Shown here: in pieces, positions 1 through 64,000 of the stretch | Layout of the letters: the number at the start of each line of letters is the position of its first letter | How positions within the stretch are numbered: the first letter of the stretch is position 1 | NCBI GenBank assembly: GCA_947497475.1 | Contig: CANMGS010000002.1 | Location: 496,001 to 560,000, forward strand | DNA length: 64,000 nt | Origin: an uncultured Amylibacter sp. | GTDB lineage: Bacteria; Pseudomonadota; Alphaproteobacteria; Rhodobacterales; Rhodobacteraceae | Reading direction: 5' to 3' | Program-made: the position numbers and the translations under genes | Notes under the pieces: generated by a model | The model's input: the letters and a program-made list of their open reading frames with translations, nothing else | The model's database searches: none | Told to the model about the DNA's origin: nothing

Positions 1-1
1 T

Positions 2-577
2 ATGGTAAGTGCTGAGGAACGTGTGGCGCATGTTGCCGAATGCTTGCCAGAGATTTGTACGCTGGATTGCGGCACGATGAATTTTGCCGAAGCTGATTAT
101 GTGATGACGAACACGCCTGGCATGCTTGAAGCGATGGGATCGATGATGGAAGATCTCGGTGTAAAACCAGAGATCGAAGCTTTTGATACAGGGCATTTAT
201 GGCTTGCTAAAAATTTAGTGGAGAAGGGCATCTTAAAATCACCTGCACTTGTGCAGCTTTGTATGGGCATTCCTTGGGGGGCTCCTGATGATTTGAACAC
301 TTTTATGGCCATGGTAAACAATGTACCTAATGACTGGAATTGGTCAGCTTTTTCCATTGGTCGCAATGAATTACCATATGTTGCAGCGGCTACCTTAGCA
401 GGTGGTCATGTGCGTGTAGGGTTGGAAGATAACCTGTGGTTGGCAAAAGGTCAGTTGGCGACGAATGCTGATTTGGTCAAACGTGCAGTGACCATTATTG
501 AGGGTATGGGGGCATCTGTAATGGGTCCTGATGCGGTACGTGAGAAGCTACGATTAACCAAGCGAGCTCCCAAATGA
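2..577 (+). CDS. BKACE-family beta-keto acid cleavage enzyme, probably dehydrocarnitine cleavage (5' partial)
   Basis: C-terminal 191 residues of a DUF849/BKACE enzyme; the family is about 300 residues, so roughly a third lies upstream of the window and the ATG at base 2 is probably internal. The family signature GGHVRVGLEDN is near residues 134-144, preceded by a GIPWGAPDDLN segment typical of the TIM-barrel fold. BKACE enzymes condense a beta-keto acid with acetyl-CoA, giving a CoA ester plus acetoacetate. The next gene is a carnitine dehydrogenase that overlaps this one by 4 bases (ATGA), so the likely substrate is 3-dehydrocarnitine, giving betainyl-CoA and acetoacetate. The family call is firm; the substrate is inferred from the neighbour. 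Confidence 0.85.
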   Translation: MVSAEERVAHVAECLPEICTLDCGTMNFAEADYVMTNTPGMLEAMGSMMEDLGVKPEIEAFDTGHLWLAKNLVEKGILKSPALVQLCMGIPWGAPDDLNTFMAMVNNVPNDWNWSAFSIGRNELPYVAAATLAGGHVRVGLEDNLWLAKGQLATNADLVKRAVTIIEGMGASVMGPDAVREKLRLTKRAPK

Positions 578-2010
578 GCCGCGTTGTAGCAATTATCGGC
601 GGCGGTGTGATCGGCGGTGGCTGGTTAACGCGTTTTTTGTTGAACGGCTGGGATGTCAATGTATTTGACCCTGATCCAGAAGCGGAGCGTAAAATCGGTG
701 AGGTTCTGGTAAATGCACGCCGTGCGCTGCCAATGTTATATGATGTTTCTTTACCTGAGGAAGGTAAGCTAAGGTTTTGTGATACAATTGAGGCAGCGGT
801 TGCAGGTGTGGAATGGATACAAGAAAGTGTTCCTGAGCGGCTGGATATAAAACATAAAGTATTCATTGAGGTGGAAAAATACGCTTCAAAAGATGCGATT
901 ATTGGATCTTCTACGTCAGGTTTTAAACCGTCAGAGTTACAAGAAGGTTTATCACGACCAGAAGCTGTTGTTGTGACACACCCATTTAACCCTGTGTATC
1001 TGCTGCCGCTTATCGAGCTAGTTCCTTCTGATATAAATGATCAGCCAATGATAGAACGCGCTCAGAGTATTTTAACATCACTGGGGCTCTACCCACTTCA
1101 TGTTCGTAAAGAGATTGATGCGCATATCGCAGATCGTTTTTTAGAAGCCGTTTGGCGCGAAGCATTGTGGTTGATCAAAGATGGGATCGCTACAACAGAA
1201 GAAATTGATAACGCCATTCGCTATGGTTTTGGTCTGCGGTGGGGGCAAATGGGCCTGTTCGAAACCTACCGCGTTGCGGGCGGTGAGGCTGGTATGGAAC
1301 ATTTCATTGCACAATTTGGGCCGTGCTTAAAATGGCCTTGGACGAAACTTATGGATGTACCAGAGCTTACAGATGAATTGACTAAACAGATTGCAGGGCA
1401 GTCCGATGCACAATCTGGGCATATGTCGATCCGCGAACTAGAACAACTGCGCGATAACAATTTGGTCGCGATGATACGTGCGTTAAAAGGGCAAAATGCA
1501 GCGGCAGGAGAGCTGTTAAACACACATCAGGCGACATTAACGGCTCGTGATACCCCAGATTTTAGTAAGCCGTTGCAGACTGTGAACCGTGTGATCCCTG
1601 TGGATTGGGTTGATTACAATGGTCATATGAATGAAAGCCGCTATGGGCAGGTGTTTTCGGATGCTGCTGATGCCGTGATGGTCGCAGTCGGAGCAGATGA
1701 AGCTTATGTTGCGGGTGGTTTAAGCTATTTTACTGTAGATATAGATATCAAATTTTTACTGGAAACCCATGTAGGGCAAGCAATTACAGTTATGTCCTAT
1801 GTGCTTATGGGTGAAGGCAAAAAGTTGAAACTCTTTCATCAAATGTTGTCTGAAGATGGAGAGCTTCTGGCGACGGGCGAGCAATTCTTGCTGCATGTCA
1901 GCTTAGAAACGCGCCGTACATGTGAGCCTGAAAGTTCAGTTTTAGCAAATATTGAAGCCGCAGCCACTGCACATGCAAAACTGCCTGATCCGCGAACACA
2001 AAGGGGATAG
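574..2010 (+). CDS. lcdH: L-carnitine dehydrogenase fused to thioesterase
   Basis: 478 residues in two parts. Residues 1 to about 320 form a 3-hydroxyacyl-CoA dehydrogenase-type domain with the NAD-binding glycine motif GGGVIGGGW at residues 9-17 and the HPFNPVYLLPLIELV segment of the family. Residues about 330-478 are a hotdog thioesterase domain with the DWVDYNGHMNESRY motif (Asp344 and Asp347). This fusion is the architecture of bifunctional L-carnitine dehydrogenase/betainyl-CoA thioesterase: NAD-dependent oxidation of L-carnitine to 3-dehydrocarnitine, and release of glycine betaine from betainyl-CoA. The start overlaps the BKACE stop (ATGA), and BKACE provides the intermediate step. The hotdog domain could also act on carnitinyl-CoA; sequence alone does not decide. 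Confidence 0.9.
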   Translation: MSRVVAIIGGGVIGGGWLTRFLLNGWDVNVFDPDPEAERKIGEVLVNARRALPMLYDVSLPEEGKLRFCDTIEAAVAGVEWIQESVPERLDIKHKVFIEVEKYASKDAIIGSSTSGFKPSELQEGLSRPEAVVVTHPFNPVYLLPLIELVPSDINDQPMIERAQSILTSLGLYPLHVRKEIDAHIADRFLEAVWREALWLIKDGIATTEEIDNAIRYGFGLRWGQMGLFETYRVAGGEAGMEHFIAQFGPCLKWPWTKLMDVPELTDELTKQIAGQSDAQSGHMSIRELEQLRDNNLVAMIRALKGQNAAAGELLNTHQATLTARDTPDFSKPLQTVNRVIPVDWVDYNGHMNESRYGQVFSDAADAVMVAVGADEAYVAGGLSYFTVDIDIKFLLETHVGQAITVMSYVLMGEGKKLKLFHQMLSEDGELLATGEQFLLHVSLETRRTCEPESSVLANIEAAATAHAKLPDPRTQRG

Positions 2011-2012
2011 AT

Positions 2013-3173
2013 ATGCATTTTGGATTAACCCAAGAACAAGAAATGATCGTGGATACGGTCAGAAGCTTCGTTGAAAATGAAATTTATCCGCATGAAGCCA
2101 TGGTTGAACGCACAGGTGAAGTGCCACACGAAATTGCACAAGATATCAAACAAAAGACCATGGATCTGGGGTTTTATGCTTGTAATTTTCCTGAAAGCGT
2201 TGGTTGCGCTGGATTAAATCATGTGGACTTCGCGCTTGTTGAGCGCGAGTTGGGACGTGGATCAATGGCATTGAACCATTTCTTTGGACGTCCCCAAAAT
2301 ATTTTGATGGCCTGCAAAGAGGATCAGATTGAACGGTATCTGATGCCAGCGGTACGCGGTGAAAAGATGGATGCGCTTGCTATGACGGAACCTGATGCAG
2401 GTTCAGACGTGCGCGGTATGAAATGCTCTGCAGTTCAAGATGGAACAGATTGGGTGATTAATGGATCAAAGCACTTTATATCTGGTGCAGAACATGCAGA
2501 TTTCTTTATTGTTTTCGTTGCTACTGGTGTTGATGAAACACCGCGCGGCCCGAAAAAACGGATCACTACATTTCTAGTGGATCGCGGCACACCAGGGTTT
2601 GAGGTTCGTGATGGATATAATTCAGTCAGCCATAAAGGATATAAAAATTGCATTCTTGATTTTGATGATTGCCGATTGCCCAAAGAACAGGTTTTGGGTG
2701 AGGTAGATGGTGGTTTTGCAGTGATGAATGAATGGCTGTACGCCACACGGATCACGGTGGCGACAATGTCAGTCGGACGCGCACGCAGATGTTTTGATTA
2801 CGCATTAAACTATGCATCTGAACGCAAACAATTCGGACAACAGATTGGCAAGTTCCAAGGCGTCAGTTTCCAGATTGCGGATATGATAACAGAGATTGAT
2901 GCAGCAGATTGGCTTACTTTGGCGGCTGCATGGCGATTAGATAATGACCTGCCTGCAAACCGCGAAATTGCGAGTGCAAAGGTCTACGCAAGTGAAATGT
3001 TGGCGCGTGTCACGGATGCAACCTTACAAATCTACGGTGGTATGGGATTGATGGATGATTTCCCAATCGAACGTTTCTGGCGGGATGCGCGTGTAGAACG
3101 GATTTGGGATGGGACATCCGAAATTCAACGTCACATTATCAGCCGTGATTTATTACGGCCCTTGGGGGCATAA
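2013..3173 (+). CDS. Acyl-CoA dehydrogenase, candidate gamma-butyrobetainyl-CoA dehydrogenase
   Basis: 386 residues, the usual length for an FAD acyl-CoA dehydrogenase. It shows the MTEPDAGSD flavin/substrate motif near residues 126-134, the RKQFGQQIGKFQ segment and the C-terminal YGGMGLM...RIWDGTSEIQR block. It starts 2 bases after the lcdH stop and ends directly at the ATG of the CoA ligase gene. In this context it would introduce the double bond of a four-carbon betainyl chain (gamma-butyrobetainyl-CoA to crotonobetainyl-CoA), or work on crotonobetaine reduction as CaiA does. Residue 366 is Asp (WDGT), where medium-chain-type enzymes carry the catalytic Glu (YEGT). Family certain; substrate inferred. 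Confidence 0.88.
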   Translation: MHFGLTQEQEMIVDTVRSFVENEIYPHEAMVERTGEVPHEIAQDIKQKTMDLGFYACNFPESVGCAGLNHVDFALVERELGRGSMALNHFFGRPQNILMACKEDQIERYLMPAVRGEKMDALAMTEPDAGSDVRGMKCSAVQDGTDWVINGSKHFISGAEHADFFIVFVATGVDETPRGPKKRITTFLVDRGTPGFEVRDGYNSVSHKGYKNCILDFDDCRLPKEQVLGEVDGGFAVMNEWLYATRITVATMSVGRARRCFDYALNYASERKQFGQQIGKFQGVSFQIADMITEIDAADWLTLAAAWRLDNDLPANREIASAKVYASEMLARVTDATLQIYGGMGLMDDFPIERFWRDARVERIWDGTSEIQRHIISRDLLRPLGA

Positions 3174-5222
3174 ATGAAGGCAGGATTGGATCGCCTTTTC
3201 AGACCTAAAAGCATTGCTGTTATCGGCGGCGGCAGTTGGTGTGCGAATGTGATCAAAAAGTGCCATGAGATTGGATTTGAGGGCGAAATATATCCTGTGC
3301 ACCCAAATAAAGAAGTTATGGAGGGCATTGCATGTTATGCCTCTGTTGAAGCGCTACCAGAAGCCCCTGATGCTTGTTTTATTGGGGTAAACCGAAACGC
3401 AACGATAGAGATTGTCAGGCAGCTTCGCGACAAAGGGGCAGGTGGCGTAGTTTGTTTTGCAAGCGGCTTTCTTGAAACATTGGGTGAAGATGCGGATGGT
3501 GCAGATCTACAAAAAGAGCTTTTAGATGCCGCAGGTGATATGACCTTAATTGGCCCCAACTGTTATGGATTTGTAAACTATTTAGACGGTGCTCTTTTAT
3601 GGCCAGATCAGCATGGTGGAATACGAACAGATCGCGGTGTTGCTATCATTACACAATCGTCCAACATAGCGATCAACCTAACGATGCAAAAACGTGGCTT
3701 ACCCGTGGCATATGTAGTAACTGCGGGCAATCAAGCACAAACAGGAATGTCTGAAATAGGTACGGCTTTACTTGATGATGAACGTGTCACAGCACTAGGT
3801 CTTCATATCGAAGGTATCGACGATTTACGTGCATTTGAAAAGCTTAGCCAAACAGCACGTGATTTAGGAAAATCAGTTGTTGTGCTAAAGGTGGGCAAGT
3901 CTGATCAGGCACAGGCAGCAACGATTTCGCATACGGCTTCCTTAGCTGGAAGTGATGCAGGGGCGCAGGCTTTATTTTCCCGATTGGGCTTCGCACAAGT
4001 TCAGTCTTTGCCTGAGATGCTCGAGGCTTTGAAAATACTCCATGTTATAGGGCCATTAAAAAGCAACCAGATTGCATCAATGTCTTGTTCCGGTGGCGAA
4101 GCCAGCCTAATGGCTGATACAGCTGTTGGACGCGATTTGGTGTTCCCTGAATTAACACAAAGTCAGCATGAAAATTTACGTACTGCACTTGGGCCGCTGG
4201 TGAAATTAGCAAACCCATTAGATTATCACACCTACATCTGGGGTGATTTAGAGGCGATGAGGCGTACATTTACAGCAATGATGGAACCTCACTTAGGGTT
4301 TGGTGTCTTGATATTAGATTTCCCGCGCGATGATCGTTGTGACCCAAGTGCATGGGACAATGTAATCGAGGCGGTTGAAAAAGCACAAAAAACAACAGAG
4401 CAACCAATAGGAATTGTGTCGAGTTTGATCGAGACTATGCCTGAAAGTGTTGCCGATCGGTTGATCGCTAAAGGCATCGTGCCACTTTGCGGTTTAGGTG
4501 AAGCTTTGGCAGCAATAGAAGCAGCGGTATTCTGCGGGCGCCAACAGAACCAAGTTGTACCAGTGGTTTTGCCTTTAGAACCGAAAAATGTGAAAGCGAT
4601 AACGGAATATGAAGCCAAAGGATTGTTAAAGGCATCAGGCGTTACCGTGCCACGAGTGCAATCTACAAATGACACAGCTTCTGTCGGGAAAGTTGCGGAA
4701 GAAATTGGATTTCCTGTTGTTTTAAAAGGACAAGGGATTGCTCATAAATCAGATGTTGGTGCTGTCGCTTTGAACTTAACATCTGCGAATGCTGTATATG
4801 ATAAAGCAATTGCTATGCCAGTGGACAGTTTTCTGATTGAGGAAATGGTGACGGATGGGGTTGCTGAGTTGCTTGTTGGCGTTGTTCAAGACCACGCACA
4901 TGGTTATGTCCTTACATTAGCAGCTGGCGGTGTTTTGACGGAACTTTTAACGGACAGTCAATCGTTGCTGGTGCCGGCAAGCGAAGCTGAAATTGAAGGT
5001 GCCCTAAATCAGTTAAAGGTTGCTGCCCAATTGAATGGGTTTCGTGGGGAGCCTCCAGCCAATGTGAATGCTATTGTTGCAACTGTGATGGCTGTGCAAG
5101 ATTATGTGATAAAGAATGCAGGTTCTGTAAAAGAGATAGAGATCAATCCGCTTTTATGTACGCCAGAACGTGCAATCGCAGTGGATGCATTGATTGCAAT
5201 AGGAGATAAAGATGACGGATAG
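3174..5222 (+). CDS. ADP-forming acyl-CoA synthetase (acetate-CoA ligase family)
   Basis: 682 residues with the order of single-chain ADP-forming acyl-CoA synthetases: N-terminal CoA-binding Rossmann domain (residues about 1-140, SIAVIGGGSW), two succinyl-CoA-ligase-like domains, and a C-terminal ATP-grasp domain (about 460-680, FPVVLKGQGIAHKSDVGAV). The phosphohistidine motif ISHTASLAG places the active His at residue 253. Such enzymes make an acyl-CoA from acid, CoA and ATP, forming ADP and phosphate. Between an acyl-CoA dehydrogenase and a CaiD-like hydratase it probably activates gamma-butyrobetaine, crotonobetaine or carnitine, replacing the CaiB transferase or the AMP-forming CaiC. The start codon follows the previous stop directly, and the end overlaps the next gene by 11 bases. 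Confidence 0.85.
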   Translation: MKAGLDRLFRPKSIAVIGGGSWCANVIKKCHEIGFEGEIYPVHPNKEVMEGIACYASVEALPEAPDACFIGVNRNATIEIVRQLRDKGAGGVVCFASGFLETLGEDADGADLQKELLDAAGDMTLIGPNCYGFVNYLDGALLWPDQHGGIRTDRGVAIITQSSNIAINLTMQKRGLPVAYVVTAGNQAQTGMSEIGTALLDDERVTALGLHIEGIDDLRAFEKLSQTARDLGKSVVVLKVGKSDQAQAATISHTASLAGSDAGAQALFSRLGFAQVQSLPEMLEALKILHVIGPLKSNQIASMSCSGGEASLMADTAVGRDLVFPELTQSQHENLRTALGPLVKLANPLDYHTYIWGDLEAMRRTFTAMMEPHLGFGVLILDFPRDDRCDPSAWDNVIEAVEKAQKTTEQPIGIVSSLIETMPESVADRLIAKGIVPLCGLGEALAAIEAAVFCGRQQNQVVPVVLPLEPKNVKAITEYEAKGLLKASGVTVPRVQSTNDTASVGKVAEEIGFPVVLKGQGIAHKSDVGAVALNLTSANAVYDKAIAMPVDSFLIEEMVTDGVAELLVGVVQDHAHGYVLTLAAGGVLTELLTDSQSLLVPASEAEIEGALNQLKVAAQLNGFRGEPPANVNAIVATVMAVQDYVIKNAGSVKEIEINPLLCTPERAIAVDALIAIGDKDDG

Positions 5223-5997
5223 CCCAATAAAAACCCACCGCGAGGGGGCTGTGTTAGAGGTGACTTTGGATCGCCCAAAGGCCAATGCGATCGACTTGGC
5301 TACCAGCCGTATTATGGGGGATGTCTTTGCAAGTTTTCGCGATGATTCAGAATTGCGCGTCGCGATTGTGACAGCCGCAGGAGAGAAATTCTTTTGCCCT
5401 GGTTGGGATTTAAAAGCAGCTGCGGATGGTGATGCTGTGGATGGTGATTACGGCGTTGGCGGATTTGGCGGTATTCAAGAGCTGCCTGATTTTAACAAAC
5501 CAGTAATCTGTGCCGTAAATGGTATTTGTTGTGGTGGTGGATTAGAGTTAGCGCTTTCTTGCGATATTATTATGGCTGCAGAACACGCCAGTTTTGCTTT
5601 ACCAGAGATCCGTTCAGGAACCGTTGCAGATGCGGCATCAATCAAACTCCCAAAACGTATCCCGTATCATATTGCCATGGAAATGCTGCTGACAGGCCGT
5701 TGGTTGGACGCTGAAGAAGCTGCACGTTGGGGAATGATCAATCAAGTTCATTCTGCCAAAGATTTAATGGCAAAAGCACGTGAAATGGCACAACTGATTG
5801 CCAGTGGGCCACCTTTGGTAAACGCGGCGATTAAAGAAGTTGTGCGTGAGGCTGAGAATATGAAGTTCCATGATGCATTGAAAAAGATCACATCGAGTGA
5901 ATTTGAAACCGTCAAAACGCTTTATACATCTGAAGATCAATTGGAAGGTGCAAAAGCCTTTGCTGAAAAACGGGATCCTGTTTGGAAAGGGCGTTAG
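5212..5997 (+). CDS. caiD: Crotonobetainyl-CoA hydratase (CaiD-like enoyl-CoA hydratase)
   Basis: 261 residues, a crotonase-fold enzyme whose length matches E. coli CaiD. From memory of CaiD, the segments CPGWDLKAAADGDAVDG, GGFGGIQELPDFNKPVI and TGRWLDAEEAARWGMINQV resemble it much more closely than a generic hydratase. The oxyanion-hole motif NGICCGGGLELALSCD is near residues 103-118. CaiD hydrates crotonobetainyl-CoA to L-carnitinyl-CoA. Here it overlaps the CoA ligase gene by 11 bases and precedes the demethylase by 5 bases, in an operon that also carries carnitine dehydrogenase, so the assignment is well supported. A role on another 4-trimethylammonio acyl-CoA cannot be excluded. Confidence 0.85.
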   Translation: MTDSPIKTHREGAVLEVTLDRPKANAIDLATSRIMGDVFASFRDDSELRVAIVTAAGEKFFCPGWDLKAAADGDAVDGDYGVGGFGGIQELPDFNKPVICAVNGICCGGGLELALSCDIIMAAEHASFALPEIRSGTVADAASIKLPKRIPYHIAMEMLLTGRWLDAEEAARWGMINQVHSAKDLMAKAREMAQLIASGPPLVNAAIKEVVREAENMKFHDALKKITSSEFETVKTLYTSEDQLEGAKAFAEKRDPVWKGR

Positions 5998-6002
5998 CCC
6001 AT

Positions 6003-8069
6003 ATGGCACGTGATCCCAGATATGACAGTCTATTCGAGCCCGTAAAGATTGGACCTGTGACAGCACCCAATCGGTTTTATCAAGTGCCGCATTGTACGGG
6101 TATGGGCTATCGTTACCCAAAGTCAGAGGCGCGATTGCGAGGAATTAAAGCCGAAGGTGGATGGGGTGTTGTGTCTACACAAGAGACAGAAATCCACCCA
6201 ACGTCTGATATTTCACCAGCCAATGAAGCACGGCTTTGGGATGATCGTGATATTCCTGCATTGCGCGCTGTTACTGATGCCGTACATGAGCATGGCAGTT
6301 TAGCGGCTATTCAACTGGTCCATAATGGCCTGCACACGGCCAACCGTTATTCGCGGGCAGTCCCTTTGGCGCCATCCGATGTGGTCGTTGATAGCGATGA
6401 TCCAGTTCAGGCACGCGCAATGGATAAGTCGGATATAAAAGCGTTTCGTCGTTGGCATGTTGAGGCCGCTTTACGTGCAAAAGAGGCAGGATTTGACATT
6501 ATTTATGCTTATGCTGGACATGACATGTCATTGCTGCACCATTTCCTTTTAGCGCGGCATAATCATCGCACCGATGAATACGGCGGCTCATTGGAAAACC
6601 GCCTACGTTTGTTTCGAGAAGTAATTGAGGACACAAAAGAGGCGGTCGGTGATACTTGTGCTGTTGCTGTGCGTATGGCGGTTGATGAATTGCTTGGCAC
6701 AGAAGGAATGCAGCATGATGCAGAAGCGCGTGATGTGATCGAAGCTTTGGCCGAATTGCCTGACCTATGGGATGTGAACCTATCTGATTGGTCAAATGAC
6801 AGCCAAACATCACGGTTTTCGGATGAAGGGTTTCAAGAGAAATATACAAGCTTTGTGAAATCTATAACGACAAAGCCAGTGGTTGGCGTTGGTCGATATA
6901 CATCGCCTGATACTATGGCGCGGCTTATAAAAAAGGGACAATTGGATTTCATAGGTGCTGCGCGCCCATCAATAGCCGATCCGTTCTTGCCAAAGAAAAT
7001 TAAAACGGGTCGCGTTGAAGATATCCGCGAATGCATCGGCTGTAATATTTGTACAGCTGGTGACAATACATGTGTTCCAATGCGGTGCACGCAGAACCCG
7101 ACGATCGGCGAAGAGTGGCGACGTGGTTGGCATCCTGAAATCATCCCAAAGCTTAAAACGCCAGAGCAATATTTGATTGTTGGAGGCGGCCCCGCAGGGC
7201 TAGAAGCAGCACGTGCATTAACACAACGTGGTGCAGATGTTATTTTAGCCGATAAAGCCGATACATGGGGCGGACGTGTGACGTTAGAAAGCAATCTGCC
7301 AGAGTTAAATGCATGGGGACGGGTTCGTGATTGGCGTGTTTGGCAATTACAGCAAGCCTCGAACGCTGAAATGTATTTAAACAGTTCTTTATCTGCGCAA
7401 GATATTTTGGAATACGGTATCCCGAATGTTGTGCTCGCGGCAGGAGCCAAGTGGCGTAAATGTGGACAAGGACGTGTGCATCGTAAGCCATTGCCGTTTT
7501 TAGATCAGACCTGTGTATTTACGCCCGATGACCTGATGAAAAAAGGAGTTGGGGTTATCAAATCTAAAGCGCCTGTTGTGATTTACGATGATGATCGCTT
7601 TTATATGGCGAGTGTTTTGGCTGAAATGATTGCTGCCGCAGGCCACAAGGTGGTGTTCGTGACACCCTCGCCAATCGTGGCTGCTTGGTCTGAAAACACA
7701 TTGGAGCAGGGGCGTATCCAAACACGATTGATTGAACTGGGAGTGGAGATTATCCCAATCAAACAGCTTTCTGGAATGGATAGTGGCGCGGTTTCTCTTA
7801 AATGCGTTTATTCGAACCAAACACAGACTATAGAATGCGGTTCTTTGGTTTTGGTGACATCACGTGCACCTGAAGACATGCTATGGTCTGAGTTGAAAGG
7901 GCAAGAAGCATGTTGGTCAGACGTAGGTATTAAGTCTGTCATGCGTATTGGTGATTGTTTGGCACCTAGTCTGATTGCAAACGCAGTGCAGTCTGGTCAT
8001 GCTTATGCACAAGCCGCTGGATATGATGAAATACCCGAAGTGAAACGCGAAGATTATGGGCGGGTTTAG
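6003..8069 (+). CDS. TMADH/DgcA-family FMN, 4Fe-4S, FAD N-demethylase
   Basis: 688 residues. Residues 1 to about 335 form an NADH:flavin-oxidoreductase TIM barrel (FMN). A 4Fe-4S motif CX2CX2CX11C lies at Cys344, Cys347, Cys350 and Cys362. The rest is an FAD/NAD-type domain beginning LIVGGGPAGLEAA near residue 392. This is the layout of trimethylamine dehydrogenase, dimethylglycine demethylase subunit DgcA and stachydrine/N-methylproline demethylase. The ATG at 6003 gives the MARDPRYDSLFEPVKIGP start usual for the family; an in-frame ATG at 5982 would overlap caiD. As last gene of the carnitine operon it may demethylate a betaine breakdown product. No electron-transfer partner (DgcB-like) is adjacent. 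The exact amine is unknown. Confidence 0.8.
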   Translation: MARDPRYDSLFEPVKIGPVTAPNRFYQVPHCTGMGYRYPKSEARLRGIKAEGGWGVVSTQETEIHPTSDISPANEARLWDDRDIPALRAVTDAVHEHGSLAAIQLVHNGLHTANRYSRAVPLAPSDVVVDSDDPVQARAMDKSDIKAFRRWHVEAALRAKEAGFDIIYAYAGHDMSLLHHFLLARHNHRTDEYGGSLENRLRLFREVIEDTKEAVGDTCAVAVRMAVDELLGTEGMQHDAEARDVIEALAELPDLWDVNLSDWSNDSQTSRFSDEGFQEKYTSFVKSITTKPVVGVGRYTSPDTMARLIKKGQLDFIGAARPSIADPFLPKKIKTGRVEDIRECIGCNICTAGDNTCVPMRCTQNPTIGEEWRRGWHPEIIPKLKTPEQYLIVGGGPAGLEAARALTQRGADVILADKADTWGGRVTLESNLPELNAWGRVRDWRVWQLQQASNAEMYLNSSLSAQDILEYGIPNVVLAAGAKWRKCGQGRVHRKPLPFLDQTCVFTPDDLMKKGVGVIKSKAPVVIYDDDRFYMASVLAEMIAAAGHKVVFVTPSPIVAAWSENTLEQGRIQTRLIELGVEIIPIKQLSGMDSGAVSLKCVYSNQTQTIECGSLVLVTSRAPEDMLWSELKGQEACWSDVGIKSVMRIGDCLAPSLIANAVQSGHAYAQAAGYDEIPEVKREDYGRV

Positions 8070-8166
8070 ACGCAGTTGTGTCATTTAGACCTAATCTGTT
8101 TTCGGCACTGGTTTGTTATGAGCGATTTCAGTAGGTATTCATTGATTATTAATTCGGAGATGGTTC

Positions 8167-9054
8167 ATGACGACAGATGCGCAAGCCCGTAAAGATAAAG
8201 CTTCTGCTTGGTTCGAAGAATTACGCAACCAAATTTGTGTGGCTTTTGAAAATCTTGAAGATACGCAAACAACAGGCCCTTTTGCTGATCGCCCTGCAGG
8301 TCGTTTTGAATTAACAAAAACCCAACGCGGTACTGATGGTGATGGCGGCGGTGGTTTGATGTCTGTTATGCGTGGTGGGCGTGTTTTTGAAAAAGTTGGG
8401 GTGAATATTTCAACTGTACACGGCAGGCTATCTCCAATGATGATCAAAGCTATGGCCGCACGCAAAGACATACCTAGTCTGGAAGATAACCCAGTATTTT
8501 GGGCATCAGGTGTTTCCCTTGTGGCTCATATGAACAGTCCCAAAACACCTGCGGTACATATGAATACACGTATGTTTTGGACACCTGTTGCCAGTTGGTT
8601 TGGTGGTGGTTCTGACTTGAATCCAATGATAGAAGTAACTGAAGATACAGAATTTTTTCATAATGAGTTAAAGAAAGCATGTGATAAACACGACCCAGAA
8701 TATTATCCAAAATTCAAAGATTGGGCGGATGAGTATTTCATGATCAAACACTGGGGCGAAGCTCGAGGTGTTGGCGGCATTTTCTTTGATGATCATGATA
8801 CGGGTGATTGGGATGCAGATTTTGCATTTACGCAAGATGTTGGGCGGTCTTTTCTGGATGCTTTCCTACCAATTACTGAAAAGCGTCGTAATGAAACATG
8901 GACTGATGATGATCGTGAGGTACAATTAATCAAACGTGGGCGTTATGCCGAGTTTAACCTTGTATATGATCGCGGAACGCACTTTGGTTTGCAATCTGGT
9001 CACGATCCATCTGCCGTATTGATGAGCATGCCACCCGTGGCTAAATGGCCTTAG
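8167..9054 (+). CDS. hemF: Oxygen-dependent coproporphyrinogen III oxidase
   Basis: 295 residues, normal length for HemF. Family motifs are present in order: GGRVFEKVGVN, SPKTPAVHMNTRMF, WFGGGSDLNP, GVGGIFFDD and GRYAEFNLVYDRGT...GLQSGHDPSAVLMSMPP at the C-terminus. It converts coproporphyrinogen III to protoporphyrinogen IX using O2, in cytoplasmic haem synthesis. CGGAGATGG about 6 bases before the ATG supports the start. It is a single gene, 97 bases after the carnitine operon, converging on phoB with a 16-base gap. Assignment is firm. Confidence 0.95.
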   Translation: MTTDAQARKDKASAWFEELRNQICVAFENLEDTQTTGPFADRPAGRFELTKTQRGTDGDGGGGLMSVMRGGRVFEKVGVNISTVHGRLSPMMIKAMAARKDIPSLEDNPVFWASGVSLVAHMNSPKTPAVHMNTRMFWTPVASWFGGGSDLNPMIEVTEDTEFFHNELKKACDKHDPEYYPKFKDWADEYFMIKHWGEARGVGGIFFDDHDTGDWDADFAFTQDVGRSFLDAFLPITEKRRNETWTDDDREVQLIKRGRYAEFNLVYDRGTHFGLQSGHDPSAVLMSMPPVAKWP

Positions 9055-9077
9055 GGTATGTAAATTACACCTAGGCC
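9047..9077. terminator. Candidate bidirectional hairpin between hemF and phoB
   Basis: The arms GGCC-T-TAGG (9047-9055) and CCTAGGCC (9070-9077) can pair as an 8-bp stem with one bulged T, spanning the ends of two convergent genes. No long T-run follows on either side, so intrinsic termination is only possible, not shown. Confidence 0.3.
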
Positions 9078-9775
9078 TTGGCGAATTTATCCAAAGAGTA
9101 CCCAAAACCGCGAACTGTGCGGATGTACTCTTCTTCTGAAACAGCATTTAGTTGTTTGCGTAAGCGCCCGATGTGTACATCCACAGTGCGCGTCTCAACT
9201 TCCAAACTGTTAATCCAAACGCGCTCCAATAATTGGTCGCGAGAAAAGACACGGCTTGGTGCCTCTAGTAAAACGCGTAATAATTTGAATTCTAATGGGC
9301 CTAAGTGAACTACTTCTGATCCTATGCTTACCACGTGACGCGTTAAATCCATTGAAAGTAATTCATAGCTTAGTACGTTAGTGCCTATGCTGCTGGATAT
9401 ACTTCGTAGGTTTGCACGTACGCGCGCCATAAGCTCTTTGATTGAATATGGCTTAACGACATAATCATCGGCCCCAGTATCCAAGCCTCTTATTTTATCA
9501 TCCTCTTCACCGCGTGCAGTCAGCATAATTACAGGAATAGTCTTGGTTTCTTTTTTTCGTTTAATTTGGCGACAGATCTCTAAACCAGAAGTTTGCGGTA
9601 GCATCCAATCCAATAATATCAAATCGATTTCAGTCTCTGATAAAATTAAAAGACCTTCTTCACCTGTTTCCGCTTTATAAACATCATAGCCATCTACGCT
9701 CAGGTTGTAGCTTAGTAATTCTAGCTGTGACGGTTCGTCTTCGACGATCAGAACTTTGGGACCACCTTGTGCCAT
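9071..9775 (-). CDS. phoB: Phosphate regulon response regulator PhoB
   Basis: 234 residues: receiver domain (about 8-122, phosphoacceptor Asp56 in LILLDWMLP) and an OmpR/PhoB-type winged helix (about 135-228, RTVDVHIGRLRKQL and YIRTVRGFGYSL). It activates Pho genes at Pho boxes under phosphate limitation. The start chosen is the ATG at 9775 (MAQGGPKVLIVEDE), 1 base after the phoU stop with GGTGGAAG upstream inside phoU; an extension further upstream would run into phoU. It is the last gene of the pst operon. No phoR sensor kinase gene is adjacent, which is unusual. Confidence 0.92.
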   Translation of the reverse strand: MAQGGPKVLIVEDEPSQLELLSYNLSVDGYDVYKAETGEEGLLILSETEIDLILLDWMLPQTSGLEICRQIKRKKETKTIPVIMLTARGEEDDKIRGLDTGADDYVVKPYSIKELMARVRANLRSISSSIGTNVLSYELLSMDLTRHVVSIGSEVVHLGPLEFKLLRVLLEAPSRVFSRDQLLERVWINSLEVETRTVDVHIGRLRKQLNAVSEEEYIRTVRGFGYSLDKFAKA

Positions 9776-9776
9776 A

Positions 9777-10442
9777 TCATTCTTCCACCAATTCGCCTGT
9801 GACCAAATAGTGAACTTGTTCAGCAATATTTTTCACTTGGTCGCCAGAGCGTTCTAAGTTTTTTGAGATGAACAGCAAATGTGTGCATGCTTCGATATTT
9901 CTTGGGTTTTCCATCATATACGTAAGCAGTTCACGGAATAAAGCTGCGGTTTCGTCATTAATGTCTTCATCCGCCAATCGCGCTTTTTCTGCCAGTTCAG
10001 TATCTTGTGTGACATAGGCCTCCATAACTTGGTCCAGCATAATAGCGACTTGGTTCGACATTTTTGAAATGCGGCGCACGACGGGTTTCATTGGAGAGTA
10101 ATCATCTACTGCATCAACACGGTAAGATAATGTTTTGGCATAGTCACCCATACGCTCCAAACATTGTGATACTTTTAATGTTGTAATCGCACTTCGCAAA
10201 TCTTCGGCCATTGGTTGGCGTAAAGCGATTAGGCGAATAGCTTTTTCATCAATTTGTGTTTCTAATTCGTTGATTGCCGCATCTGCTTTCGCCACTTTCG
10301 CGGCAAGTTCTGTGTCATTCTTTTTCAAAGCTTTTGAAGAGTTCTTCATTTGGTCGGATACTTTATCCGCCATAAGAACCAAAAGTGTTTCAATCTCATT
10401 TAGCTCTTTATCAAAGCGTGTAACGATATGTGTATGTTCCAT
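9777..10442 (-). CDS. phoU: Phosphate signalling protein PhoU
   Basis: 221 residues with two PhoU helical repeats, including the acidic metal-binding-type signatures (ALRQPMAEDLR, CLERMGDYA, NLERSGDQVKNIAE). PhoU links the PstSCAB transporter to the PhoR/PhoB system and restrains Pho expression when phosphate is plentiful. The gene lies 9 bases after pstB and 1 base before phoB, in the usual order. Firm by sequence and context. Confidence 0.93.
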   Translation of the reverse strand: MEHTHIVTRFDKELNEIETLLVLMADKVSDQMKNSSKALKKNDTELAAKVAKADAAINELETQIDEKAIRLIALRQPMAEDLRSAITTLKVSQCLERMGDYAKTLSYRVDAVDDYSPMKPVVRRISKMSNQVAIMLDQVMEAYVTQDTELAEKARLADEDINDETAALFRELLTYMMENPRNIEACTHLLFISKNLERSGDQVKNIAEQVHYLVTGELVEE

Positions 10443-10451
10443 TGCGCGATC

Positions 10452-11231
10452 CTATCCGATACGGCCTGTAATATAATTCTGTGTTCGTTCATCCCGCGGA
10501 GAGGTGAAAATGTCATTTGTGTCGCCAAATTCAACCAAGTCGCCAAGGTGAAAGAAAGCTGTTTTTTGTGAAACACGTGCAGCCTGTTGCATCGAGTGTG
10601 TTACAATAACGATGCTGAATTTTGTGCGTAATTCATCAATCAGTTCTTCGATTGTCGCTGTCGCGATCGGATCAAGTGCAGAACATGGTTCATCCATAAG
10701 GATAACTGTTGGCTGAACCGCGATTGCACGAGCAATACACAGACGTTGTTGTTGACCACCAGATAGGCCCGTTCCCGGCTTGTCTAAGCGGTCTTTCACT
10801 TCATTCCACAAACCTGCACGAGTGAGTGCCCATTCGACCAACCCATCTAATTCAGACTTAGAAGCGGTCAAACCGTGAATGCGAGGGCCATAGGCCACAT
10901 TATCATAGATTGATTTTGGGAATGGGTTAGGCTTTTGAAATACCATGCCGACCTGCGCGCGAAGCTGAACAGGATCAATGTTTGGGTCATAAATATCATT
11001 GCCATCCAAACGAATGTCACCAGTGACACGGCAGATATCAATCGTGTCGTTCATGCGGTTCAAACAGCGTAAGAATGTTGATTTACCGCAACCAGATGGG
11101 CCAATAAAAGCCGTCACTGCGTGATCTTCTATATCTACGTCGACCTGTTTAATAGCCTGAGCTTCACCGTAGAAAACATCAACGCCACGCGCCGTTATTT
11201 TCATTTGTTTCTCGGATACTTCTTGAGCCAT
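10452..11231 (-). CDS. pstB: Phosphate ABC transporter ATP-binding protein
   Basis: 259 residues from the chosen start. Walker [10 protein letters not shown] is at residues 44-52, then the LSGGQQQR signature and Walker [14 protein letters not shown]. The start at 11231 (MAQEVSEKQ) has the best ribosome-binding site (GAGG, 5 bases upstream) and gives the normal PstB length; an ATG at 11264 and a GTG at 11276 are also in frame. It powers high-affinity phosphate import with PstS, PstC and PstA and lies between pstA and phoU. Assignment is firm; only the start is open. Confidence 0.93.
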
Positions 11232-11279
11232 ATTTTCCTCACTCAAATTCAAATCAATCTGCATATCTGTCACCACTTC

Positions 11280-13061
11280 CTACCAACGACGTTCAAAGCG
11301 TTTGCGCAGTACGATTGCGATTAGGTTCATTACTACAAGGAAGACCAACAACACACAAATTGCAGCAGCGGTTTTGGCTTCAAAGGCGCGTTCAGGGAAG
11401 TCTGCCCAACGGAAGACTTGGACAGGCAAAACAGATGCGTTGTCTGTAATACCAGTTGGAATATCAACGATAAAGGCCACCATGCCGATCATGATCAAGG
11501 GGGCCGTTTCGCCCAAAGCCTGTGCCATGGCGATGATTGATCCCGTTAAAACACCTGGCATTGCCAGTGGTAATACGTGGTGGAATGACGTTTGCAGCTT
11601 AGATGCACCCAATCCAAGTGCCGCATCACGGATGGAAGGGGGCACTGCACGGATAGCTGCACGTGATGCGATGATAATTGTGGGCAACGACATAAGCGCC
11701 AATACGATACCACCTGCAAGTGGGGCAGAGCGTGGCACACCAAAGACATTAAGGAATACAGCCAGACCAAGCAAACCAAATACGATGGATGGTACAGCGG
11801 CTAGGTTGTTGATGTTCACTTCGACAAAGTCTGTCAATTTGTTCTTTGGTGCGAATTCTTCAAGGTATATTGCGGATAGCACACCAATTGGGAACGCTAA
11901 GAAGAATGTGACGAACATTGTCAGCATAGAGCCAACCAAAGCACCCCAAATACCCGCCAACTCAGGTTCACGGCTGTCACCAGATGAAAAGAAGCGCCAG
12001 TTAAAGTTTGAACTGATACGATCATCTGCGCGCAAGCTTTCCAGCCAAACGATTTGGTTGTCTGTTGTTTTACGTGATACTTCTGCGGAGCTGTTTACAT
12101 AAAGTGCCCAGTCATCTGCCGCAAAAGACGTTGTGTCTCCAATTGGCAGGATTACTTTTGCTGTGCTGCCTGCCGCTGAGATATCTGTCAGTTTAGCCCA
12201 GCCTGTGCCAATGCGAACCAAGACGGATGGCATGAATTTATCCAGCTTGCCTTCGTAATTTGGTTGTTCCGCGATACGACGTAATTCTTCAGCTTCTTTG
12301 ATGAAACCATCACGCTTGATTGTACGTGCTTCGACTTGTGCTTTTGCATCAGCCTTGGCAGCCTCATCAGTTGCGGCATTCATACGTTCCATAAAGACAC
12401 GTACACCATTGTTTTCTTGGCCTGCTTTTGCGTCCAAACGCGATGCGCGCTTACGCAATTCAGTTTGGATTTGACCAACAACTGAGGTGAAAACATCTGG
12501 GCTTACATTCAGTGTTACAATGTCTTTACCAGTTGCAGTCACGTCTAGTGCTTTGCTGTGCTTCTGCTCAACCAAGGTGCCGTATTCACCTTTAAGATAA
12601 AGGTCTGATATATCTGATGCTAAGAAACGGTAATCAATAGTTGTGCCAATCAGTTCTGGGTTTTCTTGAACCAATGTACGTAATTCAAAGGCTGCACCGC
12701 CGCTGACCACATCATAAAGTTGTTTTTTAGCTTTACGGTTTTTCACCATCGGGAAGTGCTCTTTAAGAGCGTTTTTCGTCAGCTTTGCAAAATCGGTTTT
12801 CCCAATAACTTTTGGATCTTTTGTACCCTCTGCATCAATGGATTGATCCAATGTCACAGGCAAAGTCACATAATGTTCGCGAATAGCACCTGTGGCATTT
12901 CCCAACACTGTCCAAAGCAGGGCAACCAATGCCAATCCTGACAATGCAATTGCTGTGATACCATAAAGTTTTAAACGCGTTTGCGCGGCATTACGACGTT
13001 TTGCGTTTTTAGCAGCAAGTTCAGACGTATGATGTCCAGAATATTTTGAAAGATCAGTCAT
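11280..13061 (-). CDS. pstA: Phosphate ABC transporter permease PstA, long alphaproteobacterial form
   Basis: 593 residues, about twice the length of E. coli PstA. After one N-terminal membrane segment (about 35-58) comes a large periplasmic insert of roughly 300 residues, a known feature of many alphaproteobacterial PstA proteins. The last third is the canonical permease, including the EAA-like loop RDAALGLGASKLQTSFHHVLPLAMPG. The ATG at 13061 (MTDLSKYSG) follows AGGA, 7 bases upstream; a TTG two codons earlier is less likely. It forms the membrane channel with PstC and lies between pstC and pstB. Confidence 0.92.
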   Translation of the reverse strand: MTDLSKYSGHHTSELAAKNAKRRNAAQTRLKLYGITAIALSGLALVALLWTVLGNATGAIREHYVTLPVTLDQSIDAEGTKDPKVIGKTDFAKLTKNALKEHFPMVKNRKAKKQLYDVVSGGAAFELRTLVQENPELIGTTIDYRFLASDISDLYLKGEYGTLVEQKHSKALDVTATGKDIVTLNVSPDVFTSVVGQIQTELRKRASRLDAKAGQENNGVRVFMERMNAATDEAAKADAKAQVEARTIKRDGFIKEAEELRRIAEQPNYEGKLDKFMPSVLVRIGTGWAKLTDISAAGSTAKVILPIGDTTSFAADDWALYVNSSAEVSRKTTDNQIVWLESLRADDRISSNFNWRFFSSGDSREPELAGIWGALVGSMLTMFVTFFLAFPIGVLSAIYLEEFAPKNKLTDFVEVNINNLAAVPSIVFGLLGLAVFLNVFGVPRSAPLAGGIVLALMSLPTIIIASRAAIRAVPPSIRDAALGLGASKLQTSFHHVLPLAMPGVLTGSIIAMAQALGETAPLIMIGMVAFIVDIPTGITDNASVLPVQVFRWADFPERAFEAKTAAAICVLLVFLVVMNLIAIVLRKRFERRW

Positions 13062-13070
13062 GGTCAAATC

Positions 13071-14456
13071 CTAGTCATACGCTTCACGGTACTTACGCAC
13101 GATGCGTAAGGCGACGATGTTAAGTAGTAGGGTTACACAGAAGAGTGTGAAACCAAGAGTAAAGGCAGGGCCAGCGGCTGTTTCGGCCTCTGTATCACCT
13201 GTAATCAACATAACGATTTGTACGGTGACTGTTGTCACAGCTTCCAATGGGTTTACAGTCAGGTTTGCACCTTGGCCTGCTGCCATCACAACGATCATTG
13301 TTTCGCCAACGGCGCGAGATACGCCCAATAGAACCGCAGAAACGATACCAGGTAGGGCAGCTGGCAAAACAACCTGCCGGATTGTTTCAGCTTTGGTAGC
13401 ACCCAAGCCATAAGAGCCATCACGTAGTGATTGTGGTACTGCATTGATAACGTCGTCTGATAGGGATGAAATGAATGGGATAATCATAATACCCATCACT
13501 ACACCCGCAGCCAGCGCGCTTTCGGATGCAACTGATAATCCAATCGCTTCACCCCATCCGCGAATGGCAGGGGCTAATGTGATTGCTGCAAAGAAACCGT
13601 AAACAACTGTTGGGATACCTGCCAAGATTTCCAACATTGGTTTTGCCCACGCACGCACGTGAGCCGATGCAAAGTCTGATAGGTAAATCGCAGCCATAAG
13701 GCCGATTGGCACAGCCACGATCATAGCGATTAATGTGATTAGCATGGTACCTACAAACAATGGGATTGCACCCACACGGTCGGGATCCATAGTTCCAGAA
13801 TGTACACCAGCCAATGGAGACCATTCTGTACCGAAAATGTATTTATCTACACGCCATCCGATGTTCGAAAAGAAATTCATTGTTTCAAAAATCAAACTCA
13901 AAACAATGCCGATTGTGGTTAAAACTGCAATCGCTGCACAAACGAATAGGAATGAGCTGATGATGCGTTCTGACTTATTACGTGCGCGCCACTCTGTTGT
14001 AATGCGCGTGAATTGGAACAAGCCACCAAGAATTGATAGTGCAAGCGGAATAAGAACCATGGACCAATTATGCAGATTGGATAAGCTGGAATAATCACCC
14101 GCAATCGTTTCACGCAAATCATCCACTGAAGAGGCCGCGCGCCCTTCGGATATAGCTTTGGCATCTGATAAAACCAGTTGCGCTTGAATGTCAGCTAATG
14201 AAGGGTTTGCTGCTTTGATTTGGCTTAATAAAGAGCCAGTTACAAACCAGCTGCCAAAAATCAAAAGAATAAGATATGTCGCTATCCCTAAAAGCAAAAC
14301 CCACAGAAACGAAAGTGTTCCGTGGTAATTTGGACGAGAGTGTAGCGATGAAGGGATGCCATTCGAAACAGCTGTGGCTTTTGATCGTGCCATAACAAAG
14401 AAAGCACATGATAGACCGAGAATAATTATCGGCATTAGATTAGAAAGCCCGAGCAT
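13071..14456 (-). CDS. pstC: Phosphate ABC transporter permease PstC
   Basis: 461 residues, with extra N-terminal membrane segments and a periplasmic stretch (about 75-140), then the permease core with the loop RDGSYGLGATKAETIRQVVLPAALPGI. The chosen ATG (MLGLSNLMPIIILGL) has AGGA 8 bases upstream; a GTG 8 codons earlier is in frame but weaker. It pairs with PstA in the phosphate importer. It is separated from pstS by 120 bases holding hairpins, and from pstA by 9 bases. Confidence 0.92.
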   Translation of the reverse strand: MLGLSNLMPIIILGLSCAFFVMARSKATAVSNGIPSSLHSRPNYHGTLSFLWVLLLGIATYLILLIFGSWFVTGSLLSQIKAANPSLADIQAQLVLSDAKAISEGRAASSVDDLRETIAGDYSSLSNLHNWSMVLIPLALSILGGLFQFTRITTEWRARNKSERIISSFLFVCAAIAVLTTIGIVLSLIFETMNFFSNIGWRVDKYIFGTEWSPLAGVHSGTMDPDRVGAIPLFVGTMLITLIAMIVAVPIGLMAAIYLSDFASAHVRAWAKPMLEILAGIPTVVYGFFAAITLAPAIRGWGEAIGLSVASESALAAGVVMGIMIIPFISSLSDDVINAVPQSLRDGSYGLGATKAETIRQVVLPAALPGIVSAVLLGVSRAVGETMIVVMAAGQGANLTVNPLEAVTTVTVQIVMLITGDTEAETAAGPAFTLGFTLFCVTLLLNIVALRIVRKYREAYD

Positions 14457-14503
14457 TTCTATAGTCCTAATATTTAGCACAGCAGCGTGCTTTGGCAGAA
14501 AGC

Positions 14504-14525
14504 TGGGGGCATTTTCATGCCCCCA
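14504..14525 (-). terminator. Intercistronic stem-loop between pstS and pstC
   Basis: A perfect 9-bp stem, TGGGGGCAT and ATGCCCCCA, with a 4-base loop, lies just downstream of pstS on the minus strand. What follows in the transcript is not U-rich, so it is more likely an mRNA-stabilising or attenuating element that gives more pstS than pstCAB. Similar elements are common after transporter binding-protein genes. Confidence 0.5.
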
Positions 14526-14561
14526 ACGGTTATTTGTTTTACAAGCGTGGAGGTCGCTTGA

Positions 14562-14582
14562 AAGTAAGCTTAAGGCTTACTT
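14562..14582 (-). other. Second inverted repeat at the pstS stop codon
   Basis: An 8-bp stem, AAGTAAGC and GCTTACTT, with a 5-base loop, overlaps the last codons and stop of pstS. With the neighbouring 9-bp stem-loop it makes a structured pstS 3' end, which could protect the pstS message from 3' decay. Confidence 0.4.
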
Positions 14583-15575
14583 AAGTTCTTCTGAACCAGT
14601 CATTACAACTAGGTTTGTCATTGTGTCTAGGTTTGCCGCGAAAGGTTCTTCTGACAATGGGATCAAACCTTTGTCTACAAGGTAACCTTCTTCGCCCGCA
14701 GCTGCATCTGATGCGAATTCAGCAGCGAATTCAGCGATACCTGGCACAACACCTACGTGTTGTTTTTTCACGTAGTAGTATAGGGAACGTGATACTTTGT
14801 AGTCGCCAGCAGCGATGTTTTCGAATTCTGGTGCAACGCCGTTTACTGTAGCGCCTTTGATCGTGTCAGAGTTTTGATCCAAGAAAGAGTAACCGAATAC
14901 AGCTACTGCAGCTGGGTTAGCAGCCAATTTTTGAACCATTAGGTTGTCGTTTTCACCAGCGTCAACCCAAGCACCGTCTGTACGGATTTCAAGTTTTTTA
15001 TACTCAGCTTTTTCAAGACCAGCAGCTTTACCGCCTTTTTGGATCACTAATTCTTCGAAAGCGTCACGTGTACCAGATGATGGTGGTGGGCCAAGCACTT
15101 CGATTTTGATGTCTGGCAAAGATGGGTCAATGTCTGACCATTTTGCTGGCTCGCCTTGGCCTTTTGCAAGAGCTTTATAAAGGTGATCGATTGTTAGTTC
15201 GAATGATGGAGCGTCGATGCCATTTGCAACTACAATACCGTCGAAGCCGATGATTGATTCAACGATGTCTGTAACGCCGTTTTCTTGGCACAACTTCCAT
15301 TCTTTCGCTTTCATACGACGAGAAGCGTTTGTGATATCTGGGTGGTCAGTACCAACACCAGCACAGAACAATTTCATGCCGCCGCCTGAGCCTGTTGATT
15401 CTACAACTGGAGTAGCGAAGTCAGTCTTTTGACCAAATTGCTCTGCCACAGCTGTTGAGAATGGAAATACTGTTGAAGAGCCAACAATTTTGATTTCTTT
15501 GCGTTCAGCCAAAGCTGGTGTTGCGATTGCCGTTGCCAATGCAACAGCTGTAAATGAAAGAGTTTTAAAGAACAT
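14577..15575 (-). CDS. pstS: Periplasmic phosphate-binding protein PstS
   Basis: 332 residues with a Sec signal peptide (about 1-23, ending ATPALA). The mature part starts KEIKIVGSSTVFPFS, the phosphate-binding signature, followed by ESTGSGGG (phosphate-binding Ser/Gly cluster) and SSGTRDAFEELV. It captures inorganic phosphate in the periplasm and delivers it to PstCA. It is the first gene of the pst operon, directly behind a Pho-box promoter (15637-15681). Assignment is firm. Confidence 0.95.
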   Translation of the reverse strand: MFFKTLSFTAVALATAIATPALAERKEIKIVGSSTVFPFSTAVAEQFGQKTDFATPVVESTGSGGGMKLFCAGVGTDHPDITNASRRMKAKEWKLCQENGVTDIVESIIGFDGIVVANGIDAPSFELTIDHLYKALAKGQGEPAKWSDIDPSLPDIKIEVLGPPPSSGTRDAFEELVIQKGGKAAGLEKAEYKKLEIRTDGAWVDAGENDNLMVQKLAANPAAVAVFGYSFLDQNSDTIKGATVNGVAPEFENIAAGDYKVSRSLYYYVKKQHVGVVPGIAEFAAEFASDAAAGEEGYLVDKGLIPLSEEPFAANLDTMTNLVVMTGSEELK

Positions 15576-15603
15576 AAGTTCAATCCCAATTTTGTTTCAT
15601 GGA

Positions 15604-15617
15604 CCGATTCTTATCGG
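15604..15617 (-). other. Small hairpin in the pstS leader
   Basis: CCGAT-N4-ATCGG (5-bp stem) lies in the untranslated leader between the pstS promoter and its ATG. It may affect message stability; no other clue is visible. Confidence 0.3.
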
Positions 15618-15636
15618 CTGAGTGCTAGATAGGCAG

Positions 15637-15681
15637 TCCATATGAAGCTCATGTCACAAGTTTGTAACGGTTGTGTGACAG
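15637..15681 (-). promoter_or_regulatory. Pho-box promoter of the pst operon
   Basis: On the minus strand three 7-base repeats, CTGTCAC (15675-15681), CCGTTAC (15664-15670) and TTGTGAC (15653-15659), lie exactly 11 bases apart with AC-rich 4-base spacers. This is the PhoB-binding arrangement, CTGTCAT-like repeats at 11-bp pitch. A TATGGA candidate -10 (15637-15642) begins 10 bases after the last repeat, the spacing seen in known Pho promoters where the box replaces the -35. PhoB, encoded at the end of the operon, should activate it when phosphate is low. Confidence 0.8.
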
Positions 15682-15726
15682 AAGGTTGAAAAAAACAGTT
15701 TTATGTAAATTTTCTGAGTGTGGGTT

Positions 15727-17025
15727 TTAGGATTTATTTAAGCTGGCAAGCTTTTTCACGTTATTAGATACCGTTACAGTGCCATCTGTCTCGAACGCTT
15801 CGTGGTTCTTTTCGATATCATCAATGATATAACGATAGTTCGCCATGATACCGTAAGACGTCGTTAAGCCAATATCATCTAAACGTGCCGCCCAATTCAA
15901 ACGTTCCAAACGTGCGCCGTTGCCGATATGGAAACGACAAACAGGATCAAGTGGTTTGCCATCTTTTGCCTTTATCGAGCTTAAGAATTTCGCTGCTGCA
16001 GGCATTAAGGTTTTTTCCAAGTCGTCAGCTTGTAAGCTGTCTAAATTAATGTCGTCAGTTAAGAGGGCAGAATAATCTTCATGCGCGCGTGCCCAATCGC
16101 CAAATTTCACGATAGGTGACAAGGTTACAAAATCTTTAAGATGTGGAAACCGTGTTTTAAGGTCTTCTACAACTTGCTTAATTAGGAAATTTCCAAGTGG
16201 AATACCGCGAAGTCCATTTTGGCAGTTTGATATAGAATAAAATACAGCAGTTGTTGCTTTGCTTGGATCAATTGGTTCCCTAGTTTCTGTCAATATCGGT
16301 GAAATAGCATTCGGCGTGTCACCCATAAGGGCGACTTCAACAAAGATAAGTGGTTCGTCTGCTAAGTTTGGATGAAAAAAGCCGTAAATCATACGGTCTG
16401 CAGGTTTTATTCTGCGCCCAAGGTCATCCCAATCGGTAATACCATGAACAGCTTCGTATTTAATGACGTTCTCGAGAATGGCTGCTGGGGTTTGCCAATT
16501 AATGTTTCGTAGCCCTAAAAAGCCGCGGTTGAACCAAGCCGAAAATACTTTGACAAATTCTGCATCCAATGTGCGTAGTTCTGGATGTTCTCTGAGCCTG
16601 ATAAGTAAATCAGAGCGCATGTGTAGAATTTTCATAGTTGCAGCAGGTGTTTGGTTCAGTAATGCAATCAGCTGTGCGTATTGTGGTCGGGTTACACTTT
16701 TTAAGTGATCTAAATCTTGTATCGACTGTGTTTCTACAAAGATTTGCGCGGCTTCTTTTGCCAGCTCAATGTCAGTTGAGAAAGAACTTAAAACCAATTG
16801 AAAGAAATCAGTTTTTTGCTCATCAGAGAAAGCTTCATACGATTTTAATATTTGATAAGATAATGCCAACCCAGAAGCATTTCCTTTGGTCGACATAAAT
16901 CGTTTGCAAAGATCAATAGTTCCTTCAACACTGCTTGTTTTCCCTAAGGATGATATACCTAACAGAGCTAACCCACGATCAGCGACCGTGCCAAAAAAAT
17001 CATTAAGAGGAGTTACAAGAGCCAT
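15727..17025 (-). CDS. Malonyl-CoA decarboxylase
   Basis: 432 residues of the MCD family. Hallmarks are an N-terminal helical part (FFQLVLSSFSTDIE), the LIFVEVALM segment, FVTLSPIV with the conserved active-site Ser, and HIGNGARLERLNWAARLD...SYGIMANYRY near the C-terminus with the conserved His. It decarboxylates malonyl-CoA to acetyl-CoA, clearing or using malonate or malonyl-CoA. No malonate-CoA ligase or transporter lies beside it; it follows putA on the same strand after 93 bases with no obvious terminator, so co-transcription is possible. The C-terminus carries no evident targeting signal. Confidence 0.9.
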   Translation of the reverse strand: MALVTPLNDFFGTVADRGLALLGISSLGKTSSVEGTIDLCKRFMSTKGNASGLALSYQILKSYEAFSDEQKTDFFQLVLSSFSTDIELAKEAAQIFVETQSIQDLDHLKSVTRPQYAQLIALLNQTPAATMKILHMRSDLLIRLREHPELRTLDAEFVKVFSAWFNRGFLGLRNINWQTPAAILENVIKYEAVHGITDWDDLGRRIKPADRMIYGFFHPNLADEPLIFVEVALMGDTPNAISPILTETREPIDPSKATTAVFYSISNCQNGLRGIPLGNFLIKQVVEDLKTRFPHLKDFVTLSPIVKFGDWARAHEDYSALLTDDINLDSLQADDLEKTLMPAAAKFLSSIKAKDGKPLDPVCRFHIGNGARLERLNWAARLDDIGLTTSYGIMANYRYIIDDIEKNHEAFETDGTVTVSNNVKKLASLNKS

Positions 17026-17118
17026 AAATTAACTATGGCTCAATATAACATAGGTGCAAGATCGTTTTTTAAGACCTAACGTCATTTTAAATGATGTGCT
17101 CATAATAAAAATGAAACT

Positions 17119-20100
17119 TTAAGAAGCCAACAATGCTGCATTCCCACCAGCTGCAGTTGTATCGATACAGACGTGCCTTTCTAATGTGCATCGTTGTGCA
17201 ATGTCTCGCGCGTCAATCAAAGGGATCAATGCACCTGATCTTTCAGATAAGGCTGAACGCGCTTGAATATGCGCATCATCATCAGACCATAAAACCACAG
17301 CATCAATACCGTTTATATCTGCTAGGAGATTAAGCGGTAGTGTGCCAGATATACCTTCCGATGGGTCTGCATTTGGGGCGATAACGATAGGCTTGCAGCC
17401 TATGCCTTTTACTGCCGCTGATTGGATACGTGCCATTTCTAAAGTTGGCCCAAGGCATAATACTATTCCTCTCCCATAGCTCGATACAGTGTTTTTCTCT
17501 CCCGTAGGACCAGGCAGAACAGTGCTGTGTAGGGCAATACGTTCGGGGCGTGGGGTTTTGTTAATATATTGTTGTATAGCATCAAGACTTATCTTTGTTG
17601 GTGTATATGGAGCTGGGGTAGATGCATCAGGCGTTACAAATCGTGTCAGGTATTCTGGCCCGCCAGCTTTTGGACCTGTACCAGATAATCCTTCACCACC
17701 AAAGGGTTGTGAGCCAACTACAGCGCCAATCTGGTTTCGGTTTACGTACATATTGCCGACATTCAAACGATTGCACAGCATGTTTACAAAGCTATCAATT
17801 CGAGAATGAACACCAAAGGTTAAGCCATACTCAGATGCGTTTATAGCAGACACAACTTGATCAATTTCATCCGCTTTGTAAGTCGCGATATGCAGGACAG
17901 GGCCGAAAATTTCTTCTTCTAATTCTTCGATACCAGATACTTTGATTGCTGTTGGTTTGGCGAATGTACCATTTTGGGGTACATCAATTTGATAAAGTAT
18001 GCGTTTTTCTTTTGCGGCCTTAACAATATGCGCATTAATACCATCCAAGGCAGTTTGAGTGATTACAGGACCAATATCAGTACGCATATCCCATGGATCA
18101 CCAACTATTTGGGTTTCCATAGCACCATATAACATTTCTAAAAAATCTTCTGCTATATCCTCTTGAAGGTATAGCATGCGTAGCGCAGAGCATCTTTGGC
18201 CTGCTGATTGAAAAGTAGAGGCTACAATATCGCGAACGGCTTGTTCGGGTAGGGCCGTACTATCTACGATCATAGCGTTTAACCCACCAGTCTCGGCAAT
18301 TAAAGCCGACCGTGCATTACCAACTTCGGCCGCAGATTTATTAATATGCTGTGCGGTTGCTGTTGAACCAGTGAAACACACACCATCTGTGGTTGGCGAA
18401 GATACAAGAGTTGCGCCAACATCACGGCCTGAACCGATCAACAATTGTAAGGCAGTTCTGGGAACTCCAGCTTGATACAACAGTTGTACAGCGCGTGTCG
18501 CAATAATTGGTGTTGGTTCTGCAGGCTTTGCTAAAACCGCATTTCCAACAGAAAGTGCTGCCGCAATTTGGCCTGTGAAAATAGCCAGAGGAAAATTCCA
18601 AGGTGAGATACATGCAAATGTTCCAAGCGGTGCTTTATATGCGTGATGTATTGCTTGTGCAGAATAATATCGCAGAAAATCAACAGCTTCACGCAGTTCA
18701 GATACCGCGTCATTTATAGTTTTACCTGCTTCACGCGTTAAAATCGCAAATAGTTCACCAAAGTTTTCTTCATATAAATCTGCGGCATAGTTTAAAATCT
18801 CTGCGCGCTCAATTTGGGATGCAGCCCAAGGTTTTGCTGCTTTTATAGCATTTTCTGTATCTGTAGTTGATGCCAAGGTCACTGTGCCAAGTGATGTTAG
18901 GTCTGTTGGATTGTTGACGTTAAGCGTTTCGCCAGTAGGGGCGCCAGAAGCGAGTTGTGATGCGACATCCCAAGTTGCATCTGCAAATGGCAGGCGCGCT
19001 TTTTCTATGCGATCAAGCTCAGTGACATTGGTGAAATCAAACCCAATGGAGTTGGGACGCTCTGGTTGATATAAGTCTTGTGGTTTTGTCACAGCAATAT
19101 TTGCGTTGTCTTTGCTTTCTTCCCACGTTTCAAATGGGTCTTTAACAACATCTCTTGCGGGCACATTCTTATCAACAATCTGATTCACGAATGATGAATT
19201 GGCTCCGTTTTCCAAAAGGCGGCGCACTAAATAAGCAAGAAGATCATCATGAATACCCACCGGTGCATAGATCCGGCAAGGTATGTTAAATGCTTTTGTT
19301 ATATGATTGTATAAACCTTCACCCATTCCATAAAGTCTTTGAAATTCATACGTATTATCGGATTGGGCTATATCAAGAACCGTCTGCACACTGTGTGCAT
19401 TATGCGTAGCAAACTGCGGGTAAATACGATCATTCAAAGACAAGAGTTGTTCAGCACAAGCAATATAAGAAATGTCTGTTGCCGATTTTTTCGTATAAAC
19501 AGGAAAATCGGATATTCCATCAATTTGTGCGCGTTTGATTTCCGTATCCCAATAAGCGCCTTTAACCAAGCGAACCATAATCTTACGGTCTAGCTTTTTG
19601 GCAAGGGCATACAGCCAATCAATCGCAATTGGTGCGCGTCTTGAATAAGCTTGAATTACAACACCAAAGCCATCCCAACCCGCGAGACGATTGTCTGATA
19701 AAACGGCCTCGATGACATCTAAAGATAAGTCTAATCGATCAGCTTCTTCAGCATCAATGTTCAATCCCATATTTGCTTCTTTTGCTTTTAAAACAAGGTG
19801 CAATGTGCGTTGAACAAGGACATCCATCACCTGTTTTTTCTGGCGTAACTCATAACGTGGATGCAAGGCTGAAAGTTTTATTGAAATGCCTGGGTTTTTA
19901 CGGGCATCTGCATGTTTGCTTAAAGTTGCAAGGTAATCGATCGCATTAGCATATGATGTGACAAAACCTTTTGCGTCGCGGTCTGTAAGGGCGGCCTCAC
20001 CTAACATATCATAAGAATGCGTGTATCCTTCGGCTTCTCGTTTGGAGCCACGTTGAACAGCATTCTCGATTGTTTCCCCCAAAACAAATTGATTGCCCAT

Positions 20101-20598
20101 TTCTTTCATAGCCGCTTTTACTGCGCGTCTAATCACAGGTTCACCCACACGTTTTACAAGCTTGCCCATTGAACTGGTAATTCCAGTTTCTTCGTTCTCT
20201 TGCAAAACACGACCCGTCAGCATTAGCGCCCATGTGGATGCATTTACCAATGAACTGTCTGAATGACCGATATGTTTGCTCCAGCTTTGATCGGACAATT
20301 TGTCCTCGATTAAATCATCCATGGTTTTTGCATCGGGAACACGTAACAATGCTTCTGCAAGACACATCAAAGCGACACCTTCGCTGGTTGATAATCCGTA
20401 TTCTGCTAGGAACACTTCCATCAAGCCTGGGCTTTTCTGATTACGAATGTTTTCAACTATCTCGGCTGCCCGATTTACGGTTTCAGCGCGTGCATTGTCG
20501 TTCAAATCTACATCTTTTATAAGACGTTTTACACAGATGTTTTCATTTTCTAGGTGATACTTGCGTAATTTTTTGCGGATGTCAGAAAGAGAAGCCAT
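17119..20598 (-). CDS. putA: Bifunctional proline dehydrogenase / glutamate-semialdehyde dehydrogenase PutA
   Basis: 1159 residues. The N-terminal part has no ribbon-helix-helix DNA-binding domain. The proline dehydrogenase barrel (about 180-480) shows MVRLVKGAYWDTEIKRAQ and FQRLYGMGEGLY. The aldehyde dehydrogenase domain (about 560-1010) shows SPWNFPLAIFTGQ, AETGGLNAMIVDS and the catalytic Cys in SAGQRCSALRM. A further region of about 120 residues at the end matches the C-terminal domain of long non-regulatory PutA proteins. It oxidises proline to glutamate with FAD and NAD. Lacking the RHH domain it cannot repress itself; the divergent Lrp-family gene at 20744 is the probable regulator. Confidence 0.95.
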   Translation of the reverse strand: MASLSDIRKKLRKYHLENENICVKRLIKDVDLNDNARAETVNRAAEIVENIRNQKSPGLMEVFLAEYGLSTSEGVALMCLAEALLRVPDAKTMDDLIEDKLSDQSWSKHIGHSDSSLVNASTWALMLTGRVLQENEETGITSSMGKLVKRVGEPVIRRAVKAAMKEMGNQFVLGETIENAVQRGSKREAEGYTHSYDMLGEAALTDRDAKGFVTSYANAIDYLATLSKHADARKNPGISIKLSALHPRYELRQKKQVMDVLVQRTLHLVLKAKEANMGLNIDAEEADRLDLSLDVIEAVLSDNRLAGWDGFGVVIQAYSRRAPIAIDWLYALAKKLDRKIMVRLVKGAYWDTEIKRAQIDGISDFPVYTKKSATDISYIACAEQLLSLNDRIYPQFATHNAHSVQTVLDIAQSDNTYEFQRLYGMGEGLYNHITKAFNIPCRIYAPVGIHDDLLAYLVRRLLENGANSSFVNQIVDKNVPARDVVKDPFETWEESKDNANIAVTKPQDLYQPERPNSIGFDFTNVTELDRIEKARLPFADATWDVASQLASGAPTGETLNVNNPTDLTSLGTVTLASTTDTENAIKAAKPWAASQIERAEILNYAADLYEENFGELFAILTREAGKTINDAVSELREAVDFLRYYSAQAIHHAYKAPLGTFACISPWNFPLAIFTGQIAAALSVGNAVLAKPAEPTPIIATRAVQLLYQAGVPRTALQLLIGSGRDVGATLVSSPTTDGVCFTGSTATAQHINKSAAEVGNARSALIAETGGLNAMIVDSTALPEQAVRDIVASTFQSAGQRCSALRMLYLQEDIAEDFLEMLYGAMETQIVGDPWDMRTDIGPVITQTALDGINAHIVKAAKEKRILYQIDVPQNGTFAKPTAIKVSGIEELEEEIFGPVLHIATYKADEIDQVVSAINASEYGLTFGVHSRIDSFVNMLCNRLNVGNMYVNRNQIGAVVGSQPFGGEGLSGTGPKAGGPEYLTRFVTPDASTPAPYTPTKISLDAIQQYINKTPRPERIALHSTVLPGPTGEKNTVSSYGRGIVLCLGPTLEMARIQSAAVKGIGCKPIVIAPNADPSEGISGTLPLNLLADINGIDAVVLWSDDDAHIQARSALSERSGALIPLIDARDIAQRCTLERHVCIDTTAAGGNAALLAS

Positions 20599-20743
20599 AA
20601 TAAAATCCTGTGTTGAGTTAAACGCAGTATAACAAATATCTTAAAGTTTATTTTTCTTATTAATTATAAATATTAGATAAATTGTCTTTAAAGTTCGTTT
20701 TAAATGTGTTTTTTTATCTAAAAAATAAATGGTTTTGGTGAAT
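20599..20743. promoter_or_regulatory. Divergent putA-putR regulatory region
   Basis: 145 bases, very AT-rich (long T and A runs at 20640-20735), between the putA start and the Lrp-type regulator start. Both promoters and the PutR sites must lie here. No single clear operator can be picked by eye. Confidence 0.5.
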
Positions 20744-21178
20744 ATGGATGAGTTCGATCGAAAAATACTAACAGTTCTTGAAAAAAACGGGCGTATCACG
20801 ATTTCAGAGCTTTCTGATCGTGTTGGATTATCAAAGACGCCTTGCCAGGCGCGATTGAAAAAGATGATGGAAAACAAAACGATCCTAGGATTTAGGGCTG
20901 TAGTAAATCATGAAATCTTAGAACGTAGTCATATCGCTTTTACTGAAGTACGGTTAAATGATACGCGGGATGCTGCGTTAAAGGCGTTTAACGAAGCGGT
21001 AATGCAACTGCCTGAAGTAGAACAATGTCATATGATAGCAGGTCAATTTGATTATCTGCTAAAAGTACGCACCCAAAGTATCTCTGCGTATCGTATTGCT
21101 CTTGGTGAACGTATCTCTGCGTTACCATGTGTGGCGAGTACATCAACGCATGTGGTGATGGAGGCCGTGAAAGAGTAA
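20744..21178 (+). CDS. putR: Lrp/AsnC-family regulator, PutR-like
   Basis: 144 residues from the ATG at 20744 (MDEFDRKILTVLEKNGRITISEL); an ATG five codons earlier (20729) is in frame but has no ribosome-binding site. Residues about 1-60 form the AsnC-type helix-turn-helix (LSDRVGLSKTPCQARLKKM), and about 65-144 the RAM ligand-binding domain. It is divergent from putA with a 145-base shared region. PutR proteins of this family in purple bacteria activate putA with proline, and the context fits the same role here. Family firm; the specific role is inferred from position. Confidence 0.85.
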   Translation: MDEFDRKILTVLEKNGRITISELSDRVGLSKTPCQARLKKMMENKTILGFRAVVNHEILERSHIAFTEVRLNDTRDAALKAFNEAVMQLPEVEQCHMIAGQFDYLLKVRTQSISAYRIALGERISALPCVASTSTHVVMEAVKE

Positions 21179-21274
21179 TCAATAAACATCAGGAAAGCCG
21201 AAGCTATTTTCAGGAAAGCTGATTGCAGGGCATACTGTTGACGATTCTTATCTGAAACTTTAAGCAATTATACA

Positions 21275-21376
21275 CGCAGGGGGGGTCCGCTTTGGGACCT
21301 GAGAGGCTGACAGTGTATTTGCACAGTGACGCGACCCTTTGAACCTGACCCAGTTAAGACTGGCGTAGGAAGCAAG
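21275..21376 (+). promoter_or_regulatory. TPP riboswitch upstream of thiC
   Basis: The Thi-box signature is clear: GGGGGTCC...CTGAGAGG in the pyrimidine-sensing half, then ACCCTTTGAACCTGA and CCAGTTAAGACTGGCGTAGGAA at the 3' end. It sits about 100 bases before the thiC ATG in the right orientation. When thiamine pyrophosphate binds, it should lower thiC expression. The roughly 100-base linker to the ATG has no obvious T-tract terminator close to the aptamer, so control of translation initiation is the more likely mode. Confidence 0.95.
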
Positions 21377-21476
21377 TGATCGCATTGCACTTTAAAGCGG
21401 TCCAAGTGGGGAAACCCTGTCTGCCTATGTTCACTATATAACGGGTCTTTTTAAGTGGAAGCTTGAGGAGAGCTAA

Positions 21477-23282
<1,806 letters not shown>

Positions 23283-23309
23283 GCTTTAAGTTTCCATAAC
23301 AATAATAGG

Positions 23310-23341
23310 AAAGGGCTGATCGTATGATTGGCCCTTTTTTG
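23310..23341 (+). terminator. Intrinsic terminator after thiC
   Basis: AAAGGGC (23311-23317) and GCCCTTT (23332-23338) form a 7-bp stem that continues into a run of T residues, 28 bases after the thiC stop. A standard rho-independent terminator. Confidence 0.85.
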
Positions 23342-23440
23342 CTGACGAAAAATTGAACGGTTTACCCCAAGCAATTCTTTACACTATCTTGTGCGTGATT
23401 ACCGTATCGTTAAATACTTTAAACAAAGGATGATTGATCC

Positions 23441-23896
23441 ATGAATATTCTTAAAGCTGGAGTAATAGCTATGACAATGGCAACTGCCACACTCGCCAAC
23501 GCAGGCGAATTGATTGTAAAACAAAGCGCGCATTCTGTGGATGTAACGCTAGACCGTCTGACAGCAGCCATTGAAGGTGCTGGTGCGAAAGTGTTTGCAC
23601 GTGTTGACCACGCAAAAGGAGCTGCTTCTGTAGACCAAGACTTGCGCCCAACACAGATGTTGATGTTTGGTAACCCAAAATTGGGTACACCAGCAATGTT
23701 ACTTAGCCAAACTGCAGGCTTGGATCTGCCACTGCGCGTTGTGGCTTATGAAAATGAAGCAGGCGAAGTATTTGTAGCTTACCACCCACCATCAAGCCTA
23801 TCTAAAAATCATGGGCTTCCAGAGGATGCAGAAGTTATTGCAAAAATGACTGGTGCGCTGGATAAGCTGACAAATAAAGCGACAAGTGCTGAATAA
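23441..23896 (+). CDS. Exported DUF302 protein
   Basis: 151 residues with a signal peptide (about 1-21, ending TLANA), then a DUF302 domain: TLDRLTAAIEGAGAKVFARVDHAKGA, LMFGNPKLGTPAMLLSQTAGLDLPLRVVAYE and a C-terminal YHPPSSL stretch. The biochemical role of DUF302 is not settled. AAAGGATG before the ATG supports the start. It converges on a methyltransferase gene, 3 bases apart. Probably periplasmic. Confidence 0.8.
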   Translation: MNILKAGVIAMTMATATLANAGELIVKQSAHSVDVTLDRLTAAIEGAGAKVFARVDHAKGAASVDQDLRPTQMLMFGNPKLGTPAMLLSQTAGLDLPLRVVAYENEAGEVFVAYHPPSSLSKNHGLPEDAEVIAKMTGALDKLTNKATSAE

Positions 23897-23899
23897 GCT

Positions 23900-24382
23900 T
23901 TAAGCTTCGTTTCTATAAAAATGATAGCGGCCAGCAGGGATACCTTCTGGCCCTTTTATATGGGTGAACCCAATTAGAGGCTGGCACGATAAGATTATCG
24001 CATCAGGTGCCATAACCGCCTTAATCATAGGGCTTAGGCGTGCGGCTTCTGCTTCGTCTCGCTCTGTAACGCCTATACCAAAGTCATAATGCGCAAGTGA
24101 AATTTGCATGCCGCGTTTCTTCATCTCTGCAAACATATCTTCGGCTTCGCCTTGTAGGAAATCCTCTTTTGGTGGCACGCAAGAAGGATGACATTGTAAT
24201 TGGCGATCAATGACCCAAACGCGGCGATTGGTGACTTTTTCTCGTAGGTGATCATAACTGCGACCATTTCCAAGCCCGATTTCTAATGCATCACCAGCAA
24301 TGTCTTTGGTGGCTTCAATAGCCCATTCCAATCCGATTTTTTGTGCGGATAGGCGGCGCATCATGCTTTCAAGTCGGCTCAT
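23900..24382 (-). CDS. Small SAM-dependent methyltransferase-like protein
   Basis: 160 residues with a class I methyltransferase motif I (ALEIGLGNGRSYDHL, about residues 31-45) and a following acidic strand end (WVIDRQ). The later part (DAIILSCQPLIGF...PAGRYHFYRN) resembles the small S-adenosylmethionine methyltransferase family of alphaproteobacteria. The substrate is unknown. It lies 48 bases downstream of the deacetylase-like gene on the same strand, so it may be the last member of the glycan cluster, but its link to that cluster is only by position. Confidence 0.65.
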   Translation of the reverse strand: MSRLESMMRRLSAQKIGLEWAIEATKDIAGDALEIGLGNGRSYDHLREKVTNRRVWVIDRQLQCHPSCVPPKEDFLQGEAEDMFAEMKKRGMQISLAHYDFGIGVTERDEAEAARLSPMIKAVMAPDAIILSCQPLIGFTHIKGPEGIPAGRYHFYRNEA

Positions 24383-24430
24383 TTAGCTGTCCTTATTCGT
24401 TGGCTGTATATGGCATAAAGGGTTCTTAAG

Positions 24431-25171
24431 TTATCGGAAAGCCACAATCGGGGCTTTTCGCATTATTGTGAGGAATTGTTTTACAAAGTCCCAAATAGCA
24501 TCATCATGGATCAAATGATGGGTTAATAAACCAAAAGGTTCATCATTGTCTGTAAGTCCCAACCTACGGTCCTTTAATGCATTTGCGATGTTTGTAATTA
24601 ATGTATCACTTTGTATAAGTGATTTATCTATTTTCCATGATATCGGATCTATATGTGTATTGATTTGTTCTAGTTTTTCAATGTTGTATTTTGTGTTTCT
24701 AGGCAAATATGTTGATAAATTATCATATCCAATAGCTACTAAATGTTCCGACAGATCTGGATTGATACGATTCCATGGTGGAACAAACATTGATTTCATA
24801 CCTGACCCAAAAAGATCAGACATGCGATCAGCCCCCAAAATTAAATCTTGAATACTGTCTTCTATAGGGCGGTTTGAACCAAATTCTGCGTTTTTTTGGT
24901 CAACTGGTGAATGGCTTTCGTGTGACCATCCATGCGTTACGGGGATAATGTAAGGCGTTTGTGAAATACGATCACGTAATTCTTTTGTTGCGAATTTTGG
25001 AATGATTGCCAGATGCACAGGGATATCATTATCGGTTGCAATGCCGATAAGCTGTTCAAGCTGTGCCGTCGGTTCAATCGCATCGTCATCACGCCACCAT
25101 AATGGAAGCGTCATATGTGCATCGTGCCAAAGCTCTATTTCTGCTTCTACTGGGCGCCAATCAATCTGCAT
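24431..25171 (-). CDS. Polysaccharide deacetylase-like protein
   Basis: 246 residues. Motifs of the NodB/carbohydrate esterase 4 fold are visible: LWWRDDDA (metal and base Asp residues, about 24-31), a HGWSHESH metal-binding His pair near residue 79, and FVPPWNRI, which matches the arginine/proline motif 3. No signal peptide is seen, so it may act in the cytoplasm on a nucleotide- or lipid-linked sugar. The ATG at 25171 overlaps the upstream glycosyltransferase stop by translational coupling, with GGAAC just upstream. The substrate is unknown. Confidence 0.7.
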   Translation of the reverse strand: MQIDWRPVEAEIELWHDAHMTLPLWWRDDDAIEPTAQLEQLIGIATDNDIPVHLAIIPKFATKELRDRISQTPYIIPVTHGWSHESHSPVDQKNAEFGSNRPIEDSIQDLILGADRMSDLFGSGMKSMFVPPWNRINPDLSEHLVAIGYDNLSTYLPRNTKYNIEKLEQINTHIDPISWKIDKSLIQSDTLITNIANALKDRRLGLTDNDEPFGLLTHHLIHDDAIWDFVKQFLTIMRKAPIVAFR

Positions 25172-25173
25172 TA

Positions 25174-26310
25174 TCAAGTTCCAACTATTTTTGCGGCGAT
25201 CTGAACGGTCTCGCTTGCACCATCAAATGCTGCGTTCGGTGGTGCGAAACGGCCAGATTCTGTGACAGTTTTGATTGATTTTAAAAGCGCTTCTGCTGTC
25301 ATGTTTTGACTGGTTACAACATTAAATGAAGGGTGTTTGGCAAGGCTACTTGCACGTAAAGTTTGTTCGACCTCGCCACCATCATCAAAAGGAATGAGAA
25401 CACTTGGGCATCCCGACTGCATTAGATCAAGGGCAGTGTTATACCCACACATGCTGATCGAACATGACGCATGGAATAAAAGTTGCCTAAAGTCGGTACG
25501 TGCGCGTTCAATTATGATGTTCGTGCTTTTTGTAAGGTTTTGTAATCGTTTGATTTCACTTTCTGAATTGCCGCCAGCAACCAACAAGCGCCATTGTTGG
25601 GTTATATCCAGACCGGCTGCATCAATTGCGCATTCAAAAAGGGTTGTTCCAACTGACCCGCCGCCAGCACTTACAATAATTTCATCTGTTCCTGCTTTAT
25701 TGGGATGTGGCCCTGCCGCTGGTGGTGCAACAAAACCAGTGTAATGCAATTTACGGGATAGCATTTCTGATACAGGCCAACTTTGGTCAAGCGGCGTTGT
25801 GTCTGCATCAGAATGTACCAAAACACCATCATAGTATTGATTGATAATCGTGTCTGTTTTTATTGCTTTTTCAGGTTTCGAAGGTGGGGCAAGGATGTCG
25901 CGTATAGAGCACAGGATTTTACAATGTTTTGTTTGGGCTTTTGCTGCTTCTAAGAGCGATAGAAATTCTGCGCGTAGAACGCGGCGACCAAATGGAAAAA
26001 GTTCGGTTATCAGAACATCTGGTCTAACAGTATTTAATATATCAACCATGTTTTGGCTGCGACGTATAAGATATTCGGCGTCTGCAATCTCATTTTCAGG
26101 TGTTAATAGTGTTGTGAAATTTGTTCCATCAGAACGCAGAGGGAGGAGTTGACGAAAATCAATTCCGGTGGTGTTGAGGTGGGGTGCGAGCATACCACCG
26201 CTAAGAAGAGTCACTTTGTGATCGGCTTTCACGAAGGCATGGGCAAGCGTTAAGGCGCGACTTAAATGGCCTGTCCCCAAAAGATGTGTGACGCTGATTA
26301 GAACATGCAT
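25174..26310 (-). CDS. GT-B glycosyltransferase, MurG/COG4671-like
   Basis: 378 residues. The N-terminal segment LISVTHLLGTGHLSRALTLA has the GxGH loop of MurG-type GT-B enzymes. The C-terminal half shows ISMCGYNTALDLMQSGCPSVLIPF, the donor-nucleotide-binding region. It shares motifs with the first gene of the cluster (29231-30448), such as IRDIL and H-W/Y-TG, so the two are paralogues. The start follows GAGG, 8 bases upstream, and lies 2 bases after the phosphatase stop. Acceptor and donor unknown. Confidence 0.75.
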   Translation of the reverse strand: MHVLISVTHLLGTGHLSRALTLAHAFVKADHKVTLLSGGMLAPHLNTTGIDFRQLLPLRSDGTNFTTLLTPENEIADAEYLIRRSQNMVDILNTVRPDVLITELFPFGRRVLRAEFLSLLEAAKAQTKHCKILCSIRDILAPPSKPEKAIKTDTIINQYYDGVLVHSDADTTPLDQSWPVSEMLSRKLHYTGFVAPPAAGPHPNKAGTDEIIVSAGGGSVGTTLFECAIDAAGLDITQQWRLLVAGGNSESEIKRLQNLTKSTNIIIERARTDFRQLLFHASCSISMCGYNTALDLMQSGCPSVLIPFDDGGEVEQTLRASSLAKHPSFNVVTSQNMTAEALLKSIKTVTESGRFAPPNAAFDGASETVQIAAKIVGT

Positions 26311-26312
26311 CG

Positions 26313-26891
26313 TTAACGAACCTCTAAGCGAATAGGGGCTGGATCAAGAATGTGTACCCCGTCTTTTATTTCAAGGGTATATAAGCGGTTGCGTTTTACT
26401 TTAAAGGGTGCGGGCCCTTTGAAATTCCAATCATAAGCTTTTGCGAGGATCATGCGCATAATGCCTATGTGACAAACGGCAATCGTATCCGTTTTTAAGT
26501 TCATGACCCATGGTGCAATGCGATCCCAAACTTCTTGTGGGCTTTCACCGTGAGGAGGGCGATAATCCCAGCCCCAATCTTCTATATCGCGAAATCCAGA
26601 ATCTGGGTCAGCTTTGAGGTCAATGCCACGTAACCCTTCCCAATCACCCCAGTTCATTTCGATAAGGCATGGAATAAGTTCAGCTGGCCGATCGGCGATT
26701 ATTTTTGCTGTTTGTTTGGCGCGTGTTAAAGGGCTTGCGACCAGATTTGTTGATTGCCATTCAAGCGGCAGCTTATAGCCCTGTAATTCTTTGATTGCAT
26801 CTGGATCAAGATCGATATCTGTGCGGCCTTGGATTTTTCCTGCGCGGTTCCATGGGGTATGACCATGTCGGATAAGAGCTAGTTTTGTCAT
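26313..26891 (-). CDS. Histidine phosphatase (phosphoglycerate mutase/CobC-like)
   Basis: 192 residues. The RHG motif LIRHGHTPWNRAGKIQGR opens the protein, with the second-half LVASPLTRAKQTAKI and the catalytic-His segment TIAVCHIGIMRMIL. The start (MTKLALIRHGH) overlaps the upstream glycosyltransferase stop by 4 bases (ATGA). Such phosphatases act on sugar phosphates, nucleotides or cobalamin precursors. Inside a glycan operon a sugar-phosphate or lipid-phosphate substrate is a reasonable guess. No cob genes lie nearby. Confidence 0.8.
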   Translation of the reverse strand: MTKLALIRHGHTPWNRAGKIQGRTDIDLDPDAIKELQGYKLPLEWQSTNLVASPLTRAKQTAKIIADRPAELIPCLIEMNWGDWEGLRGIDLKADPDSGFRDIEDWGWDYRPPHGESPQEVWDRIAPWVMNLKTDTIAVCHIGIMRMILAKAYDWNFKGPAPFKVKRNRLYTLEIKDGVHILDPAPIRLEVR

Positions 26892-27985
26892 GGTTTTAGT
26901 CCGATCAATGGCAGTAAAACAGACCATAGTTTTTTAGCTGCAGCGGGCTGTAGGTGTGTGTTTTCTATATATTCTAGGCCTGCTTGGCTATGCATTTGCC
27001 AGTGTGCCTCATCGGTTAATAATTTGTCTATAGCTTGGGCCATGTGATTGGGGGCGTCTATTGAATTTAGCTCAACCGCTGGATTGATTACATCACGTAC
27101 ACCTGGTCTATTTTGCGCTATGATCGGTAATCCTGCTGCTTGGGCTTCTAAATAAACCATTCCAAACGCTTCTTCGACACCAGGCCAAAGAAGTGCTGAT
27201 GCGGAGGTATATTGTGTTTTCAGGTCTGCTTTACCGAGCTGCCCTAGAAATGAAACACTATCCTTATGACTCTGAAATATAGATTTTATTTCGGTTTCTA
27301 TTGGCCCGCTACCTACGATGTTTAAATGCCAATCTTTCGTTTCAAGGTAATGAAGCACTTCCGCAATGATTTTATATGATTGTGATTTTGCGCCTTCACG
27401 CATCATTCCCACTGACAAAAGTGTATTCTCGTGTGGTTTTAAGCGGCTTTGAACCGTTAGACTTTTCTGTTCTAAAAATGGAGCTAAATGGATGATTTTT
27501 TGCTCTTTGGTTTTATACGTATCTAAAGCTACCTTATCTTGCTGCGTGAAATAAAAGATAACATCAGCCTGATCGCATGCATATTCCGCCCGTTCTGCAA
27601 ATTCCGCCCATTGTCCAGTTAGCCGTTTCTTAGAACGTGTTGCTTCCAATAAAACATAGGGAATGCCCAGAGCTTTAGAAACGATTGGGCCAATTAAATC
27701 TGGGGCTTTATAATAATTATGATAAGTGACCCATATGGCCCAATCTTCTTTGCAGCCTTGTTTAATGAGCTTATCAGTTTCAATTGCTGCCTGTGTAATC
27801 AAGTTGTGTTGCTTGTTTTTATCCCCATTGCCGTCATAAATACGCAGATCTGATACAAGTGTGGACTGTAGTCCATATTTGTTTTCATTAAGCAATCTCA
27901 AAAGGCTACGTGCAATTTCCCGATCACCAGAGGGGGTTGGGTGCGTCGGTGATTTCATTGGGGCGTAAAAGGCAATGGATTGCAT
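26888..27985 (-). CDS. Glycosyltransferase family 4-like protein
   Basis: 365 residues of GT-B type. The N-terminus SIAFYAPMKSPTHPTPSGDREIARSL fits the acceptor side. The C-terminal domain has LSVGMMREGAKSQ, VGSGP, VSFLGQLG and the donor-site EAFGMVYLEAQAAGLPIIAQ with the EX7E pattern. Cytoplasmic and probably membrane-associated. It precedes the phosphatase with a 4-base overlap and follows the next glycosyltransferase after 10 bases. Sugar and acceptor unknown. Confidence 0.8.
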   Translation of the reverse strand: MQSIAFYAPMKSPTHPTPSGDREIARSLLRLLNENKYGLQSTLVSDLRIYDGNGDKNKQHNLITQAAIETDKLIKQGCKEDWAIWVTYHNYYKAPDLIGPIVSKALGIPYVLLEATRSKKRLTGQWAEFAERAEYACDQADVIFYFTQQDKVALDTYKTKEQKIIHLAPFLEQKSLTVQSRLKPHENTLLSVGMMREGAKSQSYKIIAEVLHYLETKDWHLNIVGSGPIETEIKSIFQSHKDSVSFLGQLGKADLKTQYTSASALLWPGVEEAFGMVYLEAQAAGLPIIAQNRPGVRDVINPAVELNSIDAPNHMAQAIDKLLTDEAHWQMHSQAGLEYIENTHLQPAAAKKLWSVLLPLIGLKP

Positions 27986-27995
27986 ATCTATTGCC

Positions 27996-29234
27996 TTAAC
28001 ACATCTGTTCTAAACGTTTTACCAGTTTGTTAATCCCAGCATCCATGCCAAAATCGGTTGTAAGTCGTGTATAGGCAGCTTCTGCATATTCTATTCGTTT
28101 TTGAGGATCGGTTGCTAAATCTGCGATCGCTTCCGACAGTTCCATAGGGTCATCTTGCACCAAAGTGCCATGTATGCCTGTATCGATGAATTCGGGGATT
28201 GCAGATACGCTGGTTGAAATGATTGGGAGTTTTTGTGATGCGGCTTCCATTAAGACATTTGGTAAACCATCACGATCTCCATCGTCTGCGATACGGCTTG
28301 GCAAGATAAATAAGTCAGCATCACGCATCGCTTGGATTACGGTTGGTTGATCACACGCACCCATCCAAGTGATATGTTGTGCAATATCTGCGTTTTCGGC
28401 TTGGCTTTGTAAGGACGCTTTTAACCCACCGCCGCCAATATGAATCCATTGCCATTGAATGTTATCAGGTAAATGAGCAAGTGCTTTAATAAGGCGATCA
28501 AACCCCTTTTTCTCAACCAAACGACCCACTGATAAGAAAGCTAATGGAGCGGTTGTGGCTTTTAAGGTGCGTTTAGGAGGGGGCGGAAATCGCGATAAAT
28601 CCAACCCATGATATACAAGATCCATTCTATCAGGTGTATCAGCCAGATCGCGCAAATGATGCGCGCCATAAGCTGTGCATGTTACACCGAATTCGGCGCC
28701 AAATGTATTTGCATTTAGCTTTTCTTTTTTTTCCCATGTGTCTGATGTCCAAATATCTTTGGCATGAGCTGAAAACCCCCAAGGCAAACCACGCATAATG
28801 GCGGCATATCTGGCAACGGAAGACGGTGTGTGCATGAAGTGTGCATATAAACCTTGGACATTATCGGGCAGTTCTACTGCCATAACGCAAGCTTGACCAA
28901 AACGACGTATACGATTGCGTGTTTTATCTCGTGCATAATCAGCGCGCCACATACGATATGCGGCTTTATAGCCAGGCAATTTCCGTGCTTTGACCCAAGA
29001 CGCGAATGCGCGTTTTGGCTCTGCGTGCAAATATTCTGGCAGATATCTTACGCGAGCTTTGATTTGGTCATGTAACGGGTGTGTTTTGGTATCTGTTGGA
29101 AACCGCAAAGACCATATATCAAAGTTATGCCCCTTATTTTGAAGGGCTAACAATTCTTGGGCTATGAATGTTTCTGAAAGTCTGGGCCAACCTTTAACGA
29201 CAACGGCATAGGTTAATGGTTTGTCTGCCGTCAT
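27996..29234 (-). CDS. Glycosyltransferase family 4 protein
   Basis: 412 residues, GT-B fold. N-terminal VVKGWPRLSETFIAQELLAL is characteristic of colanic-acid/WcaL-like GT4 enzymes. The C-terminal region has LSVGRLVEKKGFDRLIKAL, HIGGGGLKASLQ and PSRIADDGDRDGLPNVLMEA, the retaining donor-binding motif. The 5' end overlaps the preceding gene stop by 4 bases. Likely to add one sugar to a lipid- or glycan-linked acceptor in the cytoplasm. Confidence 0.85.
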   Translation of the reverse strand: MTADKPLTYAVVVKGWPRLSETFIAQELLALQNKGHNFDIWSLRFPTDTKTHPLHDQIKARVRYLPEYLHAEPKRAFASWVKARKLPGYKAAYRMWRADYARDKTRNRIRRFGQACVMAVELPDNVQGLYAHFMHTPSSVARYAAIMRGLPWGFSAHAKDIWTSDTWEKKEKLNANTFGAEFGVTCTAYGAHHLRDLADTPDRMDLVYHGLDLSRFPPPPKRTLKATTAPLAFLSVGRLVEKKGFDRLIKALAHLPDNIQWQWIHIGGGGLKASLQSQAENADIAQHITWMGACDQPTVIQAMRDADLFILPSRIADDGDRDGLPNVLMEAASQKLPIISTSVSAIPEFIDTGIHGTLVQDDPMELSEAIADLATDPQKRIEYAEAAYTRLTTDFGMDAGINKLVKRLEQMC

Positions 29235-30448
29235 TTTAAAATGGCCTTTGTCAGCAAATGTTTTGTTCGTTCTACCACATCGTCTAATCCGTCTAATAAT
29301 CCGTCAATCTGTCCCGCAGAGGGAGGGGCTTGATTGGGTAAGTTTCTAATAGCTTCGATCATAACGGTTGGGTCATCTCCATCGCGGGATCTGTGAACCA
29401 TACGGATCAACCCTAATTCTTCGGCACGACTGGCACGTATATATTGTTCAAGACGCGGAACCGTGCGCGGAATAATAATAGCAGGTTTATCAAAGGATAG
29501 TATTTCACAAAAAGTATTATACCCGCCCATTGCAACTACACCGAGTGCGCCTGACATCAAGGATTCCATTCGAGAATCGAACCCAACAGATGTAACGCGG
29601 CCTTTTAATTTTGCGACGCGTTTTTCGAATGCAGCACGTGTATCACCAGTCAGAAATGGACCGTAAACCAACACGGCAGGGGGCGTTAAGGTTGTGTCCT
29701 GCTCATAGGCCGTCAATACATTATCAACCATTGTGGCACCATCGCCGCCGCCGCCTGGCGTTACAAGGATGTAAGGGTCAGACTTAATTGTTGTATCTTC
29801 GACATTTTCACGACGTAAATAACCTGTCCAATGTGTCCGTTTCCGTACATTGTCAGATAATTCAAGGCCTGCAGTCGGATCATAAATTGATTTTAGTCCG
29901 TAGACCCATAATTCGTCATAATATGTTTCAGTCGCGGTTAAAGCGTCTTTGCGATCCCATTCTTTGGCTAAGACTTCTGGATCATCTAAGATATCGCGTA
30001 AACCTAGGACGATTTTTGTATTTGGACGATGTTTTCTGAGCCATTCCAAGCTTGGTAATAACTCGCCACGAAATCCTGTCGGCTCTTTGTCGACAATGAC
30101 CAAATCTGGGTCAAAGTGCTGCATTGTTGCTTTGATTAACCCAGATCGCAAAGATGTTGTTTCATCTATTTCCATGCCCAAGGTTTCGGACATGTAAGAG
30201 CCATCCGTCATTTTCGTAACACCAGGCAATCGAACATGGTCTACGCGTTCTGGAAATGTAAAGCGCCCAGCAACAGGGGAGCCTGTTAATATAAGAGCAG
30301 ATGCATTATCATCTGCTGCAGTAATCGCATTTGCTAATGTGCGTGATCGCCTGATATGACCCAATCCAAAAGTATCGTGACTGTATAGTAAAATTCGCGT
30401 AGATTTGCTTGCCGCTTTGATATCTTTTGTCATGGAAATTTTGGTCAT
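29231..30448 (-). CDS. GT-B glycosyltransferase, COG4671-like
   Basis: 405 residues from the ATG at 30448; an ATG five codons later and a TTG upstream are alternatives, none with a strong ribosome-binding site. It has ILLYSHDTFGLGHIRRSRTLANA (GxGH loop), VTPGGGGDGATM and VAMGGYNTFCEILSFDKPAIIIPR near the C-terminus, typical of predicted COG4671 glycosyltransferases. It is the first gene of the glycan operon; its promoter must lie in the 211 bases before mscS. Paralogue of the gene at 25174-26310. Substrate unknown. Confidence 0.78.
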   Translation of the reverse strand: MTKISMTKDIKAASKSTRILLYSHDTFGLGHIRRSRTLANAITAADDNASALILTGSPVAGRFTFPERVDHVRLPGVTKMTDGSYMSETLGMEIDETTSLRSGLIKATMQHFDPDLVIVDKEPTGFRGELLPSLEWLRKHRPNTKIVLGLRDILDDPEVLAKEWDRKDALTATETYYDELWVYGLKSIYDPTAGLELSDNVRKRTHWTGYLRRENVEDTTIKSDPYILVTPGGGGDGATMVDNVLTAYEQDTTLTPPAVLVYGPFLTGDTRAAFEKRVAKLKGRVTSVGFDSRMESLMSGALGVVAMGGYNTFCEILSFDKPAIIIPRTVPRLEQYIRASRAEELGLIRMVHRSRDGDDPTVMIEAIRNLPNQAPPSAGQIDGLLDGLDDVVERTKHLLTKAILK

Positions 30449-30659
30449 TTGCGCGTCTTTATTCAAGATTGTGACTAGATACTAAATATACCGAGAATTA
30501 AAACAAGCATTTTACGTTTTGTGTCATTTTGGGATTATTTCGTGATCTTATCGTGGAAACATCAGTTCACGCTTTTATCAGTAAGAAGCTGCACGCTTGC
30601 AGGATTAAAAATCATAGCTTAGCGTATATTCAATGACATCGTAAGGTTCTAACAATACA

Positions 30660-33014
30660 ATGAACACGCTTATTTTAAGATTTATAACGATCTCTATCAT
30701 GTTGATAGGATTATCTTTTCCTGCTTTTTCGCAAGGGTCAATTTTTGCAGGCAAAGCCAAAGCTCTTACGAGTGAGGCAAGTGCTACGTCCAGTGAATTC
30801 GCAGAAATCATGAAAGAAGCGGCAGAAAATGGTGTGCAAGTCATTGTCGTTGACACAAATGGCGTACCATTAAGCAAAGCAAAAGAAGTACAAGAAACTT
30901 ACTTGGACGAAGAAGATACGATGTCCAGTTTGATGAAAGCGCAGGTTTCTGCTGTTAAATTTCGTGAAACATTGTTTGAAAGATTACGGTCACTGCCAAA
31001 ATCATTTGAAGAAGTCGTTTATATTTTAAAGGCTACCAGCCCCTCTGGTAAGATATCAGCCTATACAGAAATCTTAGCAAAAGCATTATTACTCTTCCTC
31101 GTTGGTTATATCTTTGAACGAGAAATCTATACAAAACGCATCAAGAAAAAATATTTAGAACCCAATATCGAAGATGAGCCCATCGGGTATGTGGGTAAAA
31201 TGCCAATATTGGTTGGGCGTTTTATCTTACGGGTCATTGGCGTATTAATATCAATGTTGGTCGCTTATATTTTGGGTGTAACCATTTTCGGGCCACTTAA
31301 TGATCCTGCTTTGCAGTTTACAGTGACTTTAATCAATATTGGTTATGGTAGTGCGCGTTTGGTCGCCTTGCTATGGCGCATGATTTTAGCACCATATTTA
31401 TCACAATATCGTATCGCAAAATTCGAGGATGCAGAAGCACGTCGGTTATATCATTGGTTATGGATTACAGCGACCGTTGATATCACGACTGTAATGTTTG
31501 AAGCATGGATATATGAGTTAGGCTTAACATATGATGTTTATGCTCTCATTTCTGCCATTCTTACCTTGTTTGTGGTTATGTTGAATATTGCAATGGTTAT
31601 CGCAAACTTCGATCCAATTTCTCGTGCAATTCGCAATGGTTTGAGCTTAAGCGAAGTTGGGCGTCTTAATAAGTTTGTATCTTCTTTTTGGGCATATTTA
31701 GCTATTGGATACCTGATCTTTGCATGGGTGGAATTGGTTTATCGTTTGGTTTTAGAGATACCATTGTTAATGCCACTTATCATGGGCGCCTATGCTATAT
31801 TAATTTCTATTATCGTTGTTTACGCATGCATCAATTATGTGATTGAACGCGGGTTTCATCGTGCAGCAATGATGCAAGAAATTAATAGTTCAATGAAAAT
31901 GGATGCGGATAGCACAGAAGATTCTGCAAAAGATATTTTATCTAACAACGATCACCGCATGACAAATTTCGAAGATCTTGCGCGGCGTGTTGCAGGTATT
32001 ATGGCCTTCGTTGCTGGTATCTGGGCATTGGTGTCTATTTGGCATGGTGAAAATGGTTTAGAAGCGAATGCGATGTTTAGGCGTTCGTTGGATGTCGTTG
32101 TGATCCTGTTTATTGGTTACATCATATATCATATGTTCCGTATTTGGATTGATAGTAAGATAGAAGAAGAAGGTGGCGACGATATTGAAGTCGCTCCTGG
32201 TGATGAAGGTGGCGCATCAGGTGCCAGTCGTTTGGCGACGCTCTTACCACTTTTCCGAAATTTTATCTTGGTTGTTGTCGTTGTAACGATTGCTCTTATA
32301 GCATTGCTTGAAACTGGTATTAACGTGAGCCCACTCTTTGCGGGTGCTGGTGTAGCTGGTTTGGCGATTGGTTTTGGTGCACAGACATTGGTTCGTGATA
32401 TTTTCTCGGGCGCTTTTTTCTTAGTCGACGATGCCTTTCGTAAAGGTGAGTATATTGACGTGGGCGATGTTAAAGGAACTGTAGAAAAGATATCTGTACG
32501 TTCTTTTCAACTACGTCATCACCTTGGGCCACTACATACTATCCCATTTGGTGAAATCCAAGTTTTGACCAATTACTCTCGTGACTGGGTCATGATGAAA
32601 TTGCCGTTACGTGTGACCTATGACACAGATGTGGAAAAAGTGCGTAAGCTGATTAAGAAACTTGGTCTTGAACTTATGGAAGACCCTGTGATTGGCGAGA
32701 ACTTTTTGCAACCTTTGAAATCACAAGGTGTGATTGAAATGCAGGATTCTGCGATGATCATTCGCGTAAAGTTCATGACTAAACCTGGGGATCAATGGAC
32801 TATCCGCAAACGTGTATTCCAAGAAATTAGAGACTTGTTTGCTCGTGAAGGTATTAAGTTTGCACACCGCGAAGTGACTGTACGTCTTGCAGACGACAGC
32901 AATACTCAGAACCTTACTGAAGTGCAGAAGAAAGCTATTGCAGGGGCTGCACAGTCCGCAATCGACGAAGATGCTATGGAAGGCGGACCGCAAGATAAAG
33001 ACAGCGGAGACTAA
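30660..33014 (+). CDS. Large mechanosensitive channel of the MscS family (YbiO-like)
   Basis: 784 residues: signal peptide or first membrane segment (1-25, ending AFSQG), a periplasmic helical region to about residue 135, then about ten hydrophobic segments. The MscS core is near residues 545-640: the Gly/Ala-rich pore helix LFAGAGVAGLAIGFGAQTLVRDIFSG, then the beta domain with YIDVGDVKGTVEKISVRSFQLR and TIPFGEIQVLTNYSRDW. Its length and extra segments resemble E. coli YbiO/MscK-type channels rather than MscS itself. It would release solutes on osmotic down-shock. Divergent from the glycan operon. Confidence 0.88.
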   Translation: MNTLILRFITISIMLIGLSFPAFSQGSIFAGKAKALTSEASATSSEFAEIMKEAAENGVQVIVVDTNGVPLSKAKEVQETYLDEEDTMSSLMKAQVSAVKFRETLFERLRSLPKSFEEVVYILKATSPSGKISAYTEILAKALLLFLVGYIFEREIYTKRIKKKYLEPNIEDEPIGYVGKMPILVGRFILRVIGVLISMLVAYILGVTIFGPLNDPALQFTVTLINIGYGSARLVALLWRMILAPYLSQYRIAKFEDAEARRLYHWLWITATVDITTVMFEAWIYELGLTYDVYALISAILTLFVVMLNIAMVIANFDPISRAIRNGLSLSEVGRLNKFVSSFWAYLAIGYLIFAWVELVYRLVLEIPLLMPLIMGAYAILISIIVVYACINYVIERGFHRAAMMQEINSSMKMDADSTEDSAKDILSNNDHRMTNFEDLARRVAGIMAFVAGIWALVSIWHGENGLEANAMFRRSLDVVVILFIGYIIYHMFRIWIDSKIEEEGGDDIEVAPGDEGGASGASRLATLLPLFRNFILVVVVVTIALIALLETGINVSPLFAGAGVAGLAIGFGAQTLVRDIFSGAFFLVDDAFRKGEYIDVGDVKGTVEKISVRSFQLRHHLGPLHTIPFGEIQVLTNYSRDWVMMKLPLRVTYDTDVEKVRKLIKKLGLELMEDPVIGENFLQPLKSQGVIEMQDSAMIIRVKFMTKPGDQWTIRKRVFQEIRDLFAREGIKFAHREVTVRLADDSNTQNLTEVQKKAIAGAAQSAIDEDAMEGGPQDKDSGD

Positions 33015-33021
33015 CCGCTGT
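33001..33021 (+). terminator. Probable terminator at the end of the MscS gene
   Basis: ACAGCGG (33001-33007) and CCGCTGT (33015-33021) form a 7-bp stem spanning the stop codon, followed by a T-rich TTAGTTTAGTTTAG. It lies between two convergent genes and probably ends the mscS transcript. Confidence 0.55.
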
Positions 33022-33031
33022 TTAGTTTAGT

Positions 33032-34186
33032 TTAGTGTTGATAAGGATCTAACGCATCACGTAGGCCATCACCTAGGAAGTTAAAAGCTAAGACGACTAA
33101 GACGATCATCAGCATTGGTGTGGCTGTCCATGGATAGATTTCTATGGCTGCAAGGTTTTGCGCGTCATTCAACATAACCCCCCAGCTTACAGCAGGAGCA
33201 CGCAAGCCAAGGCCAAGGAAAGATAAGGCGGTTTCACCTAAGATCATGGCCGGAATAGATAGCATAGCGCTTGCAATCAGGTGGCTAGAGAAATTTGGCA
33301 GCAAGTGATGTCTGATTACGCGCGTAGGGGATGCCCCCATCATTTCTGCAGCTTTCACATATTCTTCTTCGCGCAAGGAAAGAAATTTAGACCGTACAGC
33401 ACGTGCTAACCCAGGCCAATCTAATATTCCTAAAATTACCGATATGATGAAAAACACTGCGACTGGGCCCCAATGAGATGGAACAGCGGCCGATAATGCG
33501 AGCCATAAAGGAAGCTCTGGTAAAGAACGTAATATCTCGATGGAGCGTTGAATAGCCCAATCGACTTTGCCGCCAAAATAGCCTGCAATACTGCCAAAAC
33601 CAATGCCAAGTATAAAGGATACTGTTATGCCAATTAGGCCAACAGTTAAGGACAGTTGAGCACCGTATAGAATACGGGAAAATACATCACGGCCAAGTCG
33701 ATCTGATCCAAGTAAAAAGAGTGTGGCACCTTCTGGTGCGCAAAATAAGTGGCGATCTGTTTTTATGAAACCCAGCAGATTGTATGTTTCTCTTTTGCAA
33801 AAGAATTCTAACGGCATTGGCCGTGTTTCATCGACAGTATAAGTCCAGCGATAGTTTTTTAGATCAGCTTTTGCGGTTGTTGGTAAAACATGTGGGCCAA
33901 TAAATTTGCCATCATTAAAAAAGTGAACACCTTGTGGCGGGGCATACAGATGATCTGCATGTCGCTCATTTGGCGTGTAAGGCGCGATAAAGCCTGCGAT
34001 TGGCAACATTAAATATGCGCATAATAGAAATAGGCCAGAGACCAGCCCAAGTTTATGACGTCTGAAACGACGCCATACGAGTTTCCAATTTGGAGCATCT
34101 AAGTCTGGGCGCTCAGGAGCGCTGATATTTTCGTTTTCAGAATAGGGTGCGTCATCAACATAGCGACCATCGGGTAAAGTAGCCAT
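33032..34186 (-). CDS. Peptide/oligosaccharide-type ABC transporter permease (DppC/YejE-like)
   Basis: 384 residues, longer than usual DppC because of an extra loop of about 100 residues after the first membrane segment (about 70-165). The permease core shows LLGSDRLGRDVFSRILYGA, the EAA loop EEYVKAAEMMGASPTRVIRHHLLPN and FLGLGLRAPAVSWGVML. Its start overlaps the end of the other permease gene by one base. It is the last gene of the operon. Works with the DppB-like partner as the inner-membrane channel. Confidence 0.85.
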   Translation of the reverse strand: MATLPDGRYVDDAPYSENENISAPERPDLDAPNWKLVWRRFRRHKLGLVSGLFLLCAYLMLPIAGFIAPYTPNERHADHLYAPPQGVHFFNDGKFIGPHVLPTTAKADLKNYRWTYTVDETRPMPLEFFCKRETYNLLGFIKTDRHLFCAPEGATLFLLGSDRLGRDVFSRILYGAQLSLTVGLIGITVSFILGIGFGSIAGYFGGKVDWAIQRSIEILRSLPELPLWLALSAAVPSHWGPVAVFFIISVILGILDWPGLARAVRSKFLSLREEEYVKAAEMMGASPTRVIRHHLLPNFSSHLIASAMLSIPAMILGETALSFLGLGLRAPAVSWGVMLNDAQNLAAIEIYPWTATPMLMIVLVVLAFNFLGDGLRDALDPYQH

Positions 34187-35211
34187 TATTTGCGCTCCCC
34201 ATATCTAATGCGGGGATCAAGTAGCATTAGTAAAACGTCAGATATCATTGTGCCGATCAGTGTGAGCAAAGCGACAAACAATAGAATGAATCCTGCTAAA
34301 AACTGATCTTGCGATTTTAGTGCTGTCAGTAACGCGGGGCCAATTGTTTGCAGGCCAAGAACGACAGACACTAAGACAGACCCAGAGATCATTGAGGGTA
34401 AGAGGTTGCCAATGTCCGCGACAAAAGGATTAAGAGCAACACGTAGCGGATATTTGGCTAATAGTCGTGCAGGGGGTACACCTTTGGCTCGAGCTGTTTC
34501 CACATATGGTTTGCTGAGTTCATCCAGCATATTGGCACGCAATCGTTGCATCATTGCTGCAGCTCCTGAGGTGCCTATCACGAAGGTTGGGATGATTAGG
34601 TGTATCAAAATAGAGTTCATTTTAGCAAAACTCATAGGTTCGCCTTCAAATTCTGGCGCCATGAGGCCACCGATGGGCAGATCAAGATATCGATGCCCGT
34701 AATAAAATAAGATCAATGCGAGCAAAAAGTTCGGAGTTGCAAGTCCAAGATACCCAACAAAGGCAGATGTGTAATCGACCCAAGTTTTGGATCTTGCAGC
34801 AGCAATTACACCCAAAGGCAAAGCAACAAGATATACAAATAAGACCGCTGCTAGGTTAACCAAAACTGTTAGCCATAGGGCTTGGCCTACGATATCTGCA
34901 ACAGGTTGGTCGAATTCAAAAGACCATCCAAAATCGCCCTGAAGTAACCCAGAAAAGCCGTGTGGCCCAGGCATTACGCCGATCCAAATAAAGTATTGTT
35001 CAACGATTGGACGATCTAAGGCGTATTCATGCCGCAAGAATTCTGCCTTTGCGACACTAACAGTCTGGCCTGTAGCTCGAAGCTCGTCAATTTGATTGCT
35101 GAGATAATCACCTGGGGGCAGGTTGATGATCATGAAGACTAGTGCTGATACCAATAACAAGGTTAAAAGCATCGTTAATAAACGAAAAGCAGCATAGCGT
35201 AGGAATATCAT
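34186..35211 (-). CDS. Peptide/oligosaccharide-type ABC transporter permease (DppB/YejB-like)
   Basis: 341 residues with an N-terminal membrane segment, the MIINLPPGDYLSNQI stretch seen in a subset of Opp/Dpp/Yej permeases, five further membrane segments and the loop YVETARAKGVPPARLLAKYPLRVALNP. It overlaps the binding-protein gene by 4 bases and the next permease by 1 base, indicating tight translational coupling. Forms the channel with the other permease. Confidence 0.85.
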   Translation of the reverse strand: MIFLRYAAFRLLTMLLTLLLVSALVFMIINLPPGDYLSNQIDELRATGQTVSVAKAEFLRHEYALDRPIVEQYFIWIGVMPGPHGFSGLLQGDFGWSFEFDQPVADIVGQALWLTVLVNLAAVLFVYLVALPLGVIAAARSKTWVDYTSAFVGYLGLATPNFLLALILFYYGHRYLDLPIGGLMAPEFEGEPMSFAKMNSILIHLIIPTFVIGTSGAAAMMQRLRANMLDELSKPYVETARAKGVPPARLLAKYPLRVALNPFVADIGNLLPSMISGSVLVSVVLGLQTIGPALLTALKSQDQFLAGFILLFVALLTLIGTMISDVLLMLLDPRIRYGERK

Positions 35212-37124
35212 TTGATGGCTCCTACATTGCCAAAGAAGAACTCATCCATACGATAGATCCCAAAATGTGCACCTGGATCCCATGCCCAAACGGCATCTTT
35301 AGGGACGTTTTTAAGGTGATTGGAAACGACAACGGGCTGCGGTGCTTCGTTTATAATACCAATGCCATATTGTTGGTTTGCGTGGATCTCTAGCATATCT
35401 TTCCATATCCGTGAGCGCGTTTGCGGATCATTTGTATGATCCCACTCGTAGGATAGGTCTAATAGTTTCTGTGCTTCGGGCATATCAACCTTTTGCCCAG
35501 CTTTACCATGCATTTGGTAATGTTGTCCCCATTTGGGCCAAGCAAAAAAATCTTGTTGTCGTGGCGCCATATAAGCAGGAGAGGTATAGGGTTGTGGTAA
35601 ACCATTATCCCAACCAAACCAGACTGCAGCCATTGCTGTACCCGAATAAACTCGGTTGCGTAGAATGTCACGTTCTAGCGGCCTTACAACCAATTTCACG
35701 CCAATATCACGCCATGTGTCAACAATAATAGAAAGCGCGTTTTCGACCTCTTGTCGCTCACCAGACGTTTCGACAACGACTTGAACAGGGCGACCATCTG
35801 GGAGTAAACGAATGCCATCTGGACGGCGTTGATCTAACCCCATTTCATCAAGAAGCTGGTTTGCAAGGTCTGGGTTATATTGTGCCCAAGCCGCCCGGTT
35901 TTTTGCATCGTAAAACGGGCTGCTTGGGAGTGCACTCATTGCCCCTTCTTTGGCGAGGCCAAAATAAAGAACACGGTTTATAATTTTACGATCAATGGAC
36001 ACAGAAAGAGCCCGTCTAAATCTGACATCACGCATAACATTGCGCCATGCTTGATCCGCAAAGTTTAAATTAGGGTATATTGCAATTTGCGATGCCGTTC
36101 CATTAGCCCATAAAAGCGTTTTATATTTACCGCCATCTTTTTCACCTTTTTTAAGGATCGCAATATCTTTGAAACTTAGGCCGCGTGCTTGTAGGTCAAC
36201 TTCACCTGCATTTGCTTTTGCTGCAACAAGACCAGGACCAACTACGTTCATGTCAACACGGTCAATGTAGGGTAACTGTACGCCATTCTTATCTACACGG
36301 TGATAATAGGGATTCCTGACAAAAAGTTTGCGGTTTTTTGTGCTTTTAGGATCAACCATCCATGGCTGTAATGTTGGTAACTTTGGATTGTCAAACTTAT
36401 ACATATTATCAAGTTTGTTGTGCAATGATGCCCAACTACGGACTTTCTTTTGCTCAATTTTCTTCGCTAGGTATGCAGCATCTGCAAAGTCTGCATGATA
36501 CTGTTTTAGGTAATGCGCCGGGCGAAAAATAAACGGTGGGCGTGCTTGTGCCAAAGTCTGTAAGAACTGTGGATTAGGATTTGCCCATTCAAAGACGACG
36601 GTTAATTCGTCTGGGAAAGTTACGGTCGGCAGTTCTTCATCTACGTATAAGAAATCAGGGGGGCCTGATGGCATAAGTTCCTTGTTCGTTGCAACATCAA
36701 CCCACCAATATTTGAAATCAGCGGATGTAAAAGGCGCACCATCAGACCATTTATGGCCTTTGCGTAAATGCAGTGTAAATTTTTTATCAGCGTCGTTTTC
36801 AAAGCGCTCTAAAATGTCAGGTTTTAAATGATAAGTTTCATCATATATGACCAACCGTGAATACCCATAAACCACCATTTGCCGCGTATCTTTTGACCGC
36901 GTGATCATAGTGCGCAACGTACCACCTTGGGTACCGTATGTACGCCCTTTAGATGGAAGTTCAACTTCGAGTGGCACATCTGGCAATCGGTCTTGAATTG
37001 CTGGTAACTCGCCAGTCTCGACAAGTGGTTTTAGCAATGTACTTTCAACAAGTGGTGCTGCTTGCGTAATGGATGCCACCCATACAATAGCAGCACTTAT
37101 ATATAAAGACTTGAAGTTAAACAT
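35208..37124 (-). CDS. ABC transporter periplasmic solute-binding protein, family 5
   Basis: 638 residues with a signal peptide (about 1-22, ending SITQA). The mature part has the SBP_bac_5 pattern: KDTRQMVVYGYSRLVIYDE, FTLHLRKGHKWSDGAPFTSADFKYWW and DVRFRRALSVSIDRKIIN. The length and extended N-terminus are closer to YejA-like or oligosaccharide-binding members than to DppA. The ligand cannot be read from sequence: peptides, opines or oligosaccharides are all possible. It overlaps the ATPase gene by 8 bases. Confidence 0.85.
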   Translation of the reverse strand: MFNFKSLYISAAIVWVASITQAAPLVESTLLKPLVETGELPAIQDRLPDVPLEVELPSKGRTYGTQGGTLRTMITRSKDTRQMVVYGYSRLVIYDETYHLKPDILERFENDADKKFTLHLRKGHKWSDGAPFTSADFKYWWVDVATNKELMPSGPPDFLYVDEELPTVTFPDELTVVFEWANPNPQFLQTLAQARPPFIFRPAHYLKQYHADFADAAYLAKKIEQKKVRSWASLHNKLDNMYKFDNPKLPTLQPWMVDPKSTKNRKLFVRNPYYHRVDKNGVQLPYIDRVDMNVVGPGLVAAKANAGEVDLQARGLSFKDIAILKKGEKDGGKYKTLLWANGTASQIAIYPNLNFADQAWRNVMRDVRFRRALSVSIDRKIINRVLYFGLAKEGAMSALPSSPFYDAKNRAAWAQYNPDLANQLLDEMGLDQRRPDGIRLLPDGRPVQVVVETSGERQEVENALSIIVDTWRDIGVKLVVRPLERDILRNRVYSGTAMAAVWFGWDNGLPQPYTSPAYMAPRQQDFFAWPKWGQHYQMHGKAGQKVDMPEAQKLLDLSYEWDHTNDPQTRSRIWKDMLEIHANQQYGIGIINEAPQPVVVSNHLKNVPKDAVWAWDPGAHFGIYRMDEFFFGNVGAIK

Positions 37125-38889
37125 GGCAGCGCACCATATGACCTGGCTCTAATTCTTGCAGTGGAGGCACGTCATCACCTTCAAACCGAAAGTTATCGGC
37201 CCATGAGGATGGTTTTCCTGCGCCTAATGCGACAAGGTCTAGGTTAATTGGCCGGTTTATATCGGGCTCTGGCTGCGCAGCGATTAATGCTTTTGTGTAT
37301 GGATGCTTTGGATTGGCAAATAATGTGCATGGTGGAGCTTGTTCGACAATACGGCCTTGGCGCATAACGGCTACTTCATCTGCGATGCGTGAAACGACAG
37401 CCAGATCATGTGAAATGAACAGATAAGACAGTTGTTGGGCATCTCGTATCTCTTCAAGGAGATCAAGGATTTGATCTTGTACAGATACATCCAAAGCCGA
37501 AGTTGGTTCGTCACAAACCAATAATTTAGGTGACATAATTAATGCACGTGCAATAGAAAGGCGCTGACGTTGGCCACCAGAAAATGCATGCGGATAGCGC
37601 CTTAAAATAGAGCTGTCTAGCCCGACCAGTTTTAATACATCCTTGGCCCGATCAATGCGCTCTGACTTCGTGCCGATATTATGAATAGACAAAGGCTCAA
37701 TCAAAGTGTCTATAATTTGCATGCGCGGGCTCAGTGAAGAATAGGGGTCTTGAAACACCATTTGTGCTTGTTTCTGAAAGTCATAGCGTTCGGTGCGTGA
37801 TAATGCAGTTACATTGAGCGGCGTAGCTTTGGGCTCAGTGAAGAAATGTACATCTCCACCTTCATCCGGTAACTCAGCGCCTAATGCAATGCGTGCACAG
37901 GTAGATTTGCCTGACCCAGATTCTCCAACCACAGCGAGTGTTTTACCTCTTGTCAGTTGCAAATCGACGCCGCGGACAGCTTGAATAACAGCAGCGGGCT
38001 TCCATGGTGTACTGCTACGGGCATGGTATGTTTTTGTAATGTTTTTTAGATCAAGAATAAGATCATCATGCGGTACGGCTGGAACGATTTCAGAAGCTTC
38101 TGGAATAGCAGGGGCCGCAGCAAATAGTTTTTGTGTATATGGATGCGCTGGTGCGGATAGAATATCCTTGGCATTCCCGCTTTCCATAACGCGACCTTTG
38201 TTCATGACAACAACCTTTGTCGCCATGTTGGCAACAACACCAAGATCATGAGTGACAAGAATAACAGCCATACCTGTTTCTTTTTGAAGATCGTTAATCA
38301 AGCCTAATACTTGCGCTTGAGTGGTTACATCTAAAGCTGTTGTTGGTTCGTCAGCAATTAACAGGTCAGGTTTTGCAATCATTGCCATTGCGATCATTGC
38401 GCGTTGCAGCATACCACCTGACATTTCAAAGGGATAAGAATTGTAAGCACGTTTAGGGTCTGGGAAACCGACGCGTTCGAATTGCGCAATGACTTCTTTT
38501 TTTATCTTTTTTTTGGGGCAAGAGCGATGCAACTCCAACACCTCTGCCACTTGATGCCCAACTTTGTGTAAAGGGGAAAGGGACCGCATGGGTTCTTGAA
38601 ATATCATCGAAATACAATCGCCTCGGATTTTGCGAAATAGTTTTTCGTTGAGTTCTAATAAATTTTGTGGGGTTTTACCTGTATTTGATATGATCTCGCC
38701 AGAATGAATTTTTGCAGTATTTGGCAATATCCCCAAAATGGCGCGACAACTAAGTGTTTTACCTGAACCAGATTCCCCAACCAAAGCCAGCGTTTCACCC
38801 ATTTTGATCGAAAAATTAACATCTTCAATCGTTGGTTCAGCGGTACCGAAACCGATTGTTAGATTTTTAACTTCTATTAAGGGTTCCAT
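37117..38889 (-). CDS. ABC transporter ATPase with two nucleotide-binding domains (YejF/GsiA-like)
   Basis: 590 residues with two complete ABC domains. The first has [10 protein letters not shown] and [15 protein letters not shown]; the second has [23 protein letters not shown] and [14 protein letters not shown]. The start chosen is ATG at 38889 ([14 protein letters not shown]), with GGGAG a few bases upstream. Fused dual ATPases of this kind drive Yej- and Gsi-type importers. It is the first gene of the operon, so the order ATPase, binding protein, permease, permease differs from yejABEF. Confidence 0.88.
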
Positions 38890-39010
38890 CGTCTCCCGCC
38901 GTAAAACCTTGAATTGCCATTGCATGATTCTGCAGATCACATATTCCTCACATTCGGGTGATTATGCAGGTCATGATCATTGTGGCAAGTAACACTTTTT
39001 TATCTGACAG

Positions 39011-39037
39011 GAATATCGCCCCAATGGGACGATATTC
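39011..39037. other. Strong stem-loop between TRAP and ABC operons
   Basis: GAATATCG and CGATATTC pair perfectly around an inner CCC/GGG; on the minus strand a U-G pair completes a 12-bp stem with a 3-base loop. It begins 15 bases after the dctM stop. A T-tract follows only on the plus strand, so for the dctM transcript it is a structured 3' end rather than a classic intrinsic terminator. Confidence 0.5.
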
Positions 39038-39051
39038 TATGTTTTTCTAGC

Positions 39052-40455
39052 TTATCCCGCTAAGGATGGTAGCCATAATACAATGCTTGGGAATGCTACA
39101 AGACCTGCGATTGTAATGGCGTCCGCGATGAAAAATGGCGTGACGCCTTTGAACACGTCTTGAACGCTTAAATCATCGCGAACTCCAGCGACAACAAAAC
39201 AGTTCAAACCAATGGGGGGCGTGATCAAACAGAACTCTGCCATTTTCACCACAAGGATACCAAACCAAATACCTGCCATTGGGCCTGACATGCCAAATGC
39301 ACTGTCTGCTGCTGAAACGAATTCACCACCGTTAAGTGCCATCACGGCTGGGTAGGTGATAGGGAGTGTAAGAAGCAACATACCGATGGCATCCATGAAC
39401 ATACCCAAGATCGCATAAGCAAGCAGGATCATCACAAGCGTTAGCATAGGGCTTTGATCAAGTGATGTGATCCAATCCGAAAATGCTGTTGGAAGATCGG
39501 CGAAACCAAGGAACCGCACGTAGATCAAAACACCCCAGATGATTGTAAAAATCATTACCGCCAATTTGGCGGTTTCCATCAAGGCGTCTTTTAGTTGTGG
39601 CCAACGCATGCCTTTGTAGAGCGCCATACAGAAAACGATAAAGGCACCGATTGCGCCACCCTCTGTTGGGGTGCCCCATGCATCACCACCAAATGGATTG
39701 TAGACGAAGAGAATGATGATTGCGACAACTGCAAAAATTGGTAGTGCTGGTGGAAGGGCTGCAAAGCGCTCTTTCCATGTGAAGCCTGAAACGGGTGGGC
39801 CGAAGTTTTTGAATGTGAGAGCGAGACCAACTATTAAAAGCCCATAGATGACTGCTGAAAACGCACCAGGTACGAAGCCAGCTAGTAAGAGCATGCCAAC
39901 ATCTTGTTCCACGATAATTGCATAGATGACGAGGATTGCTGATGGCGGGATCAGAGAAGCCAATGTACCACCAGCAGCAACGACACCAGCGGCGAAGCGT
40001 TTATCATAGCCGATTGCCAGCATTTCTGGGATCGCGATACGTGCGAATACGGCAGATGTGGCAACGGATGCACCTGATACAGCTGCGAAGCCTGCTGTTG
40101 CGAAAACGGTTGAGACAGCTAAGCCACCTGGTAACCATGCAACCCATTTTTTTGCTGCTTCAAAAAGTGCTTTGGTTAGGCCAGCGTAGTAGGCGAGATA
40201 CCCAATCAAGATAAAGGTGGGAATAAGGGAAAGCGCTTGTGACGACACTTTGGAATGGGGAACTTGCCCTGCGGTTTTTGCCGCAATGGTTAAAGCCCAG
40301 AAGAAGCTATCACCTGAGTAGCCTTTTTTGGCCCAGAATATCCAAATAAGCCCAACAACACCTGCAATGGCTGCAGCAAAGGCCACGCGCATGCCCAGAA
40401 TGACGACGACCAAAAGGCCAAGGCTGACAAATATGCCAATTTCAATAGGTTCCAT
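39052..40455 (-). CDS. dctM: TRAP transporter large permease DctM
   Basis: 467 residues, highly hydrophobic with about 12 membrane segments. DctM signatures are GFAAVSGASVATSAVFARIAIPEM, GVVAAGGTLASLIPPSAILVIYAI, FVPGAFSAVIYGLLI and LVVKMAEFCLITPPIGLNCFVV near the end. It is the sodium-driven translocation subunit of a DctPQM importer. Located 10 bases after dctQ; last gene of the transporter operon. Confidence 0.93.
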   Translation of the reverse strand: MEPIEIGIFVSLGLLVVVILGMRVAFAAAIAGVVGLIWIFWAKKGYSGDSFFWALTIAAKTAGQVPHSKVSSQALSLIPTFILIGYLAYYAGLTKALFEAAKKWVAWLPGGLAVSTVFATAGFAAVSGASVATSAVFARIAIPEMLAIGYDKRFAAGVVAAGGTLASLIPPSAILVIYAIIVEQDVGMLLLAGFVPGAFSAVIYGLLIVGLALTFKNFGPPVSGFTWKERFAALPPALPIFAVVAIIILFVYNPFGGDAWGTPTEGGAIGAFIVFCMALYKGMRWPQLKDALMETAKLAVMIFTIIWGVLIYVRFLGFADLPTAFSDWITSLDQSPMLTLVMILLAYAILGMFMDAIGMLLLTLPITYPAVMALNGGEFVSAADSAFGMSGPMAGIWFGILVVKMAEFCLITPPIGLNCFVVAGVRDDLSVQDVFKGVTPFFIADAITIAGLVAFPSIVLWLPSLAG

Positions 40456-40465
40456 AATTTTCGTC

Positions 40466-41089
40466 CTAGCCTGAAACCGTGTCGGCTTCTTTGGCAGCTT
40501 GTGTGGCTGCGTCTTCGATAAGCGGGACAGCTATTGGGCTGTCTGTATTTTCGATGAAAGCACGAGCATAGGCTACGAGTTGTAGAGATAAGCGGAGTGC
40601 GAGGACGCTAAAAGCAACGGGTGCCAACAATTTGGCAGGCCAGAGTGGTAAGGCAATGTCCATAGAACTGTCACGGCTCCACATTGGTGCGTTAAAATCG
40701 AAGCTACGTCCAAAATGTGCCCATGATCCCCAGATGATCAGGAGCATCACTGCAAGCATTAAAAAGGCTGTGATAAATTCGACGACCCAAAGGCTGCGAC
40801 CCTTTAAAAAACTTACAAGAATATCCATGCGAATATGTCCGCCATCGCGCTGAGTATAGGCAACGCCCATAAAGGCGATAAGTGGCATGGCCTGTTCAAT
40901 CCAATCTACATACCCAGGGAGAGGTTGGTTGATGGAGTGACGGCCAGTGACGGAAATCACGGCTAATATCATAAGGGAAAAGACTGCTAAGCCACTTAGA
41001 AGGGCAAATAAGCTTTCGAGTTTATACAGACGCTGATCCAACTTGCTGAGCAAGCTGTCGTCCGTCAAGACGGATGAATTTGAAGCCAT
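40466..41089 (-). CDS. dctQ: TRAP transporter small permease DctQ
   Basis: 207 residues from the ATG at 41089 (MASNSSVLTDD), with GGAA 7 bases upstream; a TTG six codons earlier is unlikely. Four membrane segments with the family motif YVDWIEQAMPLIAFMGVAYTQRDGGHIRMD. The C-terminal tail of about 35 residues is soluble and acidic. Couples DctP to DctM. Separated from dctP by 70 bases containing a stem-loop. Confidence 0.9.
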   Translation of the reverse strand: MASNSSVLTDDSLLSKLDQRLYKLESLFALLSGLAVFSLMILAVISVTGRHSINQPLPGYVDWIEQAMPLIAFMGVAYTQRDGGHIRMDILVSFLKGRSLWVVEFITAFLMLAVMLLIIWGSWAHFGRSFDFNAPMWSRDSSMDIALPLWPAKLLAPVAFSVLALRLSLQLVAYARAFIENTDSPIAVPLIEDAATQAAKEADTVSG

Positions 41090-41112
41090 GGGATGTTCCG
41101 TTATCAAAATGT

Positions 41113-41136
41113 CTGCCGCGCATAAATGCGCAGCAG
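41113..41136 (-). other. Intercistronic stem-loop between dctP and dctQ
   Basis: On the minus strand CTGCTGCGCAT and ATGCGCGGCAG can form an 11-bp stem with one G-U pair and a very short loop, followed by ACATTTTGAT. Placed between the binding-protein gene and the permease genes, it can stabilise dctP message or attenuate dctQM, giving more binding protein than permease. Confidence 0.5.
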
Positions 41137-41159
41137 GTTACTTTTGTTTTGAGATTGGC

Positions 41160-42167
41160 TTATTTGCCAATCATGCCTGTGACAAGGTCGTATAGTTCTT
41201 GTGCAGGTAGACCTTTGGCTGTGTTATCAGCAATCCAAGACGCAGCAGCAGGACCTGCGACAGCTTCTTTGAATGATGCTAATTCGCCGTCTGTATATGT
41301 AACACTTTCAATGCCTTTGGATTCCAATGTAGGGCCCCATGCATCCATAGTTTTGCCATTATATGTTTCCACATAGTAATCTAGGGATTCATCGATTGAT
41401 CCCAATAGGGCTTCACGATGTGCGTCACTTAGTGATGCGAGTGCATCTGTGTTTGCTACAACTGGGCAATTCACTGTGCCTGGGTTCAGGTTTGTCGTCC
41501 ACCATTTGCCCGTTTCTACTGTGCCGAATGACATATGAGCGTGTGGGGCAAAGGCAACTGCTTTTACAACGCCACCATCAAGGGCTTGGCGCACTTCTGT
41601 TGCTGACATGGATGTTGGCACGGCTTCAACCGCTGCCATCGCTTTACCAATGCCGCCTGTTGCGCGCACTGTTAGACCTTTATAGTCAGCTAATGTTTTT
41701 GGTGCATCGCCAACACCAACCAAGTTATATTGTGGTAGTGGAGAAGGCATTAGCAATGTTGCGTTCCAACGTGCAAGATCGGCTTGTACTGCTGGGTGTG
41801 CGTAAACAGCTTGGCTGATTTTACGCTCTTCTTCTAGGGATGATACACCCAAGAATGGCAATTCAAGTACAGTGATAGATGGGTTTTTATCACGGTGATA
41901 ACCGGCACAGAACTGTGCCATTTCAAATGCGCCAATAGAAATGCCATCTAGGTTTTCTTTGTTTTTAGAAAGACCACCGTAAGAGATGTTCAGTTTGAAC
42001 TCGCCGCCAGTTTTATCGGCAACCAATTCAGCTAGTTTTTCAACGTGCTCTGTAAATGCGCGGCGTTTGCCCCACAAGGACACATTCCAAGTTGTTTCGG
42101 CAATTGCTTCGCCAGCAAAAGATGCAGTCACGGCTGCCATTACAGCCACTTTCAAAGTCTTTTTCAT
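41160..42167 (-). CDS. dctP: TRAP transporter solute-binding protein DctP
   Basis: 335 residues from the ATG at 42167 (MKKTLKVAVMAAV), with GGGAGGAA 5 bases upstream. Signal peptide about 1-22, ending GEAIA. Family features are NISYGGLSKNKENLDGISIGAFEMAQF and YKGLTVRATGGIGKAM, whose Arg is the usual carboxylate-anchoring residue, so an organic acid ligand is likely. The precise ligand is not readable. First gene of dctPQM, 125 bases downstream of dctD on the same strand. Confidence 0.9.
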   Translation of the reverse strand: MKKTLKVAVMAAVTASFAGEAIAETTWNVSLWGKRRAFTEHVEKLAELVADKTGGEFKLNISYGGLSKNKENLDGISIGAFEMAQFCAGYHRDKNPSITVLELPFLGVSSLEEERKISQAVYAHPAVQADLARWNATLLMPSPLPQYNLVGVGDAPKTLADYKGLTVRATGGIGKAMAAVEAVPTSMSATEVRQALDGGVVKAVAFAPHAHMSFGTVETGKWWTTNLNPGTVNCPVVANTDALASLSDAHREALLGSIDESLDYYVETYNGKTMDAWGPTLESKGIESVTYTDGELASFKEAVAGPAAASWIADNTAKGLPAQELYDLVTGMIGK

Positions 42168-42251
42168 GAGTTCCTCCCAGAACGATAAATGAATCGCAGT
42201 ACGATCGATTAAATTTATAACGTATAAGTGAGGATAGGGTGATTGAGGAAA

Positions 42252-42261
42252 ATTGCGCAAT
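42252..42261. promoter_or_regulatory. Palindrome upstream of dctP, candidate operator
   Basis: ATTGCGCAAT is a perfect 10-bp palindrome 85 bases upstream of the dctP ATG, in the dctD-dctP gap. No TGGCAC-N5-TTGC sigma54 promoter is visible in the gap; a TATAAA lies near 42220 on the minus strand. It could be a DctD or other regulator site; short palindromes occur by chance. Confidence 0.3.
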
Positions 42262-42275
42262 GTTTTTTATCTGCT

Positions 42276-42291
42276 CTGCGGATTTCCGCAG
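42276..42291 (-). terminator. Hairpin directly after dctD
   Basis: CTGCGGA-TT-TCCGCAG, a 7-bp perfect stem one base past the dctD stop. The following minus-strand sequence is A-rich, not U-rich, so termination is uncertain; it may separate dctBD from dctPQM transcripts. Confidence 0.35.
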
Positions 42292-42292
42292 G

Positions 42293-43633
42293 CTATAAAA
42301 TAGCTTCTTTATCAAGACCAAGTTTAACAATCTTTTCATTCAAAGTACGTCTGCCTATACCAAGTGCTGCAGCAACCACATCCATTTTACCTTTATGAGC
42401 TTTGATTGCTTTGGCAATGAGCGCACGTTCAAAGGCGGCGACAGCACCGCGTAAGTTCTCGGGCGTTTCCGATGTAATGTCTGGACTGCTTAATGCATTA
42501 GCAGCACCACCAGCTTCGCGTTTTGCGGCAAGTACGCAACGTTCAGCCACAGACCGTAGTTCGCGTACATTGCCGGGCCATTCGTGACCTAACAATGCTG
42601 CAACATCTTCTGCTGTTTGTGTCGATGCAGGAGTTTCATAAAGGCGTGAGAATTCAGAGACAAAGTTTTCAAAGAGTAAAACGATATCATCTTTATGCTC
42701 ACGTAAACTTGGCAAAGATACAGTAAAGCCGTTTAAGCGGAATAATAAATCTTTGCGCAAACGACTTTGTTCAATGGCGTCATCAGGGTTTTCACTGGAA
42801 GCGGCAATAATGCGTATGTTTGCTGTTTCTGTAATATCAGATCCCAATGCAATGAATTCTTTTGTTTCTATAAGGCGCAAAAGCTTCATCTGAATTTCTA
42901 TAGGGGCCGATATGATTTCATCTAAAAACAACGTGCCGCCTTGGGCTTTGTTAACCAAACCTTGGATATGACCTTTGCGCCCAAACAACATTTCCTCGAA
43001 ATCTGTAATAGGGATTGCTGTGCAATTTACAGCGATAAAGGGCTTTTCGGATCTTGCTGAAAGGTCATGCATGGCTTTTGCAACGACTTCCTTACCTGTC
43101 CCTGTTTCGCCAAGGATAAGAACAGAGGTTTCAAGGTGGCTGTAATCCAAAACGGTTTCGCGGACGGAATTTACCAAGTCTGATTGGCCTATAAAGACAC
43201 GGTTTAATCCTGATAAATCTGCTAAACGTGCTTTTAGGCGGCTTGTGGTTTCTTGAAGTTGATGTTGTTCAGCCGCATGCTGTAAAATGGTTAAAAGCCT
43301 GCGGGGCTCAAATGGTTTCTCTAAAAAACCATATGCGCCATTTTGAATGGCTTCTACTGCCATAGGGATGTCGCCATGTGCAGATATGAGAACCAATGGG
43401 GGCATGATTCCCAAAGGAAGTTCAACAAGCAGCTCTAACCCCGTACGTTTGGGCATCTGCACGTCTGTTAATATCACATCCGGTAGGGTTGCTTCTATCA
43501 ATGCTTCCACACCCACAGCGGTCGCGGATGTTTCAACAGCCCAACCTGTGCTTTCTAGTAAATGTACAAGCGATTGACGCATTTCTTTATCATCATCAAT
43601 CACGAGAGCGCGGTATTTTGGGGCTTTTGTCAT
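42293..43633 (-). CDS. dctD: DctD-type response regulator with lost GAFTGA region
   Basis: 446 residues: receiver (about 8-120, Asp57 in VILTDVQMP), AAA+ domain (about 145-375, Walker A GETGTGKE at 175-182, Walker B GGTLFLDE at 232-239) and a Fis-type HTH (about 400-440, VVAAALGIGRRTLNEKI). The sigma54-contact loop is missing: between LFG (216-218) and GGTLFLDE there are only 13 residues (RKGHIQGLVNKAQ) where DctD proteins have about 21 with GAFTGA. The protein should thus not remodel sigma54-RNA polymerase. Next to dctB and dctPQM, it probably controls the transporter as a DNA-binding phospho-regulator. Confidence 0.88.
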   Translation of the reverse strand: MTKAPKYRALVIDDDKEMRQSLVHLLESTGWAVETSATAVGVEALIEATLPDVILTDVQMPKRTGLELLVELPLGIMPPLVLISAHGDIPMAVEAIQNGAYGFLEKPFEPRRLLTILQHAAEQHQLQETTSRLKARLADLSGLNRVFIGQSDLVNSVRETVLDYSHLETSVLILGETGTGKEVVAKAMHDLSARSEKPFIAVNCTAIPITDFEEMLFGRKGHIQGLVNKAQGGTLFLDEIISAPIEIQMKLLRLIETKEFIALGSDITETANIRIIAASSENPDDAIEQSRLRKDLLFRLNGFTVSLPSLREHKDDIVLLFENFVSEFSRLYETPASTQTAEDVAALLGHEWPGNVRELRSVAERCVLAAKREAGGAANALSSPDITSETPENLRGAVAAFERALIAKAIKAHKGKMDVVAAALGIGRRTLNEKIVKLGLDKEAIL

Positions 43634-43636
43634 AGT

Positions 43637-45349
43637 TTACTCGATATGCTTTGGCAGACGGATGGTAAAACAAGTGCCGCCATTTGGGTCTTCTGTAACA
43701 TCTAATGTGCCAGAATGTTCGTTAATAATAGAGGTGGAAATTGCTAAGCCCAGTCCCATACCTTCGCCAGAAGATGCTGTTGTATGGAATGGTTCTACAA
43801 TTTGATCAAGGCTCTGACCTTGTAATCCTTGCCCTGTATCTTTCACGGCAATCATTACGTGGTCATCCGTATGTGTAAGGGATACTTCCAACTGTTTTAT
43901 GGGGCTATCAGACATGGCTTTGATGCTGTTTTTCGTAAGGTTAATCAGAACTTGTTCCAATCGGGTCTGGTTGCCCCATGTGGTAAACTCTTGATCTGTC
44001 TTATGCATTTTATAACCTACATTATGACGGTCACAATCATGACGAACCAATTCATAAGCGTTTTTGATTACATCATTTAAAGAAACAGCAACGCTGGCTT
44101 CGGCGCCAGAGGCAGAGAAAAAACGTAATTGATGCGTAATATTTTCCATCCGTCCCAAAATACCAGACAGGTGGGCCATTACAGGGGATAGTTTTCCTGT
44201 TGTGATCTCTTCTGCTGTGATGTGATTTTTCATCGCAGAGATTGGCTGGCCAAGTTCATGGGTCACTGATGCTGAAAGTTGTCCAAGTGCAGCCATTTTA
44301 CTGCTGCGCTTTAATTCTTTTTGGGCATTTCTTAAATCAGCTTCGGCTTTGCGGCGTGTTTCTATTTCACGTTGTAATCGTTTCCTGTCCTCTATGGACA
44401 CTGTCAAAGCACGGCGGACACGTTGAGCGCGCCAAAACACAAATGCTAATGCACTTAAGGTCATAATTATAGCTACGCCTGCCACAATTCCCAAAGCTTT
44501 TTGTCGTGCAGCGGATGTATTTACCAAGTAGTGTAATACCCATTTTGTGCCCAATATGTTGGATTGACTTAGAAAATAACTGTCCTTTTCAAATGACACA
44601 TGAGATTGATCCTCTAAAATCCAATCTATTGTGCCAATTTTTGATTTCCCAAATTGGCGTTCTGTTATGATTTCTTGTTGTCGTACATCAGGGATTTTCG
44701 TGATAGCATTATACCGCTGCGACGGCTTGGATGATAAGACCACAATATCATCTGGGTTTGTCACGAAAATCAGCTCATTCGTTTCTTCAAGAATACGGTT
44801 TAATGCTGTTAGGTCTAATTTAAGAGCTAATACACCCAAGGTTCTGTTTTGCGATATGATTGGGGACGCAAGGAAGTAACCTGGCCTAGAAGTTGTTGCA
44901 CCAATGGCAAAGAACGTGCTGTTTTGCCCTTTTAAGGCGTCTTTGAAGTAACTCCTAAATCCGTAATTTTGTCCTATAAAGGTTTGTGGCTTTGAATAAT
45001 TGGATGCTGCAACTGTTAATCCAGTTGGTTTCATCAAATAAATTGCCTCTGCGCGAGCGGCATTTGAGATTTCCAAAAGCTTAGCATTTAACGTCTCAAA
45101 CGTATTCGTCTCTAACGCTTCAAGAACAAGCGGGTTGCTTGCGATTACAGAGGGTAGGTGTTGTAGGCGCAAAAGCTCATTTTCAATCGTGCTTTGATAA
45201 AGGGCAAGTTTGGAACGGCTTTGCGTTTTTTCGATGTTTTCAAATGTCTGAGCTGAAATGTAATAAAAAACGGCCAGTATCATACCAGCAGCAAGAAGCA
45301 GAATTAATGCTAAAGAATATTCAGATTTTTTGACCGTAGACAGCGACAT
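43637..45349 (-). CDS. dctB: DctB-type sensor histidine kinase
   Basis: 570 residues. Two membrane segments (about 12-32 and 284-306) enclose a periplasmic Cache-type sensor domain with the YFKDALKGQ...FFAIGATTSRPGYFLASPI pattern of DctB proteins. A coiled-coil linker follows, then the kinase core with His in SASVTHELGQPISAMKNH, N box NLTKNSIKAM and G boxes DTGQGLQG and GEGMGLGLAIS. It should sense an organic acid in the periplasm and phosphorylate the DctD-type regulator encoded 3 bases downstream. Firm family call. Confidence 0.92.
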   Translation of the reverse strand: MSLSTVKKSEYSLALILLLAAGMILAVFYYISAQTFENIEKTQSRSKLALYQSTIENELLRLQHLPSVIASNPLVLEALETNTFETLNAKLLEISNAARAEAIYLMKPTGLTVAASNYSKPQTFIGQNYGFRSYFKDALKGQNSTFFAIGATTSRPGYFLASPIISQNRTLGVLALKLDLTALNRILEETNELIFVTNPDDIVVLSSKPSQRYNAITKIPDVRQQEIITERQFGKSKIGTIDWILEDQSHVSFEKDSYFLSQSNILGTKWVLHYLVNTSAARQKALGIVAGVAIIMTLSALAFVFWRAQRVRRALTVSIEDRKRLQREIETRRKAEADLRNAQKELKRSSKMAALGQLSASVTHELGQPISAMKNHITAEEITTGKLSPVMAHLSGILGRMENITHQLRFFSASGAEASVAVSLNDVIKNAYELVRHDCDRHNVGYKMHKTDQEFTTWGNQTRLEQVLINLTKNSIKAMSDSPIKQLEVSLTHTDDHVMIAVKDTGQGLQGQSLDQIVEPFHTTASSGEGMGLGLAISTSIINEHSGTLDVTEDPNGGTCFTIRLPKHIE

Positions 45350-45482
45350 TCCTTTAAAAAGGCTGAAAGCAATGTAAATGTCAATTTTTGTTTAATTTGT
45401 ATATTAAACAGGTGCTTGTGGTGTAATTCTAATGTGTATTGGTGTTGCACGTTAACATATGTAATCCCAATAAGTTTCGCTC

Positions 45483-47723
45483 TTATACGAAATCAACTGT
45501 TTTATTCATTGGTAATTCGCGTATGCGCTCACCAGTTGCTGCAAAAATTGCAGCTGCCAAAGCAGGTGCAGCAGGGGGAACTGGTGGCTCTCCAATGCCG
45601 CGCACATCTGTACCATTTTCCAAGCCGCGTACGATTATGTCAGGGGCTTGATACATGCGCATGGACTCGTATCCATCGTAGTTGTTTTGTTCAGCTATGC
45701 CATCGTCATAAGTCAACTCGGCTGCCATTGCGTGGCCAAGTCCCCAAATAACGCCACCTTGGATTTGGTTTTCAAAGTTAATTGGATCTAGGACTTTGCC
45801 CACTTCGCACGCGACAAAGACTTTATCCAATTTAATACCGTCTTGGGTGTTTGTTATTTCAATAACTTCAGCCACTGGAACGCCAAAAGATAAGCTAAAT
45901 GCAAGGCCGCGGAAACGATTTGGGCCCAAATCACTGCCCCAGTTGGACATTTCCCCAACAGCTTCAAGGGTTTTGCGGGATAAGTCATGATTGCAAAGGC
46001 GAAGGCGTTCCATCAAAGGGTCTGCACCTGCTTCATGGATCAACTCGTCCAGGAAAGCGTTATATAAAAAGCCATTACCTGATGCGCCAACAGAACGCCA
46101 TGAGCTGATAGGCACCATTTCAGGTGCGCGGTAACCTGTGACGCGGTGATGAGGAATGGCAAATGGTTGATCCCAAGCGGCCGCAACGATTGCGATGTCT
46201 GGTCCCGCCGCAGGCAGGCCCAAACGACCAAGCTGTGATGATGTTGTTGAAGGGGCGGCGATAGCAAGATCGTAGCTTTCTACTTTGCCATCTTTTACTG
46301 TACCCCAAGCGCTCGACATTTGCATTGGGCGAGGGAAGTCATGTGTCATGTCTTCTTCTCGTGACCATGTCATTTTTATTGGAGTACCTTCCATGGCTTG
46401 GGCAAGCTCAATCGTTTGACGCACATACTGATCTTCTAATCGTCGCCCAAAACTTCCACCCATCATTTGGACATGGACATGGATGTTTTCTGCAGGAAGG
46501 CCAGTCATTTTCTCGGCGGTTTGCAGCATATTTAAAGGGATTTGGGTGCCTGTCCAGATATCTAAACGACCGTCTTTTAATAAAACAATTGCATTCATCG
46601 GCTCTAATGGCGCGTGTGCAAGATATGGAATTCGGTATTCAGCCTTAATCACTTTGTTCTCTTTAAAGGCTGCTTCTACATCGCCTTCGTTTTTAAGACG
46701 GCTATCTTTATGTTTGGGTGTGAAAGATGAAGCGACTGTTTTCCACATCAGATTAGAGTTTTTAGGATATGAGGCATCCTTCCAATCAAACTCAATCGCG
46801 TTTACAGCTTGGATAGCACGCCAAGTGTTGTCAGCAATAACACCTGCACCGCCTGTGATTGGGATGATTTTTTGTACACCGCGCATCTTTCGCGCTGCAG
46901 TATCATCATAGCTGTTTATACCGCCGCCCATGCGTGGATTTGTGCGTACAGATGCATGTACCATACCGTCCATTATCATATCGATGCCATAGGTCAGAGT
47001 GCCTGTTGATTTGGCAAGGATATCTATGCGCGGCATTTCTTTCCCAATGTAACGCCATTCGCTTTCTGGTTTTAAGGCGACTTCGGATGGTGGATCAATC
47101 TGCGCTGCTGTTTGTGCTAGAGATGTATAGAGTATACTTTTGCCATCTGGCAAAATTACAGCGCCATCTTTGGTGCTTAATTGATCACGTGCAACCCCAG
47201 TATTTTGTGCAGCTGCTAAAAGCAATGTTTCGCGTGCCACTGCACCAGCAATGCGCAATTTTTCATAGGCATCTGGAACTGTAGAAGAGCCGCCAGTGAT
47301 TTGAATACCCAATACTTTTCCCAATACACCACCGAAAGCGCGCGCATTACGAGCTAAAAAACTTTCATCTACTGCAGCAAAGGGCAAACCTTCACCCAAG
47401 ACTGTGGCGTTATAATAAGCAGGACTTGGTTTGCCTGGATCAACTTGAATATCTTCCCATGCAATGTCTAACTCTTCAGCTACCAATGCAGCTTGAATAG
47501 AATAGGTGCCTTGGCCTTTGTCGGCGCGCGGTGTGATGATTGTGACGCCGCTTTGATCAATGCGGACATAAGGTGTGATTGCCGCTTCACCATCTGCTAG
47601 ATCATCGAGCAACGGATTTGCGATAGGCTTTTTGTAAGCGTAATAGCCAAAAGCGACACCACCAACGATGGCGGCAGAACCGATTAGAAATGTGCGTCTT
47701 ACGATTGTTTTCATGCGACCCAT
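45483..47723 (-). CDS. Molybdenum hydroxylase large subunit, IorB-type, Tat-exported
   Basis: 746 residues. The N-terminus IVRRTFLIGSAAIVGG is a Tat-type twin-arginine signal, so the enzyme acts in the periplasm. The molybdopterin domains match the isoquinoline 1-oxidoreductase beta family: KSTGTLTYGIDM, MMGGSFGRRLEDQYVRQ, GYRAPEMVPISSWRSVGASGNGF and the C-terminal IGEPPVPPAAPALAAAIF holding the catalytic Glu. IorB-type enzymes oxidise N-heterocycles or aldehydes and pass electrons to cytochrome c, but no cytochrome subunit gene is adjacent. The true substrate is unknown. It starts 2 bases after its small-subunit gene. Confidence 0.85.
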   Translation of the reverse strand: MGRMKTIVRRTFLIGSAAIVGGVAFGYYAYKKPIANPLLDDLADGEAAITPYVRIDQSGVTIITPRADKGQGTYSIQAALVAEELDIAWEDIQVDPGKPSPAYYNATVLGEGLPFAAVDESFLARNARAFGGVLGKVLGIQITGGSSTVPDAYEKLRIAGAVARETLLLAAAQNTGVARDQLSTKDGAVILPDGKSILYTSLAQTAAQIDPPSEVALKPESEWRYIGKEMPRIDILAKSTGTLTYGIDMIMDGMVHASVRTNPRMGGGINSYDDTAARKMRGVQKIIPITGGAGVIADNTWRAIQAVNAIEFDWKDASYPKNSNLMWKTVASSFTPKHKDSRLKNEGDVEAAFKENKVIKAEYRIPYLAHAPLEPMNAIVLLKDGRLDIWTGTQIPLNMLQTAEKMTGLPAENIHVHVQMMGGSFGRRLEDQYVRQTIELAQAMEGTPIKMTWSREEDMTHDFPRPMQMSSAWGTVKDGKVESYDLAIAAPSTTSSQLGRLGLPAAGPDIAIVAAAWDQPFAIPHHRVTGYRAPEMVPISSWRSVGASGNGFLYNAFLDELIHEAGADPLMERLRLCNHDLSRKTLEAVGEMSNWGSDLGPNRFRGLAFSLSFGVPVAEVIEITNTQDGIKLDKVFVACEVGKVLDPINFENQIQGGVIWGLGHAMAAELTYDDGIAEQNNYDGYESMRMYQAPDIIVRGLENGTDVRGIGEPPVPPAAPALAAAIFAATGERIRELPMNKTVDFV

Positions 47724-47725
47724 AA

Positions 47726-48187
47726 TTATGCACCTTCTAATTTAACGGCGGCCGCTTTTACAGCGGCGCGGATACGCGGGTAGGTGCCACAACGGCATAG
47801 GTTGCTGGACATGGCTTCATCAATATCTGCATCTGTTGGGTTTGGGGTTTCTGCCAAAAACGATGCGGCGGCCATGATCTGCCCAGACTGGCAGTAACCA
47901 CATTGCGCAACCTGATGTTCAACCCATGCCTCTTGAACTGCGTGTAAAGCATCTGGTGTGCCCAATCCTTCGATTGTGGTCACATCACCCTCTAAATCGC
48001 CAATAGGAACCTGACAGGATTTTGTTGCTACCCCATCAATATGAACAGTACAGGCACCGCATTGGGCAATTCCGCAACCATATTTAGGGCCAGTAATGTT
48101 TAATTCATCGCGCAAAACCCAAAGTAATGGCATTTCTGGCTCGACATCAATGTCATATGCTGTGCCGTTAACGGTTATTTTTGTCAT
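47726..48187 (-). CDS. Molybdenum hydroxylase 2Fe-2S subunit, IorA-type
   Basis: 153 residues with two 2Fe-2S clusters: plant-ferredoxin type ([15 protein letters not shown]) and the alpha-helical type ([10 protein letters not shown] and CRCGTY). It carries electrons from the molybdenum centre of the following large subunit. It lacks its own export signal and would travel to the periplasm bound to the Tat-tagged partner. Divergent from the regulator gene at 48371. Confidence 0.9.
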
Positions 48188-48370
48188 ATGAAAGGCTCCT
48201 CGGTGTCACCTGTTTATTTCGGGGAACGCTAGAAAACAGATATACTCAAGTCAATTCTGTCACTTAAATAACGTTGGGTGAATAGGAGATTTCCAAAGTC
48301 ACAATTCGTTTAACTCTATCATAATTGATCTTTGGATCGTCCCGTGCTTTTATTCGTATGGGAGACTTTT
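48188..48370. promoter_or_regulatory. Divergent control region between iorAB and the AcoR-like regulator
   Basis: 183 bases with no reading frame of note. It must hold both promoters. I see no copy of the TGTCTCA/TGAGACA palindrome found on the other side of the regulator gene, so control of iorAB by the same regulator is not indicated by a shared site. Confidence 0.4.
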
Positions 48371-49336
48371 ATGACAGAACTTGCGAAGGTTTATAAAGAG
48401 CACTCACAAAAAGTGCATTATGCGATTGATGTAAAATCGCCTGCGCATTCTACGATTGCAGCCTCATGGCGCCGATCTTTGTTGTACCATGGCATTACGC
48501 CAAGCCAACGCAATGTTGCACGCCGTGTTACTGCAAGAGAGTTGTTAGAAGCACGTCAAAAGGTTGAATTGTTAATTCACCTGTCTAAACCAATTCTGGA
48601 ACAACTGTTTATGACCGTTGGTCAAACAGGGTGTTGTGTGATTTTGACGGATAAGAATGGCGTCATTTTGAATTGCCTTATTAACGATGTTGATCGCCCA
48701 GATTTTGATCAATGGGGGCTTTCATCGGGCAGCGTCTGGAGTGAAGATTGCCAAGGCACAAATGGTATTGGGACATGCGCGATAGAAGAGCGACCTATTT
48801 TAATTCATAAAGATCAGCATTTTAGAGCAAAGAATATAGGTATGACCTGTATGGGTGCGCCCATTTTTGATACGGATGGCAATATCATGGCTATTCTGGA
48901 TGTATCGAGTGCGCGCAATGATTTGCAAAAGGAATTTGCGCAGGTTCTGACCTCGCTTGTATCTAACACAGCCAATCGCATTGAGACGGAATATTTTCGT
49001 GCGTCTTTTAACAATGCCCAAATCGTAGTCGCCGAAGGGTACAGTGCGTTGGGAACGCCTTTGTTAGCCTCTGATCGTGATGATCTGATTATTGGGGCTA
49101 ATCGTGCTGCGCGTCGGATGTTGAATTTGCATAATGAAACCTTTTCAATTCCTATCCCGCGTGATGATTTGATCATAGGGACTGCGCATTCATCTGGCCT
49201 AAAAAGTGCTGAACGATCTGCCCTTAGAAAAGCTATTTCTAGGGCACAAGGTAATATGACATCTGCCGCAAAAGAGTTGGGTGTAAGCCGTGCTACATTC
49301 TATAGAATGCTCAAAAAACACGACTTGAATGGTTGA
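48371..49336 (+). CDS. AcoR-like regulator lacking the AAA+ domain
   Basis: 321 residues from the ATG at 48371 (MTELAKVYKEH), with GGAG 7 bases upstream. The N-terminal SWRRSLLYHGI segment and a GAF-type sensor (about 70-215: CCVILTDKNGVILN, SVWSEDCQGTNGIGTCA, MGAPIFDTDGNIMAILDVS) are those of acetoin-type AcoR activators. After a linker comes a Fis-type HTH (about 280-318: MTSAAKELGVSRATFYRMLKKH). The sigma54-activating AAA+ module is absent, so it should act as a conventional activator or repressor. It faces the cox operon across a palindrome and a sigma70-like promoter and probably controls it. Confidence 0.82.
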   Translation: MTELAKVYKEHSQKVHYAIDVKSPAHSTIAASWRRSLLYHGITPSQRNVARRVTARELLEARQKVELLIHLSKPILEQLFMTVGQTGCCVILTDKNGVILNCLINDVDRPDFDQWGLSSGSVWSEDCQGTNGIGTCAIEERPILIHKDQHFRAKNIGMTCMGAPIFDTDGNIMAILDVSSARNDLQKEFAQVLTSLVSNTANRIETEYFRASFNNAQIVVAEGYSALGTPLLASDRDDLIIGANRAARRMLNLHNETFSIPIPRDDLIIGTAHSSGLKSAERSALRKAISRAQGNMTSAAKELGVSRATFYRMLKKHDLNG

Positions 49337-49356
49337 TTGTCTCACATCTGAGACAA
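49337..49356. promoter_or_regulatory. Palindromic operator candidate upstream of the cox operon
   Basis: TTGTCTCA-CATC-TGAGACAA, a perfect 8+4+8 inverted repeat, begins at the base after the regulator stop and lies 48 bases before the -35 of the cox promoter. No T-tract follows, so an operator fits better than a terminator. Likely binding site of the Fis-HTH regulator just upstream. Confidence 0.65.
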
Positions 49357-49404
49357 ATTAAAACGCTAATTTTTGTTCATGATCATCTTTGATCTGTGTA
49401 AATC

Positions 49405-49434
49405 TTGACACTAAAGGGTGCCACCGCGTCTAAT
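49405..49434 (+). promoter_or_regulatory. Sigma70-type promoter of the cox operon
   Basis: A perfect TTGACA (49405-49410) and TCTAAT (49429-49434, five of six matches to TATAAT) are spaced 18 bases apart, 25 bases before the coxG start. No sigma54 promoter is seen, in agreement with a regulator without AAA+ domain. Confidence 0.6.
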
Positions 49435-49458
49435 TTTAGGCGGGAGGACTAAGATTTA

Positions 49459-49920
49459 ATGGAACTATCAGGCGAATACCGTATTGCCGCATCCAAGGCC
49501 GAAGTTTGGGCCGCACTAAATGATGCAGAGGTTTTAGAACGGTGCATTCCAGGATGCGAAGAGTTGGATAAATCATCCGATACAGAAATGTCTGCAAAAG
49601 TTGCATTAAAGATTGGGCCAGTCAAAGCGCGTTTTAATGGAAACGTGACTTTAGAGAACCTTGACCCACCAAACGCATATTCCATTGTTGGCGAAGGCCA
49701 AGGTGGCGTTGCTGGCTTTGCAAAAGGTGGCGCTGATGTGCAATTAGCCGAAGATGGGGATGAAACCATCCTCACATACCAAGCGAATGCACAAGTGGGC
49801 GGTAAGATTGCCCAGTTGGGTTCAAGATTAATAAAATCCACCTCTGCCAAGCTGGCAGATAAGTTTTTTGCAAATTTCCGCGATGCTTTGGAGCCACAAG
49901 AGGAGGGTGCCGAAGGGTAA
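49459..49920 (+). CDS. coxG: CoxG-like SRPBCC protein
   Basis: 153 residues, carbon monoxide dehydrogenase subunit G family: MELSGEYRIAASKAEVWAALNDAEVLERCIPGCEEL, then VKARFNGNVTLENLDPP and KIAQLGSRLIKSTSAKLADKFFANF. The C-terminal membrane helix of longer CoxG proteins is absent. CoxG proteins are associated with Mo-hydroxylase operons and have been linked to membrane attachment or cofactor lipid handling. Ribosome-binding site GGGAGGACTAAG, identical to that of the next gene. First gene of the operon. Confidence 0.88.
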   Translation: MELSGEYRIAASKAEVWAALNDAEVLERCIPGCEELDKSSDTEMSAKVALKIGPVKARFNGNVTLENLDPPNAYSIVGEGQGGVAGFAKGGADVQLAEDGDETILTYQANAQVGGKIAQLGSRLIKSTSAKLADKFFANFRDALEPQEEGAEG

Positions 49921-49975
49921 TCGCGCGAAGTACCAACGATTAGGGCAAATGCCCCAATGAATAGGGAGGACTAAG

Positions 49976-50455
49976 ATGACTGAAGTTTCAATGACAGTGA
50001 ACGGAAAAGCCGTAAAGGCAGACGTTCCCGACAACACCTTACTGGTGCAATACATCCGAGAACATTTACGACTTACAGGAACGCATGTGGGTTGCGATAC
50101 CAGCCAATGTGGTGCTTGTGTGGTGCATGTTGATGGCAAGGCGATGAAATCTTGCACAATGTTGGCAGCAGCTGCTGACGGCGCTGAGGTAACTACGATT
50201 GAAGGTATTGCTGATAATGACCTGCATCCAATGCAAACAGCATTCAAAGAAAACCACGGTCTGCAATGTGGGTTCTGCACACCTGGTATGATCATGACAG
50301 CGACTGACATGGTCAAACGCTATCAAGCGGACGGTCTTGAATTGACCGAAGATGCCATTCGGCACGAGTTAGAAGGCAATATTTGCCGCTGCACGGGTTA
50401 TCATAACATTGTCAAAGCCATCGCGGACGGTGCGTCCAAGATGACAAGCGCATAG
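49976..50455 (+). CDS. coxS: CoxS-like 2Fe-2S subunit of form II Mo hydroxylase
   Basis: 159 residues with ferredoxin-type [15 protein letters not shown] and helical-type [10 protein letters not shown] and CRCTGYHNI cluster motifs, normal for the small subunit of CoxSML enzymes. It transfers electrons from the Mo centre (CoxL) to the flavin subunit (CoxM). Preceded by AGGGAGGACTAAG and followed by coxL after 12 bases. Note the gene order S, L, M rather than the M, S, L of true CO dehydrogenase operons. Confidence 0.9.
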
Positions 50456-50467
50456 GGAGGAACGACT

Positions 50468-52828
50468 ATGACAGAAGGAATAGGCGCACGCGTCCTGCGC
50501 AAAGAGGACAAAAGATTTTTAATGGGTAAGGGTCGTTATACGGATGATATCGTAGAACCAAACCAAGCTTATGCAGCATTTGTACGTTCACCATACGCAC
50601 ATGCTGAAGTGAAAAGCATTGATGCATCAGCTGCCGAAGGTATGGATGGTGTGGTTGCTGTTTTAAATGGTGAACAACTGACTGGCGACGGTATCGGCAA
50701 CATTATCTGTGGATGGGCTGTGACACAAAAAGACGGCAGCGGTATGAACATGGGCGCTTGGTCTGCATTGGCAACCAATAAAGTGCGTTATGTGGGTGAT
50801 GCTGTAGCTGTTGTGATTGCGGATAGTATTGAGCAAGCGCGCAATGCGGCAGAAGCGGTTGAGGTGGATTATAAAATCCTACCTGCTGTTGCCCAGTCTG
50901 TAGATGCTTTGGCATCTGGTGCGCCTGAAATTCATGAGAATGCACCTGGTAATGTTGTATTTGATTGGGAAATTGGTGAACTTGCTCCAACAGACGCAGC
51001 ACTTGAAGGGGCTGCACACATTACGGAAATGGAAATCACCAATAACCGTTTGGCACCAAACCCAATGGAGCCACGTTCAGCGATTGCTACGTTTAATGCG
51101 GCTGAGGATCATTATACGCTTTATACAACCAGTCAAAACCCGCATGTGGCACGTTTGGTTCTATCCGCGTTTTATCAAGTGGCACCAGAGCATAAGTTGC
51201 GCGTGATTGCGCCCGATGTGGGTGGTGGCTTTGGGTCAAAGATTTACATCTATCCTGAAGAAATCACTTGCCTATGGGCGTCGATGAAAACCAATCGCTC
51301 GGTGAAATGGACATCGGATCGCACAGAAGCGTTTTTGACGGACGCACATGGGCGTGACCACGTGTCTACGGCGAAAATTGGTTTTGATAAGGATCATAAA
51401 ATTGTTGGTCTGAAGGTGAATACGAAAGCCAACTTGGGTGCTTATATGTCGTTGTTCAGTTCTGCTGTGCCGACGTATTTGTACGCCACTTTGCTGTCTG
51501 GTCAGTACAATATCAGTAACATCTATTGCGATGTGCAGGCGGTTTACACCAACACTGTTCCTGTGGATGCATATCGTGGGGCAGGCCGCCCAGAAGCGTG
51601 CTATTTGTTAGAACGCATTATGGAAACGGCTGCCCGAGAATTGGGGGTAAGTCCTGCAGAGTTACGGCGCAAAAACTTTGTGACGTCATTCCCGCATGAA
51701 ACACCAGTGATTATGACTTATGATTCAGGTGATTTTGCAACGAACCAAGAACAAGCGATGACAGCCGCTGATTTTGATGGGTTCGAAGCACGTCGTGCAG
51801 AAGCAGCATCACGTGGTAAGTTACGTGGTATCGGGTTCTCTAACTATATCGAGGCCTGTGGTATCGCACCATCTGCTGCGGTTGGTAGTTTAGGTGCTGG
51901 TGTTGGTCTTTGGGAAAGTGCAGAAGTACGCGTTAATCCAGTTGGCACGATCGAAGTTTTGACGGGCTCACACAGTCATGGCCAAGGGCATGAAACAACG
52001 TTCACACAAGTTGTGGCAGAACGTTTTGGATTGCCGACTGAAAACATCCAGATCGTGCATGGCGACACGGATAAAGTGCAGTTTGGTATGGGGACTTATG
52101 GATCGCGTTCTGGTGCGGTTGGCATGTCAGCCATTTTCAAAGCTCTTGATAAGGTGGAAGCCAAAGCCAAGAAAATTGCAGCACATGTATTGGAAGCATC
52201 CGAAGATGACATTGTGATCGAAGGGGGCGAAGTCAAAGTCGCTGGTACAGATAAGACCATGGGCTGGCATGAGGTTGGTTTGGCTGCTTACACTGGTCAC
52301 AATCTGCCCGAGGGTATGGAGCCGGGATTGAAAGAAACATCTTTTTATGATCCTACAAACTTTACCTTCCCAGCGGGCTGTTACATTTGCGAAGTGGAAG
52401 TCGACCCAGATACGGGCGTGACAGATATTATCCAGTTTGTAGCGTCAGATGACTTTGGCACGATTATCAATCCGATGATTGTAGAGGGTCAGGTGCATGG
52501 CGGAATTGCCCAAGGGATTGGTCAGGCGATGTTGGAAAACGTTGTTTATGACGACGATGCACAACAGTTATCAGCATCCTATATGGATTATGCGATGCCA
52601 CGTGCGGATGATCTGCCGAATTATTCGGTGCATCATGCGTCCACTGAATGCCCCGGGAACCCATTGGGTATGAAAGGCTGCGGGGAGGCGGGTGCGATTG
52701 GATCGCCGCCTGCGGTGATTAACGCCATTACGGATGCGATTGGGAATAACGATCTGTCTATGCCAGCAACACCGTCAAAAGTTTGGGCCGCTTTGCAGGC
52801 TGCAAGCGCCAAACAAGCAGCAGAATAA
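50468..52828 (+). CDS. coxL: Form II CoxL-type molybdenum hydroxylase large subunit
   Basis: 786 residues. The active-site loop reads AYRGAGR at residues 368-374, the form II signature, not the AYxCSFR of authentic (form I) CO dehydrogenase that carries the copper-ligand cysteine. Other motifs are VGGGFGSKIYIYPEEI, GSHSHGQGHETTFTQV and the C-terminal GCGEAGAIGSPPAVINAI with the catalytic Glu. So the enzyme is a Mo-flavin hydroxylase of unknown substrate, and CO oxidation should not be assumed. No signal peptide; cytoplasmic or on the inner face of the membrane. It shares an operon with a full set of maturation genes. Confidence 0.9.
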   Translation: MTEGIGARVLRKEDKRFLMGKGRYTDDIVEPNQAYAAFVRSPYAHAEVKSIDASAAEGMDGVVAVLNGEQLTGDGIGNIICGWAVTQKDGSGMNMGAWSALATNKVRYVGDAVAVVIADSIEQARNAAEAVEVDYKILPAVAQSVDALASGAPEIHENAPGNVVFDWEIGELAPTDAALEGAAHITEMEITNNRLAPNPMEPRSAIATFNAAEDHYTLYTTSQNPHVARLVLSAFYQVAPEHKLRVIAPDVGGGFGSKIYIYPEEITCLWASMKTNRSVKWTSDRTEAFLTDAHGRDHVSTAKIGFDKDHKIVGLKVNTKANLGAYMSLFSSAVPTYLYATLLSGQYNISNIYCDVQAVYTNTVPVDAYRGAGRPEACYLLERIMETAARELGVSPAELRRKNFVTSFPHETPVIMTYDSGDFATNQEQAMTAADFDGFEARRAEAASRGKLRGIGFSNYIEACGIAPSAAVGSLGAGVGLWESAEVRVNPVGTIEVLTGSHSHGQGHETTFTQVVAERFGLPTENIQIVHGDTDKVQFGMGTYGSRSGAVGMSAIFKALDKVEAKAKKIAAHVLEASEDDIVIEGGEVKVAGTDKTMGWHEVGLAAYTGHNLPEGMEPGLKETSFYDPTNFTFPAGCYICEVEVDPDTGVTDIIQFVASDDFGTIINPMIVEGQVHGGIAQGIGQAMLENVVYDDDAQQLSASYMDYAMPRADDLPNYSVHHASTECPGNPLGMKGCGEAGAIGSPPAVINAITDAIGNNDLSMPATPSKVWAALQAASAKQAAE

Positions 52829-52839
52829 GGAGAACGATC

Positions 52840-53637
52840 ATGTATGAGACAAAATATCATAAAGCTTCTAGCGTAGCAGATGCCGTTTCCTTAATCGGCA
52901 AATCAGATGATGGTAAATTGCTATCAGGTGGTCAAACTTTGGTGCCAACAATGAAAGCACGGCTTGCCGCACCTTCTGATCTAGTGGATGTCAGTGGTAT
53001 TGCTGACATGCATGGCGTCAGCATTAGCGGATCAACGGTAACGATTGGCGCTGCAACGACCCATGCTGATGTGGCTGGCAATGCTGATCTGCAAGCCAAA
53101 TGCGGCGGCGTTGCTTGTTTAGCAGCTGGCATTGGTGATCCAGCGGTTCGTCATAAAGGTACGATTGGCGGTTCTATTGCCAATAATGATCCAGCAGCGG
53201 ATTATCCTGCGGCTATGTTGGCCTTGGGTGCAACGATCAAGACGAATGCGCGTGAGATTGCGGCGGATGACTTCTTTGTAGGGATGTTTGAAACAGCTCT
53301 AGAGGACGATGAAGTTATCGTTTCCGTTAGTTTTGATGCGCCTGCAAAAGCGGCCTATGCGAAATTTCCAAACCCAGCATCTCGTTACGCGATGGTAGGT
53401 GTTTTTGCAGCACAAACAGCAGATGGTGCACGTGTTGCGGTTACTGGTGCAGGGTCAGACGGGGTATATCGCCAGTCTGATATGGAAGCAGCCCTTGATG
53501 GCGATTGGAGCCCTGACGTTTTATCAGGTGTTCAAGTCGGATCAGAAGGTTTGCTATCAGACATTCACGGTGATGCCACATACCGTGCGAACCTAGTAAA
53601 AGTTATGGCGCGCCGCGCTGTGGCCGGTTGCGCATAA
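52840..53637 (+). CDS. coxM: CoxM-like FAD-binding subunit
   Basis: 265 residues from the ATG at 52840 (MYETKYHKASS), with AAGGAG 9 bases upstream. FAD-binding motifs are LLSGGQTLVPTMKARLAAP (about 28-46) and HKGTIGGSIANNDPAADYPAAMLALGA (about 105-131), typical of the CoxM/xanthine dehydrogenase flavin subunit. It takes electrons from CoxS and passes them to a quinone or other acceptor. Assignment is firm as to family. Confidence 0.9.
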   Translation: MYETKYHKASSVADAVSLIGKSDDGKLLSGGQTLVPTMKARLAAPSDLVDVSGIADMHGVSISGSTVTIGAATTHADVAGNADLQAKCGGVACLAAGIGDPAVRHKGTIGGSIANNDPAADYPAAMLALGATIKTNAREIAADDFFVGMFETALEDDEVIVSVSFDAPAKAAYAKFPNPASRYAMVGVFAAQTADGARVAVTGAGSDGVYRQSDMEAALDGDWSPDVLSGVQVGSEGLLSDIHGDATYRANLVKVMARRAVAGCA

Positions 53638-53647
53638 GTTAAATCCT

Positions 53648-53674
53648 TTCCAGCCCTGTTCATCGGGGCTGGAA
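53648..53674 (+). terminator. Hairpin between coxM and coxD
   Basis: TTCCAGCCC (53648-53656) and GGGCTGGAA (53666-53674) form a 9-bp stem with a 9-base loop in the only sizeable gap of the cox operon. What follows is AT-rich (TAACTATAATTTT) without a clean T-run. It may attenuate transcription or mark an mRNA end between the structural and maturation genes. Confidence 0.5.
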
Positions 53675-53678
53675 TAAC

Positions 53679-53684
53679 TATAAT
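53679..53684 (+). promoter_or_regulatory. TATAAT -10 element directly before coxD
   Basis: A perfect TATAAT ends 6 bases before the coxD ATG; no ribosome-binding site is seen there. If it is a real -10, the transcript would begin at or next to the ATG, giving a leaderless message. The -35 region (near 53656-53661) is poor and lies in the hairpin. Confidence 0.35.
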
Positions 53685-53690
53685 TTTCAT

Positions 53691-54581
53691 ATGACCCAAA
53701 ATTTACCCACATCAATCGATGATACGCTTAGCATGCTTCGCAAACAAGATTATGTTTGCGATCGCAGCCTTGCAACTTTGGCGTATCTATCACTTAGCCT
53801 AAACCGTCCAATTTTTTTGGAAGGCGAAGCTGGGGTTGGGAAAACCGAATTGGCCAAAACAATTGCCGCTGGATTGGGGCGCGATTTGATCCGCTTGCAA
53901 TGTTATGAAGGGCTTGATGCTTCATCGGCTGTTTATGAATGGAATTTTGCCGCACAAATGCTCGCAATGCGGGCAGGCGGTGATGATACTGATATATATG
54001 CAGATAAGTTCTTGTTTAAGCGGCCTTTGTTGCAAGCTATGGAGCTGCATGAAAATGGTCCGCCAGTATTGTTGATAGATGAAATTGATCGCACAGATGC
54101 GCCGTTCGAAGCATTTCTATTGGAAGCATTGTCGGACTATCAGGTGACTGTTCCAGAGATCGGCACGATCAAAGCACCTGAGCCACCAATTGTAATTTTA
54201 ACATCAAACCGAACGCGTGAAGTGCATGATGCGCTTAAACGCAGGTGTTTGTATCATTGGGTGGATTACCCCGATTTTGACCGCGAACTGGAAATACTGA
54301 ATGCACGTGTGCCAGAAGCTGCGACCACTTTAAGCAATGAAGTGGTTGGGTTTGTTCAACGTTTACGCAATGAAGATCTTTTCAAAGCTCCAGGGCTTGC
54401 TGAAACACTCGATTGGGCGAAATGCCTTGTGGCATTGGATGTCATATCCTTATCGCCAGAAGTGGTGACGAATACGATTGGTGCAGTTTTGAAATATCAA
54501 GATGACATTGCAAAAATCCAAAGTTCTGAAGTGACCCGTATATTGGAGGCCACGCGTAGCGATTTAAGAGCGGCGGGATGA
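53691..54581 (+). CDS. coxD: MoxR-family AAA+ ATPase CoxD
   Basis: 296 residues with Walker A GEAGVGKT (45-52), VLLIDEIDRTD (Walker B) and sensor-1 ILTSNRTREVHDALKRRCLYHW. CoxD ATPases work with CoxE and CoxF in maturing the molybdenum site of CoxL enzymes. In form II systems the exact task is not established. It overlaps coxE by 4 bases. No ribosome-binding site is visible before its ATG. Confidence 0.9.
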   Translation: MTQNLPTSIDDTLSMLRKQDYVCDRSLATLAYLSLSLNRPIFLEGEAGVGKTELAKTIAAGLGRDLIRLQCYEGLDASSAVYEWNFAAQMLAMRAGGDDTDIYADKFLFKRPLLQAMELHENGPPVLLIDEIDRTDAPFEAFLLEALSDYQVTVPEIGTIKAPEPPIVILTSNRTREVHDALKRRCLYHWVDYPDFDRELEILNARVPEAATTLSNEVVGFVQRLRNEDLFKAPGLAETLDWAKCLVALDVISLSPEVVTNTIGAVLKYQDDIAKIQSSEVTRILEATRSDLRAAG

Positions 54582-55807
54582 CAGTAACGGTATTAAACAC
54601 AGAAGGACGCTTGGCGCAGAATATAATCTATTTTTGCCGCGCTTTACGCCGTGCAGAGGTGCCTGTAGGTTCTGCACAAGTTAATGATGCGATCCGTGCT
54701 ATAAAAACTGTGGGATTTACAAAGCGCGAAGATTTTTTTGTGACATTGCAAGCCTGCATTATCACTAGAGTAGAACATATTCAGGTTTTCCAACAAGTTT
54801 TCAATATCTTCTGGCGTGATCCTGAAGTTTTGGAAAGTATGATTCAGAATATGCTACCAATGTTGCAAACGGTGGAAGAGCCCAAGAAACCTAAAGCGGC
54901 AGAAACACGTGCGGCTGATGCTGTTGCTGGTGGGCAAGATCAAGATATTCCAAGACAAATAGAAGATGAACTGACTTTGGATGCGCAATTTACGATTTCG
55001 CAGAACGAACGCTTGAATTCGATGGATTTCGAACAGATGACAAATGCTGAGATTAAAGAAGCTCAAAAGGCTATTGCGAATATGCATTTGGAAACGCCAA
55101 AGCAAGCTTCTCGGCGGTTTATGGCAGCATCACATGGTGTAAAGATAGATGCGCGTGCTGTTTTGCGTGAGGCGAGACGTACAGGTGGTGAGGTTTTAAA
55201 ACTCCCAAAGCGTAAACCACGTCCTAAAGTGCCAAATTTGGTGATTTTGACTGATATATCGGGCTCTATGTCTACATATTCGCGTATGATGATGCATTTC
55301 ATCCACTCTATGGCGCTCAAGCAAGGGCAAGATTGGGCACAAGTTCACGCTTTTACTTTTGGCACAAGGCTGTCGAATATTACCAAGTCTTTAAATAAGA
55401 AAGATCCTGATGCAGCTTTAAAAGCTGTGGGGCAAGATGTGCAAGATTGGGATGGTGGTACCAAAATTGGCGAAAGTTTACAGAATTTTAACAAAGATTG
55501 GTCGCGTCGTGTTCTTGGAACGAATGCCGTAGTTTTAATTGTAACGGATGGTTTGGAACGTGGAGAGGCAGATGTGCTTAAGGCGCAGATGTCACGGTTG
55601 AGATTGTCGTGCCGTCATTTGATCTGGTTAAACCCATTACTTCGTTATGATCAATTTGAACCACACGCGAAAGGTATCCGCACGATGTTGCCTTTTGTGG
55701 ATGAGTTTGTTGCTTGTCACAGCTTAAATTCTATGCGGGAATTAACGGATATCTTATCAGATGCGAAACAAACAAGACTTAAGCAAAGAATGATGGCTGC
55801 ACTATGA
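54578..55807 (+). CDS. coxE: VWA-domain protein CoxE
   Basis: 409 residues. The N-terminal half is helical with a charged middle part; the C-terminal half is a von Willebrand A domain with the MIDAS motif DISGS at residues 226-230 (ILTDISGSM) and TDGLERGEADVL later. CoxE partners the MoxR ATPase CoxD in enzyme maturation. It overlaps both neighbours by 4 bases, so the maturation genes are translationally coupled. Confidence 0.9.
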   Translation: MTVTVLNTEGRLAQNIIYFCRALRRAEVPVGSAQVNDAIRAIKTVGFTKREDFFVTLQACIITRVEHIQVFQQVFNIFWRDPEVLESMIQNMLPMLQTVEEPKKPKAAETRAADAVAGGQDQDIPRQIEDELTLDAQFTISQNERLNSMDFEQMTNAEIKEAQKAIANMHLETPKQASRRFMAASHGVKIDARAVLREARRTGGEVLKLPKRKPRPKVPNLVILTDISGSMSTYSRMMMHFIHSMALKQGQDWAQVHAFTFGTRLSNITKSLNKKDPDAALKAVGQDVQDWDGGTKIGESLQNFNKDWSRRVLGTNAVVLIVTDGLERGEADVLKAQMSRLRLSCRHLIWLNPLLRYDQFEPHAKGIRTMLPFVDEFVACHSLNSMRELTDILSDAKQTRLKQRMMAAL

Positions 55808-56760
55808 CAATTTCAAACCATATGCCAACTGTTGTACAGTCTTTTATTGTAGCAGGTCAGGGCGCTGCTTTGGCGACTGTTATTTCAACGTGGGGATCAG
55901 CGCCACGACGTGTTGGATCGCAATTGGCAATAGCTGCGGATGGGACGTTTCAAGGATCAGTTTCTGGTGGTTGTGTAGAAGGAGCCGTTATTTTAGAAGC
56001 TCAGGCGGCAATTGAGGATGGTCAGTGCCGCATTCTGGAATATGGTGTGACCGATGAAGATGCTTTTGCTGTTGGTTTGGCCTGTGGCGGGGATATCAAA
56101 ATCCTCGTAGAGCCTATTGGTGTTGGGAATGGGCCTGATATTGCATTAATTGACCAAGTAGTTGAGGCGCATAAAACCCGTAAATCTATGAGTATCAATA
56201 TAAACCTATCAGATTGGTCGCGTGAGGTGTTCAATCTATCTAAGCCGATGGGCATAGCTGACGGGTGTTTTGTACAATCTTATGACCCCAATCTGCGTAT
56301 GATTGTCATTGGTGCGGTTCATATTACGCAAAGCCTTTCTTTTATGGCCAAAATGGCTGGCTATGACGTTTATCTGATTGATCCGCGCGAAAGTTTTGCA
56401 AGTGCCGAACGGTTTCCAGATGATACCTTTATAGACGCTTGGCCTGATGAGGCATTAGAGCAAATTGGCCTAGACGCTCAATGTGCTGTGATTACACTTA
56501 GCCATGATCCCAAAATTGATACGCCAGCATTGGTGGCTGCTTTACGATCAGATGCGTTTTATATCGGATCGCTTGGATCAAAAAAAACACATGCAAAACG
56601 GGTTAAGCAATTGGAAAATGAGGGTTTTGATATGGATGATATTATCAGAATTCATGGGCCAATTGGGCTTGATATTGGATCAAAGATTCCAGCAGAGATT
56701 GCCATTTCAATAATGGCAGAAGTTACAGAGCGTCTGCGAAAGCCAGAGACGCGCCCATGA
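55804..56760 (+). CDS. coxF: XdhC/CoxF-family maturation factor
   Basis: 318 residues. XdhC-type features: STWGSAPRRVGSQLAIAADGTFQGSVSGGCVEGAV at the N-terminus (about 28-62), a Rossmann domain near 165-270, and YIGSLGSKKTHAKRV toward the end. XdhC proteins bind molybdenum cofactor, help its sulfuration and insertion into Mo hydroxylases, and here serve the CoxSLM enzyme and perhaps IorAB. Overlaps on both sides by 4 bases. Confidence 0.9.
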   Translation: MTISNHMPTVVQSFIVAGQGAALATVISTWGSAPRRVGSQLAIAADGTFQGSVSGGCVEGAVILEAQAAIEDGQCRILEYGVTDEDAFAVGLACGGDIKILVEPIGVGNGPDIALIDQVVEAHKTRKSMSININLSDWSREVFNLSKPMGIADGCFVQSYDPNLRMIVIGAVHITQSLSFMAKMAGYDVYLIDPRESFASAERFPDDTFIDAWPDEALEQIGLDAQCAVITLSHDPKIDTPALVAALRSDAFYIGSLGSKKTHAKRVKQLENEGFDMDDIIRIHGPIGLDIGSKIPAEIAISIMAEVTERLRKPETRP

Positions 56761-58355
56761 AATTCCAATCCGTAGATTTAGCACAAGCAGTGGGTCATAT
56801 TTTGGCCCATTCCATCAAAGTGACCGATGGCGTTTTGAAAAAGGGTAACGTGCTTACGGATGTGGACATCGCGGCCTTATCTAAGGCAGGGCAAAACTTT
56901 GCTACTGTAGCAATGCTTGAAAAAGGCGATATTGCTGAAAACGAAGCCGTTCAAAGATTGGCCGATGCTTTTACAGGCGCCCACATGCGAATAACGCCCC
57001 CAGTGGCTGGACGCATTAATCTGATTGCTGAATGTGACGGTATTCTATCTTTGTGCCCTAAAACGATTGATGCTTTTAATACTGTTGATGAGGCGATCAC
57101 AATCGCGACCTTGCCAAATTATGCCCGCGTGCGCGAAGGTATGTTATTGGCTACATTGAAGATTATTCCTTATGCAGTCCACGATGATTTATTAAAAAAT
57201 GCTACCAGTATAATTGATAGTAAAACTGTTGAAGTTCATAGGTTTAAAGAGCGAAGTTGCGATGTTATTTTAACGAAAACGAGTGAGTTAAAACCATCTT
57301 TATTAACCAAGGCTGAAAGGGTCATCAAGACGCGCGTCAGTCCTTTGGGGTTGCATGTTGAAACGTGTAATATCGTTGAACATACAGAAGCTGCTGTGTC
57401 TAACGCGCTTCAGAATGCTAAAAGTGACATGGTGTTGATTTTAGGGGCATCAGCAACCTCAGATCGTCGTGATGTGGTACCTGCGGGTGTGATAGCGGCA
57501 GGAGGAAGTGTTACACGGTTTGGTATGCCCGTTGATCCAGGTAATTTACTGGTTCTTGCAAAGCATGACGACCGCCCAGTTGTTGGTTTGCCAGGATGTG
57601 CGCGTTCACCTGCGATCAATGGCGTGGATTGGGTCATAGAACGTTTATGTGCGGGTTTACCTATTGAAAATGATGAGATTGCGAAGATGGGTGTAGGTGG
57701 TTTATTGAAAGAAATCCCAGATCGTATACAGCCGCGTTTGCAAAAATCAGAACCAAGTTCTGGGGCAACGGTTATTATGCTTGCGGCAGGGCGATCAAGG
57801 CGCATGTATGGTGATGATAAATTGCTACGCAATGTCTACGGCATTCCATTATTGCGCCATTGTGTGCAAACCGCCTTGGCATCTGATGCAAAAGAGTGTG
57901 TTGTTGTAATTGGTAAGGATGCAGACAAGCATCGTAAGGCTCTTGATGGTTTGCCTGTTAAAATTGTTGAAGCGGCTGATGCCGATTTAGGAATGTCTGC
58001 GTCTTTAAGGGCAGGGATATTAGCATTAGATCATACACCAGAGAGTGTTCTTGTTGCTTTTTCTGATATGCCAGACCTTTCAAAGTATCACTTCAATACA
58101 TTGATAACTAAATGTAATTCCATAGGTGGGAAACCAATAATGTGCCCCGTTACACAGAATGGATCACGTGGTCATCCTGTTTTATTTGACGCTGCATATC
58201 TTGAGAATTTAACGGCGTTAGAGGGGGATGTTGGCGCTAAATCCATACTAAAATCCGTTCCTGATGCTGTGCACGAAGTCCAAATGGATGATAGTGTTAT
58301 TTTGGATTTAGATACGCCAGAAGCGTGGGCTGCTTGGGAAGCCAAACAACCCTAG
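56757..58355 (+). CDS. Fused molybdopterin-binding / MobA-like nucleotidyltransferase
   Basis: 532 residues. Residues 1 to about 330 match the molybdopterin-binding (MoeA/MoaB-like) fold: LILGASATSDRRDVVPAGVIAAGGSVTRFGMPVDPGN and VVGLPGCARSPAINGVDW. Residues about 335-532 form a MobA/MocA-like NTP transferase: VIMLAAGRSRRMYGDDKLL, VLVAFSDMPDLSKYHFN and GSRGHPVLFDAAYLENL. Such fusions probably insert molybdenum and add a nucleotide (CMP as in MocA, typical for Mo hydroxylases). It is the last gene of the cox operon, overlapping coxF by 4 bases, and would make the cytosine dinucleotide cofactor for both hydroxylases. Confidence 0.82.
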   Translation: MKFQSVDLAQAVGHILAHSIKVTDGVLKKGNVLTDVDIAALSKAGQNFATVAMLEKGDIAENEAVQRLADAFTGAHMRITPPVAGRINLIAECDGILSLCPKTIDAFNTVDEAITIATLPNYARVREGMLLATLKIIPYAVHDDLLKNATSIIDSKTVEVHRFKERSCDVILTKTSELKPSLLTKAERVIKTRVSPLGLHVETCNIVEHTEAAVSNALQNAKSDMVLILGASATSDRRDVVPAGVIAAGGSVTRFGMPVDPGNLLVLAKHDDRPVVGLPGCARSPAINGVDWVIERLCAGLPIENDEIAKMGVGGLLKEIPDRIQPRLQKSEPSSGATVIMLAAGRSRRMYGDDKLLRNVYGIPLLRHCVQTALASDAKECVVVIGKDADKHRKALDGLPVKIVEAADADLGMSASLRAGILALDHTPESVLVAFSDMPDLSKYHFNTLITKCNSIGGKPIMCPVTQNGSRGHPVLFDAAYLENLTALEGDVGAKSILKSVPDAVHEVQMDDSVILDLDTPEAWAAWEAKQP

Positions 58356-58360
58356 AGGTG

Positions 58361-59338
58361 TTAATTACCAGCGATTTGCTTGGCTTTTTCCACCAATACT
58401 TCGGCTTGGCGAATAGATGCATAGTCAATTAAACGACCATCCAAAGACACAGCGCCTTTGCCTTCGGCAGCAGCTTGCGCCATTGCTTCAAGGATGCGGT
58501 TGGCTTTTTCTACTTCTGCGGCTGAAGGGCTCATTACTTCATTCGCTAATGCGATTTGGCTTGGGTGAATGGCCCATTTGCCTTCGCAACCCAGAACGGC
58601 GGCGCGTTTTGCAGCGGCTGTATAACCATCTGGGTCAGAGAAATCACCGAATGGGCCGTCTACTGGGCGCAGACCATTTGCACGTGCTGCAACAACCATA
58701 CGGGCCAAAGCATAATGCCACATATCGCCCCAATGTACATCACGGGAACCATCGGCAGCAGGGTCTGTTAGAACGGAATAATCAGGGTTCACACCACCGA
58801 TCACAGTTGTACGTGCACGCGTGCTTGCAGCGTAGTCTGCAACACCAAAATGAAGGCTTTCATTACGCTTAGACGCGCTTGCGATTTCATGTACGTTTTG
58901 CATGCCCAAAGCGGTCTCAATTATATGTTCAAAACCGATGCGTTTTTTGTAGCCTTTTGCGTCTTCAATTTGGGTCACTAGCATGTCGATTGCATAGACA
59001 TCAGAAGCAGTGCCAACTTTGGGTATCATGATCAAATCTAGACGCTCACCAGCTTGCTCTACAATGTCTACAACATCGCGGTACATATAATGTGTGTCCA
59101 ATCCATTGATGCGGATCGACATAGATTTGTTGCCCCAGTCGATATCGTTCAAGCCTTCAATAATGTTCTTACGGGCTTGTTCTTTGTCATCAGGAGCGAC
59201 TGCATCTTCAAGGTCTAAAAAGATAACATCAACGTCAGATTTTGCAGCCTTTTCAAACATTTGTGGTTGGCTACCAGGTACTGCAAGCTCACTTCTATTT
59301 AGGCGTGCTGTTGCTGGTTCGATTGTGTAAAAGCTCAT
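58361..59338 (-). CDS. mcl: L-malyl-CoA lyase (serine-cycle type)
   Basis: 325 residues of the HpcH/HpaI aldolase superfamily. Motifs are DVIFLDLEDAVAPDDKEQARKNI, SIRINGLDTHYMYRDVVDIVE, MIPKVGTASDVYAID, IGFEHIIETALGM, VADYAASTRARTTVIGG, VDGPFGDFSDPDGY and GKWAIHPSQIALANEV. From memory it is closer to methylotroph MclA than to Rhodobacter Mcl1 (YAASTRA in place of FAASMGM). It cleaves L-malyl-CoA to acetyl-CoA and glyoxylate. The substrate-forming enzyme, malate thiokinase, is encoded at 61590-63666. It converges with the cox operon, with a 5-base gap. Confidence 0.9.
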   Translation of the reverse strand: MSFYTIEPATARLNRSELAVPGSQPQMFEKAAKSDVDVIFLDLEDAVAPDDKEQARKNIIEGLNDIDWGNKSMSIRINGLDTHYMYRDVVDIVEQAGERLDLIMIPKVGTASDVYAIDMLVTQIEDAKGYKKRIGFEHIIETALGMQNVHEIASASKRNESLHFGVADYAASTRARTTVIGGVNPDYSVLTDPAADGSRDVHWGDMWHYALARMVVAARANGLRPVDGPFGDFSDPDGYTAAAKRAAVLGCEGKWAIHPSQIALANEVMSPSAAEVEKANRILEAMAQAAAEGKGAVSLDGRLIDYASIRQAEVLVEKAKQIAGN

Positions 59339-59439
59339 TAAAAAATATCCCTTCAGATTATAGCTTCCGTCAGGGAATGGATTGAAATCCGAAAAATGGG
59401 GATTCTGTCAACGATGTTGAGCTGCGACGTTTTCGCACG

Positions 59440-60108
59440 TCACCCAGAACGTAATTCTGTACCTGCTGCTGGTCCTTTGGATTGATCTAAACGTCTGGAA
59501 TAATAAAATGCGATGGCTTGTGAACGGTTTTTTACTTCCAATTTCTCATATAAATTTGAGAGGTGAAATTTGACCGTATTGATTGAAATTTCAAAGTGTG
59601 TAGCAAGTTCCTTATTTGACATACCATCAGCTAAAGATTGAAGCATCGTTCGTTCGCGTTTGGTGAGTGAGAATAATGGGTCAGCCTGTAATTCCCGGAT
59701 ATCTAAAAACGGGAATACCATTTTACCTGCGGCAACGGATGTACAGGTGTCCAATAATTCTTCAACAGTTTGACTCTTGTCGCAATACCCAGCGGCGCCA
59801 GCGGCGAGCGCGCGACGAGGCACATCTTGTGAGTTGTTTTGAGAATAGACCAATAATTTTGGTGCACTAGGGTGATCTCGTAAAATTTCGATAATTTTTT
59901 CACCACCTAATTGTGGTAAGTTCCAACATATGATGCCCAAATCTACAGGTACACGCATTACGGTGGAGATGAAATTTTCGGCATTCACAACGGTTGATAT
60001 CAATGAGAATCGCGGATCAGCAGCGAATTTTTCTGACATGGCAGATAAAATTAGTGGATTCGGGTCCGCTAAAACGATTTGGATTGGGTTTGATTTACCT
60101 ATGGTCAT
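59440..60108 (-). CDS. NarL/LuxR-type regulator with degenerate receiver
   Basis: 222 residues from the ATG at 60108 (MTIGKSNPIQIVLADPNPL), with AGGAG about 10 bases upstream. Receiver-like domain 8-125 and LuxR-type HTH about 150-215 (LTKRERTMLQSLADGMSNKELATHFEISINTVKFHLSNLYEKL). The phosphoacceptor is replaced: Cys61 stands in GIICWNLPQLGG where LLDWNLPGMDG is expected. Of the acidic pair only Asp15 is left (ADPNP); Lys111 is kept. It should not be switched by ordinary Asp phosphorylation. Placed between mcl and the divergent aminotransferase-mtk genes, it probably controls this module. Confidence 0.85.
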   Translation of the reverse strand: MTIGKSNPIQIVLADPNPLILSAMSEKFAADPRFSLISTVVNAENFISTVMRVPVDLGIICWNLPQLGGEKIIEILRDHPSAPKLLVYSQNNSQDVPRRALAAGAAGYCDKSQTVEELLDTCTSVAAGKMVFPFLDIRELQADPLFSLTKRERTMLQSLADGMSNKELATHFEISINTVKFHLSNLYEKLEVKNRSQAIAFYYSRRLDQSKGPAAGTELRSG

Positions 60109-60159
60109 GTAATGCGACTCCTTGCTGATGGAAGGCGACAAAACCTACCCATTTTTACA

Positions 60160-60213
60160 GTATATCTTCGTATACATTAAAAAATCAACTCAAAAGTATA
60201 GTTTTTAAACTAT
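60160..60213. promoter_or_regulatory. Operator candidates between the regulator and the aminotransferase gene
   Basis: Two inverted repeats lie in the 221-base divergent region: GTATA-N6-TATAC (60160-60175) and ATAGTTT-TT-AAACTAT (60198-60213). Both are AT-rich and of the size bound by LuxR-type dimers. Either could be the site of the neighbouring regulator; AT-rich palindromes can also arise by chance. Confidence 0.4.
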
Positions 60214-60329
60214 CCTATTAGGCTTACTATTACGGTAGTTAGGAAGGTTGTGGAAATACCATTACTTTGGTCAATTTGCGCGTAACTGATCAACCTAGCC
60301 TTAGGGCTCACCACAGAAAGCGCATTTCT

Positions 60330-61577
60330 ATGACTACGAACTCAATTTTTCCACAGCTTGAAATCCCAGACACACTTGCTGCAGGTCCTGGACCAGGCAA
60401 CACAGATGCGCGCGTCCTGCAAGCTTTTGCAAGCGCTGGTATGGCAGATCACATGCAACCAGATGTTTTGCGCGGGATGGTTGAATGTAAATTCATGCTT
60501 CGCAGCCTATTTGGTACCAATAACACATACACATTTGGTGTCGCTGGTACAGGTTGGAGTGGTTTGGATTGTATGTTCAGTGCTGTGATGCCTGGTGATA
60601 CTGTTGTCGCTTTCGCAAACGGCACATTTTCTGGTATTGATGCTCTAACATTGAATATGAAAGCTGCAACGGCTGAAGAGTTAGCTGCAGACAACCTAAA
60701 TCCAAAAGCTGCAAGTGTTGTTGTCATTGATGTTCCACATGGCCAGTCTGTAACAGGCGCGATGGTCGAAGCTGCTTTGGCTGAGCACAAACCAAAATGG
60801 GCATTTATGGCGCATTGGGAAACGGGTTCTGGTCGTATCAATGACATTCAGGGCTTTTCTGATGCTTGTGTGCGCCACGGTGCTATGGGGTTAATTGATG
60901 CCGTTTCATCTTTGGGTGTGGAAAACTTTGCGATTGATGATTTCCCAGGTGTGGCTGGTTGGGCATCTTGCCCGCAAAAAGGTGTTTTATGTTTGCCGCT
61001 GACTTATGCGCCAGTGAGTTTCACAGATCAGTATATTGAAACACTAAAAGCATCAGGTTGCCGCACATTCGTACATCACCCAATCATGGAGGCCCGGCAT
61101 TGGGGTATCGTTGAAGGTGAAGATGTAGAGAAGGGTACATACCACCGTACACACTCTGGTTATGCTGTTGCAGCTTTCCACGAAGCTTTACGTATCACTT
61201 TGCAAGAAGGCTTGGCAAAACGCGCTGCAAACTATGTCTACCACGAAGCTGCATTGAGTGAAGCCGTGACAGCAATGGGCTGTGAAGTGACGTCAAACAT
61301 GACCAGCCTTGTTGTATTGAACTTGCCAGAGAGCATGGCAGGCCGTGAAATGGAACTTGTTCAAGCATGTCGCGCAGAAGGTTTTGGTATTTGGCCAACA
61401 CTATCAGCGCCTGTTCAAGTTCGTATTGGTATTTTGAATCAGCTTACACGCGCATCAATCACAGACATTGTGAACCGTTACGCAGAAGCCATGAATAAAA
61501 TGGGTGCTGATTTGGATTTAACCGCAGTGAATGAACGTTTGGATACATATTATTCAAAATCTTTAGCTGCAGAATAA
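60330..61577 (+). CDS. Class V aminotransferase, serine/aspartate-glyoxylate type by context
   Basis: 415 residues, PLP fold type I class V. The likely PLP lysine is Lys217 (SCPQKGVL) and the pyridine-binding Asp is Asp190 (LIDAVSSLG). The GPGPGN start and WETGSGRIND segment match the class loosely, while the usual SGSQKGLMLPPG and HNETSTG of methylotroph SgaA are changed. In front of mtkAB and a hydroxypyruvate reductase gene it would fill the serine-glyoxylate aminotransferase slot (serine plus glyoxylate to hydroxypyruvate plus glycine), but another amino donor such as alanine or aspartate is possible. The start at 60330 is the first ATG. Confidence 0.78.
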   Translation: MTTNSIFPQLEIPDTLAAGPGPGNTDARVLQAFASAGMADHMQPDVLRGMVECKFMLRSLFGTNNTYTFGVAGTGWSGLDCMFSAVMPGDTVVAFANGTFSGIDALTLNMKAATAEELAADNLNPKAASVVVIDVPHGQSVTGAMVEAALAEHKPKWAFMAHWETGSGRINDIQGFSDACVRHGAMGLIDAVSSLGVENFAIDDFPGVAGWASCPQKGVLCLPLTYAPVSFTDQYIETLKASGCRTFVHHPIMEARHWGIVEGEDVEKGTYHRTHSGYAVAAFHEALRITLQEGLAKRAANYVYHEAALSEAVTAMGCEVTSNMTSLVVLNLPESMAGREMELVQACRAEGFGIWPTLSAPVQVRIGILNQLTRASITDIVNRYAEAMNKMGADLDLTAVNERLDTYYSKSLAAE

Positions 61578-61589
61578 GGAAAGACTTTA

Positions 61590-62786
61590 ATGGATATTCA
61601 TGAATATCAGGCAAAAGAAATTTTAAAAGACTTTGGCGTGACTGTCCCTGCGGGTGGTTTGGCCTATAGCCCAGAACAGGCTGCATATCGTGCCCGCGAA
61701 ATGGGCGGCGACAAGTGGATCGTCAAAGCGCAGGTTCATGCTGGTGGTCGCGGTAAAGCGGGCGGCGTGAAAGTTTGCTCTAATGATGTTGAAATCCAAG
61801 AAGCGGCTGCCTCTATGTTAGGTAAAAAATTGGTCACACACCAAACTGGTCCAGAGGGTAAAGGTGTTTACCGTCTATATGTCGAAGCTGGTGTTCCGAT
61901 TGACCGTGAAATCTATCTTGGTTTTGTTTTGGATCGTACTTCCCAACGCATCATGATTGTTGCCTCTTCTGAGGGCGGGATGGATATTGAGGAAATATCT
62001 GAAACGAAACCAGAATCTATTGTGCGTGCAACGATTGATCCTGCTGTTGGGTTGGTTGAATTCCAAGCGCGCGAGATTGCCTTCAAACTTGGTATCGAGC
62101 CAGCTTTGACGCAGCATATGGTGCGTACTTTGATGGGCTGTTTCCGGGCATTCCGTGATCGTGATGCGACTATGGTTGAGATTAACCCATTGGTGGTAAC
62201 AACGGATAACCGAGTTATCGCTTTGGATGCCAAAATGACATTCGATGATAATGCATTGTTCCGCCATCCACAGATTTCAGAATTGCGCGACAAAAGCCAA
62301 GAAGATCCACGTGAAAGCCATGCTGCTGACCGTGGTCTAAGCTATGTAGGTTTGGACGGGAACATTGGCTGTATCGTAAATGGTGCTGGTCTTGCTATGG
62401 CGACAATGGATACGATTAAACTTTCTGGTGGTGAGCCAGCAAATTTCTTGGACATTGGTGGTGGTGCTACACCAGAACGTGTTGGTAAAGCGTTCCGTTT
62501 GGTGCGTTCTGACGCCAAAGTAGAAGCTATTCTTGTAAATATCTTTGCAGGTATCAACCGCTGTGACTGGGTTGCAGAAGGTGTGGTTCAAGCATTGCGC
62601 GATGAGCCAATCGATATCCCTGTAATCGTGCGTTTGTCAGGTACAAACGTTGAAGAAGGTCAAAAAATCCTTGCTGAAAGTGGCTTGCCGATTATCCGTG
62701 CATCCACATTGAAAGAAGCGGCTGACCGTGCGGTATCTGCATGGAAAGGCGATAAGGCAAATAAAGTAGAAGTAAAGGCCGTATAA
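61590..62786 (+). CDS. mtkA: Malate-CoA ligase (malate thiokinase) beta subunit
   Basis: 398 residues. Succinyl-CoA-synthetase-beta-like: [36 protein letters not shown] (ATP-grasp), EINPLVVT and the C-terminal [30 protein letters not shown] and [14 protein letters not shown]. From memory the sequence follows MtkA of methylotrophs. With mtkB, mcl and a hydroxypyruvate reductase gene nearby, malate is the expected substrate (malate plus CoA plus ATP to malyl-CoA). Good ribosome-binding site (AAGGA). 1 base before mtkB. Confidence 0.9.
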
Positions 62787-62787
62787 G

Positions 62788-63666
62788 ATGAGCATTTTAA
62801 TCAACGATGATACAAAAGTATTGGTTCAAGGTATCACAGGCCGTATGGCACAATTCCATGCTAAAGAGATGATGGATTACGGCACGAATGTTGTGGCTGG
62901 CGTGACACCTGGCAAAGGTGGCGAAGTTGTAGAAGGCGTTCCTGTCTTTAACACAGTAAAAGAAGCCGTTGAAGCAACAGGCGCAGAAGCAAGCCTTGTA
63001 TTTGTTCCTCCACCCTTTGCTGCAGATAGCATTATGGAAGCTGCGGACGCTGGTATCAAATACTGTGTGTGTATTACTGACGGTATTCCTGCCCAAGATA
63101 TGATGCGTGTTAAGCGTTATATGAAGCGGTACAAAGCCGAAAACCGCATGGTTCTAACAGGACCAAACTGCGCTGGTACAATTTCACCAGGCAAAGGTTT
63201 CTTAGGCATTATGCCGCCGCATATCTATAAAGAAGGTCCTGTAGGCATTGTTGGTCGTTCAGGTACACTTGGTTATGAAGCTGCATCACAGCTGAAAGAG
63301 CTTGGTATTGGTGTATCTACAAGTGTTGGCATCGGCGGTGACCCCATCAATGGTTCATCTTTTAAGGACATCCTTGAGCTTTTCGAAAATGACCCAAAGA
63401 CAGAAGTCATTGCTTTGATTGGTGAAATTGGCGGGCCACAAGAAGCTGAAGCAGCGGAGTATATTCGCGATCATATGAAGAAACCAGTTGTAGCATACAT
63501 CGCAGGTTTGACTGCACCAAAAGGCCGTACAATGGGCCATGCTGGTGCGATTATTTCTGCATTCGGTGAAAGTGCCAGTGAGAAGGTGGAAATCCTATCT
63601 GCTGCTGGTGTGACCGTTGCTGAACATCCGTCTGTAATTGGTGAGACTATTGCTAGCATAATGTAA
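62788..63666 (+). CDS. mtkB: Malate-CoA ligase (malate thiokinase) alpha subunit
   Basis: 292 residues. CoA-binding N-terminus (TKVLVQGITGRMAQFHAKEM), GPNCAGTISPGKGFLGIMP, GRSGTLGYEAASQL, and the phosphohistidine segment TMGHAGAI with His251. Same fold as the succinyl-CoA synthetase alpha subunit; malate use is inferred from mtkA and the malyl-CoA lyase. Forms the active heteromer with MtkA. Followed after 20 bases by the reductase gene. Confidence 0.9.
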   Translation: MSILINDDTKVLVQGITGRMAQFHAKEMMDYGTNVVAGVTPGKGGEVVEGVPVFNTVKEAVEATGAEASLVFVPPPFAADSIMEAADAGIKYCVCITDGIPAQDMMRVKRYMKRYKAENRMVLTGPNCAGTISPGKGFLGIMPPHIYKEGPVGIVGRSGTLGYEAASQLKELGIGVSTSVGIGGDPINGSSFKDILELFENDPKTEVIALIGEIGGPQEAEAAEYIRDHMKKPVVAYIAGLTAPKGRTMGHAGAIISAFGESASEKVEILSAAGVTVAEHPSVIGETIASIM

Positions 63667-63686
63667 TCTAGAAAGGGGATTGGAAC

Positions 63687-64000
63687 ATGTCGAATAAACC
63701 AAAAGTTCTTGTAACATGTCGTTGGCCACGTGCGGTGGAGAAACGTATGGTCGAGAATTATGATGTCACTATGTGTGATGCGCGTGTTCCAATCTCTCAA
63801 TCTGGATTTCGCGAAGCATTTTCGCGTTTCGATGCGATCTTGCCAACTGTGACAGATAAAATCACAGATGAAGCCTTTCAATTAAACAATCCTACAACAA
63901 AAATTGTTGGTAATTTTGGCGTTGGTTATAGCCATATAAACACTGATGCAGCTAAAGCCGCAAATATCATGGTGACAAATACGCCTGATGTTTTATCTGA
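63687..64000 (+). CDS. D-2-hydroxyacid dehydrogenase, hydroxypyruvate/glyoxylate reductase-like (3' partial)
   Basis: The first 104 residues are in the window; the gene runs off the right edge with no stop. The start MSNKPKVLVTCRWPRAVEKRM follows GGAA near the ATG. The segment ILPTVTDKITDEAF...KIVGNFGVGYSHINTDAAKAANIMVTNTPDVLS is the N-terminal catalytic-domain pattern of glyoxylate/hydroxypyruvate reductases. Directly after mtkAB, it would reduce hydroxypyruvate to D-glycerate in the serine cycle. The NAD-binding domain is outside the window, so cofactor preference cannot be read. Confidence 0.82.
   Translation, partial: MSNKPKVLVTCRWPRAVEKRMVENYDVTMCDARVPISQSGFREAFSRFDAILPTVTDKITDEAFQLNNPTTKIVGNFGVGYSHINTDAAKAANIMVTNTPDVLS

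Follow-up and report, generated by a model that had tools for sequence, protein, structure and literature searches.

What does a tightly packed run of beta-oxidation-type and carnitine genes do in a marine member of the Rhodobacteraceae? The question is raised by positions 2–8069 of the window, by which we mean the whole stretch of DNA analysed here, 64,000 nucleotides (496001–560000) of contig CANMGS010000002.1 from an uncultured Amylibacter sp. A sequence-only reading had proposed that six overlapping or nearly overlapping genes at this locus form an oxygenase-free route from gamma-butyrobetaine through carnitine to betaine. The layout was borne out, with six open reading frames on the forward strand filling positions 2–8069, and the proposed route is supported by gene content, by linkage, by the match of the hydratase to CaiD, by the lack of a hydroxylase match in this genome at E ≤ 1e-40 and by the known chemistry of S. 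meliloti. We therefore interpret the locus, with a probability of about 0.85, as a catabolic operon for gamma-butyrobetaine (and for crotonobetaine and L-carnitine) that would follow the S. meliloti-type route, the substrates and flux direction of its enzymes being predicted. Its features are as follows.

2..577, forward strand: BKACE, C-terminal 191 amino acids in the window (PF05853, 220 bits).
574..2010, forward strand: L-carnitine 3-dehydrogenase fused to a 4HBT-type thioesterase, 478 amino acids (NF005716, PF02737, PF00725, PF13279).
1600..1950, forward strand: thioesterase domain of this fusion, residues 343–459 (PF13279, 77 bits).
2013..3173, forward strand: acyl-CoA dehydrogenase, predicted gamma-butyrobetainyl-CoA dehydrogenase, 386 amino acids (PF02771/PF02770/PF00441).
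3108..3110, forward strand: codon of dehydrogenase Asp366 (alignments).
3174..5222, forward strand: ADP-forming acyl-CoA ligase, predicted BcoAB-type gamma-butyrobetaine:CoA ligase, 682 amino acids (CoA_binding_2/Succ_CoA_lig/ATP-grasp_5).
3930..3932, forward strand: codon of ligase His253, equivalent of the phosphorylated His292 of DddX (alignment).
4224..4241, forward strand: ligase Tyr351–Trp356, aromatic segment YHTYIW near DddX Trp391 (alignment).
5212..5997, forward strand: predicted CaiD-like crotonobetainyl-CoA hydratase, 261 amino acids (ECH_1; 53.8% identity to E. coli CaiD).
6003..8069 (from ATG), forward strand: flavoprotein of the TMADH/histamine-dehydrogenase family (Oxidored_FMN; 6de6 788 bits, 3k30 737 bits, 1djn 546 bits).

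The junctions between the six genes measure −4, +2, 0, −11 and −16 bases: BKACE overlaps the carnitine dehydrogenase gene by 4 bases, the acyl-CoA dehydrogenase gene follows after a gap of 2, and the ligase gene abuts it directly. The last junction changes from −16 to +5 if the flavoprotein starts at the ATG at 6003, from which it opens MARDPRYD (compare ARDPKHD in trimethylamine dehydrogenase); the first in-frame TTG of this frame lies at 5982. Such packing suggests that the genes may be co-transcribed. The BKACE start previously placed at base 2 proved to be an internal methionine, as the true frame extends upstream of the window, and the full protein has 302 amino acids from ATG L003:11669, 332 bases before the window edge. 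It is preceded by a divergent regulator gene of AraC/GlxA type (L003:10637–11593), the product of which has GbdR as its best NCBIfam model (172 bits, where the cut-off is 480); this GlxA/GbdR-type regulator probably controls the operon. At the other end, a coproporphyrinogen oxidase gene lies 97 bases 3′ of the flavoprotein gene. The operon contains no transporter gene, and promoter and terminator scans of the locus were uninformative.

Family models were compared using the NCBIfam matches listed for each protein, which comprised 25 of the 73 hydratase matches, 25 of the 27 flavoprotein matches and the full set for every other protein. Among these listed matches, the carnitine dehydrogenase, with Pfam domains 3HCDH and 4HBT_2, was alone in exceeding a curated cut-off (NF005716, 743 versus 592 bits). 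The best-scoring model among the matches listed for the hydratase was the CaiD model NF002936, at 327 bits and thus under its cut-off of 500, a value that is also unmet by the counterparts from R. johnstonii and Sinorhizobium K101 (314 and 310 bits); Glu112 and Glu132 are common to the window hydratase and E. coli CaiD. The acyl-CoA dehydrogenase, in which the N, M and C Pfam domains are all matched, reached 180 bits with the CaiA model NF002885, under the cut-off of 540, and full-length BKACE, predicted to be the 3-dehydrocarnitine:acetyl-CoA cleavage enzyme, matched KCE-type models below their cut-offs.

Read as a pathway, these genes would specify a complete conversion. The ADP-forming ligase would activate gamma-butyrobetaine with ATP and CoA via a phosphohistidine, the acyl-CoA dehydrogenase would produce crotonobetainyl-CoA, presumably passing its electrons to ETF, and the CaiD-like hydratase would yield L-carnitinyl-CoA, from which CoA could be released through the fused thioesterase or through reversal of the ligase reaction. 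Carnitine dehydrogenase would then form 3-dehydrocarnitine, BKACE would convert this and acetyl-CoA into betainyl-CoA and acetoacetate, and hydrolysis of the betainyl-CoA by the fused thioesterase would free glycine betaine. Hydrolysis of betainyl-CoA is accordingly the predicted role of the thioesterase domain, which may possibly act on carnitinyl-CoA too.

To place this arrangement in a family-wide context, the ligase was sought in 149 Rhodobacteraceae genomes (148 genera), 103 of which gave a match at E ≤ 1e-60; exclusion of one genome with 34% identity (G116) left 102 ligase-bearing genomes and 47 counted as lacking the ligase. Neighbourhoods were covered for 95 of the 102, partial or contig-edge matches (G022, G030, G033 contig C57, G079, G091, G095 and G133) being left out, and the second-tier ligase loci L128–L133, at about 33–37% identity, were excluded both when layouts were tallied and when ligase residues were counted. 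With the identity thresholds used for the layouts, the dehydrogenase gene lies upstream of the ligase gene on the same strand in 92 of the 95 family loci, and the hydratase gene lies downstream on the same strand in 92 of the 95, an arrangement far beyond chance. The carnitine genes are more variably placed: BKACE and carnitine dehydrogenase are found upstream, with the hydratase downstream, in 22/95 loci including the window, and both downstream of the ligase in 11/95, while the dehydrogenase–ligase–hydratase trio occurs without BKACE or carnitine dehydrogenase in the fetched DNA at 51/95 loci; the other 11/95 are arranged differently or incompletely, some of them lying at contig ends. A second set, made up of the 80 top-ranking named loci from at least 584 candidates, had the carnitine genes upstream in 19, downstream in 14, the trio alone in 35 and other layouts in 12. 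The exact five-gene order together with the divergent regulator was found in Sinorhizobium sp. K101 (L243) and on pRL10 of R. johnstonii 3841 (L136), the latter locus being annotated with carnitine 3-dehydrogenase and carnitinyl-CoA dehydratase. In a class-wide sample, the ligase was detected at E ≤ 1e-130 in 24 of 289 genomes, four of these from Rhodobacteraceae. Clustering of the genes neighbouring the ligase across the 95 loci revealed no regular partner: the most frequent cluster was present at 17, and clusters that by eye resemble ABC transporter parts occurred at no more than 9 of the 95.

The expectation of a conserved six-gene order was thus upheld for five genes, which recur together in other Rhodobacteraceae, in R. 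johnstonii and in Sinorhizobium, and failed for the sixth. The flavoprotein gene adjoins the operon in 1/95 family loci, namely the window itself, and the best 80 of the at least 584 candidates add one further case, that of the close relative Amylibacter sp. SFDW26 (L137); in a further Amylibacter (L138), the five genes are present and the sixth is missing. The conserved unit is therefore five genes, not six.

Linkage between the two halves of the route also holds at the level of whole genomes. Carnitine dehydrogenase was found in 117/149 family genomes, and it accompanies the ligase in 100 of the 102 ligase-bearing genomes, compared with 17 of the 47 counted as lacking the ligase (Fisher p = 4e-17, a value that ignores shared ancestry). 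Of the two exceptions, G033 is a 74%-complete genome and G102 is split into about 870 contigs, and in two of the co-occurring cases (G059 and G090) the carnitine-dehydrogenase relative is just 40–47% identical over the first 320 residues.

A second expectation, that the gamma-butyrobetaine hydroxylase would be missing where this operon is present, was correct for the window genome, which gave no match to the hydroxylase model TIGR02409 at E ≤ 1e-40, so that this organism seems to lack the enzyme; it did not extend to the family. TIGR02409 matched 44/149 family genomes at E ≤ 1e-40 (3/149 over the curated cut-off), and such matches were commoner in ligase-bearing genomes (37/102) than in the others (7/47, p = 0.011). 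At 350 bits, a threshold picked after viewing the list, the counts were 22/102 and 0/47. Among genomes that carry carnitine dehydrogenase, the frequencies with and without the ligase showed no difference (37/100 and 6/17). Mutual exclusion of the CoA route and the hydroxylase is ruled out by the greater frequency of matches in ligase-bearing genomes, and since hydroxylase matches are not rarer there, the CoA route is not generally a substitute for the hydroxylase across Rhodobacteraceae.

We next weighed two other assignments for the trio of ligase, dehydrogenase and hydratase. The main substrate of all three might be another onium acid, for instance delta-valerobetaine or a sulfonium compound resembling DMSP, and the shared operon would then reflect products that converge or substrates that co-occur. 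At the 51/95 loci noted above, neither BKACE nor carnitine dehydrogenase accompanies the trio in the fetched DNA, and among solved structures the ligase scores best with DddX (7cm9, 198 bits), an ATP-dependent DMSP lyase that, according to the available part of its description, forms the CoA ester of another onium acid and has Glu432 as the proposed catalytic base for elimination (PMC8163506). We nevertheless consider this assignment improbable, given the presence of carnitine dehydrogenase in nearly all ligase-bearing genomes and the position of CaiD as the top NCBIfam model among the matches listed for the hydratase. Furthermore, DddX Glu432 aligns with Ser in the window ligase, in a segment that is poorly aligned and variable across relatives, and S. 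meliloti BcoAB acts on gamma-butyrobetaine, converting it with ATP and CoA to gamma-butyrobetainyl-CoA (PMC8364193, in part). The window ligase is an NDP-forming enzyme of the fused alpha/beta family and has kept the phosphohistidine. Across 177 ligase relatives, rows that pool the family loci with L135–L216 and are not independent because the two sets overlap in genomes, the position of His253 is His in all 177, and Tyr351 and Trp356 are identical in 177/177; the YHTYIW segment that they bound is a candidate contact for the trimethylammonium group.

Alternatively, the operon could serve crotonobetaine and carnitine only, the dehydrogenase being a CaiA-like crotonobetainyl-CoA reductase with gamma-butyrobetaine as its product. 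CaiA and the window dehydrogenase do fall into one superfamily, at 29% identity, and the reductase CarC is among the close solved relatives of the latter. Against this, E. coli CaiA has Gly where proteins of the window type have Asp or Glu, and CaiB- or fixABCX-like genes are absent from the operon. The strongly linked oxidative carnitine branch would, moreover, make a reductive branch pointless in an aerobe, and we regard this assignment as very improbable.

The residue at the dehydrogenase position just mentioned varies within the family. Asp366 stands, by alignment, where CarC, butyryl-CoA dehydrogenases and SCAD carry a Glu that we take to be their catalytic base. Of 175 relatives, 148 have Asp at this position and 27 have Glu, the rows being pooled in the same non-independent manner as those of the ligase; the six dehydrogenases of the second-tier loci L128–L133 are included in this count and in the tree. 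In the tree, which has 95 rows with the window entered twice (as itself and as L003), a Glu clade of 20 (98/98) lies beside an Asp clade of 68 (100/99), together with a further Asp group of five and one deep Glu row, L133, joining the long CaiA branch. Because the same ligase and hydratase adjoin each form, both are probably functional, and the Asp/Glu split poses a small, testable question of enzymology.

The sixth gene is accessory and lies outside the conserved core. Its product is full-length, carries the cysteine motif of the histamine/trimethylamine dehydrogenase family and is closer to histamine dehydrogenase (788 bits) than to trimethylamine dehydrogenase (546 bits). In the alignment to 1djn, whose aromatic cage we take to consist of Tyr60, Trp264 and Trp355, the flavoprotein has Glu in place of Tyr60, keeps Trp264 and has lost Trp355; trimethylamine is therefore unlikely as its substrate. 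The protein of Amylibacter sp. SFDW26 is 84% identical to that of the window, and relatives at 66–74% identity are found on plasmids of Sulfitobacter, Shinella and S. meliloti (pSymA, an unannotated record). Within 8 kb of these three plasmid relatives there was no match to BKACE, carnitine dehydrogenase, ligase, dehydrogenase or hydratase. One relative, at 49% identity, is annotated as 6-hydroxypseudooxynicotine oxidase. Our best guess, judging from these sequences, is that one lineage has gained, as part of this operon, a gene for an amine dehydrogenase or N-demethylase. A more far-reaching proposal combines dehydrogenases that genuinely use an Asp base, forming a clade with a Glu sister clade in the same setting, with demethylation of an amine downstream of glycine betaine by the Amylibacter-type histamine/TMADH-family enzyme from the same transcript; as a whole we hold this to be tentative and rather unlikely.

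The presence of the ligase in 102 of the 149 genomes sampled suggests that the oxygenase-free CoA route is common in Rhodobacteraceae, and carnitine and its precursor are therefore likely to be ordinary food for roseobacters. The benefit is more to genome annotation than to biochemistry. The route is not new, being already known from Rhizobiales (S. meliloti).

Several known systems resemble the window operon in part. With caiTABCDE of E. coli it shares CoA-bound betaine intermediates and relatives of CaiD (53.8% identity) and, distantly, CaiA (29%), whereas it has no CaiB, CaiC or CaiT genes and its ligase is of another family; the E. coli system has an anaerobic, reductive function, with the Gly of CaiA at the base position. 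A Psychrobacter plasmid paper, in the part available, concerns caiAB. The CdhABC proteins of P. aeruginosa and R. pomeroyi likewise take carnitine to glycine betaine by a dehydrogenase, a BKACE and a thioesterase (PMC12482172 and PMC12478193, in part), although the named genes span the carnitine half only. Synthesis of CdhABC rises in R. pomeroyi during growth on N-osmolytes (PMC12478193, same portion), and the DSS-3 megaplasmid carries the dehydrogenase–ligase–hydratase trio; neither BKACE nor carnitine dehydrogenase lies in the 20 kb examined. No description of the operon in roseobacters was found in the available portions of PMC12478193, PMC5770400 and PMC12143400, an absence that means little, most subscription literature being outside this coverage. 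The industrial carnitine strain HK4, which is Rhizobium/Agrobacterium-like, is similar in its described pathway: fatty acid degradation is the process to which the accessible text of one review calls its conversion of gamma-butyrobetaine to L-carnitine ‘analogous but not identical’, and Table 2 of the same review gives the activity as gamma-butyrobetaine hydroxylase (PMC2131755).

The closest likeness is to the pathway of S. meliloti (Bazire et al. 2019, J Bacteriol 201:e00772-18), with which the window shares a predicted BcoAB-type ligase and a carnitine dehydrogenase/thioesterase predicted to be bifunctional. Bazire et al. reportedly used gene context to identify a cluster there whose five enzymes carry gamma-butyrobetaine to glycine betaine in seven steps. 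The Sinorhizobium K101 locus, with full five-gene synteny and about 53% identity in the ligase and 49% in the fusion, hints at possible orthology of the window ligase with S. meliloti BcoAB, and the S. meliloti protein SM2011_c01638 performs both carnitine oxidation and betainyl-CoA hydrolysis (PMC12482172, in part). Compared with the S. meliloti pathway, the operon described here comes from marine Rhodobacteraceae and has a TMADH-family gene added at its 3′ end; it is a marine member of a known route, with a lineage-specific sixth gene.

At the catalytic-base position of the acyl-CoA dehydrogenase (window 3108-3110), Asp rather than Glu was found in 148 of 175 relatives, a set that pools the family loci with further loci and in which the two sources overlap in genomes (L003, the window locus, L034-L133 and L135-L216). 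A clade of Glu-type dehydrogenases occupies the same operon slot in other loci, and some of these loci carry ligases similar to those of Asp-type loci, which hints that the dehydrogenase has been swapped. In Ruegeria pomeroyi, a DJ-1/PfpI-family gene lies between the ligase and hydratase genes (L135:11017-11622).

A divergent second version of the cluster is present in some genomes (loci L128-L133), with identities of ~33-37% for the ligase, 50-55% for the dehydrogenase and, in five of the six loci, 51-54% for BKACE. The carnitine-dehydrogenase-like protein of L128 and L132 is only 311-313 aa long, leaving no room for a thioesterase domain. Since the main and second versions occur together in four genomes (G036, G043, G090 and G141), the second may serve another betaine.

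No ABC transporter genes were found within the window operon; outside it, the same genome holds one BCCT match over the cut-off and six OpuAC-type matches. Elsewhere, ABC transporters adjoin carnitine genes at two loci:

L136:11949-17088, ABC transporter, Rhizobium johnstonii
L227:12749-18016, ABC transporter, Paracoccus methylovorus

On a Sinorhizobium numidicum plasmid (L226), the genes for a ligase and a hydratase stand together, and after them come two acyl-CoA dehydrogenases that are only distant relatives (23-25%). A stand-alone PaaI thioesterase and a BKACE at 32% lie close by; this cluster is possibly for a different acid.
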